Positions 1 to 64,000 of a stretch of DNA of 64,000 bases are shown one piece after another. The translations under genes and the position numbers were made by a program. The notes below the pieces were generated by a model. The model was not told the origin of the DNA. It did no database searches and was given only the letters and a program-made list of their open reading frames with translations. Position 1 is the first letter of the stretch. Each line of letters starts with the position of its first letter. The DNA lies in the NCBI GenBank assembly GCA_021796215.1, contig JAJYOK010000003.1:1-64000 (forward strand). Reading direction: 5' to 3'. This DNA comes from Bacteroidota bacterium. GTDB lineage: Bacteria; Bacteroidota; Ignavibacteria; UBA10030; UBA8401.

Positions 1-112
1 CTCCGAGATCTTTCGCTATATCACTAATTTTTCGGTTGCTTTCTTCTATCAACCGGAGTGCATCATGCTTAAATTGGGCATCAAATCTACGCCGTTGTTG
101 TGATTCTGACAT
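1..112 (-). CDS. IS3-family transposase OrfA, N-terminal part
   Basis: A minus-strand frame opens with ATG at 112 and stays open to the window edge, giving 37 residues beginning MSESQQRRRFDAQFKHDAL. The R-R-F-x-x-x-F-K-x-x-A-L pattern followed by I-S-D-I-A-K-D-L-G is the start of the helix-turn-helix domain of IS3 OrfA proteins (HTH_Tnp_1). A GGAGGT ribosome-binding site lies six bases before the ATG. OrfA normally binds the IS ends and makes the OrfAB transposase by frameshifting with orfB; that part is outside the window. The gene is truncated by the window, not necessarily in the genome. Confidence 0.72.
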   Translation of the reverse strand, partial: MSESQQRRRFDAQFKHDALRLIEESNRKISDIAKDLG

Positions 113-175
113 CTGAACACCTCCTGAAAGAATATACTCTCTTTTCTTGGTGTCCGAAAGTTCATGGCAAGATCA
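1..175 (-). mobile_element. Left end of an IS3-family insertion sequence (cut by window edge)
   Basis: Read on the minus strand from 175 downwards, the sequence begins TGATCTTGCC and continues to CGGACACCAAG by about 148. This is the layout of IS3-group terminal inverted repeats, which start TGATC and contain GGACAC. An orfA-type reading frame with a strong ribosome site follows at 112. The other end and the transposase orfB lie outside the window, so completeness and target duplication cannot be judged. Confidence 0.7.
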
Positions 176-180
176 CAATT

Positions 181-257
181 ACGGATGGTACGCTAAAGCG
201 CACCATGACGAACTTACTTTTTTTAGTGTATTTTTCCCATGAGTAATGTGAGTTATT
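181..257. repeat. Dispersed palindromic element, copy 1
   Basis: About 75 bases resemble 27336-27412 at a constant offset of 27155. Both share a hairpin core: TGGTACGC at 186-193 faces GCGCACCA at 198-205, with one mismatch here and none in the other copy. Both then read through a T-rich segment to TTTTTCCCATG and a G-(A/T)GTAA-(T/C)GTGA motif. No protein is encoded. It looks like a small REP- or MITE-like element. Confidence 0.6.
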
Positions 258-478
258 AAAAGAAAACCGCAAAGGCCGCAAAGTTATAACGTAATAGCTT
301 ACTCAAAAGGGCATTGAGGTATTGATTTTATTTGTCTAAGTATAGGAAAAATCTTGGTGACTTACAAAAACTGAAAGAAGCAAATAAACAGGAAGAGAGG
401 AGTATGGAGTAAGAAGGCAGGATTGGGATTTATGGCTGATGACTTTTTATTTTAACTTTTTGATTTTTTCATTTTTAT
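258..478. other. Non-coding stretch downstream of the sugar transferase
   Basis: This AT-rich segment lies between the IS end/palindrome and the stop codon of the minus-strand sugar transferase. It holds a purine-rich run (about 380-415) and a T-rich run (about 443-480). I see no gene, RNA or clear terminator hairpin. Confidence 0.5.
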
Positions 479-1978
479 TTAATACGCTCCTTTTCCAAAC
501 AGCACCACAGGAATTGTCTCAAGCAAAATCTCCATGTCGAATAGCAGCGATTGATTCTCCACGTAATACAAATCCAAAAGCACCATCTCCTGAAAGCCAA
601 TATAGCTTCGTCCTGAAATTTGCCACAGCCCGGTCATTCCCGGCTTCACTTTCGCTCTTTCCTGAATTCTGCTCCAGAATTCCGGCGATCCCTTTACCTT
701 CGCAAAATCAGAAGGAGGCAGAGGACGCGGACCGACAAGACTCATATCTCCCTTCAAAACATTGAACAACTGAGGCAGCTCATCGATGCTGTATTTCCGG
801 ATAAATTTCCCTACGCGCGTCAATCTCGGGTCATTCTTCATCTTAAACAATGCCCCGTCGGCTTCATTGAACTGGAAAAGGCTTTCCTTCCTTTCATCCG
901 CATCTTTCACCATACTCCGGAATTTATAAAAATAAAATTCTCTTCCCCCTTTCGTTGAGGAGCGCAGGTGTTTGAAAATGACCGGAAAGCCCGACTCAAC
1001 CAGAATGGCAGCCGATGCTGCAAGCAAAAGAGGCGAACAGAGCACGATCAACACGCACGCTGCAGCCATATCGAATCCTCGTTTTATTTTCCGCTGCAGA
1101 AATTCAATGCGGGTTCTCGGAGGAGAATACAACGTAATGCCGATAATATCCGGTATCCGTGCAGTCCGCAAAAGATTATCCGAAAGAGGTGAAAGTACAT
1201 TCAGCTTCACCCGATGTTCTCTGCATACCTTGGTCAATCTGTCAAAGCCATTTACTGCCAGCGACTCTGATGAAACAAAAACCCTGTCAATGCCATCGTT
1301 CTCAAAAACAGTGGAAATTTCCGAAACCGTAAACGTTGGAATGCTGTGCATGCTGCCAAACGTAATTTTCTTTCCAAAAGAAGCTTTTCGCTGCTTGTCC
1401 GGTGCTTGTTCCGCCGTTTTTGGGTGAAGGTGCGGTAGATTTTCAACAACAACCACTCCCTTTACTGCATAGCCAAGTTCCGGGAAACCAAGAAACCTCT
1501 CCACTACCTCTTGCGTCCAGCCATTATCGCCGGCAACAAGAGCGTGATGAATTCCGAACCCTTTTCCTTGCAGCCACAAATTCACTTTGTTCAGCATCAG
1601 GCGAAGCGCAATAAAAAAAACCGGGAGAAGTACAACAAAGGCAACGGCAAATCGGCGCGGAAATACCCCTAAATGCAAAACATCATACAAAGCAAACACA
1701 ATAAGCATTGCCCACACGTACGCCTTTCCGGCAAAGAGGAATTGACGGCGCACATTACTTCGGAAAATTGCCCGGTACGATCCGAACATGAACGAGAGAA
1801 GAACAAAAACTACCCCAAAATAAAGTGTAAGCCTGATGAAAACCGGGACATTTATTTTTGCCGCTCCCGGGAAATAATCTCTAAAATAGAGTCCTCCCAG
1901 AAAAGCAAAAAAAATCGCAAGGATATCAGAGAAAAGCGTAAGAAGAATAAAAAAACTGCGCCAATTACGTCGTAGCAT
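479..1978 (-). CDS. Polyprenyl sugar-phosphate transferase (exopolysaccharide initiating enzyme)
   Basis: The 499-residue protein has the architecture of the WbaP/WcaJ/EpsL family, which moves a sugar-1-phosphate from a nucleotide sugar to undecaprenyl phosphate and so starts repeat-unit synthesis at the inner membrane. Several hydrophobic segments fill residues 1-130, a Rossmann-like CoA_binding_3 region spans about 135-290, and the catalytic Bac_transf domain runs from about 298. That domain contains KFRSM, a D-E-L-P-Q motif, LVGPRP and KPGMTGLWQ. It is the most downstream gene of the minus-strand cluster, separated from the SDR gene by a 650-base gene-free stretch, so it may have its own promoter. 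The sugar specificity cannot be read from sequence. Confidence 0.93.
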   Translation of the reverse strand: MLRRNWRSFFILLTLFSDILAIFFAFLGGLYFRDYFPGAAKINVPVFIRLTLYFGVVFVLLSFMFGSYRAIFRSNVRRQFLFAGKAYVWAMLIVFALYDVLHLGVFPRRFAVAFVVLLPVFFIALRLMLNKVNLWLQGKGFGIHHALVAGDNGWTQEVVERFLGFPELGYAVKGVVVVENLPHLHPKTAEQAPDKQRKASFGKKITFGSMHSIPTFTVSEISTVFENDGIDRVFVSSESLAVNGFDRLTKVCREHRVKLNVLSPLSDNLLRTARIPDIIGITLYSPPRTRIEFLQRKIKRGFDMAAACVLIVLCSPLLLAASAAILVESGFPVIFKHLRSSTKGGREFYFYKFRSMVKDADERKESLFQFNEADGALFKMKNDPRLTRVGKFIRKYSIDELPQLFNVLKGDMSLVGPRPLPPSDFAKVKGSPEFWSRIQERAKVKPGMTGLWQISGRSYIGFQEMVLLDLYYVENQSLLFDMEILLETIPVVLFGKGAY

Positions 1979-2325
1979 AACAAAAAGTCTCAGGCAGTTT
2001 TACTATACGGTATGAATATTGAAGAATTTTTTCGTCGTTACTTCTTCTGCATTATGGATGTGCAGCATAACAGAAAAGTCTTAGCCGAAACTTATGGAGT
2101 ATTTTGCTTATTGTCAAGAGAATTCGGTAGTGGTGCATTTTGAAATTTGTGCTGCATTAAATTCTATGGTGTAGGGACGGTCGCAAGACCGTTCCTCTTT
2201 GAAAATGTACCATTACCGGGAATCTGCTGCAGACAGTGGTTCACTTTCAATCCCAATGTCATTCCCGAGTGTCCCGCTGTACCGAATGCCATAAAGCGGC
2301 ATTTTTATCGAGAATCTATTTCCTA
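1979..2325. other. Gene-free stretch with a hairpin repeat
   Basis: No convincing coding frame is present. A hairpin at 2174-2195 pairs GG(A)CGGTC with GACCGTTCC around GCAA and recurs at 26654-26673. A degraded copy of a dispersed sequence (TCATTCCCG ... GAATCTATTTCC), also seen near 29307, lies at about 2259-2320. The promoter of the sugar transferase presumably lies near 1980-2060 on the minus strand, but I see no clear -35/-10 pair. Confidence 0.5.
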
Positions 2326-2621
2326 TTCCCTGCTCCCTATTCACTTCTCCACACCTCTCAACTTCCTGACTTCCAACCTTCTCATCTTTTCCGACCTCTG
2401 ACTTCTGCCTTCCTCATTTCCTCAACTTCTCAGCTTCTCATCTTCTTAACCTCTCATCTTCTTGACTTCTCATCTTCTTAACTTCTGATTTCTTCCTACC
2501 CCTTACTGACTACCGATCCCTGTTCACTGTTTACTGTTAACTGTTAACTGCTCACTGTTTACCACCTTCTCATCTTCTTAACTTCTGATTTCTTCCTACT
2601 CCTTACTGACTTCTTTTCCGG
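2326..2621. repeat. Low-complexity polypyrimidine array (CTTCTCATCTTCTTAACTT-like units)
   Basis: On the plus strand this is built from short related words such as AACTTCTCATCTTC, TGACTTCTG and TTACTGTTAACTG. A 46-base block at about 2466-2511 recurs at about 2566-2611, exactly 100 bases on. On the minus strand the array is purine-rich and starts 10 bases after the stop codon of the SDR gene, so it would be the 3' tail of the long operon transcript. No protein is encoded. Confidence 0.65.
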
Positions 2622-2631
2622 AAGAATCTTG

Positions 2632-3684
2632 CTATAAGCCTTTCTTCTTCCATGAAAGATAAATCTCTTCAAAAGTTACATCTAAATTCTTTGTAATGTC
2701 CCACTGAGGATAGTGTTCTTTCATTTTTGATAAATCAGAAATATAGCAAATATGATCTCCTTCTCTATTTTTATCAAGGTATTCATAGATCATTTTTTTA
2801 CCGGAAATACGACTAATCTTATCAAAGGCTTCTAATATTGAAATAGAATTTTTCCTTCCTCCTCCAATATTATATACTTCTGCAATTCTCGGCTTTTCCA
2901 AAAATTCATTCATAAATGAGACAACATCATATGAATGAATATTATCTCGTACTTGTTTTCCTTTATATCCAAAAATATTGTACTTCTTTTCTTGAATATT
3001 ACATTTAATTAAATAGCTCAAAAATCCGTGTAACTCAACACCACTATGGTTCGGTCCAGTCAAACAACCCCCTCGCAAACAACAAGTAGGCATCCCGAAA
3101 TATCTGCCATATTCTTGCACCATAATATCCCCCGCCACTTTTGACGCACCGAAAAGTGAATGCTTCGATTGATCAATCCTGAAATCTTCTTTTATGCCAT
3201 TATAATATTCTTTGTCAGCGTAATCCCACCGTGTATCTTTTTCAATCAGATCCAATTCGTTCGGGGCATCGCCATAAACTTTATTAGTGGACATGTGAAT
3301 AAATGGGGTTTCCGTATTCACTTGCCTATTCGCCTCTAATAAATTTAAAGTGCCAACGGCATTAACCTCAAAATCATCAAATGGTCTCGATGCCGCTAAA
3401 TCGTGACTTGGTTGTGCAGCAGTATGAATAATTGCATCCGGCTTTATCTCCTTAACAATGTTAAGCACACTCGAGCGGTTCCGTATATCAATCTCAACAT
3501 GCTTAAAATTAGGATAAGTCTCCAACAATCTTTTTTGATTCCACCGTGTATCCCCCAGAGGGCCAAAAAAATCTGCTCTCATATTATTATCAATTCCAAT
3601 GATTTGATATCCTTTTTCAGCAAAAAAAGAAACTACTTCACTTCCAATTAAGCCCCCTGAACCGGTTACTATTATTTTTCCCAT
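2632..3684 (-). CDS. NAD-dependent sugar epimerase/dehydratase (extended SDR, CDP-paratose 2-epimerase-like)
   Basis: The 350-residue protein has an N-terminal G-x-x-G-x-x-G nucleotide-binding motif (GSGGLIG, residues 8-14) and a MSTNKVYGD block at 131-139, as in CDP-paratose/tyvelose 2-epimerase-like SDRs. It continues with a [11 protein letters not shown] block typical of this subgroup and a C-terminal NIGGGRKNS substrate-binding segment. The usual catalytic Y-x-x-x-K is F178-G-A-S-K182: the lysine is kept but tyrosine is replaced by phenylalanine. I recall this substitution in some close relatives, so it may define a variant rather than a mutation. It lies three bases after the WecG-type gene and probably modifies a nucleotide sugar for the cluster's polymer. 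The substrate is unknown. Confidence 0.85.
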
Positions 3685-3687
3685 TTA

Positions 3688-4449
3688 TTAATATGGCCTT
3701 CGCAAAAAGAATTTATGTTTAACAAACAAGTAAACGAAATAACTGTTAGTAAAAAGGTATCGTTTCCACAACCTTTGAGGCTCTTGAATTAATCTAAAAA
3801 ACCATTCCAGGCCCCTGTCCTGCATCCACTTTGGTGCTTGAGGAATGGTCCCAGCGTGAAAATCAAATGCTGCTCCAACGGCTAACATTGCCCCCTTCAC
3901 TTTCCCTAAATGTTCTGCAACCCATATTTCTTGACGGGGACATCCTCTGCCAACAAGCACAATGTGTGCTCCTGAATTATTGATTTTTACTATGTCAGCC
4001 AGATCTTCTTCGTATGTGGCATCTCGAAATCTGTCTTCATGAATGCCGCAAATGGTGATATCGGAGTAAGTATTGGAGATAAATTGTCGGAATTTTTGCA
4101 ATGTATTTTTTGTACTGCCATACAAATAGACATTCAATTTCTTTTCATTAGCTTCATGTAAAATACTCAATGTCAATGCGGGACCATATACTCGATCTTT
4201 AAGATTTGTGTTATAGAAACTGTTTATTGCCCATCGTATAGGTTGTCCATCCGGAACAACAAGGGGAATTTTATTTACGAGCTCTTTTAATGAATTCTTT
4301 TGATACGCGGCAATTAAACCATGGACGGCTAAAGCTGAAACACCATATGATTTCCTTTGCAATGCAAAATCAATTATTTCTTTAGTAGCTTCAACATAAT
4401 TTGTAGGCGTGTAATAAATTCCATAAAGATTAACTTTCTCGTTAATCAT
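3688..4449 (-). CDS. WecG/TagA/CpsF-family glycosyltransferase
   Basis: The 253-residue protein matches the WecG/TagA (GT26) family along its length. It has an N-terminal A-V-H-G segment, VVPDGQPIRW around residue 66, VYGPALT, a G-R-G-C-P-R-Q-E-x-W motif, the VGAAFDFHAG block and the C-terminal E-P-x-R-L-W-K-R-Y motif. Family members transfer ManNAc, ManNAcA or a related sugar from UDP to a polyprenyl-diphosphate-linked acceptor on the cytoplasmic face, making the second step after the initiating transferase. The ATG overlaps the stop of the preceding short frame by four bases (ATGA). A broken relative lies just upstream at 4672-4871. Confidence 0.9.
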   Translation of the reverse strand: MINEKVNLYGIYYTPTNYVEATKEIIDFALQRKSYGVSALAVHGLIAAYQKNSLKELVNKIPLVVPDGQPIRWAINSFYNTNLKDRVYGPALTLSILHEANEKKLNVYLYGSTKNTLQKFRQFISNTYSDITICGIHEDRFRDATYEEDLADIVKINNSGAHIVLVGRGCPRQEIWVAEHLGKVKGAMLAVGAAFDFHAGTIPQAPKWMQDRGLEWFFRLIQEPQRLWKRYLFTNSYFVYLFVKHKFFLRRPY

Positions 4450-4649
4450 AATCTAAAAAATCCTTCTATTGAATTATTATCATTATAACTATACATATCA
4501 AAAATTAATCTATTTCCACGAACATCGGCCGCATTTAAAAACGATTTACGAGATTTTTGAAGTTCATACCCTAGTCGCATATAGATAACATACTTTGTAG
4601 ATGTAATATCTTCTCCAAACACTCTGACCTGCCCCATTTGATGTGCCAA
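4446..4649 (-). CDS. Short orphan frame, 67 residues, possibly a gene remnant
   Basis: This frame ends in an ATGA overlap with the WecG-type gene, as a real operon gene would, but I recognise no family. Its first residues (MGQVRVFGEDI) resemble the M-x-R-V-Y-G-P-D-L segment of WecG proteins, following directly on the WecG-like fragments at 4672-4871. The rest (about residues 25-67) matches nothing I know. The simplest reading is the 3' remnant of a decayed gene whose stop codon is still coupled to the next start. A genuine small protein cannot be excluded. Confidence 0.35.
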   Translation of the reverse strand: MAHQMGQVRVFGEDITSTKYVIYMRLGYELQKSRKSFLNAADVRGNRLIFDMYSYNDNNSIEGFFRL

Positions 4650-4671
4650 AGCTTAGTTTAGTATTCCCGCT

Positions 4672-4871
4672 TCAGGCATTGGCAAGCCGAACCTGATAAA
4701 ATGAGTCTGATATTTCTTTAAATCTTTTATCCTTTTGAGCGGTTATTGTTCCATGGGCGCCAGTACCTGAAATACAGAAATATTCGGCTCTCTTTCACTG
4801 AATTCCGTCGTAATCTTATCGGCGCTGTTAAAATCCTGACTAAATAATTTTATTTCTAGTATATTTATCAT
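4672..4871 (-). pseudogene. Remnant of a second WecG/TagA-family glycosyltransferase gene
   Basis: Two overlapping frames together read like the first 65 residues of a WecG protein. Frame one starts with ATG at 4871 (MINILEIKLFSQDFNSADKI ...) and runs 42 residues to a TAA at 4743. A second frame picks up near 4757 with GAHGTITAQKDKRFKEISDS, which matches the A-x-G-A-H-G-x-x-T-A-Q block of the family, and ends at a TGA at 4672. The shift between frames and the missing C-terminal two thirds show decay. The intact family member lies directly downstream at 3688-4449. Confidence 0.55.
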
Positions 4872-4977
4872 GTTTTAATTGCTTGCGAGCGTTTTTATTT
4901 AACGTTTCATGTGCGCTGTCAAAGAAGAAATGCTTTAACCATTTTTCTTGCCACCCTTTAACTATTTTAACAAAAAT

Positions 4978-5679
4978 TTATTTCCTAGCAATCATAACAA
5001 TATTCGGAAGACAAGTTAGATAAGCTCGGTACCAAATATCGGACCCCATAGAATTTTTAAAATAATTATCGACACTTCGAAAATATAATAACTTACCTAG
5101 CCAATAAATTGGAATTCTAAATACTCCGAATTGATCACCAACGTAATAGCCAGCGAATTCGATTTTTAAATCTTCATTAATAAAGAGTTGATATAATCTC
5201 TTTATTGTAAAAGGTAAATTGTGCGAATAATCGCTATTATAAAAGTCTTTTCCCCATTTCAAATAATCTGGCGTTGCAATTACTATTTTCCCATCATTAT
5301 TTAACTTACTCTTTATCTGTGAAATAAGTTGTGTAGCTTCGGTTATTGTATTAAGATGTTCTATTACGTGAAGAATAAAGCAGATATCATAATTTCCTAA
5401 ATTTTCTGGTAAAGGAGGCACCATTTTTTGAATAATATTGTATCCTTCCTCTGACAGCGAATTAAAAACTTTACTGCTGCCTTCAATGCCGGTATAATCA
5501 AACTCATTTTGTTTTGCTAATGAAGCTATATATCCATCTCCAGGGCCTATTTCAAGAATTTTAACTGGATTATGTTTTGTTGTTAGAGCCATCTTGAATA
5601 ATTTTTTAGCAAAGTTTTTTTTTACCTTTACGCCAAAAACATTACGACTTCTACTTATATAATGATCATAAAAAGACAT
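4978..5679 (-). CDS. Class I SAM-dependent methyltransferase
   Basis: The 233-residue protein carries the SAM-binding motif I-L-E-I-G-P-G-D-G near residue 40, an acidic residue at the end of strand two (TGIEGS) and an ICFILHVIEHL motif. These mark Methyltransf_23-type enzymes, which methylate small molecules or glycans. A GGAGGT ribosome site precedes its ATG, and the start overlaps the stop of the upstream GT4 gene by one base (TAATG). It probably methylates a sugar of the repeat unit or a chain terminus; the acceptor is unknown. Confidence 0.85.
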   Translation of the reverse strand: MSFYDHYISRSRNVFGVKVKKNFAKKLFKMALTTKHNPVKILEIGPGDGYIASLAKQNEFDYTGIEGSSKVFNSLSEEGYNIIQKMVPPLPENLGNYDICFILHVIEHLNTITEATQLISQIKSKLNNDGKIVIATPDYLKWGKDFYNSDYSHNLPFTIKRLYQLFINEDLKIEFAGYYVGDQFGVFRIPIYWLGKLLYFRSVDNYFKNSMGSDIWYRAYLTCLPNIVMIARK

Positions 5680-6809
5680 TAAGCACCTCCGAATAAAGCT
5701 TGTAATATACCATCCTTAAAATTCTTTACCATTTTTTCAACAGTGTATCTTTCGGCAGAACTTTTACAGCATTTTTTTAGCTCCTCTAATTTCCCTTTAT
5801 CTTTAAGTAACGAAATTACAGCACGGCTATATTTTTCAGATGAATCTTCTGTAATTATCCCATTTAGTCCATCTTCTAAATATTCAATTTCAGGACTATG
5901 ATAAGGATAGTTAGTTGTAATAATCGGCAACTGCATTGCAAAAGCATCCAAGATAGCTAAACCAACAAGTCCGGGCATTAAAAAAACATCCGCAATCTTA
6001 AAATATGGCACTTTATCGGTGTTAAATTTCGGCCCGACATAATGAATCCATTTATATTTAAATGCTGCTTCTTTAATTTTATAATCTTCAGGGCCAGCAC
6101 CAATAAAAATCATTTCAAAGTTGACAATTTCATTTTTTATTTTGTAGCAAGTATCTAACAAAAAGTCCAAACGTTTTTCTTTATACATGCCGCCGCAATA
6201 TAAGCCTATAGAACAATTAGTAATATTTAATATATTCTTTAATTCTGATATTTTTTCATCCGATATTTCACCATACACTTTTTGAAGAAATTTTGTATCA
6301 ATAGCATTTTGCACTATCGTAATTTTTTTTCCTGAAAAACCAATGGACTGAATTGTACGACTTACACTCTTTGTATAAGCAAACCACCAATCACATTGCC
6401 GGGAATATAATCTCTTGAATTTATTGCCCGTGCTGTTTGAGTTGCTCTGTAAGTTAAGACCATGCCCCCAGAATGCAAGTTTCTTTTTAGTGAACTTTCT
6501 AATGATCATTAAAAAGTAGTTAATTAATAATTTATTAGCTTGTTCTACAATAATTAGATCTGCATTTCTTATTTGTCTAAAAGCGGGCTGTCCAATTAAT
6601 TCTAATTTACCAAATTTTATGAATTTATTAGGCATATAAATTCCCCAACCTAAATCAACTTCATCATTTTTTTTTGATACTTCACCCATTAGTTTCCCGT
6701 AAACAAGCGTCAATTCTATATTTTCTTTAAATAGCGTCTCTCTAAGTAAATTAAAAAAATCAACGCGCCATTGGGGTAAAAATTTATAGAGAATGAGAAC
6801 GTTTTTCAC
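5679..6809 (-). CDS. Glycosyltransferase family 4 (GT-B fold)
   Basis: The 376-residue protein has the two-domain layout of GT4 enzymes. The C-terminal half contains LYCGGMYKEKRLDFLL, FIGAGPE and a nucleotide-sugar site ending FAMQLPIITTNYPYHSPEI. The usual E-x7-E pair is degenerate: glycine stands at the first position and aspartate at the second (LDAF). The start codon is GTG at 6809, followed by K-N-V-L-I-L-Y-K-F. It is coupled to the methyltransferase downstream. Expected role: adding one sugar to the lipid-linked repeat unit in the cytoplasm. Confidence 0.87.
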   Translation of the reverse strand: MKNVLILYKFLPQWRVDFFNLLRETLFKENIELTLVYGKLMGEVSKKNDEVDLGWGIYMPNKFIKFGKLELIGQPAFRQIRNADLIIVEQANKLLINYFLMIIRKFTKKKLAFWGHGLNLQSNSNSTGNKFKRLYSRQCDWWFAYTKSVSRTIQSIGFSGKKITIVQNAIDTKFLQKVYGEISDEKISELKNILNITNCSIGLYCGGMYKEKRLDFLLDTCYKIKNEIVNFEMIFIGAGPEDYKIKEAAFKYKWIHYVGPKFNTDKVPYFKIADVFLMPGLVGLAILDAFAMQLPIITTNYPYHSPEIEYLEDGLNGIITEDSSEKYSRAVISLLKDKGKLEELKKCCKSSAERYTVEKMVKNFKDGILQALFGGA

Positions 6810-6893
6810 AAATAATTTATTTACTATTAATATTTTTAAACTACCGTTCTATAAAAAAATAAGGATAGCTATAAGAATTACAACTCGGTAAAC

Positions 6894-7769
6894 TTAATTC
6901 TTTTTTTGAAACTGACGTATAAATGATTTTACTATAACTCTCAAATAATCAAATACAAGAAAGGTAATAAAACAATATTTAGGAGCAGTAAGTTTAGCAA
7001 AACGCATTCGATATTTTAGGTTGTTAGGTGATTTTATTGAAAAGAAACTTTTAATTAATTCAGCCCACGAAATTCTTCTATTGAAATTATTTAGACCTGT
7101 TTCCTTAACATAGCTGTAAACTATTGCCTTTTTACATACATATAATTTATAACCATTTTTTTTTGCTCTTACTGCAAATTCATAATCGGCACCATAGTGG
7201 GGCAGGTATTTATCATTAAAAAATCCAAGTTCTCTAAACGCCTTAACCGGAATTAATGTACCTCTGCCGGAAAGTGCATCGACAGATTGTAGTTCATTAA
7301 ATGCGCCAAAATTACCATTTTTGTTAATATTATTTGCCATATAGTCATACTTTGCCGTTTTCCAATTTATTTTAACGCCGGCATCTAAAATTCTTGAATG
7401 ATTATCAGCCTCAACAGATACTGACCCTATTAAACTCCTTTCTTCTTTTTCAATAACGTTCAATAAATTATGCAAATAATCTTGTCGCACATAGAGATCA
7501 TTATTTAGGGTCAGGACGTAGTCCGCATTATTCTCCAACGCATATTTAACACCAAGATTTGTAGCCGCCGTCCACCATAAATTGCCAGTACCTTTAATAA
7601 GGTGGACTTCGGGAAATTCATTTTCCACCATTTTATTAGTACCATCGGTAGAACCATCATCAACAACAACAGTGTTAAAATTTTTATTTGTTTGTTTTTG
7701 TAATGATTCCAGACAGGAGCGGGTAAATGCTATTCTATTGTGCACGGGTATAACAATTGAAATATGCAT
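6894..7769 (-). CDS. Glycosyltransferase family 2 (rhamnosyltransferase-like)
   Basis: I place the start at the ATG at 7769, giving 291 residues beginning MHISIVIPVHN. It lies 10 bases after the polymerase stop and is preceded by AAAGGA. A longer frame would add 19 residues and overlap the upstream gene. The N-terminal GT-A fold shows VVVDDGSTDGT, a GNLWWTAATNLG block and the NND metal-binding motif (LTLNNDLY). A second block, LSGRGTLIP ... HYGADYEFAVRAK, supplies the predicted catalytic base region. GT2 enzymes of this shape often move rhamnose or related deoxysugars; donor and acceptor are unknown. Confidence 0.9.
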   Translation of the reverse strand: MHISIVIPVHNRIAFTRSCLESLQKQTNKNFNTVVVDDGSTDGTNKMVENEFPEVHLIKGTGNLWWTAATNLGVKYALENNADYVLTLNNDLYVRQDYLHNLLNVIEKEERSLIGSVSVEADNHSRILDAGVKINWKTAKYDYMANNINKNGNFGAFNELQSVDALSGRGTLIPVKAFRELGFFNDKYLPHYGADYEFAVRAKKNGYKLYVCKKAIVYSYVKETGLNNFNRRISWAELIKSFFSIKSPNNLKYRMRFAKLTAPKYCFITFLVFDYLRVIVKSFIRQFQKKN

Positions 7770-7779
7770 AGTCCTTTGT

Positions 7780-9054
7780 TTAACTAGCAACCGCACGATT
7801 TTCGATTGATAATAATCCCAGCACAATTTGATGGAAAAATATTAAAGCAACAAATGGTAAAACAAAATAATAAGAAATGCCATTGACTGTTATTGAAACA
7901 GCTATAATGTTGACAAATAACAGAAAAATAAAGGGATTAAAACGATTCTTAAACCTCATGGCATAATTAAATATTTTTTTCCAGAGATACATCAGGAGTG
8001 ACAGTCCTATAATTCCGTATTGAAAAAATGACATCAGGATACTGCTTTCAAAATTTCCAGGAAATCCCATAATTTTTTCATAATACTTTGGAGAATCTTT
8101 TAACCCAATTCCAAAAATATAATCTCCGATATGTAAGTCTACTAGATGTTTCCAAAACTCTGAATAGTTGTTTACTCTATATTGGAGAGTGTCCGGTTGC
8201 AACGCCTGGTAATTTTCCCATAAAGAGATAATATCGGCAAGTGTATACAATATAATGATTATTAAAATGGAAAAAAATAAAAGAATATACTTGCGAACAA
8301 ATGAGAAATAATATGCTACATAAAATAAATCAGTTACAATTATTCCTGCTAGCCCAAACCTGGATGTGTTAAATATTACTGCAATAAAAATAGTAATTAA
8401 ACCAAATAAAAATTTTTTCTCTTTTGTTTCATGATAAACTATCAAGCAAATTAAATTGTAAAAGGGTAATTGTGAACCCCAATAATTGTGTTGTCCTAAC
8501 AGACCAGACAGTGGAAAGTGAAAGGAAGAAGTCAACCCACCTGTGAAATTTCCCAACATATTTAATACAATACGATTTTCCCAACCGCTGTATAATTGGA
8601 CTCCATTAGGATCTTCCCAAATAACGCCGATATAATGCCCGATCGAGGATTCGTAAATTGACAGCACAAATTGTATAAAGAATGCAATGATGATAAATCT
8701 AAAAACCTTTTCTATTATTCTTTTAATTTCATCGCTTGGATGACGATATAAGAAATGAAAAATAAATAAACTGAGAGCGTATGGAAAACAAGCAGCCAGA
8801 AATGTGCGCGCCGATAAACTGGTAACAATGAACTGTTCTGTCGTTAAAATTATATTTGCGATAAAATAAAATGAAAAAAAACGTGCGTGACCGTCCAGAT
8901 GGTTCTTTTTACCACTTTTCACCACAAAGCCCAGTGAGAGAAGTATTAAAAAAATATAGTATACTGTTATTTGATTGTCTCTTCCGACCTCCGCCATTTG
9001 TGAAAAAATGGGAAAATAGAGAACCAATAAAACCATTATCACCGTGTAGGCCAT
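7780..9054 (-). CDS. O-antigen/polysaccharide polymerase-like membrane protein (Wzy type)
   Basis: The 424-residue protein is hydrophobic throughout, with roughly ten to twelve membrane segments and one larger loop at about 265-330 (ENYQALQPDTLQYRVNNYSE and neighbours). This is the topology of Wzy polymerases and O-antigen ligases. An S-R-F-G-L-A-G segment after a transmembrane helix resembles the conserved core of the O-antigen_ligase family. Sequence is poorly conserved in this family, so the call rests on topology and on context between glycosyltransferases in a cluster with Wzx. It would polymerise repeat units on the periplasmic face. Confidence 0.75.
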   Translation of the reverse strand: MAYTVIMVLLVLYFPIFSQMAEVGRDNQITVYYIFLILLSLGFVVKSGKKNHLDGHARFFSFYFIANIILTTEQFIVTSLSARTFLAACFPYALSLFIFHFLYRHPSDEIKRIIEKVFRFIIIAFFIQFVLSIYESSIGHYIGVIWEDPNGVQLYSGWENRIVLNMLGNFTGGLTSSFHFPLSGLLGQHNYWGSQLPFYNLICLIVYHETKEKKFLFGLITIFIAVIFNTSRFGLAGIIVTDLFYVAYYFSFVRKYILLFFSILIIIILYTLADIISLWENYQALQPDTLQYRVNNYSEFWKHLVDLHIGDYIFGIGLKDSPKYYEKIMGFPGNFESSILMSFFQYGIIGLSLLMYLWKKIFNYAMRFKNRFNPFIFLLFVNIIAVSITVNGISYYFVLPFVALIFFHQIVLGLLSIENRAVAS

Positions 9055-9057
9055 ACA

Positions 9058-10245
9058 TTACATCAATTCAGAAATAATAGACATAATCCTATGAGAAAAA
9101 TTATCGAGATTCCATTCCTTGTCCTTTTTATAACCTTCATTAACCAGTTTCTGCCGCAAATTCCCATCATCAAATAATTTCTCAATTTTATTGGCAATAT
9201 CCTCAGGATCATAAGGATCAATCAGAAGAACGGCATTACCCACTTGTTCAGGAATACCGTAAATATTTGATGTAATCACGGGGCATCCAAGGGCAAATGC
9301 TTCTAATTGTGGAATATTGGTCGGTCCCAGAAAGGTCGGCATTACTAATGCCAATGCTTTTTTATACAACGCGACCAGCTCATGATTACTTACATACTTA
9401 AGATTAATTACCTGGTTCGTAAGATTAAGATTTTTTATTAGTTCGCTAACTTCTTCTCCGGCGTTTTTGGGCGAACCAACAAACACTGCATGTATTTCTC
9501 TTCCTCTTTGCTTAAGTATTGATAAAGCCCGTAATAAACCTATGTGATTCTTATGCTTCCAAAATTGAGCCGGATAAAAAATGAATGTGTCGGGCAAGTT
9601 ATATTGCAAAAGAACGTTCGTGTTAATATTTTTCTCGTACACGTACGGAGGTGCTACATATGGAAGCACATAAATTTTCTTTTCGTCAATTGCATAATTT
9701 TCAATAACATGATCCCTGCCGACTTCCGAATCGACAAGAATCGCACGTGCATAGTGGCAAACACGGGTATAATGCAGTTCCCTTTTGCCGGCTGTTCCCT
9801 CTGCAGACACCTCCGGAAATTCCGGATGATAAATATGCATTAGATCGAAGATCGGAATTATTCCCGGCAATGTTGACTCATACACGAACGAATCATTGTT
9901 CGGATACAGAACAATGTCGGGTTTGATCCTTCTTAGAATTCGTAACAAATCAAAGATGAAGCCGCCAACATTACGCCATAATTTCAAGCCAAGAAAAGGG
10001 ATTATAAGAAAACCTTTTCGAACAACTCGTTCCAAAAAGCTTCGGCGAAATTTCAATACCGTACAGCGTTCTTTCGGAATAAATTCACACCAATGGTCAT
10101 CTTCATAAACGACTGAAATTTTATATTTTTGTGCATCAAATAAACAAATTGCGTCCAAGATTGAGAGAGAATATTGAAACTTCCCTCCTCCTGAAGGATC
10201 TGCCGTTAACACGATGGCAATATGTTTAACAGTGGGTTCACTCAT
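9058..10245 (-). CDS. Glycosyltransferase family 4
   Basis: The 395-residue protein shows an N-terminal acceptor domain with a G-G-G-K-F-Q-Y glycine-rich start and a C-terminal GT4 domain: FIFYPAQFWKHKNH, AVFVGSPKNAGEE, YVSNHELVALYKKA and PTFLGPTNIPQLEAFALGCP. The last block contains the conserved glutamate (LEAF) that contacts the nucleotide sugar. It sits between the second aminotransferase (14-base gap) and the polymerase (3-base gap). The sugar is unknown. It probably acts on the cytoplasmic repeat unit. Confidence 0.9.
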   Translation of the reverse strand: MSEPTVKHIAIVLTADPSGGGKFQYSLSILDAICLFDAQKYKISVVYEDDHWCEFIPKERCTVLKFRRSFLERVVRKGFLIIPFLGLKLWRNVGGFIFDLLRILRRIKPDIVLYPNNDSFVYESTLPGIIPIFDLMHIYHPEFPEVSAEGTAGKRELHYTRVCHYARAILVDSEVGRDHVIENYAIDEKKIYVLPYVAPPYVYEKNINTNVLLQYNLPDTFIFYPAQFWKHKNHIGLLRALSILKQRGREIHAVFVGSPKNAGEEVSELIKNLNLTNQVINLKYVSNHELVALYKKALALVMPTFLGPTNIPQLEAFALGCPVITSNIYGIPEQVGNAVLLIDPYDPEDIANKIEKLFDDGNLRQKLVNEGYKKDKEWNLDNFSHRIMSIISELM

Positions 10246-10258
10246 CAGAAATAAAACC

Positions 10259-11386
10259 TTACGCTTTCAATGAACGAATCGTCTTACAAATGAATTCTAT
10301 TTGTTCTTCTTTTAATCCCGAACCGGACGGAAGATATAAACCATTCTCTGCCAGCCAGTCAGTGACGGGATATTCACCTCTGCAATCACATCCAAATTTT
10401 TGTAGTCCGCCTTGTCTATGCATTCCGGAAAAAAATAATCTGCTGTCAATCCCTTTCTCACGGAGCTTTTTCATCAACTCGTCCCTGCTCATTCCAAATT
10501 TGTTTTTTTCGACGACAATACCGTTCATCCAATAGACATTCTTTGCCCATGTTTTTTCGGGCTGAAATGTTATACCGGAAATGTCGCCAAGAACCTCCTT
10601 ATAAATGGCATTGTGTTTCCTTCGGATATCAACATATTCCTCAATCCTTTCCACCTGTGCAAATCCTACTGCGGCGTGCAGGTTCGACATTCGATAATTG
10701 AATCCAATGTCGTCGTGCGTATACGTTCGTTGTCCGGTGAGAGGGAAGCAAAGATTTTTGAAATATCTGCATTTTTCGGCAAGCGCATCATCGTTGGTAA
10801 CAACCATTCCCCCTTCTCCGGTCGTTGCAATTTTGTTAGAGAAAAAACTGAACGCTGCAATATCACCAATGGATCCGCATTTCTGTCCTTTATATGTCGC
10901 GCCATGGACTTCTGCCGCATCTTCGATGACTTTTAAATGATATTTTTTTGCAATATTCAAAATAGGTGTCATGTCGCAGGGATGACCGTAAATATGAACA
11001 GGCATGATTGCTTTTGTTCTCTTCGTAATCTTTTCTTCGATCTTTGAGGAATCAATATTCCATGTCTCTTTTTCAGCATCGACAAAAACAGGCGTGGCTC
11101 CGGTGTAGCATACCGCAAACGCGCTGGCGATCATTGTAAAATTTGGGATAATCACTTCATCACCTTCATTGATGCCAAGCGTAACCAAAGATAGATGAAG
11201 CGCAACCGTTCCATTGCATACCGCTATGCCATGTTTTACGCCACAATATTTGGCAAAACTCTCCTCAAATAATGAGATGTATTTCCCTGCAGAAGAAATC
11301 CATCCTGTTTCAATTGCTTCAAGCAAATATTTTTTTTCATTCCCATCAAGAAATGGTTCACAGACCGGTATGAATCCTTCAGCCAT
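10259..11386 (-). CDS. DegT/DnrJ/EryC1/StrS-family PLP aminotransferase
   Basis: I choose the ATG at 11386 (375 residues, MAEGFIPVCEPFL) because GGAGGA lies six bases upstream and homologues begin similarly; a longer frame would start at 11425. The fold-type I sugar aminotransferase motifs are clear: SSAGKYISLFEE, CNGTVALHLSL, a V-I-E-D-A-A-E block for the PLP ring and FFSNKIATTGEGGM with the Schiff-base lysine. It aminates a keto nucleotide sugar at C3 or C4. The start overlaps the upstream cupin gene by eight bases. It is the second such enzyme in the cluster and has no CBS domain. Confidence 0.92.
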   Translation of the reverse strand: MAEGFIPVCEPFLDGNEKKYLLEAIETGWISSAGKYISLFEESFAKYCGVKHGIAVCNGTVALHLSLVTLGINEGDEVIIPNFTMIASAFAVCYTGATPVFVDAEKETWNIDSSKIEEKITKRTKAIMPVHIYGHPCDMTPILNIAKKYHLKVIEDAAEVHGATYKGQKCGSIGDIAAFSFFSNKIATTGEGGMVVTNDDALAEKCRYFKNLCFPLTGQRTYTHDDIGFNYRMSNLHAAVGFAQVERIEEYVDIRRKHNAIYKEVLGDISGITFQPEKTWAKNVYWMNGIVVEKNKFGMSRDELMKKLREKGIDSRLFFSGMHRQGGLQKFGCDCRGEYPVTDWLAENGLYLPSGSGLKEEQIEFICKTIRSLKA

Positions 11387-11789
11387 TGATTCCTCCAAAA
11401 CGTTTTTTATCTTCTTCCCCGGCATACGGTCCTTGTTTCACTTCAATCATTTCTGTCTCTTCGATCATTGTAAATCCATGCCCGCCCGATGCTAGTAAAA
11501 CAACATCGCCTGTCTTCACTTCCCGACTTTCAAGGTATTTTTGATCCCTCGAATAAAAATCGATTTTGACTCTTCCCCTTCGTATAAATAATGTCTCCAA
11601 TGTAAAAAACACCTCACGCTGGACTTTATTGTGCGTATGTGCAGGGATTGAATATCCCGTAGGGCGTTTCATATAAGCAAGCTGTTGCGAGAATTCGTTC
11701 GGTGTAAAGAATTCGATTCCATCTTTTGAAAATTCGGACGGAATGATAATCGCTATGATTTCTTCGCCGTGCATTATTTTTTTCGTCAT
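11379..11789 (-). CDS. Small cupin-fold protein
   Basis: The 136-residue protein has a cupin-type arrangement: P-A-H-T-H near residue 53, a glutamate at V-Q-R-E-V, a central L-F-I-R-R-G-R-V strand pair, and GDVVLLASGGHGF as the second motif with its histidine. Such single-domain cupins occur beside sugar aminotransferases and nucleotide-sugar genes, where relatives act as isomerases or epimerases or have no known reaction. It is translationally coupled to the aminotransferase. I infer a role in the same sugar pathway, with no specific reaction supported. Confidence 0.7.
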   Translation of the reverse strand: MTKKIMHGEEIIAIIIPSEFSKDGIEFFTPNEFSQQLAYMKRPTGYSIPAHTHNKVQREVFFTLETLFIRRGRVKIDFYSRDQKYLESREVKTGDVVLLASGGHGFTMIEETEMIEVKQGPYAGEEDKKRFGGING

Positions 11790-11843
11790 ATTTTTATCCT
11801 TGTTGTAAATAATTTCAAAGAGTGATCAAAAGCAAAACCAGCA

Positions 11844-13310
11844 TTATGAAAGACCAACAATTACCTTCATTTCATTCCACATTTTCCCGAAATCATTTCT
11901 TGCGAAGGTTTTGAAAAACACAATAAACAAGATAACCGCTAAAACCGTAATGATGAGAAATGGCAAAATTGTTATTGTAAATCCAGCAAACTTAAACAGA
12001 GCTAGGATAAGTAGTGTTGCTGCTGCCATTGATACGCTACTATAAAGTGAGGGAAGTAAAAGTTTGATATATTCCATTTTTTTAAATGCAAACATTTTTG
12101 ATGTCAGCACTAATTGAATTCCTGCATACAACCAGTCATTAAACGCCCGAACCAGACAAAAAGCAATCAATCCATTTATTGCACCAAATGGGTAACAGAC
12201 AGCAGCAAAAAGGAGATTGATCATGACCGCTTTCGGATAGACATCAGGGCGATTTAGAATTTTAAACATATCCCGTTGTGCCCAAATAAGCCGTGCAACT
12301 CCTTCGCCGATTACACCGATGGACAGCACGAGGGGAAGCCCCTGCCATTTATTGGAAAAAAGCAAAGGGACCGCATCAAATGAAAGTACCGCGACAGCAA
12401 TTGTCACCGGAATATTTACCAGCATAACTCTTTTGCTCACTTCAAAAAATCCATTTCGCACTTTTTCAATTTCGGCCTGCATCTTGCTCAACATAGGAAA
12501 AACAATCCCTCCGATAGGCCCGTTGATTGTATTATAGAGAACAAATATAATTTGGCGTCCAATGGTATAAATTCCAAGTACCGATAAATTTCCAAAGTAA
12601 CCGAGGAAAATACTATCAAGGTTAGAATAAAGATATTCTTGCACTTTTTCCGTAATGATCCATTTTCCAAATTTCAACATCTGTTTCATCGCCTCTATTG
12701 AAAAAACGAATCGTGGAATCCATTTCCCTACCATCCAATATGCTATGTTTACAAACAAACTTTTTGAAACTTCCCCAACAACAAGCGACCATACGCCATA
12801 TCCCAAATAAGCAAGAGGCAACGTAATACATAGTGAAACAAAAAGCGGCAGTATTCTTATTTTAAATAATCTTTTAAATTTCATCTCCTTTTGAAGCAAT
12901 GCCCATTGGATAGTACCAGCCCCATTAAAAACGACTGCTAGACCAAGGACTGGAAGAACCTTTCCGATCAAAGGTTCATGATAAATACTTGCGACAATTG
13001 GAGCAACTATCCACATCAACCCTAAAACGAATATACTTAAAACCATATTCGACCAGAACGCCGTGCTAAGATATGTCTGATCTATTTCTTTCTCTTTGAT
13101 GATGAAATCGCTAAACCCGAGTCCCTGTATTAGGTTAATAACACCAATGAATACACTGCAAATGCTGATAATTCCAAAATCGGACGGTACGAGAATCTTT
13201 GCAAGTAAAACGGTAATAATAGGAGTAATAAGTCGTGGCAGGATAAAACCAAATGCAACCCACTTTACCGATTTTAAAGAATGCCGTTTTATTTGATCGT
13301 TCGTTTCCAT
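11844..13310 (-). CDS. Wzx-type polysaccharide flippase (MOP superfamily)
   Basis: The 488-residue membrane protein starts at the ATG at 13310, immediately after the preceding stop codon. It has about twelve to fourteen hydrophobic segments. The N-terminal pattern (W-V-A-F-G-F-I-L-P-R, then LVPSDFGIISICSVF) is that of the WzxC/Polysacc_synt_3 group. Family members flip lipid-linked repeat units or carry oligosaccharides across the inner membrane. With the initiating transferase and the polymerase-like protein this completes a Wzx/Wzy set. Confidence 0.9.
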   Translation of the reverse strand: METNDQIKRHSLKSVKWVAFGFILPRLITPIITVLLAKILVPSDFGIISICSVFIGVINLIQGLGFSDFIIKEKEIDQTYLSTAFWSNMVLSIFVLGLMWIVAPIVASIYHEPLIGKVLPVLGLAVVFNGAGTIQWALLQKEMKFKRLFKIRILPLFVSLCITLPLAYLGYGVWSLVVGEVSKSLFVNIAYWMVGKWIPRFVFSIEAMKQMLKFGKWIITEKVQEYLYSNLDSIFLGYFGNLSVLGIYTIGRQIIFVLYNTINGPIGGIVFPMLSKMQAEIEKVRNGFFEVSKRVMLVNIPVTIAVAVLSFDAVPLLFSNKWQGLPLVLSIGVIGEGVARLIWAQRDMFKILNRPDVYPKAVMINLLFAAVCYPFGAINGLIAFCLVRAFNDWLYAGIQLVLTSKMFAFKKMEYIKLLLPSLYSSVSMAAATLLILALFKFAGFTITILPFLIITVLAVILFIVFFKTFARNDFGKMWNEMKVIVGLS

Positions 13311-13313
13311 CAA

Positions 13314-14060
13314 TTACAAACTTTGATTCCTCTTTATTGCTACTGCAAGTTCTTGTGCTAATAACTTTGAACCTAATTTATTGTAATGAATACCATCATC
13401 CAATAGTACATCGTTTGTTTCAGATACTTTATACATATCAATCACTTGTGCATTGTGTCGCTGCGCAGCCTTTCCAATTGCGTCGTTGTAGTTGTTAATG
13501 TGCTGAATAAATCCGTACGACCGGCGGTCATTTTCCGGCGACGTGCGGGCAATATTGACAACAATAGGCGTACTGCCAAATTCTTTCACCGCACTCAATA
13601 AATAATCGTATCCATAAGAAAATTTCGACAACGGCACATATTGCCTTGGAAAGTGCTTCGTAAAGAAAATTCTTCTTTTAGAAAGTTGTCCAATAACAAA
13701 TTCTTTCAAAAATAAAGGTTTAATATTTCCGATAACATATTTGCCGAATCTTCTGCTGAATAAACGAGGCGCACAATCCACAATACCCAGCTGTATCACG
13801 ACATATTTGGGATAGAAAAATATCATATCGTCATAAACATATTGGTCAAAGATTTGTTCTTGAATGGTGTTGGTTCTCTTCCCGCGGTTTATTATTTCAA
13901 AACGGTTTCCCAATTCTTGCTGTAGCAGGTAGGGATAGGTTTCTTCATACAGTAACGATTCGTCCGGTCTTGGCATTGAGAGTGAGTCAGAGAGAATAAC
14001 GATGATTTCTTTCTTTGAACTGAAATCAGAATATTTTTGTATGGTTTCTTTCGTTAGCAT
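13314..14060 (-). CDS. SGNH/GDSL-family hydrolase
   Basis: The 248-residue protein shows the SGNH blocks in order: I-L-S-D-S-L-S with the nucleophile serine near residue 25, an N-R-G-K-R-T-N block II, Q-L-G-I-V-D in place of the usual G-x-N-D, and a C-terminal D-D-G-I-H-Y-N carrying the catalytic Asp-His. No signal peptide is visible, so it probably acts in the cytoplasm. Relatives in polysaccharide clusters add or remove O-acetyl groups; here it may act on the repeat unit or its precursors. It lies between the polysialyltransferase-like gene and the flippase. Confidence 0.8.
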   Translation of the reverse strand: MLTKETIQKYSDFSSKKEIIVILSDSLSMPRPDESLLYEETYPYLLQQELGNRFEIINRGKRTNTIQEQIFDQYVYDDMIFFYPKYVVIQLGIVDCAPRLFSRRFGKYVIGNIKPLFLKEFVIGQLSKRRIFFTKHFPRQYVPLSKFSYGYDYLLSAVKEFGSTPIVVNIARTSPENDRRSYGFIQHINNYNDAIGKAAQRHNAQVIDMYKVSETNDVLLDDGIHYNKLGSKLLAQELAVAIKRNQSL

Positions 14061-14077
14061 GCAAAAACAAAATCGAT

Positions 14078-15088
14078 TTATTGATATCTTTCCGATAATT
14101 CTTTTTCCAACTCTTCTAACGTCGTCGGATAAAGTATTTTTGAAGGTGCGTATTGTTCAATGTAGCTAATCCTCAAATGGCGAAGATTTTCATCTTCATA
14201 AGGAAGTAGTTTTAGCAAAGAAATAGCCTTTACCCCCATGTTGGCTAAGTTCGGCAAAGCAATTGACCAGCATCCAATTACGCATTGGCAAGTAGAGAAA
14301 TCGATAAATTCCACAGGAATGAAACTTTCTATTTCATGAAAACCATAACGGAGTGTGACCAAAGAAAGCCCAAGTCTCGGATGTCCTTTTACCAAGGTAT
14401 TAAATTTTTTAAGCAGGTTAAAAAGTTTATCAACAACCGCTTGATTGGAATCAAACAATCCTTCAAAGTTGGTTTCAGCGTCGAGCATCAAAATAAATGA
14501 TTCGTTATTTGCAAAATGGGTTGAGAATTTCTTTCGCACTGCAATGAGTTCTTTTTGCGCGGCTTGAATATTTTGATTTGTATTTGAGTTTAAGTAAGAA
14601 ATCGACAGACCAGAAATCTTTTGATTGATATAAAAGAAAGTCTCAAAACGGACGCCATATAAAACTGAATATATAACATCTATAATTCTTCTCTTGACCA
14701 ACTTGAAACCTTCTTCAATCGGAATACTCAGAAATATCTCGTTCTTATCTTTAAGAAAATTTATACATGAACAGCCTAAAAGGTCGTAAAAGGACGAAAA
14801 AAAGAAAATTTTTGAACCCACAATCCCCTTTAATAATTTCGATCTAATCTGTTTTAAGTTCTTCCATTCGTAAATCCATTGCAATAATTGTTTTGGCTGC
14901 TTAAGTTTACTCTCAATAAAAAGAACATCTGTATTATTAATTGATAAAATCTTCAAAAATTTGTGGCACTGATGTGAATTTACAATTATAATAAGATGCT
15001 GCGCATTCTTATCTCTTTCAATGAATGCTAAAATATGAGAGACATCATTGTACGCCGAACACAAATATATATAATCGTAATGTTGCAT
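14078..15088 (-). CDS. Putative sialyl/polysialyltransferase-like glycosyltransferase
   Basis: No close family is obvious at sight. The 336-residue protein has an I-P-I-E-E-G-F segment near residue 125 and K-G-H-P-R-L-G near residue 240, followed by a conserved-looking C-V-I-G-C-W-S-I-A-L stretch. Bacterial sialyltransferases of the GT52/polysialyltransferase type carry a D/E-D/E-G motif and a downstream H-P motif that bind CMP-sialic acid, and the order and spacing here agree. The gene sits in a cluster with a NeuB-family synthase and a CMP-sugar synthetase, which need such a transferase. I infer a nonulosonate transferase. An alternative is an uncharacterised GT-B enzyme. Confidence 0.55.
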   Translation of the reverse strand: MQHYDYIYLCSAYNDVSHILAFIERDKNAQHLIIIVNSHQCHKFLKILSINNTDVLFIESKLKQPKQLLQWIYEWKNLKQIRSKLLKGIVGSKIFFFSSFYDLLGCSCINFLKDKNEIFLSIPIEEGFKLVKRRIIDVIYSVLYGVRFETFFYINQKISGLSISYLNSNTNQNIQAAQKELIAVRKKFSTHFANNESFILMLDAETNFEGLFDSNQAVVDKLFNLLKKFNTLVKGHPRLGLSLVTLRYGFHEIESFIPVEFIDFSTCQCVIGCWSIALPNLANMGVKAISLLKLLPYEDENLRHLRISYIEQYAPSKILYPTTLEELEKELSERYQ

Positions 15089-15141
15089 AGTAAAACAAAA
15101 AAATCATCGACAAAAAGGTTACAGATAGATTTAAAACATTC

Positions 15142-16107
15142 TTAATTCTTTTGGAAAGGGTTTATCGTTTCATAGAATGAAAAACTTCTTACGTGGTCAT
15201 AAATAGTTAGAAACCTAGACTGATCATCATTCAGAAACGATTTGACTTCACGGTATAATCCAGGTTTAAATTTAATATCAAGCTCATCATCAATTGGAAT
15301 GGGTTTAACTTCAAGGTCCCCAACGTTTTGGACTTGTAGTTTTTCCAATGGACGTAAAATTAAACGGTGTTTTTTCGTAAGGATTTCCACACCCCACCTG
15401 CCTGGTGCTTCCCAGTTTGCTTGATAGGAAAATAACGCGCCACTTTCTGAAACACCTGCACCAGTAAATACCGAAGCATGAGGATGCCACGACGTCCCGC
15501 CACTCGTAAAAGATGCAATTTTTTTTGGCTTTCCTCCTAAGAAAAAAGCCAAATCTAAAACATGGGTTGAGTTTACATAAAACCAATTTTCCTTTACACC
15601 CTGCGCTTTTTGTAACCCCTCAATGATATGCGACCATTCCGTGAATTCAAAGTGGAATGATGTTACCCCCCCATCTTCGTGAATAATATCTTCCGCTTTA
15701 AACACAGAACTATAAAATCTTCGATTGTAGGCAACAAAAACTTCCGCATTCTTCCGTTTTGCTATCTGCGCAACGCTTTCAATCTCTTTCGTCGTCAAAC
15801 CTCCCGGTTTTTCAACTAAAACCTTCTTCACACCTGTTTCAAGAATTTGAATGGCAACCGATGCTAATTGTTCTACGCTCACCGCTACAATCGCATGCTC
15901 AGGAATAGAAATGCTATTGCGAAGGTATTCTGCCATTCCTCCTGTTTTGGGGACTATACCCGATCTACTTTCAAATTTTTTTGCGGATTCCGTCCCTCTT
16001 CCAATAACTTCAAAAGGTACATCAAGAGATTGAAGAACCTTACAATATTCGATTCCCATAAGTCCTGTTCCGACCAGCCAGATATTTTTTTTTACGTAAT
16101 TGGACAT
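15142..16107 (-). CDS. Gfo/Idh/MocA-family oxidoreductase (second of two)
   Basis: The 321-residue protein opens with an NAD(P)-binding G-T-G-L-M-G motif and carries the family's V-E-K-P-G-G block near residue 98, with the conserved lysine. A-Y-N-R-R-F-Y follows and a C-terminal beta-sheet domain completes it. Members oxidise or reduce hydroxyl groups of sugars and nucleotide sugars. It overlaps the first Gfo/Idh gene by 16 bases. The pair could carry out paired oxidation and reduction at a ring carbon. The substrate is unknown. Confidence 0.87.
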   Translation of the reverse strand: MSNYVKKNIWLVGTGLMGIEYCKVLQSLDVPFEVIGRGTESAKKFESRSGIVPKTGGMAEYLRNSISIPEHAIVAVSVEQLASVAIQILETGVKKVLVEKPGGLTTKEIESVAQIAKRKNAEVFVAYNRRFYSSVFKAEDIIHEDGGVTSFHFEFTEWSHIIEGLQKAQGVKENWFYVNSTHVLDLAFFLGGKPKKIASFTSGGTSWHPHASVFTGAGVSESGALFSYQANWEAPGRWGVEILTKKHRLILRPLEKLQVQNVGDLEVKPIPIDDELDIKFKPGLYREVKSFLNDDQSRFLTIYDHVRSFSFYETINPFQKN

Positions 16108-17072
16108 GATGTAATTATCTCTTCCGGTTTTAAAATTTGTAAATGCTTTATAAAAGTTCGAAGCAAAGGGAGATGAAGCTTTTGAGATTCTTCGTAAGGA
16201 GTAAGATCACATGTCCGGGTATCGATAATGCGCTCTACGGCGTGATGGGTTAATTGGCTTTGGAAGAGAACGGTAAATTGTTCCTCTTTCCATTTCTCCT
16301 CTTGATTCCCTTTTCCGATCAAAACTTTCCCTTCAGATTCTTTAATAATAAACTCTGTTTTTTCCCAGCGCAAATAAGTAACTAAATTTATCCCCGATCC
16401 GTTGTAACAGGCTATAGAGAATCGTTCATGGTTACTAAATTCTCCTGATAACCGTCCGGTAAACTCAATATATCCGTTGCGCTTGCTTTGCGTGATTATC
16501 TTATCCAAATCCGGGAAACCAATATGATAATTAGTTGAATTGCTGAAATATGAAAATAAATCAATCATGTGTATGGCATTGCTTCCCAACGCCCACGACG
16601 TGCCCGTCACACTAAGTTCAATTGGTTTTTCACCCTGCAATTCTTTTTTTATGTTTTGATAGACAGGCCACATTCTGCGCGGACAATTGACCCATGCAGA
16701 AACATTTTTCTTTGACAGTAAAGCGGAAACAGCGGAAAAATCTTCTTCCCGTTGGAACAAAAATTTTTCCAAAATCAATGCGCGAACATTTTTTGCGGCA
16801 AGAAGTTCTTCAATAATTTTTCTTCGCACATTCGAATTCGATGCGACGATTGCAACATCAATAGTGTTCGAAATATCGTTCAAACTCGAGCAATAATGGA
16901 CTTCCCGAACTTTTGTTTCTTTCGATACTTCCAAGAATCTTTTTTTTGCTGTTTCAAGGGATGATGGATTTGGATCGACCACATCCACTGCAGCTTCTCG
17001 ATCAATCAGTGAAAGAGCTTGGAGATGGCGGCTTCCAAGTTGCCCAGCGCCAATTATTGCAATCTTAACCAT
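16092..17072 (-). CDS. Gfo/Idh/MocA-family oxidoreductase (first of two)
   Basis: The 326-residue protein has an N-terminal G-A-G-Q-L-G-S-R-H dinucleotide motif, a V-D-P-N-P segment ending strand two, I-L-E-K-F-L-F where the family has E-K-P, and N-C-P-R-R-M-W where others have N-x-R. The C-terminal half is less typical. It overlaps the CMP-sugar synthetase by eight bases. In Campylobacter legionaminate synthesis an oxidoreductase of this superfamily (PtmF) acts early on the amino sugar; a comparable role is possible here but is inference. Confidence 0.82.
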   Translation of the reverse strand: MVKIAIIGAGQLGSRHLQALSLIDREAAVDVVDPNPSSLETAKKRFLEVSKETKVREVHYCSSLNDISNTIDVAIVASNSNVRRKIIEELLAAKNVRALILEKFLFQREEDFSAVSALLSKKNVSAWVNCPRRMWPVYQNIKKELQGEKPIELSVTGTSWALGSNAIHMIDLFSYFSNSTNYHIGFPDLDKIITQSKRNGYIEFTGRLSGEFSNHERFSIACYNGSGINLVTYLRWEKTEFIIKESEGKVLIGKGNQEEKWKEEQFTVLFQSQLTHHAVERIIDTRTCDLTPYEESQKLHLPLLRTFIKHLQILKPEEIITSCPIT

Positions 17073-17766
17073 TTTTCGATCTTTCTTTCAATAAATAATC
17101 GCAAATCATAAAGTCGGACTCATCGTCTATATCGTGTGACGATATCTTGTCCATTATATACCCTATCGTTTGTTCAGAAAAGAATGATCGCGTTGCCATC
17201 AGCCACTCTGTCTTTGCAATATATCCAGCACCATTCAAAGCATAAATCGTAGGCAAATCTTGTCTCCTTGGAGCAATTTTCAATTCAGGGAATAGTGATT
17301 TTAAACTGAAATCCGCGTTACATTTGAACATCCAATAAGGACTTTCATTCGACTCAACAATGGTGACACAAGCTGGCATTTCTAAGTTGAGACATTTCTT
17401 AATGCATCCATCAATATCTACAACTTTCCTTAAAGGAGAGGTGGGCTGGAGCATGCACACATAATCATATTTATCTGGTAACGCCTTGATCGCATGCAGT
17501 ATCGGTTCTATCCCAGGAGTATCATCCTGAGCTAATTCTTTTGGTCTAACAAAAGGAACTTCACAGCCCCACTCTTTCGCAATGTGAATTATCTCTTCAT
17601 CTTCAGACGATAATATTAAGCGATCTATATATTTTGATTTTTTTGCCTCTTCAATCGTCCAAGCAATAAGAGGCTTGCCAGCTAAAGGTTTTATGTTTTT
17701 CCGTGGAATCCCTTTACTTCCACCACGAGCGGGTATAATAGCAAGTATTTTTTTGCCCTTATACAT
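17065..17766 (-). CDS. neuA: CMP-nonulosonate (acylneuraminate) cytidylyltransferase
   Basis: The 233-residue protein matches the NeuA/LegF/PseF family. It has the I-I-P-A-R-G-G-S-K-G-I-P-R-K-N nucleotide-binding loop at residues 9-23, a W-T-I-E-E-A segment, S-S-E-D-E-E and L-Q-P-T-S-P-L-R near residue 106. It would couple a nine-carbon sugar to CTP, giving the CMP-activated donor. It lies two bases after the CBS-aminotransferase gene. Which nonulosonate is used (neuraminate, legionaminate, pseudaminate or another) cannot be told from this protein alone. Confidence 0.9.
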   Translation of the reverse strand: MYKGKKILAIIPARGGSKGIPRKNIKPLAGKPLIAWTIEEAKKSKYIDRLILSSEDEEIIHIAKEWGCEVPFVRPKELAQDDTPGIEPILHAIKALPDKYDYVCMLQPTSPLRKVVDIDGCIKKCLNLEMPACVTIVESNESPYWMFKCNADFSLKSLFPELKIAPRRQDLPTIYALNGAGYIAKTEWLMATRSFFSEQTIGYIMDKISSHDIDDESDFMICDYLLKERSKNG

Positions 17767-17768
17767 TA

Positions 17769-19235
17769 TTATGATTCCAAAACAAGGGTTCGTGTCTTAA
17801 AAACGGTTTCTAACGCTTTTGTAATTGTATTCAAAGCTTGATCGCTTAAACCAACCGACGATGGTAGGCTCATCCCATTTTGTGATACATAATCTGAAAT
17901 TGGATAATTTCCCAAGCCAAATTTTTTGTACGGTGGCATTTCATGCAAAGGATAAAATACTTGACGTGTTTCGACACCATTCAACAATAGTTTTTTCATC
18001 AATTCGTCTCTACCGATTACAACTGATGGATCAATAACAAGAGTGTACAACCAATAAGTATTAAATGCCCATTCTGCTTGTGGAGGTAATGTAATTCCTT
18101 GGATTTTTGAGAGAGATTTGTTATACGTTTGAGCAATGTGTTTTTTTGCAGCAACAAAAACATCTACACGTTCCATTTGAGCAACACCAATTGCACCTTG
18201 CATATTAGTCATACGATAATTAAATCCCACTTCGTCATGCCAGTAACGTTTTGTTGGAGACATGCCATGATCACGAAGTTTTTTGGCTCTATTATAGGTT
18301 TCTTTATCTCTAAACACTACCATGCCTCCTTCACCAGTGGTAATTGTTTTGTTTCCAAAAAAACTAAAGGCCGCAACTTCTCCAAATGCTCCAACTCTTT
18401 TGCCTTTATACATACTGCCTAAAGCTTCTGCACAGTCTTCTACAATACATAAATTATGCTTTTGTGCAATCAAAATAATTTCGTCCATATGGCATGGATG
18501 GCCATATAAATGAACAGGCATGATCGCTTTTGTTCTCGGAGTAACTTTTTTTTCAATTTCTGCCGGGTCGATTGTCCATGTATCAGGATGAATATCAACA
18601 ATGACTGGTGTGGCTCCTGTGTATAAGACTGCATTAATTGAGGCGGCAAAAGTTAGGTCAGGAACGATTACTTCATCACCTGGTCCAATATTGAGTGCAA
18701 CTAGTGCAAGATGCAGAGCAACTGTCCCATTACTAACGGCAAGAGCGTTCGAACAACCACAATATTCACCAAAAATGGATTCAAATTTTCTCACAAACGT
18801 CCCTTGCGATGAAATCCAATTCGTTTTGATACATTCTGTCACATATTCAATTTCATTGCCAGACAGAGATGGTTCCATAATTGGAATCTGATGTAAACGA
18901 TGTAAACATGCATAATCTACTAAAATATTATTCTCATCAACCAAGGGAATATAACGAACGCGTTCATTTAATAGTTTTGCAAGTTCTTCACTTGGAGTCG
19001 TTACCGGACGAAAAACAAAAATTTTTTGCATTCCGAGCATAACTGGTTCAGTTAGAACAACACCACGTAGCAATAAACGGCGAATGTCTCCGTCTGATAA
19101 TACTCCAACTAAATGAGAGTGTTCATCAATTACAAAAACAATGCCTTGCGCGTTTTTATCAATAATTAATAGGGCTTCTTTTAATGTCGCGTGTTGTGAC
19201 ACGATTAATAACTTTATAGAAGGTACGTTGTTCAT
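17769..19235 (-). CDS. CBS-domain pair fused to a DegT-family sugar aminotransferase
   Basis: The 488-residue protein has two parts. Residues 1-120 form a CBS pair (A-T-L-K-E-A-L-L-I-I-D, GVLSDGDIRRLLLRG, then RYIPLVDENNILVDY). Residues 125-488 form a complete sugar aminotransferase: ISSQGTFVRKFE, SNGTVALHLALVAL, the V-E-D-C-A-E PLP block and FFGNKTITTGEGGM with the lysine. CBS pairs usually bind adenine nucleotides and regulate the attached enzyme. The aminotransferase part is close in layout to the stand-alone enzyme at 10259-11386. The start overlaps the isomerase gene by four bases. The fusion is unusual; PtmE of Campylobacter, in a legionaminate cluster, joins CBS domains to a nucleotidyltransferase instead. 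Confidence 0.92.
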   Translation of the reverse strand: MNNVPSIKLLIVSQHATLKEALLIIDKNAQGIVFVIDEHSHLVGVLSDGDIRRLLLRGVVLTEPVMLGMQKIFVFRPVTTPSEELAKLLNERVRYIPLVDENNILVDYACLHRLHQIPIMEPSLSGNEIEYVTECIKTNWISSQGTFVRKFESIFGEYCGCSNALAVSNGTVALHLALVALNIGPGDEVIVPDLTFAASINAVLYTGATPVIVDIHPDTWTIDPAEIEKKVTPRTKAIMPVHLYGHPCHMDEIILIAQKHNLCIVEDCAEALGSMYKGKRVGAFGEVAAFSFFGNKTITTGEGGMVVFRDKETYNRAKKLRDHGMSPTKRYWHDEVGFNYRMTNMQGAIGVAQMERVDVFVAAKKHIAQTYNKSLSKIQGITLPPQAEWAFNTYWLYTLVIDPSVVIGRDELMKKLLLNGVETRQVFYPLHEMPPYKKFGLGNYPISDYVSQNGMSLPSSVGLSDQALNTITKALETVFKTRTLVLES

Positions 19236-20101
19236 AAAGTCCGAACTAATGTTATAATTTGTTTTAACTGCTCAATTGAAAGTTTATAAGATTCGATAAC
19301 TTTTTTGTGGTGTGGATAGCGACGAATTTCAGGAATAAACCATACCCCTTCATCAAATATTTGGTTTGAATCAAATGTACCGTCATTATCATTCAAGTGA
19401 AATGCCGTAATATGGTTCTCAATTTGATGTAAGAAATTTGCTTTATCAAATTGTAAAGCATTGGAGGTTACTTTTAAATGTCCAACATCGATCAGAATAC
19501 CAAAATTATTTGAATTAACTGATTCATAAATTTCTAGTAATTCTTCTGCCGTTGCGCCCAATAACAGAAGGTTTTTTCCATCGATTAAATTTATTGGTGC
19601 AACAACATTGTTTTCTATAGCAACTCGTACTTTTTTAGATGTTCCAAATTCAGTAAGAGTTTGGAGGCTGTCAATAAAAATTTTTTTAGCCTCAACTATA
19701 GAATAGCGTGGGGCATTGGAAAGCTTTCTTCCAAGCCTGGACGATTCAACTTCAAATGCAAATCCGGAATGCACCGAATAAAATGATGCCCCAACTTCTT
19801 CACATAATGTGATAGCCCGTTTACAATGATCTATGCTTAACTGCAAAATATCTGGATTCTTCGCAGCCAGATTCAAAACAAACGGTTCTTTGGGGGGTGG
19901 GAAATAATTATGGATTAATAAATTACACTTCTTCTTTGCAAATTCAACTTCTTCAGTAAGGCCTTTCGACCAAGGTAACCCCGAACTCAATTCTAAATTG
20001 TGAAAATTTATTTTGTCACAGGTTTCAATTATTTCGCCAAGAGATGACGTTGTAAACGATCCTGTAGAGAGGTATATATTATTATCGTTTGTCGGTATCA
20101 A
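19232..20101 (-). CDS. Sugar phosphate isomerase/epimerase-like TIM-barrel protein
   Basis: The 289-residue protein resembles the xylose-isomerase-like/AP-endonuclease-2 TIM-barrel family. It has an N-terminal L-S-T-G-S-F strand, H-N-Y-F-P-P, a Y-S-V-H-S-G-F segment, V-A-I-E-N-N, I-L-I-D-V-G-H-L-K and A-F-H-L-N-D-N-D-G. The Glu, Asp-x-x-His, and His-x-x-Asp residues are the usual metal ligands. The start codon is TTG at 20101, overlapping the upstream GNAT stop by four bases (TTGA). A role as isomerase or epimerase in the nonulosonate pathway is inferred; no hydrolysing 2-epimerase of the NeuC/LegG type is present in the cluster. Confidence 0.82.
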   Translation of the reverse strand: MIPTNDNNIYLSTGSFTTSSLGEIIETCDKINFHNLELSSGLPWSKGLTEEVEFAKKKCNLLIHNYFPPPKEPFVLNLAAKNPDILQLSIDHCKRAITLCEEVGASFYSVHSGFAFEVESSRLGRKLSNAPRYSIVEAKKIFIDSLQTLTEFGTSKKVRVAIENNVVAPINLIDGKNLLLLGATAEELLEIYESVNSNNFGILIDVGHLKVTSNALQFDKANFLHQIENHITAFHLNDNDGTFDSNQIFDEGVWFIPEIRRYPHHKKVIESYKLSIEQLKQIITLVRTL

Positions 20102-20556
20102 AATATATAATGATAAATTATGTGTTTGTTCTTTGGATCAATACCACTTTGGAGAAAACCAAACTTTTCGTAGGTTTCTTTTGCAGCAAGATTCTCAGGA
20201 TGTACTTTAAGCATCAATTTGGGAACGGAATAAAGTTTGCACCATGTAAAAACAAATTGTAAACTGAGTTTTAAAAGACCGTTCCCTTTCTCAGTTTCGG
20301 CAACGCAAACACCATAAGAAGGAATTTCATATCCAGCATCAAAACCTCGCAACATAAAGAATGCTACAAGACGCTGGTCTTTCCAAACTCCCCAATATTT
20401 ATCTTCTCGAGCTTGTCCCAGAATTTTAATAATCTCATCTTTTTCAAAAGAAAATGGATAAAAATATTGTTGATACTCTTTTGAATTTGATTTGAGCATT
20501 GCAGAAAGGGCAGCGCTATCCGTGCTATTCAATATGCTAATTGAAAGATCTCTCAT
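20098..20556 (-). CDS. GNAT-family N-acetyltransferase
   Basis: The 152-residue protein has the GNAT core: W-G-V-W-K-D-Q-R-L-V-A-F-F, a V-C-V-A-E-T-E-K-G-N-G-L segment as the acetyl-CoA loop, then L-M-L-K-V-H-P-E-N-L-A-A-K-E-T-Y-E-K-F-G-F, the classic motif B ending. Its place between the NeuB-family synthase and the isomerase, with four-base overlaps on both sides, suggests that it acetylates an amino sugar precursor, as PseH or LegH do. The acyl acceptor is not shown by sequence. Confidence 0.88.
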   Translation of the reverse strand: MRDLSISILNSTDSAALSAMLKSNSKEYQQYFYPFSFEKDEIIKILGQAREDKYWGVWKDQRLVAFFMLRGFDAGYEIPSYGVCVAETEKGNGLLKLSLQFVFTWCKLYSVPKLMLKVHPENLAAKETYEKFGFLQSGIDPKNKHIIYHYIF

Positions 20557-21611
20557 CGATGAATATCATCCCAATCTATCATTTCATCCGGATGAATATT
20601 ACGCCTAGCTTTACGACCTAGTATTTGATGAATTAAAGATGGATTGATACCAGATGAAGGTCGCTTAAAAGTTAACATCTCATTCGTAATAACTTCCCCA
20701 GCGTTAATTGTTGTACTGGCAACAATGCTGCGTCTCATTCCAATAGAATTTTCGATTTCAACCTTGCTAGGCAGTTTAATGCCTGTTCCTAACACTTTTT
20801 CTGTTTCTCTTATGAATTTGACAAGTTCTGCAAATTCTGCCGGATTAGCGGATGTCGAATGATCAGGACCGGGAAGAGTCTTATCAAGCGTAAAATGCTT
20901 TTCAATCACATTCGCACCGAGAGCAATTGCCGCAATACAAGCAGTATTACTTTGAGTGTGATCAGAATATCCTGTTATTGAATGAAAAGCTTGCCCCATG
21001 GTTTTCATAGCCAATAAATTTGCATCTTCCAAACGCGACGGATAATTTGTTGTGCATTGTAAAAGAATAAGACTATCATTTCCCGTTTTTAGAATGGTGT
21101 TTACAGCAGTATCAACCTCTGCCAATGTTGCCATCCCTGTCGATAATAAAATTGGTTTTTTCTTTTTCGCAACATATTCCAAGAATGAAAGTTCTATAAC
21201 TTGTCCTGAGGCAATTTTATATGCCAAGACATCCAATGATTCTAAGAAATCAACATCTGAATAATTATACGGAGTCGACAAAAATATGATATTAAGTTTT
21301 TTACATAGTTTTATAATTTCTAGATAGGCTTCAAAAGGTAATTCTAATTTTTTTAACATTTGAATTTGCGACTCAGACTGTGGAGTTGTTCTTAACTGGT
21401 AAGCAGCCTTCGGTGCGTCTTGCAGTGCAATTTGATCTGCTTTAAATGTTTGGAATTTAACACAATCAGCACCTGCTCTTTTGGCACTTTCAATTGCTTT
21501 CATGGCTAGCTCTAAATCGCCATTATGATTGACACCAATTTCAGCGATAACAAATACAGGCTTACTGATCCCAATGGAATAATTTTGTATTTTTATTTCT
21601 TGTTTTATCAT
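20553..21611 (-). CDS. neuB: NeuB-family nonulosonate (N-acetylneuraminate/legionaminate) synthase
   Basis: The 352-residue protein has the NeuB TIM barrel (VIAEIGVNHNGD near residue 22, A-D-C-V-K-F-Q-T-F, FLSTPYN, YKIASG, LLSTGMA, Q-C-T-T-N-Y-P, GYSDHT, VIEKHFTLDK, GPDHS) and a C-terminal SAF antifreeze-like domain from about 290 (MRRSIVAS, I-N-A-G-E-V-I). It condenses phosphoenolpyruvate with an N-acetylated six-carbon amino sugar. It is the first gene of the long minus-strand cluster; no Shine-Dalgarno is visible before its ATG. The pathway's acetyltransferase and isomerase follow directly. Confidence 0.93.
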   Translation of the reverse strand: MIKQEIKIQNYSIGISKPVFVIAEIGVNHNGDLELAMKAIESAKRAGADCVKFQTFKADQIALQDAPKAAYQLRTTPQSESQIQMLKKLELPFEAYLEIIKLCKKLNIIFLSTPYNYSDVDFLESLDVLAYKIASGQVIELSFLEYVAKKKKPILLSTGMATLAEVDTAVNTILKTGNDSLILLQCTTNYPSRLEDANLLAMKTMGQAFHSITGYSDHTQSNTACIAAIALGANVIEKHFTLDKTLPGPDHSTSANPAEFAELVKFIRETEKVLGTGIKLPSKVEIENSIGMRRSIVASTTINAGEVITNEMLTFKRPSSGINPSLIHQILGRKARRNIHPDEMIDWDDIHR

Positions 21612-21614
21612 AAA

Positions 21615-21643
21615 AATATGATTCCGATTAGATAATTTGTCAA
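21615..21643 (-). promoter_or_regulatory. Candidate sigma70-like promoter at the head of the polysaccharide cluster
   Basis: On the minus strand TTGACA (21643-21638) and CATATT (21620-21615) are 17 bases apart, like the rRNA and initiator-tRNA promoters in this window. The -10 ends only three bases before the neuB ATG. If active, transcription would start within or at the start codon, implying a leaderless or nearly leaderless mRNA; otherwise the match is chance. Confidence 0.45.
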
Positions 21644-22053
21644 CACACTAATGGGGAAATTCTATAATCATTCCTTCCTTAGAAAATTCTACGTCACCAA
21701 ACGCGGCAATTCATGTTAAGTCAACGGACCCTAAACGAATTCAAGGCTTCGGAAGCTCAATTTCAACACCTGCTTTTTTTCCTCCTTTTCTGCTACAATT
21801 TCTAGGCAATAGCCTTACAGAGCTAAAAAAGGGTACCTATTGAACAACTTTTTGGGAATTTACTTCATTCAATATTCAAGCGAGGTGAAGTGGAACTTTA
21901 CGCCATCATGTACAGCGTGACATCCATTACACCTGCTCCGCCTCGCTCTGTTTATTACTCCCTGCTGTGTACTCCTTTGAGCCGTAGGCTCATCCGCCGT
22001 CTTTTTGGCGGGACTCTATCTCCTTACTCCACTCTCCCTGCTTCATTTTTTAC
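21644..22053. other. Gene-free stretch upstream of neuB with palindromic repeats
   Basis: I find no convincing gene. A short minus-strand frame ending at about 21744 (30 codons) has no family I know. At about 21976-22013 a double-hairpin unit (GAGCC...GGCTC followed by CCGCC...GGCGG) recurs near 30311-30351. Confidence 0.45.
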
Positions 22054-22526
22054 TGCTTCTGCGCATCAGGCTGCGTCCGTGGCGGAACACCATCGCCGCC
22101 GGCGTTCTCTCCTCGCGCTCAAAAACTGCACGCCCTGAATTCGCTTTCCCACAGCAGTGTAAGCACCGAACGATAACGTTTCATGGAAACGTTCTGCTCA
22201 TATAGATATACAACATCACGCCTGCATGACGCATCCTCAGCAAACCACGCGTACGCCGGTACAAGGTCGACGCATGTCTGCATTTCTTTATACTCCCCTC
22301 GCCCTTTGGGAGAGGGGTATGAGCATGCCCGCCGGAACGATTGTGTAGGCTGGGTAAGGGCAAAAAAATCATACGCCGCCGATTCCTTTCGCACCCGGTA
22401 CCCTTTTGGGATCCATCGGAACGGAAAACATCTGCTGATGCAGGTCCACACGGTCTTTCCTTCTGTGCTGAGGATGACGGCAACAGGGTATGTCCCTATC
22501 CCTGCATACCGGATTGCCGCCGCCGT
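22054..22526. repeat. 473-bp direct repeat, left copy
   Basis: This block recurs at 25502-25974 with a constant offset of 3448 and no indels. I count four base differences, so identity exceeds 99%. The repeat ends 14 bases from the stop codon of the beta-helix gene. Its content is the 3' end of the ImmA/IrrE peptidase gene plus about 65 bases of flanking sequence. Homologous recombination between the copies would remove or invert nothing but the 3-kb segment between them. Confidence 0.93.
22119..22526 (-). pseudogene. Duplicated C-terminal fragment of the ImmA/IrrE-type peptidase gene
   Basis: The minus-strand frame encodes the last part of the protein at 25566-26426 (from P-V-A-V-I-L-S to E-S-E-F-R-A-C-S-F), including the in-frame palindromic insert, but not the HELGH active site. 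Three amino-acid differences separate the copies (V/A, S/N, A/T). Without the N-terminal catalytic part it cannot be a peptidase. It is best read as a by-product of duplication. Confidence 0.8.
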
Positions 22527-22539
22527 TCGTTATCGAAAT

Positions 22540-24573
22540 TCACTTACTACCGCTGCTTCCCAGCAATTGCTTTCTCCACTGATCAATATGCAACCCAATC
22601 TTTTCTACCGGAATCTGCGTGAAGCCCATCTTCAACGCTTGTGAATCATCATGCAAACGAAAATCTTCTCTAGTAAAAGAAATAAATCCTGGGTCGCCAT
22701 CGACAAAATCGTCTTTTACAACGACGAGTGAATCATAACTTTTCTGTATGTCAAGCCATTGCCCGCCAACAGAAATATTATAAGCGACAATATTTCCTTT
22801 CGGCGCGCCTGGGTCATCCTCTAATATCTGTGCGAGCTTTGGATAATGTTCGCTGTATGGCGGTTTATTGAAATGAATTGCCTCTAATTTCTCATACATT
22901 TTTGCACCTTCCCCCTTTGCAAACATTTGCCATGTCAAACCCCGCGCATCAATGTGAATGGACGGATTACAGTAAACAAAAATATTATTTTCAATATCAT
23001 TATCCCTACCTCCGCCAAGCCATATTCCGCGATCTACTTCATAAAAAATATTTCCATAAACGGCTGTGCCGCTTGCAAGATCGTCAAGATAAACTCCCAT
23101 TGCCCCAATGCTATACGGCCCATGAATTGAATGAAAGTAATTGTAACGAACAATATTTCCCCGCATTGTCCAGTCCCTGCCCATGTAGAAAGCCCCGGCA
23201 TCTCCAACTTCCTCGCAAACATCATGAATGTTGTTGTACTCAATCACATGGTCATTTCCTGAAAGCAAAATGGCGTTGTGCGGTGCATTGTAAATAGCGT
23301 TGTGGGCAATCCGGTTTCCAACTCCATTGATACCGACACCGGCATGGTACGTCCTGTCCCACCGGTTGTAATTATGAATATCGTTGTTCTCTGCAAAATT
23401 ATTCCCGGGAGTCAATGTCATCCGGTTCCCGCCGCTCAATATAATCCCGCCGCCGCCCGTGTTATAAATATCGCAGCTCTGCACGCCGTTATCTGTTCCG
23501 CCGTTCACATTCACGGCTAAGGTCCCGCTGTTGCGCAGCGTGCATCCCGCAATGCGGTTATGTGTTCCTCCATCTATTTGAATTTCAACCCCGCGAGTAT
23601 ATTCAATAATAATATTCTGGAAAAGAACATCATGCACGTTTTGAAAATGAATCAATGGGGCCGCCGCCAATGACACAAACGTTTTTGCATTTTCTATCGG
23701 TGCTGGATGCCAGAAATATAATATTCCTTTAACGCGGTCTAAATACCATTCCCCCGGTTCATCCAGCTCTTCCAACACATTCAGCACATAAAAACGCTTC
23801 CCTTTCGTATATCCATACACTCCGTGCGGCGGATAGGTCGCGATTTCTCCTGTTACTGTATCAATAGATTTTACTTTTTCGTACGAATCAGCCCAATCCC
23901 ATGTCCAATATCCGTGCACCCACAGATCATCCGCATTGATCCACCGCTTCACTTTTGCATTGTTGAAAATAAACTTTCCGCCGTTCTGTCCGTTCGGAAC
24001 GCTGTCAATTAAAACCCATCCCTCATTAGGCCATCGCGCCAGTTGCATCGGATTTTCGTCAAAGAACAATTCCAATCCCGATGACTGAATCCCTATTCCA
24101 AATCCTCTGCGCGACATCGTTCCAAAATCACTGATTCCCTGCGCACGTAAGTCAGTTTCCATAACGCTGTCCCGCGCCTCCGGCACGAGCCGCTTCAATA
24201 TTGCTGCATCGGTCACAGGATGAAATCCGCCGATCTCTTTGCCGCCGATGATATGAACGCTTTCTCCCGGATAACTGCTGTACACAACAGGGTGAGTTGA
24301 ATCTCCGGAATCTTCCGGACCAAGCACGAATGAGCCTGTTCGCTCATAGTATCCGCCGCGCAGATAGACGATAAAGCCTCCCGAAGGAGGTCTGGATTTT
24401 TTCATTACACGGATGGTATCCCGTGCCCGTTCCAGCGTCGCAAAAGGCTTTTCCTTTGTTCCAGAATCCAAATCATTCCCGTCCATTGAGATGTAAAATG
24501 TTGTCTGGGCAAAAATGTTTCCAACAGCGGTCAACAAAACGAGAAGGCACCAAAATTGTTTTTTCACTTGCAT
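22540..24573 (-). CDS. Secreted right-handed beta-helix protein (GH141-like)
   Basis: The start is set at the ATG at 24573; a longer frame would begin with TTG. The 677-residue protein has a signal peptide (FWCLLVLLTAVGNIFAQ). It then shows Y-I-S-M-D-G-N-D-L-D-S-G-T-K-E-K-P-F-A-T-L, L-R-G-G-Y-Y, a P-V-V-Y-S-S-Y-P-G-E segment and LELFFDENPMQLARWPNEG. A long series of beta-helix coils with repeated N-x-I and G-I-x-L turns runs from about 310 to 560. The early blocks resemble GH141 proteins (fucosidase/xylanase type) and other glycan-active beta-helix enzymes. I expect extracellular or periplasmic action on a polysaccharide; no type IX sorting domain is seen at the C-terminus. Confidence 0.8.
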   Translation of the reverse strand: MQVKKQFWCLLVLLTAVGNIFAQTTFYISMDGNDLDSGTKEKPFATLERARDTIRVMKKSRPPSGGFIVYLRGGYYERTGSFVLGPEDSGDSTHPVVYSSYPGESVHIIGGKEIGGFHPVTDAAILKRLVPEARDSVMETDLRAQGISDFGTMSRRGFGIGIQSSGLELFFDENPMQLARWPNEGWVLIDSVPNGQNGGKFIFNNAKVKRWINADDLWVHGYWTWDWADSYEKVKSIDTVTGEIATYPPHGVYGYTKGKRFYVLNVLEELDEPGEWYLDRVKGILYFWHPAPIENAKTFVSLAAAPLIHFQNVHDVLFQNIIIEYTRGVEIQIDGGTHNRIAGCTLRNSGTLAVNVNGGTDNGVQSCDIYNTGGGGIILSGGNRMTLTPGNNFAENNDIHNYNRWDRTYHAGVGINGVGNRIAHNAIYNAPHNAILLSGNDHVIEYNNIHDVCEEVGDAGAFYMGRDWTMRGNIVRYNYFHSIHGPYSIGAMGVYLDDLASGTAVYGNIFYEVDRGIWLGGGRDNDIENNIFVYCNPSIHIDARGLTWQMFAKGEGAKMYEKLEAIHFNKPPYSEHYPKLAQILEDDPGAPKGNIVAYNISVGGQWLDIQKSYDSLVVVKDDFVDGDPGFISFTREDFRLHDDSQALKMGFTQIPVEKIGLHIDQWRKQLLGSSGSK

Positions 24574-24639
24574 GGTTAAATCCAAAAGATATAACCGTTT
24601 TGAAACGATTTATATCCAAAGCGATTTAATAAGTCATGT

Positions 24640-24735
24640 TTTCTCTCGTTACTACGCTCCGCGTTGTAACGTAATTTTCAGACGCTCTGCGTCTTAACTT
24701 CTCACCCTCTGCTTTTTAGTCGCTGTTTCGGCGCA
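24640..24735. repeat. Palindromic repeat cluster
   Basis: This segment contains TCGTTACTACGCTCCGCGTTGTAACG, in which GTTAC faces GTAAC, and GACGCTCTGCGTC. It ends in CTTCTCACCCTCTGCTTTTTAGTCGC, which recurs exactly at about 25474-25500. A related piece lies at 30205-30252. No gene is encoded. The same words border the beta-helix/toxin segment on both sides. Confidence 0.6.
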
Positions 24736-24761
24736 TCGGGCGGAGCTGGAGAAGGAGTGAT

Positions 24762-24959
24762 TTACTGAAAAATTTCTTTAAAAAATTTCCCTTTATCTAA
24801 CCCTGCCTGCCACTCACGATGACGCTTAACAGATTCTGTTCTTTTCTTTTCTGCGACAGCAAGAAACCGGCTTGTTTCTAACGGACCCAGTTTTTCCGTC
24901 AACAGTCTGATTGCCTTCCTAAATAATTCTTCTTCGTTGATATATTCGTTTGTGCTCAT
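24762..24959 (-). CDS. Probable antitoxin partner of the PIN toxin
   Basis: The 65-residue protein is alpha-helical and charged, with a K-L-G-P-L-E-T-S-R-F-L segment that recurs in small proteins encoded beside PIN-domain genes. It overlaps the upstream PIN gene by four bases, so the two are co-translated. The order toxin first, antitoxin second is less common than the reverse but known. No DNA-binding motif is evident. Function is inferred from context and size. Confidence 0.62.
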   Translation of the reverse strand: MSTNEYINEEELFRKAIRLLTEKLGPLETSRFLAVAEKKRTESVKRHREWQAGLDKGKFFKEIFQ

Positions 24960-25399
24960 CGTAAATCCTCCTTAATACAAAATTCGATCGGGCTTAGTAT
25001 TTCTATTGCACATTGTGTCCTTGTGCTTCGTTTACGAAGCTTGTCGTCACATGTAATAAAATACTCCGCCGCTTGTTCTGCAAAAGCAACATGAGCGGCA
25101 TCAGCAATACCAAACGCGGACGAAGCAAGCTCTTCGACACGCCTTTTTCCTTGTTCAAAATTGTATGATGGTTCTTTACCATAACTATGTAACAGTTGAA
25201 TAATGTGCATCTTCTCCCGAATGTCTTCAATGCTTTCAATTTCTTTAAAATGAACCGGCGATATTACCATTTCATATTCCTTGTTTTGAATGCCGTTGAG
25301 GATCAAATAATAAGCATCCGTCTCCAGTCGAATTCTCATGACACCTTGATTATCGAATGGACGGCAAAGAGTACAAACATCAAGATACACTTTTTTCAT
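24956..25399 (-). CDS. PIN-domain protein (probable VapC-like toxin)
   Basis: The 147-residue protein begins M-K-K-V-Y-L-D-V-C, with the first PIN aspartate at residue 7. It has an acidic centre (V-H-F-K-E-I-E), the G-I-A-D-A-A-H-V-A segment with the next aspartate near residue 118, and F-I-T-C-D-D-K-L-R near residue 134. These are the metal-binding acidic residues of PIN ribonucleases, which in toxin-antitoxin pairs cut tRNA or rRNA. The small partner gene follows with a four-base overlap. The pair lies between the two 473-bp repeats and could stabilise that segment. Confidence 0.82.
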   Translation of the reverse strand: MKKVYLDVCTLCRPFDNQGVMRIRLETDAYYLILNGIQNKEYEMVISPVHFKEIESIEDIREKMHIIQLLHSYGKEPSYNFEQGKRRVEELASSAFGIADAAHVAFAEQAAEYFITCDDKLRKRSTRTQCAIEILSPIEFCIKEDLR

Positions 25400-25448
25400 T
25401 AAGCGCTCGTTTCATTCACTTGTCCTTTTAACCGCAATCATCGAATTT

Positions 25449-25501
25449 TCTCGTTACAACGCTCCGCGTCTTAACTTCTCACCCTCTGCTTTTTAGTCGC
25501 A
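25449..25501. repeat. Palindromic repeat cluster, second copy
   Basis: A shortened relative of 24640-24735: TTCTCGTTACAACGCTCCGCGTC is followed by the shared CTTCTCACCCTCTGCTTTTTAGTCGC block. It abuts the left edge of the right 473-bp repeat. Confidence 0.55.
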
Positions 25502-25974
25502 GCTTCTGCGCATCAGGCTGCGTCCGTGGCGGAACACCATCGCCGCCGGCGTTCTCTCCTCGCGCTCAAAAACTGCACGCCCTGAATTCGCTTTCCCACA
25601 GCAGTGTAAGCACCGAACGATAACGTTTCATGGAAACGTTCTGCTCATATAGATATACAACATCACGCCTGCATGACGCATCCTCAGCAAACCACGTGTA
25701 CGCCGGTACAAGGTCGACGCATGTCTGCATTTCTTTATACTCCCCTCGCCCTTTGGGAGAGGGGTATGAGCATGCCCGCCGGAACGATTGTGTAGGCTGG
25801 GTGAGGGCAAAAAAATCATACGCCGCCGATTCCTTTCGCACCCGGTACCCTTTTGGGATCCATCGGAACGGAAAACATCTGTTGATGCAGGTCCACACGG
25901 TCTTTCCTTCTGTGCTGAGGATGACGGCAGCAGGGTATGTCCCTATCCCTGCATACCGGATTGCCGCCGCCGTT
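25502..25974. repeat. 473-bp direct repeat, right copy
   Basis: This is the probable parent copy of the repeat at 22054-22526, because here it is joined in frame to the rest of the ImmA/IrrE-type gene. Differences from the left copy fall at the codons for T (A), N (S) and A (V) and at one silent site. Confidence 0.93.
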
Positions 25975-26426
25975 AACGATACCCGGAAGTGCCGGGCAAT
26001 CTCTTTAAGCAAATCAAAATTTATTGCTCTCCCGCGTATAAAGGCTCCGTACCACGGTGCATGCATCAGCAGCTCGGTCGCAAATATGTTTGCACGATCC
26101 TCCCGTGTTTTATTGACCGTGAACGAAAATAGATCTTCCGCCGTGCATCGGTCTGTGCGGACCGCCGTACAATCTTTCTCATGAAAGAAATGCCCTAACT
26201 CATGCCCGATGCTGAATCGCTTTTGCCCCTCTTCCTTTATTTTTGAATCAATGGTGATCAAACCGTAATCGGCTGTGAATGTTATTCTGCTCATGCATCC
26301 CGTCAGATCGGCTTCCTCGATAATTAAGTGTTCTGCGTTTGCGATCTCTTCAAGATTCAGATCACTGGGCGAAGACAAATGATAATAGTCTATTAATGCT
26401 TTCGCTTTTTCTTCGGGCAATTCCAT
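25566..26426 (-). CDS. ImmA/IrrE-family metallopeptidase
   Basis: I set the start at the ATG at 26426 (286 residues, MELPEEKAKALIDYYHL); an open frame continues to 26615, but that part is made of repeat sequence. Residues 74-80 give the zinc site G-H-E-L-G-H-F. A second acidic motif follows at 109-122 (E-D-R-A-N-I-F-A-T-E-L-L-M-H), as in COG2856 peptidases. The C-terminal half (F-P-F-R-W-I-P-K-G-Y, R-Y-x-S-V-L-T-L-L-W) is a conserved extension. Residues about 208-231 are an insert encoded by a palindromic element. Relatives cleave repressor partners (ImmR, DdrO) to switch genes on. Here no HTH repressor is adjacent; a small acidic protein and a sigma factor lie upstream, with repeat-filled gaps. 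Confidence 0.82.
   Translation of the reverse strand: MELPEEKAKALIDYYHLSSPSDLNLEEIANAEHLIIEEADLTGCMSRITFTADYGLITIDSKIKEEGQKRFSIGHELGHFFHEKDCTAVRTDRCTAEDLFSFTVNKTREDRANIFATELLMHAPWYGAFIRGRAINFDLLKEIARHFRVSLTAAAIRYAGIGTYPAAVILSTEGKTVWTCINRCFPFRWIPKGYRVRKESAAYDFFALTQPTQSFRRACSYPSPKGRGEYKEMQTCVDLVPAYTWFAEDASCRRDVVYLYEQNVSMKRYRSVLTLLWESEFRACSF
25742..25764. repeat. Palindrome inside the peptidase gene
   Basis: CCCCTCGCCC and GGGAGAGGGG pair around TTT with one mismatch. The element, about 72 bases with flanks (25734-25805), is translated in frame as a P-T-Q-S-F-R-R-A ... P-K-G-R-G stretch. It interrupts an otherwise normal family alignment. The same palindrome is in the duplicated fragment at 22294-22316. 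Confidence 0.75.
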
Positions 26427-26460
26427 GCAGGAAAAAATGTAATTGCAGAGCGCCTGAGTC

Positions 26461-26548
26461 GAAGGGTTCTCATCTCTAAAAGAGACAGTCGCCCTGAGCG
26501 AGCCGCCGAAGGGTTCTCGTCTCCAAAAGAGACAGTCGCCCTGAGCGA
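26461..26548. repeat. Two-copy tandem repeat, period 47
   Basis: GAAGGGTTCTC(A/G)TCTC(T/C)AAAAG followed by AGACAGTCGCCCTGAGCGA occurs at 26461 and again at 26508. The tract lies directly upstream of the peptidase start and may have replaced its original upstream region. Confidence 0.8.
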
Positions 26549-26653
26549 TCAGGAACATCGGGGGCTTGCTCACAATGACCTTGCTTGTGAAATATAACAT
26601 TACTAAAATCTGCACGGATTTGTATCCGCGCCTGCAATATTTTTCCTCTGGAG

Positions 26654-26673
26654 GAACGGTCGCAGGACCGTTC
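26654..26673. repeat. Hairpin repeat, second copy
   Basis: GAACGGTC pairs with GACCGTTC around GCAG, followed by a run of T on the plus strand. It is related to the hairpin at 2174-2195, and both copies are followed by an A/T-rich segment with AAAATG(C/T)ACC. It lies between the small-protein gene and the peptidase gene and could also act as a terminator for plus-strand transcripts. Confidence 0.65.
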
Positions 26674-26749
26674 TTTTTTCAAAAATGCACCGCTGCTGAA
26701 GATTGCGGCTGCTTCGTGAAGGCCTTTCAGCAGCGTTTTGCCAAGAAAG

Positions 26750-27142
26750 CTATTTCGTTTTGTCTCTTAACAGCTCTAACAATTTCAGTTTTTTTATATC
26801 ATCCTCAATGCCGTCTCGGTCGGGTGTACGCGGTTCTTCTCCGCCGGATCCTGTGTCTAATTTTCTGAACGCAAGCGCGAGACCCTTGGTGTGTGTTCCA
26901 ACCTCCGGGATATGCGATGCCAGGTTTTCAAGCAGTGTGGTATAATTCTTCTTGAATTCTTTCCCTCGCGCGAGTTTTGCATCCGCCTGTGCCTTGTGCA
27001 GCAGCGTCAGAGCTTTTTGTTCTGACACCGTACTGTCTACGCCCGCTTCGTGCAATTCCTTAAGAATCATATCCTCATCGGCATCCTCGAAGAGTGATTC
27101 TAAATAGAATTCAACAAAATTTCTCAGGACGTCCTGTGTCAT
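26750..27142 (-). CDS. Small acidic helical protein between sigma factor and ImmA/IrrE peptidase
   Basis: I choose the ATG at 27142 (130 residues, MTQDVLRNFVEFYLESL); a longer frame reaches 27205 through sequence that looks non-coding. The protein is acidic in its first third (F-E-D-A-D-E-D-M-I-L-K-E-L) and rich in lysine towards the end, with no signal peptide or membrane helix. I know similar small proteins beside ImmA/IrrE genes, with a D/E-rich start and an E-A-G-x-D segment, but no function. It could be the peptidase's substrate or an anti-sigma factor; both are inference. Confidence 0.65.
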   Translation of the reverse strand: MTQDVLRNFVEFYLESLFEDADEDMILKELHEAGVDSTVSEQKALTLLHKAQADAKLARGKEFKKNYTTLLENLASHIPEVGTHTKGLALAFRKLDTGSGGEEPRTPDRDGIEDDIKKLKLLELLRDKTK

Positions 27143-27335
27143 GACTGAAATCCTCGTCGTTGGTAAACGTTCTGTACTGCTTCTGCCTGTCCGCCGCCCA
27201 TACACCGTGCTATGGCAGGCAGATGTGCAATGGAAAAGTATTAATGTAAGTCATGTTACGCAAAAAGATTCTTTTTGAAAATCAAAACCAGAGTAGCGCC
27301 ATTCCCGTCCCGACAAAGTCGGGAGGAATCCAAGT

Positions 27336-27412
27336 ATGGATGGTACGCTAAAGCGTACCATGACGAACGTACTTTTCTTGGTGGATTTTTCCCATGCGTA
27401 ACGTGAATGATA
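27336..27412. repeat. Dispersed palindromic element, copy 2
   Basis: A perfect hairpin (TGGTACGC 27341-27348, GCGTACCA 27353-27360, loop TAAA) is followed by the same T-rich tail as copy 1 at 181-257. A second small palindrome, CCCGACAAAGTCGGG at 27309-27323, precedes it. It fills the gap between the sigma factor and small-protein genes. Confidence 0.7.
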
Positions 27413-27431
27413 TAAGAATAACCGGAAAAAA

Positions 27432-28112
27432 CTATACTGCTGAGCGGTTGCGTTTTTTATTTGATAAGGTGAAAAGCGTATTTTTGATTCTTTTAAGCGC
27501 ACATTCAACATCCCGCACTTCGATCCCCAAAGTCTTCGCAATCTCGATGTTTGATGTGCACCCCTCAATTCTTTGTTCGAAGACAAACGATGCATAGACA
27601 TCATCCTTCAATTCATCCATGCACCTCGAGATCAACTCTTCAAAATTCTCTCGAAAATGGTTTTCCGCTAAATCCTGCCTGCTGAATTCTTTCAGAATCT
27701 CACGGAGAGTTTCTTTGCCGAACTCCCCTGCTTCATCAAACAATGCGCTTTCCTCCCACCGTTCCTTCTTGTTTCTCTCGTTCCGTATAGAGCTTAATAG
27801 TGCCAGTCTGATGAATTTTTGAAAATCTGGTATCGTATTTTTATACCATTTCCTTCGCATGGTAATAATGCTTTCCAGAACATTCTGCACCGCATCTTCT
27901 GCAGTGAAACCTTTGAACGAGTCCTCGCCAAAATACAAGTGTATCTTGCTCAACGCAAAATAAAGAAGCCGCTTGTGAAAGTTCGGTACGGTGTCATATG
28001 AATATTGTAACGCTGCAATGATCTCATCCTTTGAAGCATATTCAGCATTCTCGTCTGCTGCACCATCAATAGCACGATAGTCCGTTTGTTCTTGAAGTTG
28101 TTGTTCGCTCAA
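27432..28112 (-). CDS. Sigma-70-family RNA polymerase sigma factor (divergent)
   Basis: The start codon is TTG at 28112, with GGAGGA five bases before it. The 226-residue protein has a region-2-like block at about 60-125 (F-T-A-E-D-A-V-Q-N-V-L, then F-Q-K-F-I-R-L-A-L-L-S-S-I-R-N-E-R) and a region-4-like helix-turn-helix near 188-215 (N-I-E-I-A-K-T-L-G-I-E-V-R-D-V-E-C-A-L-K-R). Length and layout fit an ECF-type or related factor. The TTG start suggests low expression. The genes downstream are a small acidic protein and an ImmA/IrrE-type peptidase, an arrangement that could regulate the factor by proteolysis. Confidence 0.7.
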   Translation of the reverse strand: MSEQQLQEQTDYRAIDGAADENAEYASKDEIIAALQYSYDTVPNFHKRLLYFALSKIHLYFGEDSFKGFTAEDAVQNVLESIITMRRKWYKNTIPDFQKFIRLALLSSIRNERNKKERWEESALFDEAGEFGKETLREILKEFSRQDLAENHFRENFEELISRCMDELKDDVYASFVFEQRIEGCTSNIEIAKTLGIEVRDVECALKRIKNTLFTLSNKKRNRSAV

Positions 28113-28243
28113 ATCGTTCCTCCGCCAGGGTTTCCGGATAAAAGAACTTTTCTCTCCCTTGCAGGCGCCGGCGTAACTGCAAGCCTTCTGAGAAATTCAT
28201 GCTACGCTGAATGATGGTTAAGCACAAAACCAGAGTGTTGTCA

Positions 28244-28743
28244 TGCCTGCGTTCCCTGGAATCCATGTTTTTGAATTATTTTTCAAGGCCGTTTCCCGCT
28301 GTCACGGGAATAACACAGCCAGCCGCACTCGTCATGCCCGAACGCTTTAGTCGGGCATCCATTGTATTCTCATTCCCAAATTCCGAACGAGTTGAAATGT
28401 GAATGCCTGCGAACGGTGGGATCCATGTTTTTGAATTATTTTTCAAGGTCGTTTTCCGCTCTCGCGGGAATGACACAGCCAGCCGCATTCGTCATGCCCG
28501 AACGCTTTAGTCGGGCATCCATTGTATTCTCGTTCCCAAATTCCGAACGAGTTGAAATGTGAATGCCTGCGTTCCCTGGAATCCATGTTTTTGAATTATT
28601 TTTCAAGGCCGTTTCCCGCTCTCGCGGGAATGACACAGCCGGCCGCATTCGTCATGCCCGAATGCTTTAGTCGGGCATCCATTGTATTCTCATTCCCAAA
28701 TTCCGAACGAGTTGAAATGTGAATGCCTGCGTTCCCTGGAATG
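28244..28743. repeat. 160-bp tandem repeat, three full units plus a partial
   Basis: Units start at 28244, 28404, 28564 and (partial) 28724, each with TGCCTGCG, giving an exact 160-base period. Each full unit contains the hairpin ATGCCCGA...TCGGGCAT and a CCCGC...GCGGG palindrome. Small frames on both strands are incidental. The middle unit differs at its start (GAACGGTGGG for GTTCCCTGGA). Confidence 0.95.
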
Positions 28744-29469
28744 ACTTCGCTTATTTTTGGTTTTGCGTAACATGAGTGAGAATTTGAAAATTTCATCCTT
28801 TAGTAACAGGTACTTGCTTTAGCGGGATTTTACCATCGTGTCAGAAAAAATTCTTTTCGGAAAAAATCTTTTCTCTCGAGTACTGATAATAAAGGGCTTC
28901 TTTCACCTTTGAGGACAGGCATTCCTGCCTGTCAAATTTGAAAACCATGTGAGAGTAGGACAGGCATTCCTGCCTGTCAAATTTCAAAAACCATGTGAGC
29001 CTGTCAAAAATAAACCGTCAGGGATGAAAAATGAAAAAAACATATGAACAACAATTAAACTTATCTTGCTTTTATGTTGTACTCCGATTCCGCATAAATC
29101 TGCCGCCATGTAATTCCTGCATATCTGCTGCGAAAAGATCGGTAAGAAAATATAATGATCACCGGAACAGCGGCACTCCCGATCGGAGAGTTTTCCGTAA
29201 AACCATTAAAATACGCGCGCCTGATTTTTTCCCCTCACTGCGAAAAACAAGACCGTTCTTCGGTCAATCATTTTTTTGTAACGGCTCGGCGTTCTCTCGT
29301 TGATCGTCATTCCCGCACGTTTTTGGCGGGAATCTATTTCCCGCTGTCGTAAAATTATGGATTCCCGCCGGAGCATTACACCGCTGAATGCGGGGCAGCA
29401 ATGACGTTGAGCAGTTACCTTTGGTCAATCATGCTGTTACTTTTTAAACATTTCTATGGAGATACAATT
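28744..29469. other. Gene-free stretch with palindromes
   Basis: No convincing gene is present. It contains the 45-base repeat listed separately, a CATTCCCGC...GCGGGAATC palindrome near 29309-29332 of a type also seen near 2259, and CCCGCC...GCGGGG-type pairs near 29365-29395. The end may hold the promoter of the 29470 gene. Confidence 0.5.
28914..29003. repeat. 45-bp direct repeat with a perfect hairpin
   Basis: GACAGGCA-TTCC-TGCCTGTC occurs at 28914-28933 and 28959-28978, each followed by AAATTT(G/C)AAAA and CCATGTGAG. The period is 45 bases. A third half-hairpin (CCTGTCAAA) follows near 28992. Confidence 0.9.
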
Positions 29470-30153
29470 ATGGCTTCACTCAATAAAGAAATACTTGGTA
29501 AAGTAAAAGGCTCGCTGGGAGATGTCACCTTCCGCCAGCGCAATGGAAAAACATTTGTCTCTGCACGGCCCTCTTCTTTTATGCCGGGCACCGATGAAAA
29601 TTCTAAAGCTCGGCGGGAGAAATTTGCCCTCGTGATAAAACTTGCCCGGGCGATCAACTCCGTTCGCTCTCTGAAGGAAATTTGGTCTGAAAATGCCCCG
29701 CAGGATGCATCGGTATTTAATTATATTACTCAGACCAACTATCCGATGATGAATGCTGACGGATTGACCGGTCTCGTCAAATTGGTTCCTTCCCTCGGAT
29801 TCAATGTCGGCAATCCCGTTGTTGCATTAGGTCCGGCAGAGGTAAAGGTCAATCTCGATGCGCTTGGCAACACAGCCGGCATTGACGCGGCAGGTGAACC
29901 CGTGCTAAAGCTCGTCTCGGTTGTCTACCTCTCTGATCCTTCGGATACTTCGTTTGACAAGAGTCAGTTCCTGACACTTGCATCCGACCCAAAAGCAACC
30001 GACCTTGCAGCGCCGTTGGAATTCACTATTGCGTTAAGCGATGTTGAACGCCAGATGCTTGCATTGTATCAACTCCGCAAGGGATATTTTGCGGTGATAA
30101 CGCTTGATCCTGCAGATCAAGTCGTTCATTACTCAAATACCTTTGTCGGTTAA
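29470..30153 (+). CDS. Protein of unknown function, DUF6266-like
   Basis: I place the start at the ATG at 29470, preceded by GGAG; an upstream frame from 29401 adds 23 unlikely residues. The 227-residue protein begins MASLNKEILGKVKGSLGDV and continues R-Q-R-N-G-K-T-F-V-S-A-R-P. This resembles the G-K-V-G-N-x-V-x-x-x-x-x-G-x-x-V-x-R-x-x-P opening of the DUF6266 family found in Bacteroidota. The rest looks beta-rich. No signal peptide or membrane helix is visible. It stands alone in a repeat-rich zone. Function is unknown. Confidence 0.7.
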   Translation: MASLNKEILGKVKGSLGDVTFRQRNGKTFVSARPSSFMPGTDENSKARREKFALVIKLARAINSVRSLKEIWSENAPQDASVFNYITQTNYPMMNADGLTGLVKLVPSLGFNVGNPVVALGPAEVKVNLDALGNTAGIDAAGEPVLKLVSVVYLSDPSDTSFDKSQFLTLASDPKATDLAAPLEFTIALSDVERQMLALYQLRKGYFAVITLDPADQVVHYSNTFVG

Positions 30154-30189
30154 TTCGTACGGGGCTGCTGATAAAGTGGCCCCCCGTTT

Positions 30190-30352
30190 TTTACTCTCGT
30201 ACTCTCGTTACAACTATTCTCGTTACAATGCTCCGCGTTGTAATGTAATATCTGCGCTTAGGCATTCAACCGTAGTCATTTCAGTTGTGTTTTCCCAAAA
30301 CCTAACACCTCTCTCCTTTGAGCCAAAGGCTCATCCGCCGTCTTTTTGGCGG
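30190..30352. repeat. Mixed palindromic repeats
   Basis: TCTCGTTACAATGCTCCGCGTTGTAATG (about 30219-30246) is related to 24640-24735. At about 30311-30351 a double hairpin (GAGCC...GGCTC, CCGCC...GGCGG) matches one near 21976-22013. Confidence 0.6.
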
Positions 30353-30361
30353 AACCCCTCA

Positions 30362-30470
30362 TCTTACCCATTCTTAATTCATAATTCTTAATTGTTAATT
30401 CCTAATTCATAATTGTTAATTCATAATTCATAATTCCTAATTCCTAATTCTTAATTCATAATTCTTCATT
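30362..30470. repeat. AT-rich array of 9-11-base words (AATTCATAATT/AATTCTTAATT)
   Basis: About ten variants of AATTC(A/T/C)TAATT and AATTGTTAATT follow one another. The array ends six bases before the stop codon of the minus-strand Wzz-like gene, so it would form the 3' end of that operon's transcript, as the array at 2326-2621 does for the first cluster. Confidence 0.8.
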
Positions 30471-30475
30471 GCTGT

Positions 30476-31510
30476 TTATTTCCCTCTCAGCAGCCTGTAA
30501 TACTCTTTAATTTTCTCGTCGAAGAGCAAATACCCCGCAGAGATCAAAACCGAAAAAAACATAAGTATAATAAGTGTCACCGCTCTTTTGGGTCCCGTCT
30601 TGATAACAGGATTGGCGGCGGCTTCCTCGATATTGATGACCGGCGTATCCTTCACTTCCTGAATCTTTGCAAGTTCTGCCTGCTGTGCAAGCTGAAGATA
30701 TACAGCATTAAGAATGCCGACATTCCTTTGCAGTCTGCTTTGTTCAAGCTGCAGCGCAGGAGACTGGCTGATATTGTTATTTCTTTCGTTGAACGAGGTA
30801 AGAGTGTTCTCTGCTCTCGTTAAAGAGTCTTTCACCTCTGTCATTCTTTTTTCAATATAAATTCTTTGATCCTTTGCGCTCGTCCTCATCTGTGTTTGTA
30901 TATACGCGTCGAGCGACTTTGCCGTTTTATTGACGACGTCCGCAGAAAGCTGCCCTTCAGGCATACGCACGGTCACAGTGAGAATCTGCGTCATTTTATC
31001 AATGTCAGTTTTTACAGCACCCTTCGTAAGTTTAGCCATTTCTTTCAAAAACATTTTTCGTTTCTGAAGGTCGGGCGGCAGTGACTCATCAGGATCTATT
31101 TTATCATATTGTATCAGGTTCACAGAATCAGGGAATGCTTCTGTTTTATATTTTGCATAGATCACCGGAGCGAGCACAGATTCGGAGGTGACAAGCTGCT
31201 GGTAAATTTGTGTGGGTGAGGCATTGCCGACACTGACACCTGCAAGTGATGCAAGTCCGCTCAATTGGCTCAGCATTGAAGCGTTGGTGCCGTAATCGGG
31301 AAGAATTGTCACCGTGCTGTCGTAATAGGGCTTTGTTAAAAACAAGAGATATAAAACTGTAACAACAGCGACTGCTCCGTTAATATACAGAAATTTTTTC
31401 CGCACTCCCCACAGCTTTGTAAGATAGGGACGGAGCTTTGCTATCATCTGCCGGAACGATTCGTCCGCAGAAAGCTCTTGTTCTTCAACCTGATTTTTTT
31501 GCTCATCCAT
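30476..31510 (-). CDS. Wzz/GumC-like polysaccharide chain-length or export co-protein
   Basis: The 344-residue protein has the PCP architecture: a cytoplasmic N-terminus, one membrane helix at about 43-60 (YINGAVAVVTVLYLLFL), a long periplasmic part with a coiled-coil stretch at about 215-290 and a second membrane helix at about 313-335. A proline lies near the second helix (T-G-P-K-R-A-V), as in Wzz proteins. It has no cytoplasmic tyrosine-kinase domain. Members set chain length and couple the inner-membrane machinery to the outer-membrane exporter, here the SLBB protein upstream. It is the last gene of that operon. Confidence 0.87.
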   Translation of the reverse strand: MDEQKNQVEEQELSADESFRQMIAKLRPYLTKLWGVRKKFLYINGAVAVVTVLYLLFLTKPYYDSTVTILPDYGTNASMLSQLSGLASLAGVSVGNASPTQIYQQLVTSESVLAPVIYAKYKTEAFPDSVNLIQYDKIDPDESLPPDLQKRKMFLKEMAKLTKGAVKTDIDKMTQILTVTVRMPEGQLSADVVNKTAKSLDAYIQTQMRTSAKDQRIYIEKRMTEVKDSLTRAENTLTSFNERNNNISQSPALQLEQSRLQRNVGILNAVYLQLAQQAELAKIQEVKDTPVINIEEAAANPVIKTGPKRAVTLIILMFFSVLISAGYLLFDEKIKEYYRLLRGK

Positions 31511-31537
31511 TGAGTATGCCTGTCTTGAGTAAGAATA

Positions 31538-32257
31538 CTATTGTGCAGCTTTCTGCACTAATGTGTTTTCTCTTCCGTAAAACAAATCGTCCGCTAAAAT
31601 GGCAATTTCGTTTTTCACTTCTTCATACCGGGGCTTTTGCACCCATCGAACGATATCGAATTTTTCCACAGGAAACGACCGAAGAATATTAAAAATAATT
31701 TCCGGCTCGACGCCGGCTTCTTTCGTTTTCGATTCTTCAATGATGCTTTTCCACTCGAAATGTTTCGTTTTAGAAAGCGTCCAAATGTCGGCAACATCTT
31801 TTGGTTCAAAACGAAACAGTGCGCTGATCTTGTTCGACAAAATATTCCGCCAACTGTCTATGCTGCCCAAGCGCCCGTTATTTTCAAATTCACCATAGTG
31901 TCTTGCCACATCGTTCACAAAATCAATCTTCAGGGTACACTCTGTCCCCGCTGAAGAGGAAACAAATATTTGGGAAAAATCCTGCAGTCTTCGAACAGTC
32001 GTGCGATCAACAACAAACGTACTTTCTCGCTCCGCCTCGAACAGCGCCCTCAAAATACGTTCGACCCATGATCCGTATTCGTGATTGGCATTGACAAAGA
32101 GATCGAGATCGTCTGAATACCGATGATTACAATAATGTCTGCTGAGCGCGGTACCACCTGTCAGAAAAAAGGGTGTGTTTAATTTTCTGATAATATTCAT
32201 CACCCCATCCTGTAAAGGGTACAGCTTCTCCAGATAGTATTGATCGTATGAATTCAT
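31538..32257 (-). CDS. AbiEii/AbiGii-type nucleotidyltransferase toxin
   Basis: I choose the ATG at 32257 (239 residues, MNSYDQYYLEKL). F-F-L-T-G-G-T-A-L-S followed by Y-S-D-D-L-D-L-F-V is the nucleotidyltransferase signature of AbiEii/MenA-like toxins, which block growth by adding nucleotides to tRNA or other targets. The rest is helical, as in the family. It overlaps the preceding 127-residue gene by 131 bases in another frame; a later ATG at 32200 would still overlap. The pair is placed within the polysaccharide export operon, between the SLBB and Wzz-like genes. Confidence 0.85.
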   Translation of the reverse strand: MNSYDQYYLEKLYPLQDGVMNIIRKLNTPFFLTGGTALSRHYCNHRYSDDLDLFVNANHEYGSWVERILRALFEAERESTFVVDRTTVRRLQDFSQIFVSSSAGTECTLKIDFVNDVARHYGEFENNGRLGSIDSWRNILSNKISALFRFEPKDVADIWTLSKTKHFEWKSIIEESKTKEAGVEPEIIFNILRSFPVEKFDIVRWVQKPRYEEVKNEIAILADDLFYGRENTLVQKAAQ

Positions 32258-32510
32258 ACCGTTCACGTAATTCCGGCTGCCGCAATGTTGCAATAATTTG
32301 TTTTGTCAATAATGTTCTCACGGTGTCAATTCCCGCAATGTCAAGAATTGCGTGCCATCCGAGCCGTTCAAGCATCCGCACAAATATTTTTTCCCGGCTC
32401 AAAACAGGATGGGGGTGTTTCCCGCTCATAACGGCGTAGAGCGTTTCACCGGAAATATCTGCATCCCAGAATATTTTCTTCAGTGTCTGTTTTTTCTCGT
32501 CCGTTGTCAT
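32127..32510 (-). CDS. Probable antitoxin of the AbiEii-type toxin
   Basis: The 127-residue protein begins with a K-K-I-F-W-D-A-D segment, then I-F-V-R-M-L-E-R-L-G and I-A-G-I-D-T-V-R-T-L-L. I associate this pattern with DUF6922-type proteins that precede AbiEii-like toxins. It starts eight bases after the SLBB gene stop and its 3' third overlaps the toxin gene. No DNA-binding motif is evident. The antitoxin role is inferred from position and family resemblance. Confidence 0.65.
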   Translation of the reverse strand: MTTDEKKQTLKKIFWDADISGETLYAVMSGKHPHPVLSREKIFVRMLERLGWHAILDIAGIDTVRTLLTKQIIATLRQPELRERYEFIRSILSGEAVPFTGWGDEYYQKIKHTLFSDRWYRAQQTLL

Positions 32511-32518
32511 AAGAACGT

Positions 32519-35263
32519 CTACAGCTTGCTTGCCAGCACAATGATCGTCACCGATGAAACAACGATTGCCATCAAATCTTTCACGAAATCGAACGTTGTT
32601 TGTCCCTGCGGTGTGGGCGGTTCTGGCGGCTTCGGTTTAACTTTTGTCACGTAGATCGTGCTGCCATCCGGGATAGTAGGATTGCTGCTGAACAGCCACG
32701 TCAGTCCGGTTTTTTCAATATATCCTTCGGGATACGAGATCAAGACGAAGTCGGCGCTGTCGGTGACGCCGCCGGCAAAGTCAAGGTAAAAGCTTTTCGT
32801 TTTCCCGTCAATGTATGAATACATCCCCGGATTATTTACTTCGCCTAGCACATTCACTGTATTCGGGTCTTTGGGAATTGTGATCTCGTCGCCGGGAAAC
32901 AAAACGGCATCGTATCGATCGCCAGGATTATCAATCGCTTCCGCAATGTTCAGCCGTAGCCGTACGCTGTCGCGCACCAGAGAACCGCCTCGTGCATAGC
33001 CGTTTTTTGTCAATCCCCCCGCCCGCCTGATGATGTCGGTTAAGCGTTCTCTCGCTGTTGAGAGTGCATAGGTTCCCGGAAATTTCACTTCGCCTTTTAC
33101 CGTTACTAATTTTTGCAATACGTAATCAGGATTTGGGCGAATAAAGACCTGATCTTTATCAATCAGCCTGAACGATCCTGCTTTTGAAGAGAGAATAGAG
33201 AGTGAAGTTCTCGTCGTATCAAAGAGATCGGGAAGGTCTGAGAAGAGAATATGCACAAGCGAATCCTGCTGTTGCGTATTCCGCGTTATCCGTGCAATCT
33301 CCGCCTGCTGTGTCCACGCATCTTGTGTGTAGCCGCCGGCTTGAAGCAAAAGATCGGTCAGCGTCATCCCCTGAACAAGATTGTACGTACCGGGATTCTT
33401 TACATTGCCGAATATCTGCACCGTTTTATCAATGAACTCAATCTCGTTCAATCCGTACAGCCGTACTTGATCTCCCTGGATAATTGGAATATCTGGAACA
33501 CTTCCATCGAGTATCTGTGAAATGTTAAATTGAATTTTCCGCCGTGTCACTAAATCTTTGTTCAAACGAAAGATGTCAGCTCGGCCAAGAAATGTATTGG
33601 CGCGAAAAACTGAATCTTCCATACCGCCGAAGGAGAGAAGAATATTCTTCACCGTCATGCTGTCCGCAAAAGGATATGTACCCGGATATTTTGCATGCCC
33701 CGTTACTGTTACATTCTTTTGCGGGTTCACTTCATAAATATTGTAGACGTAAAGACTGTCCATTTTTTGCAATGCAATATTGTTTTCAGCGTCCCCTCCC
33801 ATCGCCTTGCCAAGATCAATAGCTATTTTCTCAAGATGTTGATCCGGATATGTCCGAATCAGGTCGGCGCGGGTAAGAAAAGCGGTTGGCCAGAGTCCGT
33901 CTGCCGCAGCGATAAGATCTTTCACGGTCGTGACTTTATCGAACTGGTATCTGCCCGGATGTTTTACATCTCCCTCTATGTCAACATAGTTGTCTTCTCT
34001 GTTGATGAAGGGAAAGATCGTGACGGCATCACCGTCTTCAAGTGTATAATCTTTTTTCCCTTCAACAATGTCCTTGAAGTTAATATCGAAGATTTTCCTG
34101 TCGTATTCCCCTTTCACTCGCTCTGAAAACGGAATTATTCTGCTGACCTGGGCAAGGTCTCTGTACATAGTAGAACGAATTCCGCCGGAAAACTCAAGCA
34201 GCTTTTTCAAATTCTCTCCCGGAAGCAATTCAAAAATGTAGGGGCGAAGTACTTCCCCCCCGATCTCAACACTTCTGCCTTTTAACGGCACGTAAATAAT
34301 ATCGTTATCGTTAATCCGGAGGTCATCTGTCTTTGGGGAGCCAAGGAGATAGTTGTACAAATCAACATGAGCAATCACTTTGCCGTTACGGATCACACGA
34401 ACATCGCGGAATGAACCGCTCGGCTTAGGACCGCCGACAACAAAAAGCGAATTGAAAACATTGGCAAAATTACTCACAAAGTATCCGCCCGGATTGGAAA
34501 CCTCGCCCATAATAAAGACTCGCACAGGCCGCAGTTTTGAAAGAGAAAGATCCATAAAAATCGTCGGCGGCTGACTGACCAAACCGGCATACGAACGCGA
34601 CAACGCTATCAGGATTTTTTGTTTTGCATCGTGGATTGTATATCCCGAAACCAAAAGGGGACCGACAGATGAGAGGGTGATCCTCCCATCCTGATCAACC
34701 GTCACTTGCTGTGTTGACTGCACCTGTCCCCATAATGAGATCATCAACACATCGCCGGCTCCCAGGATATATTGTTTATCATCAATAGAAGGAGAAGGTG
34801 AAAATGCGCTCGGTGATGAACGGAAAAGTCTTTCACCGAATATTCGGCTTTCCTGTGGCGCCAATGGAGGTAAATTCGGTGCAGGGTTTTGCGCCGCAGC
34901 ATTGACATTTGCCGGCGGGGCCAAAGCCGTTGTATCGCTCCCGGGAGTTTGCACAATGACCGTAGTTGTAGGGGAAACTGCAGGTTGAGACGCTGCAGGT
35001 AGCGGAGCAACAGGCGCTCCTTGCAGGTACGATTGCAGGTCAATGCCATATGCTTTCGCTTTGGCTTCCGCTTCCTCTCTTGTCATGCCTAATTCTCTGA
35101 TCTTCGCATCAATCTCAGCGGGCGACATTGTCTGCAGCTGGCTTTTTGCCTGCTCCACCTGCGCGGGTGATAATTGCTGTGGCATCACAGTCGAAGCCGA
35201 CATCACAACCGCCGCCATCATAACGGCGATTGATACCAAACAATTTCTGCGTCCTTTGTTCAT
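32519..35263 (-). CDS. SLBB-domain polysaccharide export protein (Wza-like, large form)
   Basis: The start is set at the ATG at 35263, which gives a signal peptide (LVSIAVMMAAVVMSASTVMP). The 914-residue protein has a low-complexity Pro/Ala-rich segment at about 85-150 and a Poly_export domain near 160-240 (YILGAGDVLMISLWG). Several SLBB domains follow, each opening with a V-x-G-x-V-x-x-P-G-x-Y pattern (about eight can be counted), and there is a C-terminal membrane segment. It should form the outer-membrane/periplasmic channel for a capsule or exopolysaccharide. It has no lipobox, unlike E. coli Wza. It follows the UpxY-like gene and precedes the toxin pair and the Wzz-like gene. Confidence 0.92.
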   Translation of the reverse strand: MNKGRRNCLVSIAVMMAAVVMSASTVMPQQLSPAQVEQAKSQLQTMSPAEIDAKIRELGMTREEAEAKAKAYGIDLQSYLQGAPVAPLPAASQPAVSPTTTVIVQTPGSDTTALAPPANVNAAAQNPAPNLPPLAPQESRIFGERLFRSSPSAFSPSPSIDDKQYILGAGDVLMISLWGQVQSTQQVTVDQDGRITLSSVGPLLVSGYTIHDAKQKILIALSRSYAGLVSQPPTIFMDLSLSKLRPVRVFIMGEVSNPGGYFVSNFANVFNSLFVVGGPKPSGSFRDVRVIRNGKVIAHVDLYNYLLGSPKTDDLRINDNDIIYVPLKGRSVEIGGEVLRPYIFELLPGENLKKLLEFSGGIRSTMYRDLAQVSRIIPFSERVKGEYDRKIFDINFKDIVEGKKDYTLEDGDAVTIFPFINREDNYVDIEGDVKHPGRYQFDKVTTVKDLIAAADGLWPTAFLTRADLIRTYPDQHLEKIAIDLGKAMGGDAENNIALQKMDSLYVYNIYEVNPQKNVTVTGHAKYPGTYPFADSMTVKNILLSFGGMEDSVFRANTFLGRADIFRLNKDLVTRRKIQFNISQILDGSVPDIPIIQGDQVRLYGLNEIEFIDKTVQIFGNVKNPGTYNLVQGMTLTDLLLQAGGYTQDAWTQQAEIARITRNTQQQDSLVHILFSDLPDLFDTTRTSLSILSSKAGSFRLIDKDQVFIRPNPDYVLQKLVTVKGEVKFPGTYALSTARERLTDIIRRAGGLTKNGYARGGSLVRDSVRLRLNIAEAIDNPGDRYDAVLFPGDEITIPKDPNTVNVLGEVNNPGMYSYIDGKTKSFYLDFAGGVTDSADFVLISYPEGYIEKTGLTWLFSSNPTIPDGSTIYVTKVKPKPPEPPTPQGQTTFDFVKDLMAIVVSSVTIIVLASKL

Positions 35264-35493
35264 CGTTGCTCTCTCTTTGTCTTTAGTGATATTCTTTATC
35301 TTCCTTGTTCCTGCCTGCCGACGGTCTCTGCTTCTCATCTTGTTTAATGTTATACCGCCGCTTACAGCTTCGCCATCTCACTCCCATCGCGCACGCAGTG
35401 GAAACCCTGCATGCAGATGGAGCGGGAATATAGAATGTACGAAGGCTTAAATTTTTTGTTGTACAGTGTGAAAAAAAATCACACGTTCTGAAC

Positions 35494-36054
35494 TTACTTC
35501 TGAACAGCGCTTCTATCAATGAGCCGTACTTCGCTGGCGTGCACTTTCACTCTCAGCAGCTTGTTCAGGCCTTCGATCATGACAATAAAATTTTTACCGC
35601 CAACCAAGTCAGCCACTTTGCCTCGCAAGCCCGTTAAGGGTCCGGCGATCATCTCTGCATCATAACCGGAATAATCTGTCTCTGCAACTTCAACATCATC
35701 CGGGTAATATGTAACAAGCTTCCGGACATTTTCGATCTGGTTATCCGGAACAACACTCGGCTTGCCGCGCACGCTGACAAATCGTACGAATCCCGCTGTT
35801 GCATAAATGTCGTCAAATTTCTGTGGAGCGGTCCTCACAAAAACGTAGCACGAAAACAACGGCACTTCGATGCGCTTCTTCCTGTCGCTCCATTGCCGGA
35901 TTTCTTTTCGCAGCGGGAGATATGCTTCGATGTCTCGTTCAACAAGGTGTGCATAAGCCCGTTTTTCATGCCGGGCTTTTACATAGATGACGTACCACGA
36001 TTTTGCAGAAACTATCGTCCGAGAAGGATCAACAACCTGCTGAGTTACAACCAT
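35494..36054 (-). CDS. UpxY/RfaH-like NusG-family transcription antiterminator
   Basis: The 186-residue protein has an N-terminal NGN domain (W-Y-V-I-Y-V-K-A-R-H-E-K-R, I-E-A-Y-L-P-L, P-L-F-S-C-Y-V-F-V) and a C-terminal KOW-like segment (I-A-G-P-L-T-G-L-R-G-K-V). It matches the specialised NusG paralogues that head capsule operons in Bacteroidota (UpxY). These load on RNA polymerase in the operon leader and let it read through long polysaccharide genes. It is the first gene of the 30.4-36 kb operon. The 230-base gap to the SLBB gene holds a GTGTGA...TCACAC hairpin at about 35466-35484. Confidence 0.9.
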   Translation of the reverse strand: MVVTQQVVDPSRTIVSAKSWYVIYVKARHEKRAYAHLVERDIEAYLPLRKEIRQWSDRKKRIEVPLFSCYVFVRTAPQKFDDIYATAGFVRFVSVRGKPSVVPDNQIENVRKLVTYYPDDVEVAETDYSGYDAEMIAGPLTGLRGKVADLVGGKNFIVMIEGLNKLLRVKVHASEVRLIDRSAVQK

Positions 36055-36476
36055 GATCTATAGCAAAAACTTTTCACCACTATGACCAATCCACCTTGCG
36101 TACATCCGTTTTTCGAAAAAGCGACGTTGCCACTTTATTTATCGCGTTTAATTTTTCACTTCAATCGAAAGTACACCGCGCCGCTGGATTTTTCAAAAAA
36201 ATCTCCTGTGAGAAACGGCTCTCGTCTCATTAAATCTTTTCCCGCTTCTTTTCGTGCTAAGAAGTTCCGGCAATTATTTAATTGAAAATATAAGGAAACT
36301 CTCCTTAAAAAACACGTGCGGCGTCACATTTTCTTTTATTTTTTGCACGTGTGTGTGTTTTAGGTTAATAAAATGCCCCTCAAACGCTGAATATTGATTA
36401 CCATGTTAAACTCTACACGGATATCTCTGAGCGGGATTTTTCTTTGGTTCGCAAATCTTAATCCATCGGGAATTAT
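36055..36476. other. Leader/promoter region of the export operon
   Basis: No gene is visible. ACACGTGC at 36312-36319 and GCACGTGT at 36345-36352 form an 8-bp inverted repeat with a 25-base loop. On the minus strand a TATATT lies at 36292-36287 but lacks a good -35. The leader on which a UpxY-like protein would act should lie here. Confidence 0.45.
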
Positions 36477-37676
36477 TCAAGAGAAATGAAGTGCCGCCCG
36501 CTGTGCTATCGTTTCACCAATCGAGAGAGATGAAGTTGCCGCCGGAGATGGCGCGTTACAGACATGAACGACGTGTTTGTCTTCGAGAAAAAAGAAATCA
36601 TCCAGCAGTTCACCGCTTCGACTGCACGCCTGCGCCCGAACGCCGGCGCCGCCGGCTTCAAGATCACTTTCTTTGATCGAAGGAACCAGTTTCTGTAATG
36701 AGTGAACAAATTGTTTCTTACTGTACGAACGAATCATTTCTTCAACGCCGACTTTCCAGTACCGCCGCGCAACTTTCTGAAAGCCGTGCCAGCTTACTGT
36801 TTCCCACATGTCGCGCAGACTAATATCTCTTTTGCGATATCCCTCACGTTTGTATGCAAGCACTGCATTCGGTCCCGCCTCGACTCCTCCGTCAATTTGT
36901 TTTGTAAAGTGTACACCAAGAAACGGAAATGCAGGATCGGGAACGGGATAAATCAATCCGCGAACAAGTTTTTCGCTGTGCGGTTTCAATTTGTAATACT
37001 CTCCGCGAAATGGAATAATGCGCACATCAAGATTTGGGAAAGAATTCCTCGCTACCCTATCGGAATGAAGCCCGGCACAGTTGACGGCAACGGATGCAGT
37101 AAGAACCTCACCGTTCGTGACAGCTTCTACACAATCCGGCATAGTGCGCAATGCGGCTACACGTACATTGTACCAAATCTCAACACCGCGCTTCAACAAA
37201 AGCTCGGTAAATTTTTCGGCAACGCGCTTGTAATCCACAATGCCGGTTTGCGGAACGAAAATTCCTGCAACTCCTTCGGCAAACGGTTCAATCTCTTTGA
37301 TTTCTCCTGAAGAAAGCAGGCGAATGCCGCTTAGACCGTTTTGCTGTCCGCGTTGAAAAAGAGCATGAAGGCGCGGAAGTTCATCGTGCGATGAGGCAAG
37401 AATAATTTTCCCGCAAATATCGAACGGAACATCATAACTGCGGCAGAAATGAAGAAGCTGGTTATATCCTTCGATGCAATTTTTTGCTTTGAGGCTTCCC
37501 GGCTTGTAATAAATTCCGGAATGGATAACGCCGCTGTTGTTTCCCGTTTGATGTTGTGCTGCGCGGTCTTCTTTTTCAAGAACAATAATCTTCTTTTTCG
37601 GATGAGCGAGATTCAATTTCAGCGCGCACGCAAGCCCGACGATTCCCGCTCCGACAATCACTGCATCGCACTTCAT
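36477..37676 (-). CDS. lhgO: L-2-hydroxyglutarate oxidase
   Basis: The 399-residue protein has the FAD-binding G-A-G-I-V-G-L-A motif at residues 9-16, then the family signature Q-H-Q-T-G-N-N-S-G-V-I-H-S-G-I-Y-Y near residue 40. It also has a D-Y-K-R-V-A substrate segment and a C-terminal V-C-N-A-P-S-P-A-A-T-S-S-L block. It oxidises L-2-hydroxyglutarate to 2-oxoglutarate and passes electrons to the membrane quinone pool. Its ATG overlaps the stop of the large secreted-protein gene upstream by four bases (ATGA), although the two have no obvious joint function. Confidence 0.92.
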   Translation of the reverse strand: MKCDAVIVGAGIVGLACALKLNLAHPKKKIIVLEKEDRAAQHQTGNNSGVIHSGIYYKPGSLKAKNCIEGYNQLLHFCRSYDVPFDICGKIILASSHDELPRLHALFQRGQQNGLSGIRLLSSGEIKEIEPFAEGVAGIFVPQTGIVDYKRVAEKFTELLLKRGVEIWYNVRVAALRTMPDCVEAVTNGEVLTASVAVNCAGLHSDRVARNSFPNLDVRIIPFRGEYYKLKPHSEKLVRGLIYPVPDPAFPFLGVHFTKQIDGGVEAGPNAVLAYKREGYRKRDISLRDMWETVSWHGFQKVARRYWKVGVEEMIRSYSKKQFVHSLQKLVPSIKESDLEAGGAGVRAQACSRSGELLDDFFFLEDKHVVHVCNAPSPAATSSLSIGETIAQRAALHFS

Positions 37677-40600
37677 TTCAACACCAGCATTTTTTTCACG
37701 CTAACATACGATGTGCGTGCAGGATCGTCTCCCGAAAACATTACACGGTAAAAATATACACCGCTTGAAACTGTTATCCCTTCATCCGTCTGCATGTTCC
37801 AGGCCGCTTTATACACACCTCCTGGTTGTTCAGCATTCACTAATGTCCGCACTTCTCTGCCAAGAATATCATAGATTTTCACTGTCACTTTTCCTCGCAT
37901 CGGAATTCCGTACTGAATTGTCGTCGAAGAGTTGAACGGATTCGGATAATTCTGAAACAGATTCAATGTCACCGGTGGCAGGACGACGTCCTTCGATGGA
38001 GTAAATGCCCACACATCTTCATTCGTCGGATGATGACGAAAATTAAACCGAAGATATCCCTGAGCCCACCATCCTCCGCGTGCCGGTATTCCATAAATAA
38101 CCATTGGTAATGTTGTTGATCTGAGATCACCTTCGAATGCAGCATCAGGTACAACGCTGTAATTTTCGTCAAAGATAAAGAACCACTCCATCGGTCCGGT
38201 AGTATCGGCATTATTGTTTCCAATGTAATAGGGCGGCCAATACTTGCCGTCAACTAAGCCATGCAGGACATTGTTTTCGAGAAAGCCAACAGCCAGGCGT
38301 CTTCGCTGCGAGCCAACAATTTCATACGCTGCGAGCGGCATCGTTAACTTATAGTCCTGATAAGCAAACCCTTGCCCATGATTTACTATAAACTGTGCAA
38401 ACGAAGGCTGCGCCGGCGGATCAGATGCATTCCGAAGATAACGGTAGGCGTAAGAAACATTTGAGTCCGTTATATTCAGCACGTTACCTGAAGTATCAGT
38501 GGACGCGAAATCAATTTCTATGTCATTCAGCATTCTTGGTGTGACAGTCGAGCGGGAATACCAATGATCAAACGCGATCCCGATCGTACGACTATATGCA
38601 TCTAAAAAAAGAGTGTCCGAATCTGATCTCATCCAATTATTTGTATTTCCAAACCAATTCAAAAAACCGGACAGTGTATCTATTGAGCCAAACAGCACTC
38701 TGAACCCATCAATCTCCGGACTTGTGTGTCCAAGCACATCCGGCAATGGATGATTCACCAAAATCATTCGGGAGGTTGATGAATCCATGACAGAATATCC
38801 CGGATCGCCGTTCGCATTGATCGAATCAACCCACAAAATAAAATACGTGTGGCCGGTTGTTTTCGGAGCTGCAACAACAGTCACATCAAAATTTCCGTCA
38901 GTGTTTCCACTTACATGTCTGGTCGTTCCGCTCACTGGCGGATAGAGCAAGGGCTGAACAGGGAACATCAGCGTATCGAACCAAATATTATTGTGTGCAT
39001 CTTTAATTTCGAGAATTTCGGTGTGTGATAACTCGTTAAAATCAGGAGAAAGACTGAAAGAGAAATAAGTTGACGGATTTGTTGGATCGTAAGTTAACCC
39101 GGACTGAGATGCCGGAGTGAGGCTGCTGATTTCAATAACCTTTTGTGTTTCCTTCCACGCCAGCACATGGCCCACCTGAGTGATCGAGAGATCGGATAAC
39201 GACACGGCGGAACTGTTCATCACGGAAAAAATGTAGCGGACATCTTCCCCGGGGTTTGCAATTCCATCCTGGTTCAGATTATCCGAAACGATATGCAGCA
39301 ACGGAATCTTCAACGGTTGTGCTGTTGTAATATTATCTACAACATGACTCCACGTTGCTGTATCGCCATTCATGTAGTGAACGAAAATATCTGTATACAA
39401 TCCTTCCGGCTGTTGTGGAACCATCAATGATCCGGAAAAAATATGATCGCCAGCCAGCTTGTCTCCATGCGAACCATCATCATATAACGATGAAGTCGCA
39501 ATCGTTGTCCCGTCATATTTTTTGAACGTTACAGCAATACTGCTTGCACTAATATTCACAGCATTTACAGAAGTATGAAGCAGAGCATTTCCGTCTAAAG
39601 CCTCAACGCTCGTTGTGATTCCGGGGGGAAGATCGTGGAAGAATCCGTCAAAAATTTTCTGAACAATCCGGCTATATGATTTCAACAGCATAACGCTTGA
39701 AAGTCTGTCGTTCCCTTGCGCCGCAAGCGCTGCCACGATAACTTCCTGCGTATCGCCCGGCGCCATTGTAAACGGACCTGAACATGGAGATAGGCGCCGG
39801 TCAGCAGGATAAACACCCGTTCCGTCATTCCACCCTGTGCCGACAACAGGGTCGCCGCTGAATACGTAAGGAGTGGCCAAACCTGTGGCGGGATTGATCC
39901 ACTGTTCTCCTGTACTGCCATGCAGCCCCCGCATATAATTGTACCACCATTGTGCTCCGTATTGAGAACTAATATAGAAGGGTGGATCGCCGTCAACAAT
40001 TCCGGACTTAAAAACGTAACTAAACGCCGTCATCGGCAAATTTTTGTAACCGTGAATTCGAGTTCCGCCGAACCTTGCGCTGTCTGTTGAAACAGATGGC
40101 ACAATTGGTCCTTGAAGAAGATCGAAACCGACTGCCGGCGGCGGAAGATTTAAGTTAGCATAATTTGCATCGCTAGCCACGCCATTGTAACAATATCCAA
40201 GATCGAGCACTGTATCACACCCGGCAAAATCATCACCAGCGAAACCAAGATCGGGATCAGCCCATTGCGCGACATACATTGAATCGAGCTGCACACCGCT
40301 TTTGTTAATTAGCTTGTACTGAATGAAGATCGTGTTTCCCAACGCACCCGAAGTGTTGTATGCCCAAATTGTGCGCTGTACTTCCAAGCCAATTGGAGTT
40401 GAGCCGTACAGATTGACTGTCAAAGTTGGATTCAGATCGTTCATCACCATCCATTCAGTCTGGTCAGCTCCCGGAAAACCGGGAACATCAACAGCGGGTT
40501 CATACACGCCGTCATGGTTCACATCGGTAAACGGAGCGCCTTCGTCTGCGGGCCATTCATTCCAATCATCCCAGTACTGCTGGCGGAGTTGATCTGCAGT

Positions 40601-41140
40601 GATACTTTGAAATCGCCCAGTGTATGACACTTCATCGGTGTTAAGTTGATGTTCTTCCAAAGTAACTGAATCTGCATTGGCAGTCGGTTTGATGTCAGGA
40701 CGAACGCGGTAAATTCTGTATTCTGTTTTAGCCGGATCATCGGCAGCGGGCAAGCTCGTCGCAGTTCCGTTCGTGAGTATTCTTCCCGCCTGCAATCCGT
40801 GGTTATACGTCGAACCGCCGCATTTCAATGTGTCGTTCTGAAATGCTGTCCACACCAAGCCGTCTTCAAAAACTGTCGTTCCATCATTCGAGCCTTTGGG
40901 AAATTCAAAGCCTTCATTGCTCGTCGAAAATTTGTTGAATGAGCCGTCTCCATTATTTCCGTAATAATTGAAGATGTTGTTGATGAGCATCGGCGCATAG
41001 TAATTGCTCGTTTGCGTTTTGTGAAGCGGCTGCGCGTTTTTGTTGTCATTTTCCTTCGCGCGCACGTACCCGAAGCTTGATATAAAGATGAGGAGAGAAA
41101 AAAATGCCTGAAGAGATATTTTTCCGTATAAATGTTTCAT
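37673..41140 (-). CDS. Large secreted protein with type IX sorting domain
   Basis: The 1155-residue protein has a signal peptide (ISLQAFFSLLIFISSFGYVRA) and ends with a type IX sorting domain at about 1070-1155: F-Q-N-Y-P-N-P-F-N, VKIYDILGREV, G-V-Y-x-A-x-W, S-G-V-Y-F-Y-R and a final K-M-L-V-L-K. The body is beta-rich, with a segment near 500-610 that looks like an Ig-type fold (choice of D-D-G-S-H-G-D-K-L-A-G-D-H-I-F). No enzyme motif was recognised. It should cross the inner membrane by Sec and then the outer membrane by T9SS, to be released or held at the surface. Confidence 0.9.
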   Translation of the reverse strand: MKHLYGKISLQAFFSLLIFISSFGYVRAKENDNKNAQPLHKTQTSNYYAPMLINNIFNYYGNNGDGSFNKFSTSNEGFEFPKGSNDGTTVFEDGLVWTAFQNDTLKCGGSTYNHGLQAGRILTNGTATSLPAADDPAKTEYRIYRVRPDIKPTANADSVTLEEHQLNTDEVSYTGRFQSITADQLRQQYWDDWNEWPADEGAPFTDVNHDGVYEPAVDVPGFPGADQTEWMVMNDLNPTLTVNLYGSTPIGLEVQRTIWAYNTSGALGNTIFIQYKLINKSGVQLDSMYVAQWADPDLGFAGDDFAGCDTVLDLGYCYNGVASDANYANLNLPPPAVGFDLLQGPIVPSVSTDSARFGGTRIHGYKNLPMTAFSYVFKSGIVDGDPPFYISSQYGAQWWYNYMRGLHGSTGEQWINPATGLATPYVFSGDPVVGTGWNDGTGVYPADRRLSPCSGPFTMAPGDTQEVIVAALAAQGNDRLSSVMLLKSYSRIVQKIFDGFFHDLPPGITTSVEALDGNALLHTSVNAVNISASSIAVTFKKYDGTTIATSSLYDDGSHGDKLAGDHIFSGSLMVPQQPEGLYTDIFVHYMNGDTATWSHVVDNITTAQPLKIPLLHIVSDNLNQDGIANPGEDVRYIFSVMNSSAVSLSDLSITQVGHVLAWKETQKVIEISSLTPASQSGLTYDPTNPSTYFSFSLSPDFNELSHTEILEIKDAHNNIWFDTLMFPVQPLLYPPVSGTTRHVSGNTDGNFDVTVVAAPKTTGHTYFILWVDSINANGDPGYSVMDSSTSRMILVNHPLPDVLGHTSPEIDGFRVLFGSIDTLSGFLNWFGNTNNWMRSDSDTLFLDAYSRTIGIAFDHWYSRSTVTPRMLNDIEIDFASTDTSGNVLNITDSNVSYAYRYLRNASDPPAQPSFAQFIVNHGQGFAYQDYKLTMPLAAYEIVGSQRRRLAVGFLENNVLHGLVDGKYWPPYYIGNNNADTTGPMEWFFIFDENYSVVPDAAFEGDLRSTTLPMVIYGIPARGGWWAQGYLRFNFRHHPTNEDVWAFTPSKDVVLPPVTLNLFQNYPNPFNSSTTIQYGIPMRGKVTVKIYDILGREVRTLVNAEQPGGVYKAAWNMQTDEGITVSSGVYFYRVMFSGDDPARTSYVSVKKMLVLK

Positions 41141-41209
41141 AGTAACCCCGCAGAGTGTGAATATGAAACGAAGAAATTACTGATAACCGTTAACTGATCT
41201 CTGAATAGA

Positions 41210-42505
41210 TCATGCTTTAAACACTTTCCCGCTTTTTACAATATTCCGAGTATCAACAATAGGAACGTTGAACTGCGAGAAGTCCAGCGGCTTGTATTCA
41301 TCGTGTGCAGTCGCAACAAGAATAACATCATAGTTATTTGTGATCGGCACGGATTTTCGTCCTGCATATTTCGGAAACTCGCGCGTCATTTTAATCTCCG
41401 GCACGTACGGATCGTTGTAGCTAACCTGCGCACCTTTTTCTTCTAATTTCTCCATCAAATGATACGACGGCGATTCGCGGTCGTCGTCAACATTCGCTTT
41501 GTAGGCGAGACCGAGCATCAGCACTTTCGCGCCTTTCAACGGCTTACCCGCTTCATTGAGCGCATCCATCACACGCGCGACAACATAATCCGGCATTGCC
41601 GTGTTGATCTCACCGGCGAGCTCAATGAATTTTGTCGTCATTCCAAACTCGCGCGCTTTCCATGTCAGATAAAACGGGTCAATCGGAATGCAGTGTCCGC
41701 CTAATCCGGGACCGGGATAGAACGGCATAAAACCGAATGGCTTCGTCTTTGCCGCATCAATCACTTCCCAAATATCAATCCCCATTTTCATGAACGTCAT
41801 TTTGAGCTCATTCACCAGCGCGATATTCACGGCACGAAAAATATTTTCCACAAGCTTTGTGGATTCTGCCGCGCGTGCGGAAGAAACAGGAACCGTCCGC
41901 ACAACAATTTGCTGGTACACTTTGTTGGCAACTTCCAAGCCGTCTGCCGAAGGAGAGCCGACAACTTTCGGAATGGTTTCCGTCGTGTAATTCGGGTTGT
42001 TCGGGTCTTCACGTTCCGGCGAGAAGGCAACGTAAAAATCTTTCTCAACTTTCAATCCGCTTTTCTCGAGGATCGGCACCATCACCTCTTCCGTCGTTCC
42101 GGGATACGTTGTAGATTCAAGAACGATCAATTGTCCTTTGCGGATGTGCGGCGCAATTGCTTCACAAGTCGAAACAATGAAAAACATATCCGGCTCACGG
42201 TTTTTATTCAGCGGTGTCGGCACACAAATAAGAATAGCGTCGCATTTCGGAATATCGGAAAAATTAGTTGTGAAGGCTGCGCGTCCTGATTTCACCGCCT
42301 TTTGCACACGTTCCGATGCAATATGTTTGATGTACGATTTTCCCGCCTTGAGCGAATCTACTTTTGCCGCATCAATATCGAACCCGACGGCATTAAATCC
42401 TTTTTCAACGAAGCAATGAAGCAACGGAAGCCCGACATAGCCGAGCCCGACCACGCCGACGACAAATGATTTGTTGTCCAGTTTTTTAAGAAGTTGTTCT
42501 TTCAT
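41210..42505 (-). CDS. wbpA: UDP-N-acetylglucosamine 6-dehydrogenase (nucleotide-sugar dehydrogenase)
   Basis: The 431-residue protein opens G-V-V-G-L-G-Y-V-G-L-P at about 18-28 and has I-C-V-P-T-P-L, an E-S-T-T-Y-P-G-T-T block, and G-P-G-L-G-G-H-C-I-P-I-D-P-F-Y with the catalytic cysteine. The long form with K-P-F-G-F-M-P-F-Y-P-G fits WbpA-type enzymes, which oxidise UDP-GlcNAc to UDP-GlcNAcA with two NAD+. It follows fcl by 33 bases. The product could feed ManNAcA or related sugars, and a UDP-GlcNAc 2-epimerase lies at 55940-57109. Confidence 0.88.
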   Translation of the reverse strand: MKEQLLKKLDNKSFVVGVVGLGYVGLPLLHCFVEKGFNAVGFDIDAAKVDSLKAGKSYIKHIASERVQKAVKSGRAAFTTNFSDIPKCDAILICVPTPLNKNREPDMFFIVSTCEAIAPHIRKGQLIVLESTTYPGTTEEVMVPILEKSGLKVEKDFYVAFSPEREDPNNPNYTTETIPKVVGSPSADGLEVANKVYQQIVVRTVPVSSARAAESTKLVENIFRAVNIALVNELKMTFMKMGIDIWEVIDAAKTKPFGFMPFYPGPGLGGHCIPIDPFYLTWKAREFGMTTKFIELAGEINTAMPDYVVARVMDALNEAGKPLKGAKVLMLGLAYKANVDDDRESPSYHLMEKLEEKGAQVSYNDPYVPEIKMTREFPKYAGRKSVPITNNYDVILVATAHDEYKPLDFSQFNVPIVDTRNIVKSGKVFKA

Positions 42506-42538
42506 AGAAGGAAAAAGTAAAGTGAGAAATAAAATAGG

Positions 42539-43489
42539 TTATTTACCCTGCATTGTTTGCTCTTTTAATGATTCTTCGTACCACGTAATGACCGAATGAA
42601 TACCTTCGCGCAGTGGAATTTTCGCCTTCCAGCCAAGGCGGTTCAGCTTTCCAACATCAAGCAGTTTACGCAACGTGCCGTCCGGTTTTGATGTATCGAA
42701 TTCTATTGTTCCGCGAAATCTTGTTTCCTCGCCAATCATCAACGCCAATTCTTTAATCGTTATATCTGCACCCGAACCAATATTCACAATCTCGCCGTCA
42801 TTGTATGTATTCATCAAAAAAAGGCAGGCAGCTGCCATATCATCAACATGTAAGAATTCCCGCCGGGGATTTCCTGTTCCCCAGATTGTTACAGAACGTT
42901 TGCCGCTATCCCGTGCCTCAACAAATTTTCTGATGAGCGCTGGAAGAACATGAGAATTTTGCAAATCAAAGTTATCGTTTGGTCCGTAAAGATTTGTCGG
43001 CATTACAGAAATAAAGTGCGTTCCGTACTGTCGGTTATATGCCTGGCACATTTTGATGCCGGCTATTTTCGCAACGGCATAAGGCTCGTTCGTTGGTTCC
43101 AACTTGCCGTCCAACAAATATTCTTCTTTCATCGGCTGTGGTGCAATCTTCGGATAGATGCATGAGCTTCCTAAAAAACACAGCTTCTTCACGCCGGACA
43201 AATACGATGCATGAATCACATTATTCTGAATTTGCAGGTTATCATAAATAAAATCTGCCGGATAGGTATTGTTGGCATAAATTCCGCCAACCTTCGCCGC
43301 CGCAAGGAACACATGTTCCGGTTTTTCCTGCTCGAAAAATTGATGCACTGCATGCTGGTCTTCAAGATCCATTTCCGCATGTGTTCTTACCACAAGGTTT
43401 GTAAACCCTTGCTCTTTTAATGTCCGCATGATCGCCGAGCCGACAAGTCCGAGGTGGCCGGCTACATAAATTTTTGAATCCTTCTCCAT
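42539..43489 (-). CDS. fcl: GDP-L-fucose synthase
   Basis: The ATG at 43489 directly follows the gmd stop. The 316-residue SDR has an N-terminal G-H-L-G-L-V-G-S motif, A-A-A-K-V-G-G-I, the [10 protein letters not shown] block with the conserved Ser-Cys, Y-A-V-A-K-I-A-G with Tyr-x-x-x-Lys, and N-L-Y-G-P-N-D-N-F. It epimerises and reduces GDP-4-keto-6-deoxymannose to GDP-L-fucose with NADPH. The substrate is made by the adjoining gmd product. Confidence 0.95.
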
Positions 43490-43492
43490 CAA

Positions 43493-44536
43493 TCAATACC
43501 CTCGCTTTTTCACCTTTTCAAAATCAGCCGTCGCCATTATTCTCACCAGATCATCAAATTTTGTTTTGGGTGTCCATCCGAGTTTTTCTTTCGCTTTTGC
43601 AGCGTCGCCGATCAGAAGATCAACTTCTGTAGGGCGGTAATACTTTGGATCAATATCCACAACAACCTTTCCCGATTTCTTCAGAACGCCTCGTTCCTTC
43701 GCACCACTGCCTTCCCATTGCAATTCCATATCCAGACATTTGAACGCAAGGTCAGCAAATTCTCGTACCGTGTGTGTCTCTCCGGTAGCAAGAACAAAAT
43801 CTTCCGGCGTTTCGCATTGCAGCATGCGCCACATTCCTTCGACATATTCCGGTGCGTAGCCCCAATCTCGTTTCGCATTCAGATTTCCGAGTAAGAGTTT
43901 TTCATCAATGCCGTATTTCATGCGAGCGGCGGCACGTGTGATTTTTCGTGTCACAAACGTTTCGCCGCGCCGCGGGGATTCATGGTTAAACAAAATTCCG
44001 TTGCACGCAAAAAGATTGTATGCTTCGCGATAGTTCACGATAATCCAAAATCCGTACAACTTCGACACTCCGTACGGACTGCGTGGATAGAATGGTGTTT
44101 TTTCGTTCTGGGGGATAGCCTGCACCTTACCATACAGTTCACTTGTTGACGCCTGATAGAATCGCGTCTTTAACCCCGTTTCACGAATGGCATCAAGAAA
44201 ACGCAGTGTGCCTACGGCGTCAACCTCTGCTGTGTACTCCGGAATTTCAAACGAAACTTTCACGTGGCTTTGTGCTGCAAGATTATAGATCTCATCCGGC
44301 TGAAGTCTTTCAAGCAAACGATTCAGATTGCTCGTATCAGTCAAATCTCCGTAATGCAGAAAAAGCTTTTTACCACTGATTTCTGGGTTGTTATAGAGAT
44401 GATCAATTCTCCCAGTGTTAAAGGAGCTGCTTCGCCTAATGATGCCGTGAACTTCATACCCTTTTTCAAGAAGAAGTTCTGCTAGATAGGAACCATCTTG
44501 TCCGGTGACGCCGGTAATGAGTGCTTTTTTTGCCAT
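43493..44536 (-). CDS. gmd: GDP-mannose 4,6-dehydratase
   Basis: The 347-residue SDR has [11 protein letters not shown] at 9-19, R-R-S-S-S-F-N-T near 36, the A-S-T-S-E-L-Y-G-K block, [10 protein letters not shown] with the catalytic Tyr-x-x-x-Lys, and [14 protein letters not shown]. These are diagnostic of GMD. It converts GDP-D-mannose to GDP-4-keto-6-deoxy-D-mannose. It is directly followed by fcl, and the rmd gene lies 115 bases upstream, so its product can go to fucose or rhamnose. Confidence 0.96.
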
Positions 44537-44651
44537 TTGTCAATGAAAGGAGTTTTTGAAGGATAAACAAATCGTGAATTGTTTTTTGCTTAGGAATATA
44601 AGAATTTTTTTGAATGATTTCCTTAACCCCCACGGGAAAAAATCTTACCGC

Positions 44652-45614
44652 TTATTCTTTTTTCTCCATCCAATAAGCAAGAAGATCTGCCAGCGTTTGA
44701 CGAAATGGAATTGTGGACTGCCATCCTGTTTCTTCCCGAAGCAGATCGGCTTTTCCGGCAAGAAGCTGAATATCGTATCCACGCAGGCGCTTTGGCTCAA
44801 CGTCAAGTGAAAATTTTATTCCCGAAATTTCTTCATACAAATGAATGATCTCTTCAATAGAAAAAATATTCCCGGAGCAAACATTAAAAATAAAATGTTT
44901 CTCATCATGAGTCTGCGAAATCATCCAGTAGCCGCGGACAACATCGCGCACATCGGTGAAGTCTCTTCGCGCTTTGATATTACCGACATGTAAAACTGGT
45001 TCTTTCTTTTGTTTGATATTCACCGCAATCTGCCGCGCAAGTGACGAGCACACAAAAGAAGGTTTCTGGCGCGGCCCGGTATGATTGAACGGGCGCGCAA
45101 TGATGATATCCAATCCTTCAAATGATCTGTACGTTTGGGCGATGTAATCAATGCTCGTCTTGCTTGCCGCGTACGGATTGACTGGCCGAGGCACGGTCGC
45201 TTCGGTGTGAAGCGGTAATCCATCTGCGTCGCCGTAAATCTCACCGGATGTTGTAATCAGAATTCTTGGTGTGATATCGCACGCTTTTACAGCTTCAAAA
45301 ATATTGATAGCGCCGATAACATTGATTGAGAATGTTTCCGCTGTTCGTTCAAACGAGCTGGGAACGAATGCTTGCCCTGCTAGATGGAAAATTACATCCG
45401 GTTTTACTTCCTTTAGGACGGTAAAGACAGATTGGAAATCAACGATGTCACATTTATGAAGCTGGATGCGGTCAGCGAACGATCTGATGTTTTCCGTTTT
45501 CTCTGCGTCACGTAAAATTCCATGAAGCGCACATTGAGGATGCTGTTGTAAGAGAAACTCAGCGAGATGGCTGCCGGCAAAACCGCCGACACCGGTAATG
45601 AGAATGGTCGTCAT
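44652..45614 (-). CDS. rmd: GDP-4-keto-6-deoxymannose reductase (GDP-D-rhamnose synthase)
   Basis: The 320-residue SDR has G-V-G-G-F-A-G-S-H-L near residue 8, F-H-L-A-G-Q-A-F-V-P-S-S, T-T-S-G-E-I-Y-G-D, Y-A-A-S-K and R-P-F-N-H-T-G-P-R-Q. This combination is typical of Rmd, which reduces GDP-4-keto-6-deoxymannose to GDP-D-rhamnose. UDP-glucose epimerase-type relatives are an alternative. It starts just after the terminator of the rRNA operon and lies upstream of gmd on the same strand. Confidence 0.85.
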   Translation of the reverse strand: MTTILITGVGGFAGSHLAEFLLQQHPQCALHGILRDAEKTENIRSFADRIQLHKCDIVDFQSVFTVLKEVKPDVIFHLAGQAFVPSSFERTAETFSINVIGAINIFEAVKACDITPRILITTSGEIYGDADGLPLHTEATVPRPVNPYAASKTSIDYIAQTYRSFEGLDIIIARPFNHTGPRQKPSFVCSSLARQIAVNIKQKKEPVLHVGNIKARRDFTDVRDVVRGYWMISQTHDEKHFIFNVCSGNIFSIEEIIHLYEEISGIKFSLDVEPKRLRGYDIQLLAGKADLLREETGWQSTIPFRQTLADLLAYWMEKKE

Positions 45615-45649
45615 AACGAGTATGAATTTCTATTCAGCCGGTAAATATA

Positions 45650-45683
45650 AAAAAGTCCCGCCCGCAAAAGCGGAACGGGACTT
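45650..45683 (-). terminator. Rho-independent terminator of the rRNA operon
   Basis: On the minus strand AAGTCCCG, an inner hairpin of TTCCGC...GCGGG type, and CGGGACTT are followed by a T run. It lies about 10 bases after the 5S gene and before rmd. Confidence 0.88.
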
Positions 45684-45693
45684 AAAATAAAAA

Positions 45694-45808
45694 TCAGGCA
45701 TCGACCTACTCTGCCATACCGTCACCAGTATAGTACCATCGGCTCCGCGGGGCTTAACTACTCTGTTCGGAATGGGAAGAGGTGTAACACCCGCGACAAA
45801 GACACCTG
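45694..45808 (-). rRNA. rrf: 5S ribosomal RNA
   Basis: The minus strand reads from CAGGTGTC through CCCATTCCGAACAGAGTAG and GAGCCGATGGTACT to GTAGGTCGATGCCTGA. The CCCATTCCGAAC loop and the pairing ends are those of bacterial 5S rRNA. Ends are approximate. Confidence 0.93.
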
Positions 45809-45969
45809 AATGTAACATTACAATCAGGTCAACCAAAGGCCGATCTGCCTTTGGCTGAAAAGATACCTAACATCAGCATAGAATTTGAGCGCTTCCCGCC
45901 ATAGAGCGGCGGGTTTTCAACTTTCCGATAAGATTATTGATGCACCAACGTTGTGTTCAATAAAAAATA

Positions 45970-49000
<3,031 letters not shown>

Positions 49001-49166
49001 AAAAAATCTTTTATTGAACACACACGTAGAATCGGTGCATCAATAAACTTGTTGGAAAGTAAATCTATGCTTCAATGCTTTGGTATCTTGAGATTTGCAT
49101 TGGAATGCTTTTGTTCATGACACAAATGTGCCACAACGACTTACACTCGCTTGCAAATTTCTTCCT

Positions 49167-49182
49167 GATTGTCAAAGAACAT
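49167..49182 (-). promoter_or_regulatory. boxA antitermination element in the 16S-23S spacer
   Basis: The minus strand reads GATGTTCTTTGACAATC, the usual boxA-type signal for NusB/NusE-dependent antitermination, between tRNA-Ala and 23S. A related element lies in the 16S leader at 51131-51144. Confidence 0.7.
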
Positions 49183-49197
49183 CTACAACAAAAATGT

Positions 49198-49273
49198 TGG
49201 TGGAGCTAACCGGGATCGAACCGGTAACCTCCTGGTTGCAAACCAGGCGCTCTCCCAATTGAGCTATAGCCCC
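49198..49273 (-). tRNA. tRNA-Ala (anticodon TGC)
   Basis: The minus strand folds as a normal tRNA: acceptor GGGGCTA pairs with TAGCTCC, the anticodon loop TTTGCAA is flanked by CTGG/CCAG, and the T arm is CCGGTTCGATCCCGG. The anticodon is TGC. CCA is encoded at 49200-49198. It lies in the 16S-23S spacer. Confidence 0.97.
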
Positions 49274-49302
49274 ATAGCCTTGTTGGTGTCGCCGTTGATG
49301 CG

Positions 49303-49376
<74 letters not shown>

Positions 49377-49481
49377 ATGGTCAGTTTCAGATGTTAAAAA
49401 ATAATGTGTGCACAGTCAGAAACCAACACCGTCAAGGAAAATTATTCTAAGTTGATTGTTTCTTGATCGCTCAAGAATACT

Positions 49482-51027
<1,546 letters not shown>

Positions 51028-51130
51028 TTCAGAAAAACTGAGTTATCAACTTCGAATTTGATTTACTTGGCATTATCAAATTAACCAAGGTTAAAACCTT
51101 GAAGCATTGATTATTGAAGCTGTGCACACA

Positions 51131-51144
51131 ATTTCAAAGAACTC
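51131..51144 (-). promoter_or_regulatory. boxA element in the 16S leader
   Basis: The minus strand reads GAGTTCTTTGAAAT, about 105 bases before the 16S 5' end. It resembles the boxA found again in the 16S-23S spacer. Confidence 0.65.
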
Positions 51145-51182
51145 ATCTCTTAATAGAAACATCCGTTTCTTAACGGGCTTTT

Positions 51183-51211
51183 AATATACGAACTTAACGC
51201 CTTGATGTCAA
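51183..51211 (-). promoter_or_regulatory. rRNA operon promoter (sigma70-like)
   Basis: On the minus strand TTGACA (51211-51206), a 17-base spacer and TATATT (51188-51183) form a near-perfect housekeeping promoter. Transcription would start near 51176, giving a leader of about 150 bases with boxA before 16S. Confidence 0.82.
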
Positions 51212-51389
51212 GAGATTTGTCTGTTAATTTCAATCTATTTTCCTTGTTCATTAAGAATTCCCGCCTTAATAGAAACACATGTGCCGATAAGGTTATAAGC
51301 GCTCTCTACCTCTCTTTTGTTTCTTGTTTTTTCACTATGGATGAATTATTTTAGTAGGCGTTATTGCTTCTCACCGACTGAGGCATCCC

Positions 51390-53843
51390 ATGAAATATTT
51401 TCTATTGTTGTTTCCTTTCCTCCTCTACTCTCAAACCTACAAAATTCACGGCGTTGTTACAGATGATTCAACTCATCAAGTTCTTCCGTATGCAACTATT
51501 CGCGTTGAGCAATCGGATATTGTTACTTCATCAAATAAAGAAGGGAGATTTGTTTTAGAACTTTCCCCCGGTTCCTATTCATTGCTTGTGACGTACGTCG
51601 GCTACAACAGCAAACAAATTACCGCACGCGCTCCGGACGAACAAGAAGTAGCCATTGCATTACAACCGGCAGCAATTCAAATGCCCGAAGTGACAATCAA
51701 CAGCGATGATGAAGATCCGGCAATGGAAATTATGCGAGAAGCAATCAAACGCAGAGAGAAAAATTATGCGGGACTGAAAAATTATGACGTTACTGCGTAT
51801 AAAAAAGATATTCTCTACTCCGGCGGGCGCATAGCGATGATTGATGAGAAGTTCGTAAAGCAGATTTATGAAAAAGGAAAAATGAATAAAGAATTCATTC
51901 TTTCCACACACAAGACGGAGAATATTAAGAATCGGCCGATGCCCATCAGCATGAATATCGGGCTTTCACTTTTTTTTGTGAATGGCGAACTAAATTTTAA
52001 GGTGGGAAGAAGCAAAAGCAATCTCATCTTTCCTTTGGCTGACAACGCTTTTGATTATTATGATTTCAAATTGTTGAATTCGAAAGTTGCAGGGAACGAA
52101 GTTTCTCACACCATCCAAATTATCCCACGTTCTTCTGTAGTCCCGCTGATGAAGGGAACGATCATTATTGATGATGCAACGTACGCTCTCATCGGCGCTG
52201 ATGTTGAATCGAATGAAGGATGGAGCATTCCACTTGTGAAGAATTTCTTCATTAAGATCCAGCAGGCGTATGCGAAATACAACGGATTCTGGATTCCGCA
52301 GTATTCTGAATTCGACATCGGTGGAGAATTAAGCGCCTTGGGCGGATTGATCAGTATGGAGCCGATGGAAGTTTCCGAGACTTTTTCTGCAAGCACATGC
52401 AAAGTGAACGGCACAATTCCTGATTCGATCAAAAATGCCCGGCGTTCAACTTATGGCGGTTACACAACAGACACAACGAAGCCAGCTTCAAAACTGCAGC
52501 GATACTGGAAGACAAAAGCCGCGCCCAATCCTGCCAATCTCACTTACAAGCCGAAAACTGCACCGCCGGAAATCAGTTCTGCTGCAATGGACTCGCTGCG
52601 ACCGCTGCCGCTCACTTCGAATGAGAAAATTGCTTTTGCGAAATTAGACAGCACACAAACGCTTGATAAAGTTCTTCAGCCGAAGGTTGCATTAGGCGCG
52701 GCTGGATTTTCTTCTTCGTCGTCGGATACTACGAAAAGCTTTTTTGGCTCTGCGGCAAGCGCGCTCTGGAATTACGGAATACTGCACAACAATCGCGTGG
52801 AAGGAATTTCTCCCGGCGTGTTTTTTGATATCGATAAAATGGAATCCGATTTCTTTTACAACGGCGAAGCATCGTATGCAACAGGTGCAAAACAATTTGA
52901 ATGGAAAATCGGCGGCGGCTACAATCTCGGCGATGATCACTTGGATAGAATTGACATCAACGTGTGGAACAAAATCCGTCCGTGGCAAACTTCGCCTTTA
53001 ATTTCAAAAACAATCAACTCTATCGGCTTTACTCTCACAGGAGCAGATTATTTCAATTATCTCAAAACGACCGGTTTCAACGTAGGTGTTGACAAATATT
53101 TTACCGATGTTCTCTTTTTAAAAATTTATGCAACCGCAGAGCGGCAGCGCTCTCTTCCCGGGAATTCGTTTATTGCGCTGAAGAAAAACCGGCGTATCAA
53201 CCCTGCAATCACAGAAGGGAATGACAATAGGATACAGTTTCAATTCGGCTACATGCCGTACGGAATGTGGCCATTTCCTTTGCAGAGTACGAATCTGATC
53301 TTCATTTCTGGAAAAATTTCCCATCAAGCACTTGGCAGTGATTTCAATTATCAACAACTTTCATTTTATGGAAATCTCCGGCTCAGCTCGTTTTATTCAA
53401 CAATGTTCAGCGCGCCTTATTTCTTTTTTGCGGCAGAAGGTGGAATTATTTCCGGAAATTTCGGCATTCAGCATCTCTACACGCCGTCTTCAGCATATTC
53501 TTTTTATTCACCGGCAGGAATGTTAAAAGGAATTCAGCCGTACGATTTGATGGGACAAAAATATTTTGCATTCCAAGCCGAGCATAATTGGCAGTGGCTT
53601 CCCCTTGGGTTCTTCGGCAAAAAGTGGAGCGAGGGAAGCGGTATTCAAATTATTACTGGTGCAAGCGCTGCCAATCTCTGGAACAGCTCGTCGTATCTTC
53701 CAATTCAAAACAAATGGAAACCGTACTGGGAAGCGTACATCGGAGTTGCAAATATTCTCAGCCTTTTCCGGATAGACGCTGTGCACACGTCGGAAAAGAC
53801 CAATACACTTCGGTTAAGTTTTTCTTCAGCAGTGTTGAATTGA
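51390..53843 (+). CDS. DUF5686 outer-membrane protein with carboxypeptidase-regulatory-like domain
   Basis: The 817-residue protein has a signal peptide (YFLLLFPFLLYSQ) and an N-terminal CarboxypepD_reg-like domain at about 17-95 (I-H-G-V-V-T-D-D-S, P-Y-A-T-I-R-V, T-Y-V-G-Y). The DUF5686 body follows, with A-M-E-I-M-R-E-A-I-K-R-R and, in the C-terminal half, many alternating aromatic beta strands of barrel type. Members are common in Bacteroidota outer membranes; their function is unknown. The gene diverges from the rRNA operon. Confidence 0.87.
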   Translation: MKYFLLLFPFLLYSQTYKIHGVVTDDSTHQVLPYATIRVEQSDIVTSSNKEGRFVLELSPGSYSLLVTYVGYNSKQITARAPDEQEVAIALQPAAIQMPEVTINSDDEDPAMEIMREAIKRREKNYAGLKNYDVTAYKKDILYSGGRIAMIDEKFVKQIYEKGKMNKEFILSTHKTENIKNRPMPISMNIGLSLFFVNGELNFKVGRSKSNLIFPLADNAFDYYDFKLLNSKVAGNEVSHTIQIIPRSSVVPLMKGTIIIDDATYALIGADVESNEGWSIPLVKNFFIKIQQAYAKYNGFWIPQYSEFDIGGELSALGGLISMEPMEVSETFSASTCKVNGTIPDSIKNARRSTYGGYTTDTTKPASKLQRYWKTKAAPNPANLTYKPKTAPPEISSAAMDSLRPLPLTSNEKIAFAKLDSTQTLDKVLQPKVALGAAGFSSSSSDTTKSFFGSAASALWNYGILHNNRVEGISPGVFFDIDKMESDFFYNGEASYATGAKQFEWKIGGGYNLGDDHLDRIDINVWNKIRPWQTSPLISKTINSIGFTLTGADYFNYLKTTGFNVGVDKYFTDVLFLKIYATAERQRSLPGNSFIALKKNRRINPAITEGNDNRIQFQFGYMPYGMWPFPLQSTNLIFISGKISHQALGSDFNYQQLSFYGNLRLSSFYSTMFSAPYFFFAAEGGIISGNFGIQHLYTPSSAYSFYSPAGMLKGIQPYDLMGQKYFAFQAEHNWQWLPLGFFGKKWSEGSGIQIITGASAANLWNSSSYLPIQNKWKPYWEAYIGVANILSLFRIDAVHTSEKTNTLRLSFSSAVLN

Positions 53844-53899
53844 GGTTAGAGTTTCGGGATTCGCAGCTCGCGATTTTTAAAACTCGAAACTCTAACCTC
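53842..53899. terminator. Long inverted repeat between convergent genes
   Basis: GAGGTTAGAGTTTCG at 53842-53856 pairs perfectly with CGAAACTCTAACCTC at 53885-53899, a 15-bp stem with a 28-base loop. The left arm overlaps the stop codon of the DUF5686 gene and the right arm ends 11 bases from the stop of the phosphofructokinase gene. It lacks a T run and may be a bidirectional processing or termination hairpin, or a repeat element. Confidence 0.6.
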
Positions 53900-53909
53900 G
53901 TATCTCCTC

Positions 53910-55070
53910 TCAGTACAAAAACATCGGCTTACCTAAAACTTTGCTGACTTTGGGCTTATAATTTTCTACGTCGTAGAGTTCGTCTACATCTACACGCTTT
54001 GTGCCTTGCGTCAGTGTGTTGATAGGAACGACCTGATATTTTCCTTCGCGCAGTGCTACCATCAAACCGTACTGTTTTTTCAAAACCAAATCTGTCGCCA
54101 GATTTGCATAACTGATAGCAACCATCCTATCCAATGCATCAGGCTCGCCGCTGCGCATCAAATACGCTACTTGCTGATAAATGATATGCGCCCCGGTAAT
54201 CTTCTGGATAGCTTCTCCGGTAATTTGCCCTATCCCTCCTAATTTTTTATGACCATACGCATCTTGCTGACCGTACTCAACAATTTTACCGCCGATCATT
54301 TGAGCACCTTCAGAAATCGTCATGATGGCGTAATTGCTCGGATTATTTTTTTTGTCATCCATCAAAAATTTAGCAAGTTTCTCGGGGTCGAAATGCTCTT
54401 CCGAAATAATTGCACGGTCAACGCCGGCAAGGTACGCGGAGATGAGAGATGTTTCTCCGGAATTTCTTCCGAACAATTCTACCACCGCGATACGTTCATG
54501 CGACCCCGCCGAAGTACGAAGGTTCGTAATGAACTCAACGCTGCGTGTCACTGCCGTAGAAAATCCGATGCAATAATCGGTACCGTACACATCGTTATCC
54601 ATCGTTTTGGGAACCGCAATGACGGGAAATCCCTCTTCATGCAATCGCACAGCATAGCTTTGAGTGTCATCGCCGCCGATTGTAATCATCACGTCAATTT
54701 TAAGATGTGCCAGCACGCGCAGAATGTGCGGCGTAAAATCTGCGGGCGCGTCGCCGTCTTTTGGCGGATGCTTCGGGTCCTGCAAAAATTTTGGAATCTC
54801 GCTCCAGCGAACTTTCCCTGGATTGGTGCGTGAAGTGTGAATGAATGTTCCGCCCGAACGATCAATGGTGCGTGTGCTTTGTTTTGTCAGAAGCATTGCC
54901 CAATCTTGCTGCGTCACCGGATCGTCAACATTATAATTCAGCAAGCCTCCCCACCCTCTTCGAAAACCGACTACCTCTGCGCCGGCATCTGCAGCGCGGT
55001 ACACAACTGCTTTAATACATGGATTGAGACCGGGAACGTCGCCGCCTCCCGTCAATATTCCGATTCGCAT
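53910..55070 (-). CDS. 6-phosphofructokinase, pyrophosphate-type signature
   Basis: The 386-residue protein has the PFK fold: [11 protein letters not shown] at 6-16, G-G-D-D-T at 132-136, V-P-K-T-M-D-N-D at 153-160 and [11 protein letters not shown]-dependent enzymes such as E. coli PfkA have G-G-D-G-S and P-G-T-I-D-N-D. Aspartate at the second site and lysine in P-K-T are the features of pyrophosphate-dependent enzymes. I therefore favour PPi:fructose-6-phosphate phosphotransferase in glycolysis or gluconeogenesis, although some ATP-using relatives share the lysine. It lies 20 bases after surE in the direction of transcription. Confidence 0.88.
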
Positions 55071-55090
55071 AGTTACTCCTGTTCATTAAT

Positions 55091-55864
55091 CTATAAAAGA
55101 GAATTGATATCCCACGTTTTCATTGTTTCGAACATTGTATAATCCGTGAGATCGTAGTGAAGTGGTGTAATAGAAACTTTGTTATTGAGAATCGCCCGCT
55201 GATCAATATCATCATCAACATCAAGCTCGAGTAAATCGCCCTTCAGCCAAAAATATTCCCGGTTACTCGGATCGTGACGCCGTTCAAATTCATCGTTCCA
55301 TACAGACTTACCCTGTTTTGTGATCACCGCTCCGCGAATTTCAGACGCAGGCACAGCGGGAACATTGACATTCAACAGTGTTCCCTTCGGCATTCCCCGG
55401 TCAGCAATCATAAGTGCAAGCCGCTGAGCGAACAAGGCGGCAAAGGAAAAATCAGCTTCGGCAAATGTTGTTAAGGAAATTGCGAACGACGGAATTCCGA
55501 GAATTGTACCTTCGGTTGCCGCAGACACAGTTCCGGAATACAACACGCTGATCGCCGTGTTTGAACCATGATTAATTCCCGACACGATCAGATGCGGCGG
55601 CTCTTTCATGATCGAACGAACAGCAAGCTTTACGGCATCGGCTGGCGTTCCATCAACAGCGTAACCGAAAAAAACTCCGTCGCGCTCAACTTTCCGAACG
55701 CGCAAAGGTGTGTTGACGGTTATCGCATGACCGACAGCGCTCTGTTGTTTGTCGGGCGCAACAATGGTAACATCGGCAATCGTCCTCAATGCATCAGCCA
55801 AAGCTTTAATGCCCTGAGCGTCAATTCCGTCATCGTTAGAAATGAGAATGGAAAGTTTTTTCAT
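55091..55864 (-). CDS. surE: 5'/3'-nucleotidase SurE
   Basis: The 257-residue protein has the SurE metal site (I-L-I-S-N-D-D-G-I-D-A, with Asp at 11-12), V-V-A-P-D-K-Q-Q-S-A-V-G-H, G-T-P-A-D-A-V and V-S-G-I-N-H-G-S-N. It removes phosphate from nucleoside monophosphates and short polyphosphates. The gene is followed closely by the phosphofructokinase gene. Confidence 0.95.
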   Translation of the reverse strand: MKKLSILISNDDGIDAQGIKALADALRTIADVTIVAPDKQQSAVGHAITVNTPLRVRKVERDGVFFGYAVDGTPADAVKLAVRSIMKEPPHLIVSGINHGSNTAISVLYSGTVSAATEGTILGIPSFAISLTTFAEADFSFAALFAQRLALMIADRGMPKGTLLNVNVPAVPASEIRGAVITKQGKSVWNDEFERRHDPSNREYFWLKGDLLELDVDDDIDQRAILNNKVSITPLHYDLTDYTMFETMKTWDINSLL

Positions 55865-55939
55865 TTACATTATGAAAAGTCAACAGCAGATGTAAAAATA
55901 TAAAGAAACTTCATCGGTGTATCAAGCATTCGTGTTTCT

Positions 55940-57109
55940 TCATGCCCTTCGTGGAATAAAATCCTTCGGGCGTTTTTTTGCCATACCAAAGAAATACCGT
56001 ATGGCGGCAACCGTGCGTTGTGCGGCTTTCCCATCTCCATAAGGATTCACAACGGAAGCCATCGCTTTGTACTTTTTCGGATGGTCTATCAACGATGCGG
56101 CTTCTTTAAATATAATCTCTGAATTCATCCCGACAAGTTTCACCGCTCCCGCTTTGACTGCTTCGGGTCGCTCCGTCACTTTACGCATCACAAGCACCGG
56201 CTTACCGAGAGAAGGCGCCTCTTCCTGCACACCGCCTGAGTCGGTCAGTAGAAGATGACTGTAATTCATCACATTCACGAATGATTTATATTCCAACGGC
56301 TCAATAAGAAATACATTACTCAATCCCTGCAATATCGGGAAGACAATTCCGCGAACAACGGGATTGAGGTGAACAGGGAACACAAAATTTAATTTAGGAT
56401 AGTGCACGGAAAGTTTTTTAATAGCAGAACAAATATCCGTCATCGGCTCGCCCCAGTTTTCCCGCCGGTGGGTTGTAATCAGAACAATATTTTTCCCGTC
56501 TCGTTTTTTTTCTTCAACAACGCGCTGCAACAAAATATCGTTGAAACTATAATCCGGATCAACCGCAGCGAGCAATGCATCAATCACCGTGTTACCTGTG
56601 ATAAAAATTGATGCGGGAACAATATGCTCTTTAAGAAGCGCTTTTTTTGCACTCGCCGTTGGTGCAAAATGAAGATCGGTAACGGCACTTGTTAAGCGTC
56701 GGTTAATTTCTTCCGGAAACGGATTGAACTTATCGTTCGTGCGCAATCCAGCCTCAAGATGACCGACAGGTATTTTATGATAAAAAGCCGCAAGACTTCC
56801 GACAAATGTTGTTGTTGTATCCCCCTGCACCAACACTAAATCCGGTTTTGCTTCAGACAACGCCTCGTCTAATTTTGACATAATATTGCTGGTGATTTGC
56901 GCGAGCGATTGCTGCGGCAACATGATGTTGAGGTCAAGGTCGGGCGTAATATTGAAAACCGAAAGAACCTGATCTAACATTTGTCTGTGCTGCGCTGTGG
57001 CAATGTTGAACGTGCGGAACTCCTCAGGATATTTCTGAAGTTCAACAATAACAGGCGCCATTTTGATTGTATCGGGGCGCGTTCCAAAAATTGTTGCTAT
57101 AGTTTTCAT
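55940..57109 (-). CDS. wecB: UDP-N-acetylglucosamine 2-epimerase (non-hydrolysing)
   Basis: The 389-residue protein has the GT-B-like epimerase layout: G-T-R-P-D-T-I-K-M-A-P at 9-19, V-Q-G-D-T-T-T, G-H-L-E-A-G-L-R-T near 118, T-H-R-R-E-N-W-G, and S-G-G-V-Q-E-E-A. It interconverts UDP-GlcNAc and UDP-ManNAc. It lacks the features of the hydrolysing NeuC enzymes. Its product is a plausible donor precursor for the WecG-type transferase at 3688-4449 and, with WbpA, for uronic acid derivatives. Confidence 0.93.
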   Translation of the reverse strand: MKTIATIFGTRPDTIKMAPVIVELQKYPEEFRTFNIATAQHRQMLDQVLSVFNITPDLDLNIMLPQQSLAQITSNIMSKLDEALSEAKPDLVLVQGDTTTTFVGSLAAFYHKIPVGHLEAGLRTNDKFNPFPEEINRRLTSAVTDLHFAPTASAKKALLKEHIVPASIFITGNTVIDALLAAVDPDYSFNDILLQRVVEEKKRDGKNIVLITTHRRENWGEPMTDICSAIKKLSVHYPKLNFVFPVHLNPVVRGIVFPILQGLSNVFLIEPLEYKSFVNVMNYSHLLLTDSGGVQEEAPSLGKPVLVMRKVTERPEAVKAGAVKLVGMNSEIIFKEAASLIDHPKKYKAMASVVNPYGDGKAAQRTVAAIRYFFGMAKKRPKDFIPRRA

Positions 57110-57253
57110 TGGCTGCGAACCATTATGCTCATTTTCTCATTGCAACTGAATTTACTGTGAGCAAAGAATACCGAGTTTGTTTGTGGAAATCAAGAGCAAA
57201 AATTTCCATTCAGTATACATTTTTCAGCGCGCCGTCGTTGCACACTGAAATTC

Positions 57254-57282
57254 TTGACTTACCCTGCCGATTTCATTATATT
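57254..57282 (+). promoter_or_regulatory. Promoter of the initiator tRNA gene
   Basis: TTGACT (57254-57259), a 17-base spacer and TATATT (57277-57282) lie 14 bases before the tRNA. The layout is the same as the rRNA promoter. Confidence 0.8.
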
Positions 57283-57295
57283 AATAGACATTCAT

Positions 57296-57368
<73 letters not shown>

Positions 57369-57374
57369 CAAAAA

Positions 57375-57403
57375 AAGCCTCTGAAATTAGTCAGAGGCTT
57401 TTT
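57375..57403 (+). terminator. Rho-independent terminator after tRNA-fMet
   Basis: GCCTCTGA at 57377-57384 pairs with TCAGAGGC at 57391-57398 around AATTAG, followed by TTTTT and preceded by a run of A. It can work on both strands and so may also serve the serine hydrolase gene on the minus strand. Confidence 0.92.
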
Positions 57404-57431
57404 CATTTTTGTGCGATAGTGAACAACAATT

Positions 57432-58373
57432 TTATTTCTCTTTGTTTTCTTTCCGAATCAAATCGTACACTTTGCTTGAAAGCTCTTTCATTTTCGGCCG
57501 AGCCAAATCTTCTTCAACGGGCAGAAAACATGCAATGACGTACCGTACAGTTCCGTCGTCAACAATTCCAACATCATTCGTCCAATAAGAATACCATCCG
57601 GTTTTATGATAGAACATGACATTGGCAGGAAGTCCGGTTGATAATTTCGTCGTGTCGAGTTGTCTTCCAAGCAACGCTTTCATCTGCATACTGACCCACG
57701 GATTCACCAATTGATTGGTATAAATACGGTACATAAAATCTGCGGCGTGGAGCGCACACGTTTCTGTCCCGCGGATTGCTGCATAGCCGGAATCTTCGTA
57801 CGCGCGGCCTAAAAATTTTCGTGTCACTTCGCTTCCGTTCCAACCATACTTGTGAATAAGAGCATTGATATTTTCTCTCCGTGCCAGATCAATCAAACAA
57901 TTTGCCGCTGAATTGTCACTGCGGGTGATCATCAAATCGAGCAAATAATTGACCGTGACGGTATCGCCGTTCTTCAAAAGCGGGCGCGGATCCCACGCAA
58001 GCTCAGGCGATTTATCAACATCGTTCGGCGATTTGACAATGAACGGGCTTGTCAAAAAATATTTTCCTTGCGAAACCTGATCAAGCACTTCTGCCGCCAC
58101 ATACATTTTATAAACCGACGCCGGGTAAATAAAATTATCGAAATGAACGCCGCCTAAGCGGGGCGTGCCGCCGGTAAAGTCAACGACGGCAAACGAAATC
58201 TGTTCTATTCCGTCTTCGCCAACATCGAAATCTTTATCCAAGCCGAGATCTGCAACAATATTCTGAAGCTTGGCTGACAACGTGCTGTCAACGTTAAAGT
58301 ATGCGGGAATAGTGACGTTTTGTGAGTAGGAAAGAAACGGCACGGCAAGGCACAACAACAAAATTCTTTTCAT
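57432..58373 (-). CDS. Class A beta-lactamase-like serine hydrolase
   Basis: The 313-residue protein has a signal peptide (ILLLCLAVPFLSYSQ) and the three penicillin-interacting motifs: S86-V-Y-K89, S152-D-N154 and K257-T-G259. These fit the class A beta-lactamase superfamily. Whether it hydrolyses beta-lactams or cell-wall peptides is open; the E166-loop glutamate is not obvious. It would act in the periplasm. Confidence 0.85.
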   Translation of the reverse strand: MKRILLLCLAVPFLSYSQNVTIPAYFNVDSTLSAKLQNIVADLGLDKDFDVGEDGIEQISFAVVDFTGGTPRLGGVHFDNFIYPASVYKMYVAAEVLDQVSQGKYFLTSPFIVKSPNDVDKSPELAWDPRPLLKNGDTVTVNYLLDLMITRSDNSAANCLIDLARRENINALIHKYGWNGSEVTRKFLGRAYEDSGYAAIRGTETCALHAADFMYRIYTNQLVNPWVSMQMKALLGRQLDTTKLSTGLPANVMFYHKTGWYSYWTNDVGIVDDGTVRYVIACFLPVEEDLARPKMKELSSKVYDLIRKENKEK

Positions 58374-58381
58374 TTTTTATT

Positions 58382-58428
58382 CTCTTAGCTATTAAGAGAT
58401 GGATTCCGCCTTAGAGGTGGAATCCATC
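58382..58428. repeat. Pair of adjoining hairpins
   Basis: CTCTTA-GCTAT-TAAGAG at 58382-58398 is followed by a longer stem, GATGGATTCC(G)CCT-TAG-AGG(T)GGAATCCATC, at 58398-58428. No T run follows on either strand. It is of the same general kind as other palindromes in the window and separates the hydrolase and PLP-enzyme genes. Confidence 0.65.
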
Positions 58429-58460
58429 TTCTGTTTCTTGTTGTATTTTTCGAAGACGCA

Positions 58461-59663
58461 TTAAATTTTCTTCAACGCTTGTTCGAAATCGGCGATCAAA
58501 TCTCCGATGCCTTCAACACCGACAGAAATACGAATCATACCGGGCGTAACGCCGTGATTGTCCAATTCTTTCTTTGACATGTGAACGTGTGAAGAATAAA
58601 CGGGAATGCTGACAAGCGTTTCAACACCGCCGAGCGACATTGCATTCACGGCAATGGCAAGCGAATCGCACACTTTTACCGCCGCTTTTACACCGCCTCT
58701 CACTTCAATCGTCACCATTCCGCCGAATCCTGACATTTGTTTGCGCGCCAGTTCATATTGCGGATGCGATTTGAGTCCGGGATAAATCGCCCGAAGAACT
58801 TTCGGATGTTTTTCTAATCGCGCTGCCAGCGCGAACGCGTTTTCGTTCTGACGCTCAACACGCAACTCAAAAGTTTTGAGACTGCGGAAAAGTAAATATG
58901 CCATGAACGGATCAGCACAGCCGCCGTAATACTTCGCAGAGGTTTTCACTTCCGAAATAATTTTTTCCGACGCAACAACAACACCGGCAAGAATATCGCT
59001 GTGCCCGCCAAGATATTTTGTCGCGCTCTCAACAATGATGTCCACACCGAAACCGAACGGCTTTTGATTGAAACACGTTGCAAATGTATTGTCAATCATT
59101 GTGTAAATGTGCGTACGGAATTTCTTTTCCGCTTTCTTCACTTCATTCACCACCTGAGCGATGTCAACAAGCGCAAGTGTGGGATTGGTTGGCGTTTCGA
59201 AATAAACAAGCCGGGTTTTAGGAGTGATAAGCCCAGCCAAATCAGAAAGCTTCGCCGGATTCATATACCTTACCCCAATATCGCTCTTCGGCAAAACGTC
59301 GCGGAAAAACCGGTACGTGCCTCCGTAAAGCGCGGGCGTGCTGATCAATTCTTCACCCGCATGAACGAACGAAAGAATTGCTGTTGAAATTGCCGCCATT
59401 CCTGAAGCAAAAAGCGCCGCCGCTTCCCCGTCTTCCATCAGCGCAATTTTCTCTTCTACATCATGCACCGTCGGATTATGGTAGCGCGTATACACATACA
59501 CCGACGGATCGCCGTTCGCGTAACGAATCGCATCGTCGGAATTTTTAAAACGGTACGTCGAAGTCTGGTAGATGGGAAGCGAAACGGGTCCCTGATACGG
59601 GTGAAGTTTTCTTCCGTGAATTGCTTTTGTGGAAAGAGAGAGTTTCTTCGGATCAATCGCCAT
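58461..59663 (-). CDS. Cys/Met metabolism PLP enzyme (cystathionine gamma-synthase/lyase type)
   Basis: The 400-residue protein has the family blocks Y-x-Y-T-R-Y-H-N-P-T near residue 53, A-A-L-F-A-S-G-M-A-A, D-N-T-F-A-T and E-S-A-T-K-Y-L-G-G-H with the PLP lysine. The C-terminus (L-G-G-V-E-T-L, H, I-R-I-S-V-G-V-E) is intact. It acts by gamma-replacement or gamma-elimination on sulfur amino acids; synthase, lyase and O-acetylhomoserine sulfhydrylase cannot be told apart here. It starts nine bases after the cysteine-desulfurase-like gene. Confidence 0.92.
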   Translation of the reverse strand: MAIDPKKLSLSTKAIHGRKLHPYQGPVSLPIYQTSTYRFKNSDDAIRYANGDPSVYVYTRYHNPTVHDVEEKIALMEDGEAAALFASGMAAISTAILSFVHAGEELISTPALYGGTYRFFRDVLPKSDIGVRYMNPAKLSDLAGLITPKTRLVYFETPTNPTLALVDIAQVVNEVKKAEKKFRTHIYTMIDNTFATCFNQKPFGFGVDIIVESATKYLGGHSDILAGVVVASEKIISEVKTSAKYYGGCADPFMAYLLFRSLKTFELRVERQNENAFALAARLEKHPKVLRAIYPGLKSHPQYELARKQMSGFGGMVTIEVRGGVKAAVKVCDSLAIAVNAMSLGGVETLVSIPVYSSHVHMSKKELDNHGVTPGMIRISVGVEGIGDLIADFEQALKKI

Positions 59664-59672
59664 TCGGTTTTC

Positions 59673-61145
59673 TCAGCTTAATTGAAAGTATTTTTCAAAT
59701 TTTTCTTCTACATCGTTGCGGTAATATTCGCCGCGCTCTTTGTTCAGCACATATCCTTCACGGAATTTCCCCTGTGCAATTGCCGCAAGCGCCTCAGCGA
59801 GAACGTCAACTTCTTCTGTGGTATTATAAATTCCAAAGCTCGCGCGGACAAATCCCGGAAGCGTTGAACGGTCACGGCGAAGAATGTGCTCTTCCATTTC
59901 CTTCGCTTCTTTTTCGTCAACATGGAGCAAACATTTCACGTACGGATGCGCGCAGAAACATCCGTTGCGCGTTCCGATTCCCCATTCATAACTGAGAATT
60001 GAGGCGACGAGTGCGTGCGGGAGGTCATTCACGTTGAATGTCAGCACGCCGAGCCGTTGAGCTGCAGTATTGGGATTTTTATCGCCATATAACACAACGC
60101 CGGAAATTTTTTCAAGCTTCTCCAGCGCATATTTCGTCAGCATTGCTTCGTGTTCGATAATCGCGTCCCAGCCGATGGATTGCACCACACGAATCGCTTG
60201 CGCCAGCGCAACCGCGCCGACAATATCCGGCGTGCCCGCTTCTTCTTTGTCGGGAAGGTCAGTCCAATACGCATCTTCCAGATTCACAATATCAACAGTT
60301 CCGCCGCCGACATATTCGGGATCGCCCTGTTCGAATATTTTTCTTCGTCCCACAAGCACACCGACACCGAACGGTGCGTACATCTTGTGAGCTGATAAGG
60401 CAAGATAATCAATGTCGCCTTTGGCGCCGTGTTTCATCTGCTCGGCATCGTCTTTCGCCTTCATATCAATCGGACGGTGCGGCGCAAGCTGAGCCGCGTC
60501 AACGAGAATTTGAGCGCCAACGTGATGCGCCCAGCGCGCGTATGTGTGAACCGGGTTGATGATGCCGGTAACATTCGAAGCGCCGCTGACGGCAACAAGC
60601 TTTACTTTCGAGCCATACTGTGCGAGCTTCTTTTGAAAATCTTCCTCGTCAATTCTTCCATCCGGAGTAACATCAATGTGAACGACGTGCGCAACTTTAC
60701 GCCACGGCAATTCGTTGGAATGATGTTCCATCACCGAAGTCAACACGATATCGCCGCGCTTGAACGGAAACCGGTGGGCAAGTTTGTTGATTGCCTCTGT
60801 CGTATTCTTACAGAAAAGAACAACGCTGTCGGAAAGATCAGCGTGAACAAAATCCGCAATAATATCCCGCGCTTCTTCAAAGACCCATGATGATAGTTTG
60901 GATTTGAATCCTGTGCCGCGATGAACGTTGCTGTACCACCGGAGAAAATCATTGACTTTATCGGTGATAAGCGAAATCGTCGGCGTGCTGGCGGCGTTAT
61001 CAAGATTAATGTACGGACGGTGTGAACCGTCAAGCAGCGGCACCGGCTCATCAATGCCGACGACATACTTGCGGATATCGTGAATAGACAGGCTGCCGTT
61101 CATTTTCTCCGCAGGCGGTGCGTTCTTCACACTAAATATTGTCAT
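59673..61145 (-). CDS. Class V aminotransferase / cysteine desulfurase-like protein
   Basis: The ATG at 61145 with AAAGGAAG upstream is preferred over a longer frame, giving 490 residues. The NifS/SufS-like features are Y-I-N-L-D-N-A-A-S-T-P-T, V-M-E-H-H-S-N-E-L-P-W, S-G-A-S-N-V-T-G, V-D-A-A-Q-L-A-P-H and S-A-H-K-M-Y-A-P-F-G with the PLP lysine. R-N-G-C-F-C-A-H-P near residue 400 may provide the active cysteine. At about 490 residues it is longer than SufS (about 400), with an N-terminal extension and a longer C-terminus. It may release sulfur from cysteine or act on a related substrate. Confidence 0.88.
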   Translation of the reverse strand: MTIFSVKNAPPAEKMNGSLSIHDIRKYVVGIDEPVPLLDGSHRPYINLDNAASTPTISLITDKVNDFLRWYSNVHRGTGFKSKLSSWVFEEARDIIADFVHADLSDSVVLFCKNTTEAINKLAHRFPFKRGDIVLTSVMEHHSNELPWRKVAHVVHIDVTPDGRIDEEDFQKKLAQYGSKVKLVAVSGASNVTGIINPVHTYARWAHHVGAQILVDAAQLAPHRPIDMKAKDDAEQMKHGAKGDIDYLALSAHKMYAPFGVGVLVGRRKIFEQGDPEYVGGGTVDIVNLEDAYWTDLPDKEEAGTPDIVGAVALAQAIRVVQSIGWDAIIEHEAMLTKYALEKLEKISGVVLYGDKNPNTAAQRLGVLTFNVNDLPHALVASILSYEWGIGTRNGCFCAHPYVKCLLHVDEKEAKEMEEHILRRDRSTLPGFVRASFGIYNTTEEVDVLAEALAAIAQGKFREGYVLNKERGEYYRNDVEEKFEKYFQLS

Positions 61146-61240
61146 GAAGTTCTTCCTTTCAACATTAAATTGCTTATCAAGAAGGTACAAGATTACGCAA
61201 GGAAGTTCAAGCAATTGTAAGCCGAATTCCCAATCCGGCT

Positions 61241-61259
61241 GGCGAGATGGAATCTCGCC
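61241..61259. repeat. Perfect palindrome at the start of the M1 peptidase frame
   Basis: GGCGAGAT pairs with ATCTCGCC around GGA. The first ATG of the long reading frame (61247) lies inside it, which suggests that this ATG is not the true start. Confidence 0.7.
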
Positions 61260-61294
61260 CTACATTCTTGATTCTCTTTCACAAAGTGGGTACA

Positions 61295-63256
61295 ATGAAT
61301 TCATATTTTATGACTTCTTGCTTTGTCATCGTACTTGTGCGGCTAAGCCTTGTCAAGGTTCGGAACTTTGACAAGGCGGGCTTTCGATTTAATATAGTAT
61401 GTGTACTTCTATTAACTGCTGTTTCGTACAGCAGTGCGCAGATTCACAGCGAAGCAAGCAAATGGTTCGATGTCACATACTACCAGCTTAGACTGAACGT
61501 AGAGACTTCTCCCCAATCGCTCGAAGGAGATGTGACAGTAACCGGAATCTGTACCGCCGACAGCGCTTCTCAACTCACGCTCGACCTGATGAACACCATG
61601 CACATTGATTCGGTGATCATGAACGGTGCGCAAACGCCGTTTATTCAATATGCAAGCTCATTTTCTATTACACTTGACCGGACGTACCGGCGCGGAGAAA
61701 AAATTTCTGCAGAAATTTATTATAGAGGAAGTCCGGTTGCAACGGGTTTCGGCAGTTTTGTCTTCAGCTCACACAACGGCGTTCCGTGGGTTTGGACTCT
61801 TTCCGAACCATACGGCGCACACGATTGGTGGCCCTGCAAAGACGATCCCGGCGACAAAGCAGATTCCGCCGACATCATTGTGACGTGCGATTCAAATCTT
61901 GTCGCCGGTTCGGAAGGAATTCTCGTGTCCGAAACAACTGCCAGTGCGAAAAAAACATATCATTGGCAAGAGCGATACCCAATCGCTTCGTATCTCATCT
62001 CGCTTGCCATTACCAATTACGCCCGCTTTTCAAATTGGTTCCGTTACTCAGCGAACGATTCAATGGAGATTCAGAATTTCGTTCTGCCGGAACATGAAGT
62101 GAATGCAAGAGCAGAACTTCCTTCAATGGTTGACATGCTTTCTATCTATTCTGAATTGTACGGGCTGTATCCGTTCATCAAAGAAAAATACGGCGTGGCG
62201 GAATTCGGAAGCGGCGGAATGGAACACCAAACGCTGACATCTATCGGAACAACGACCGACGGCACGTTCGATGAAGAAACGCTTGCTCACGAGATGGCGC
62301 ATCAGTGGTTCGGTGATATGATCACCTGCCGCACGTGGTCAGACCTGTGGTTGAACGAAGGATTCGCTGTGTACTCGGTGGCACTATTTCGTGAAAAAAA
62401 ATACGGAATGGACGCATACTGGAATTTCATCCGCGCACAACTGACGGCGGCGCTCACCGCGTCGGGGCGCATCGGAGTTCCGGATACATCGAGCGCACGG
62501 ACTCTTTTTAACAATCCGCTGATCTATGAAAAGGGGGCGCTGGTGCTTCACATGCTTCGTCATGTTTTGGGAGACAGTGTTTTCTTCCGCGCAATATATG
62601 AATACGCGCAGAATTCTTCGCTGAGGTACGCAACGGCATCAACACACGATTTTGAATCAGCGTGCGAAAAGGTTTCCGGGAAAAACCTCAGTTATTTTTT
62701 TGATGAATGGATTTACGGAGAGAATTATCCGCGCTACTTATATTCCTGGTCGCAGCACAACGGCATTGTGGAAATAACACTGAAGCAATTTGGAGGAACA
62801 AATCCCGTTTTCTTCACCATGCCCGTTGATATTCGTTTTAGCGGAGAAAACTGGGATACAACAGTAACCGTGTTCAATGATTCGTTACAACAAACATTTA
62901 CTGTGGGCGTGCCGCGAACAATAACATCGGCGGCAATTGATCCGGACGGATGGATGATGAAGGGAGTTCTTGCGAGCAGCGATATTCCTCCAGCAGTTTT
63001 TTCGTTGAGCCAGAATTTCCCGAACCCGTTCAACCCAAAAACAACTATCAATTATCAATTACCAATGGCTGCATTTGTAACGTTGAAAGTGTTTGATGCG
63101 CTTGGAAGAGAGATTGCAACACTCGTGAATGAAAAGCAGCGTGCCGGAACGTACAGCGCAGAATGGGATGCATCCCGCGCGGCTTCCGGCATTTATTTTT
63201 ACCGGCTTCAGGCGGGAACGTTCAGTGCAACAAAGAAAATGGCGCTGATACGATAA
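61295..63256 (+). CDS. Secreted M1-family aminopeptidase with type IX sorting domain
   Basis: The open frame begins at 61247. I take the ATG at 61295 as more likely, but the true start is unsure because a palindrome is inserted in the N-terminal region. Numbering from 61247, a hydrophobic signal core (F-N-I-V-C-V-L-L-L-T-A-V) lies at 48-60, F-G-S-G-G-M-E-H-Q at 320-328 corresponds to GAMEN, the zinc site is H348-E-M-A-H352 with E371, and the type IX domain runs from about 585 (L-S-Q-N-F-P-N-P-F-N-P, V-F-D-A-L-G-R-E-I, S-G-I-Y-F-Y-R). It should cleave N-terminal residues of peptides outside the cell. Confidence 0.9.
   Translation: MNSYFMTSCFVIVLVRLSLVKVRNFDKAGFRFNIVCVLLLTAVSYSSAQIHSEASKWFDVTYYQLRLNVETSPQSLEGDVTVTGICTADSASQLTLDLMNTMHIDSVIMNGAQTPFIQYASSFSITLDRTYRRGEKISAEIYYRGSPVATGFGSFVFSSHNGVPWVWTLSEPYGAHDWWPCKDDPGDKADSADIIVTCDSNLVAGSEGILVSETTASAKKTYHWQERYPIASYLISLAITNYARFSNWFRYSANDSMEIQNFVLPEHEVNARAELPSMVDMLSIYSELYGLYPFIKEKYGVAEFGSGGMEHQTLTSIGTTTDGTFDEETLAHEMAHQWFGDMITCRTWSDLWLNEGFAVYSVALFREKKYGMDAYWNFIRAQLTAALTASGRIGVPDTSSARTLFNNPLIYEKGALVLHMLRHVLGDSVFFRAIYEYAQNSSLRYATASTHDFESACEKVSGKNLSYFFDEWIYGENYPRYLYSWSQHNGIVEITLKQFGGTNPVFFTMPVDIRFSGENWDTTVTVFNDSLQQTFTVGVPRTITSAAIDPDGWMMKGVLASSDIPPAVFSLSQNFPNPFNPKTTINYQLPMAAFVTLKVFDALGREIATLVNEKQRAGTYSAEWDASRAASGIYFYRLQAGTFSATKKMALIR
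61347..61377. repeat. In-frame palindrome within the M1 peptidase N-terminus
   Basis: GCCTTGTCAA at 61347-61356 and TTGACAAGGC at 61368-61377 form a perfect 10-bp stem with an 11-base loop. It is translated as S-L-V-K-V-R-N-F-D-K-A just before the signal-peptide core. Confidence 0.8.
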
Positions 63257-63281
63257 ACTCGGTTTGACGGAACTTATACTA

Positions 63282-63983
63282 TCACACGCTTGGTGAAGGA
63301 TTGGTTACTAATCGGTAGCCGACGCGCGATTCGGTAAGGATGTGTTTCGGCTGGGCGGGATTCTCTTCAAGCTTTTTCCGCAACTGACCAATGTAGATGC
63401 GAAGATACTGGGTTTCTTCAGAATAATTTTTACCCCACACCTGCTCAAGAATATAGTGATGAGTCAGCACTTTATCAGCGTTGCGGACAAGAAGAGCAAG
63501 GAGCGAATATTCCAGCGAGGTCAGCTTGACATCGTCGCCGGATTTCGTCACGGTTCGCGCGGCAAGATTCACCACAACATCGCCGAATGTAACAACGGAA
63601 TCTTTTGGCGCCGTTTCGTGATGGCGGAGCGCTGAGCGGATCCGCGCCAGCAGTTCGAACGGGCGGAACGGTTTGATGCAGTAATCGTCTGCGCCTGCAT
63701 CGAGCAGCGAGGCGATTTCCTGCTCGGTATCGCGGACAGAAAGCACAATGATCGGTCCGTCGTACCATTCACGAAGCCGCCGCACGACTTCGCTTCCGTC
63801 AACATCGGGAAGCCCGAGATCGGTAATGATCAAATTCGGCCTGCGCATTGCTGCTTCCCGCATTCCTTCTTCTCCCGTCGCCGCCGAAATCACCCCGTAT
63901 TCATTCGACGAAAGTGTCACGTCAAGCAAACGCCTGATCTGCTGTTCGTCATCAATGACAAGGATAGTCGGCTGAAAGCTCAT
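63282..63983 (-). CDS. kdpE: KdpE-like OmpR-family response regulator
   Basis: The 233-residue protein has a receiver domain (I-D-D-E with acidic residues at 11-12, phosphorylated D near 55 in I-I-T-D-L-G-L-P-D-V-D-G, L-S-V and K-P-F) and a winged-helix output domain. The C-terminus (Y-L-R-I-Y-I-G-Q-L-R-K-K-L-E, then T-E-S-R-V-G-Y-R) closely follows KdpE, which controls the high-affinity K+ ATPase. The few bases before its start look like the end of a sensor kinase gene with an ATGA overlap. No kdpFABC genes are in the window. Confidence 0.87.
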   Translation of the reverse strand: MSFQPTILVIDDEQQIRRLLDVTLSSNEYGVISAATGEEGMREAAMRRPNLIITDLGLPDVDGSEVVRRLREWYDGPIIVLSVRDTEQEIASLLDAGADDYCIKPFRPFELLARIRSALRHHETAPKDSVVTFGDVVVNLAARTVTKSGDDVKLTSLEYSLLALLVRNADKVLTHHYILEQVWGKNYSEETQYLRIYIGQLRKKLEENPAQPKHILTESRVGYRLVTNPSPSV

Positions 63984-64000
63984 GCTTCGGATTCGAAAAG
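63980..64000 (-). CDS. Probable 3' end of the partner sensor kinase gene (KdpD-like)
   Basis: A frame entering from beyond the window reads L-F-E-S-E-A and stops with TGA overlapping the kdpE ATG by four bases. This is the coupling usual for kdpD-kdpE. Only six codons are visible, so identity is inferred from position. Confidence 0.4.
   Translation of the reverse strand, partial: LFESEA

Follow-up and report, generated by a model that had tools for sequence, protein, structure and literature searches.

Three neighbouring genes in the 64,000-nucleotide stretch analysed here (the window) encode an ECF-like sigma factor, a small acidic protein and a CapP-like peptidase. This trio is probably a sigma switch gated by proteolysis and comparable to the CapH/CapP regulator of immune operons, with sigma in the regulated role. 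We found that the operon is conserved, that its protease is of the CapP type, that the small protein has a tail motif in common with Xre repressors, and that relatives have immune operons divergent from sigma as well as mirrored promoters; the proteolysis-gated sigma switch put forward in the preliminary description was supported. The features concerned are the following.

27432..28112, minus strand: ECF-like sigma-70 family factor of 226 aa, TTG start preceded by GGAGGA, TIGR02937
27143..27431, no strand: gap between the sigma and small-protein genes with a dispersed palindromic repeat
26750..27142, minus strand: small acidic helical protein, 130 aa, predicted anti-sigma factor and predicted protease substrate
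26855..26881, minus strand: LALAFRKLD, motif of the predicted cleavage site, within the small protein's disordered loop
25566..26426, minus strand: CapP-like ImmA/IrrE (M78) zinc peptidase, 286 aa from ATG, PF06114 and PADLOC capP
26190..26204, minus strand: HELGH zinc site of the peptidase
29470..30153, plus strand: divergent gene without a family match, 227 aa, candidate sigma target

The sigma factor and the CapP-like peptidase of the window

The source assembly comprised 3.37 Mb in 44 contigs, and relatives from the same class include Melioribacter roseus (Ignavibacteriota); loci L071 and L041 share gene coordinates, and the window was accordingly assigned to that class. The three consecutive minus-strand genes were all found where the preliminary description had placed them, with a middle protein of exactly 130 aa (27142-26750), and no HTH repressor gene lay between the three, as had been claimed. 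The divergent sigma-70-type factor with a TTG start and a strong Shine-Dalgarno sequence was borne out by GGAGGA upstream of the start, by a match to NCBIfam TIGR02937, by its relatives and by its fold. The TIGR02937 match (E=7e-9) covered residues 46-213 and scored 35.5 bits, which is below the model's own cut-off of 42.9; 13 of 26 sigma relatives matched the same model. The AlphaFold2 (AF2) model of the window sigma had a pLDDT of 86.7, and a fold search returned mostly sigma factors, including region 4 of sigmaE with a TM score of 0.72. Region 2 and region 4 of an ECF sigma were both recognised, with the TIGR02937 score below the curated cut-off and the fold evidence strongest for region 4. 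NCBI labels three plasmid homologues as "sigma-70 family RNA polymerase sigma factor". Assignment of the window protein to the ECF-like sigma-70 family is supported by relatives, region-4 fold matches and NCBI annotation.

The peptidase matched PF06114 with E=5e-13, and its HELGH site was intact as previously reported; H75, E76, G78 and H79 were invariant in the alignment of its relatives. The reading frame is open upstream to 26615, and homology begins near the ATG at 26426. PADLOC capP matched with E=5e-47 over nearly the whole profile, and the nearest solved structure was CapP (7t5t, E=8e-21), covering the peptidase and C-terminal domains, followed by IrrE at 0.0025. Judged by sequence, the closest relative is the CBASS-associated protease CapP and not ImmA; this kinship speaks for phage defence and DNA damage more than for general stress. 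Single-stranded DNA activates CapP, which then cleaves the repressor CapH, and PprI cleaves DdrO likewise (PMC13373217, PMC10904395).

Repeats had been described as filling the gaps between the genes, and they were present in both the 289-bp gap between sigma and small protein and the 323-bp gap between small protein and peptidase. Co-transcription in the window is uncertain because these repeats separate the genes. The sequence of the first gap recurred at more than 10 further sites of the genome. Upstream of the sigma gene, a repeat unit of about 160 bp was present three times in tandem (28260-28760). A palindromic repeat, cccctctcccaaagggcgagggg, was inserted in frame in the peptidase gene (25700-25810), giving about 20 residues more than in relatives. 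The last 409 bp of this gene (25566-25974) were duplicated with 99% identity at 22119-22527, 3.4 kb downstream; between the two copies lie a gene for a beta-helix protein and what may be a PIN-toxin gene pair.

Conservation of the trio

Searches with the peptidase identified the order sigma, small protein and M78 peptidase on one strand in 54 loci, and the trio was spread over eight or more phyla. The same order was present in 13 of 13 plasmid loci inspected, which were reached with a Colwellia peptidase (L087) as query; direct tblastn of the window sigma sequence against plasmids did not find the sigma. Co-occurrence in fixed order had been set beforehand as a test on which the proposal could fail, and it was passed strongly in these 54 loci and 13 plasmid loci. 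In the search of the phylum, the peptidase matched in 26 of 297 genomes, and gene calls around each of 30 fetched places gave the trio order in 23, with three or four of these small ORFs masked by an antisense ORF and recovered on inspection. A scan of 84,980 species genomes yielded 80 peptidase loci. Twenty-nine of them carried the sigma and belonged to Bacteroidota/Ignavibacteriota/Balneolota, Pseudomonadota, Myxococcota, Chloroflexota, Planctomycetota, Verrucomicrobiota, Acidobacteriota and Nitrospirota; two viral contigs also carried the sigma. Where the trio was absent, the gene preceding the peptidase mostly encoded an Xre/CapH-type repressor.

The presence of sigma changed only twice on a tree of 93 peptidases, compared with 30.7 changes for shuffled labels, and the divergence of the three proteins was congruent (Mantel r 0.74-0.79, p 0.0005). 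These few changes and correlated distances show that the module is old and that swaps between it and the Xre form have been rare. The recurring order, and a partner type that tracks the peptidase tree, place the trio beyond chance. An ordinary defence-island neighbourhood without functional coupling could account for the patchy spread, with the peptidase matched in only 26 of 297 phylum genomes, and for genomes of the same genus that lack the small protein or the peptidase. This explanation is nevertheless very improbable given the fixed order, the 4-bp overlaps frequent between trio genes, the deep co-inheritance and the mirrored promoters described below.

The small protein and its arginine tail motif

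The small protein had no Pfam family, and a fold search against the PDB gave no match, with no solved anti-sigma factor resembling it. It stands between sigma and peptidase in nearly all loci of the module. Its AF2 model (mean pLDDT 73.5) showed helices at 3-77, a disordered stretch at 82-104 and a helix at 108-129. As the alignment of 20 relatives showed, R93 is the sole near-invariant residue besides Met1. In a larger set the arginine was kept in 42 of 50 small proteins. It lay some 30 residues from the C-terminus in surroundings that resemble [LM]-x-[AQ]-[FAH]-R-[NKDEG]-[LG]-x4-[ST]-x2-D, and the motif was present in 13 of 13 plasmid small proteins. The Xre repressors of the other loci carried the arginine in 37 of 38 tails, in a "AFFRKFSKLDPED"-like context. 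These Xre partners include close relatives (1e-17) of the solved HTH domain 7t5u, which we take to be CapH.

The motif was weak in single sequences. Searching with the Xre tail as a single-sequence HMM yielded low scores, and ungapped scoring missed the window protein, which has a 6-residue loop insertion. The tails were instead compared by PSSM, hhalign and position tests. A profile of the Xre tail only scored small proteins above their shuffles with a Fisher combined p of about 1e-13, an over-simple figure since the proteins are related. When the full Xre and small-protein families were compared by hhalign, exactly the tails aligned (P=0.0056). Among genes directly before the peptidase that were outside the training set, 25% reached 3 bits, compared with 0.6% of 2,345 other locus genes; about six within that 25% were Xre genes with long start codons and are trivial.

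This arginine tail motif, common to the Xre repressors that partner the protease, lends independent support to the earlier suggestion that the middle protein is the peptidase substrate. DdrO is cut next to an arginine, at L106|R107 in D. deserti. E116-L117-R118-G119 form part of the DdrO cleavage-site region, in which R118 has been modelled in contact with ssDNA (PMC10904395). By sequence, the small-protein motif fits this known region, and the predicted cut in the window protein lies next to R93, at F92|R93. The motif sits in the only low-confidence, presumably disordered stretch (82-104), after the helical N-terminal domain. This layout fits a substrate whose N-terminal half holds the sigma factor, and the small protein may accordingly bind sigma through that half and act as an anti-sigma factor.

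The peptidase might instead cut the sigma factor itself, with the small protein as adaptor or shield, by analogy with CapH, since sigma is likewise a DNA-binding protein. We consider this quite improbable, because the tail motif was on the small protein in nearly all loci, whereas sigma tails rarely came near the score threshold. It is also unlikely that the small protein stabilises or co-activates sigma and is cut by the peptidase to end the response. Conserved order and the tail motif alone cannot separate an inhibitor from an activator, but the tagged protein of the Xre version is a negative element (CapH, DdrO), and CalpT and Csx30 of the CRISPR triads are inhibitors (PMC11417357, PMC10028731).

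The preferred reading, with the small protein as inhibitor and substrate, would work as follows. In unstressed cells, the small protein would keep sigma inactive. If the peptidase behaves like CapP and PprI, ssDNA arising from damage or from replicating phage would activate it, and it would then cut the conserved [A/F]-R tail of the small protein. Sigma, once released, would use mirrored promoters to transcribe both its own and the divergent operon. The divergent target would be a CBASS or ubiquitin-like immune system in many annotated relatives and gene 29470-30153 in the window.

Similar tails were observed in other proteins encoded before the peptidase. In locus L092, an HsdS-like type I restriction specificity subunit of 551 aa (1540-3195) directly precedes a CapP-like peptidase and carries the tail motif IAMAARGKVEGMSDQAKQAIEDLFGEDE, a sequence feature which suggests that a restriction enzyme may be under proteolytic control. 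In two further loci (L114 and L124), the gene before the peptidase encodes a Bacillota zinc-ribbon plus HTH_17-like protein with the same tail (VAARGAGQLSDND; AVAARGNTISNSD). We regard as evenly balanced the broader reading that a portable cleavage tag, [AF]-R plus a short acidic helix, marks the targets of CapP-type peptidases, that moves of the tag rewire immunity, and that the sigma form is a widespread undescribed branch in which defence is turned on by sigma release. The tag bearers would be Xre repressors, zinc-ribbon/HTH repressors, anti-sigma factors and this one type I restriction specificity subunit.

Divergent operons, mirrored promoters and known systems

PADLOC identified CD-NTase cyclases divergent from sigma in L052, L086, L087, L089, L090 and L120, phospholipase effectors in L052, L091 and L112, 2TM effectors in L089, and E1-E2 and JAB proteins in L051, L087, L108 and L128. 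At the plasmid loci, CBASS or multiubiquitin operons annotated by NCBI were divergent from sigma. The Xre form occupied the same position beside the same operons.

The 12 plasmid loci in which a gene diverges from sigma carried TGTCCG-N17/18-GCATA, running both ways, in the intervening 130-300 bp. It was found on 16 of 24 strands, compared with 0.11 in shuffles, and on both strands in 7 loci; in L276 the mirror symmetry was kept with a changed -35-like box (CTGAAA). Three relatives from the clade of the window had another mirrored pair, GGCAAAA-N15/16-AGTAAT or TAGTATA, with 6 matches compared with 0.25 expected. These promoter motifs were first spotted by eye and then tested on the same loci. 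The mirrored elements were read as a promoter pair served by one sigma. When all intergenic regions were searched for plain 4+4 dyads, only AT-rich words came up, at close to the frequency in shuffles.

In the window, the 1.36-kb region between sigma and the divergent gene, with its 160-bp tandem repeats, contained no mirrored promoter pair. The divergent gene 29470-30153 had no Pfam, PADLOC or PHROG match. About 10 other loci, among them L041, L043-L047, L232, L236-L238 and L255, likewise had a homologue divergent from sigma. Its 230-aa family was present in 24 of 197 genomes of the class, with up to 14 copies per genome, and about 11 of 30 inspected copies adjoined the sigma trio. This gene is the best candidate for the sigma target in the window, and its family also occurs elsewhere. 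Members of the family were often located beside short genes of 85-90 aa. An AbiEii-like nucleotidyltransferase (Pfam 2e-11), a possible type IV toxin or defence gene, is encoded at 31538-32293.

The family could work as proposed while the window copy is decaying and inactive. The intergenic repeats, the in-frame palindromic insertion in the peptidase, the duplicated peptidase tail, the TTG start and the missing promoter pair all fit such decay, which we nonetheless think rather doubtful because the three frames are open, the HELGH and AFR motifs are intact and the divergent gene is kept.

The known CBASS controllers are CapW, CapH/CapP and CapK/CapS (PMC13373217). The trio resembles CapH/CapP in its CapP-type M78 peptidase and in the common tail motif of the neighbouring presumed substrate. 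In many relatives it also lies divergent from CBASS or ubiquitin-like operons; the divergent gene of the window had no family match. It differs in that no Xre/CapH HTH repressor stands upstream of the window peptidase, its place being taken by sigma and a small non-HTH protein, and in that CapH/CapP acts by repressor loss whereas the trio would release an activator. In PprI(IrrE)/DdrO and ImmA/ImmR, an M78 peptidase likewise cuts its partner, and the loop cut in DdrO contains an important arginine (PMC10904395). The partner in these systems is an Xre repressor, however, and no sigma factor is involved.

The statement that no described system has such wiring did not hold, since CalpL/CalpT/CalpS and Csx29/Csx30/CASP-sigma are CRISPR precedents (PMC11417357, PMC10028731). 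As in these triads, the operon encodes an ECF-type sigma. CalpL/CalpT/CalpS shares the wiring of protease, anti-sigma factor and ECF sigma and the immune context (PMC11417357); it differs in its Lon-SAVED protease activated by cA4, in its type III CRISPR setting and in CalpT, which at 33 kDa is much larger than the small protein. In type III-E CASP, a protease also lifts inhibition of an ECF sigma (PMC10028731), but this is a CHAT protease activated by target RNA, and Csx30 has about 565 aa. The trio has neither a Lon-SAVED or CHAT protease nor a link to type III CRISPR; its protease is of the M78 type, and its relatives are linked to CBASS or ubiquitin-like operons. The module appears to join the wiring of the CRISPR triads with the protease and genomic place of CapH/CapP; its protease belongs to a third class, and its presumed small inhibitor is unrelated to theirs. 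The literature searched contained no account of a trio of M78 peptidase, anti-sigma factor and sigma, and no sigma/peptidase trio was found in the conflict-system papers examined.

The trio bears on what turns on CBASS and other suicidal immune systems of this kind. In the laboratory strain Cereibacter sphaeroides 2.4.1, plasmid pDE carries a trio (L265) with a divergent nucleotidyltransferase operon and offers a testable cleavage site and promoter. If the proposal is true, it would add a sigma-based immune controller across many phyla, and immune sigma factors released by proteolysis would have evolved with three or more unrelated proteases (Lon, CHAT and M78).
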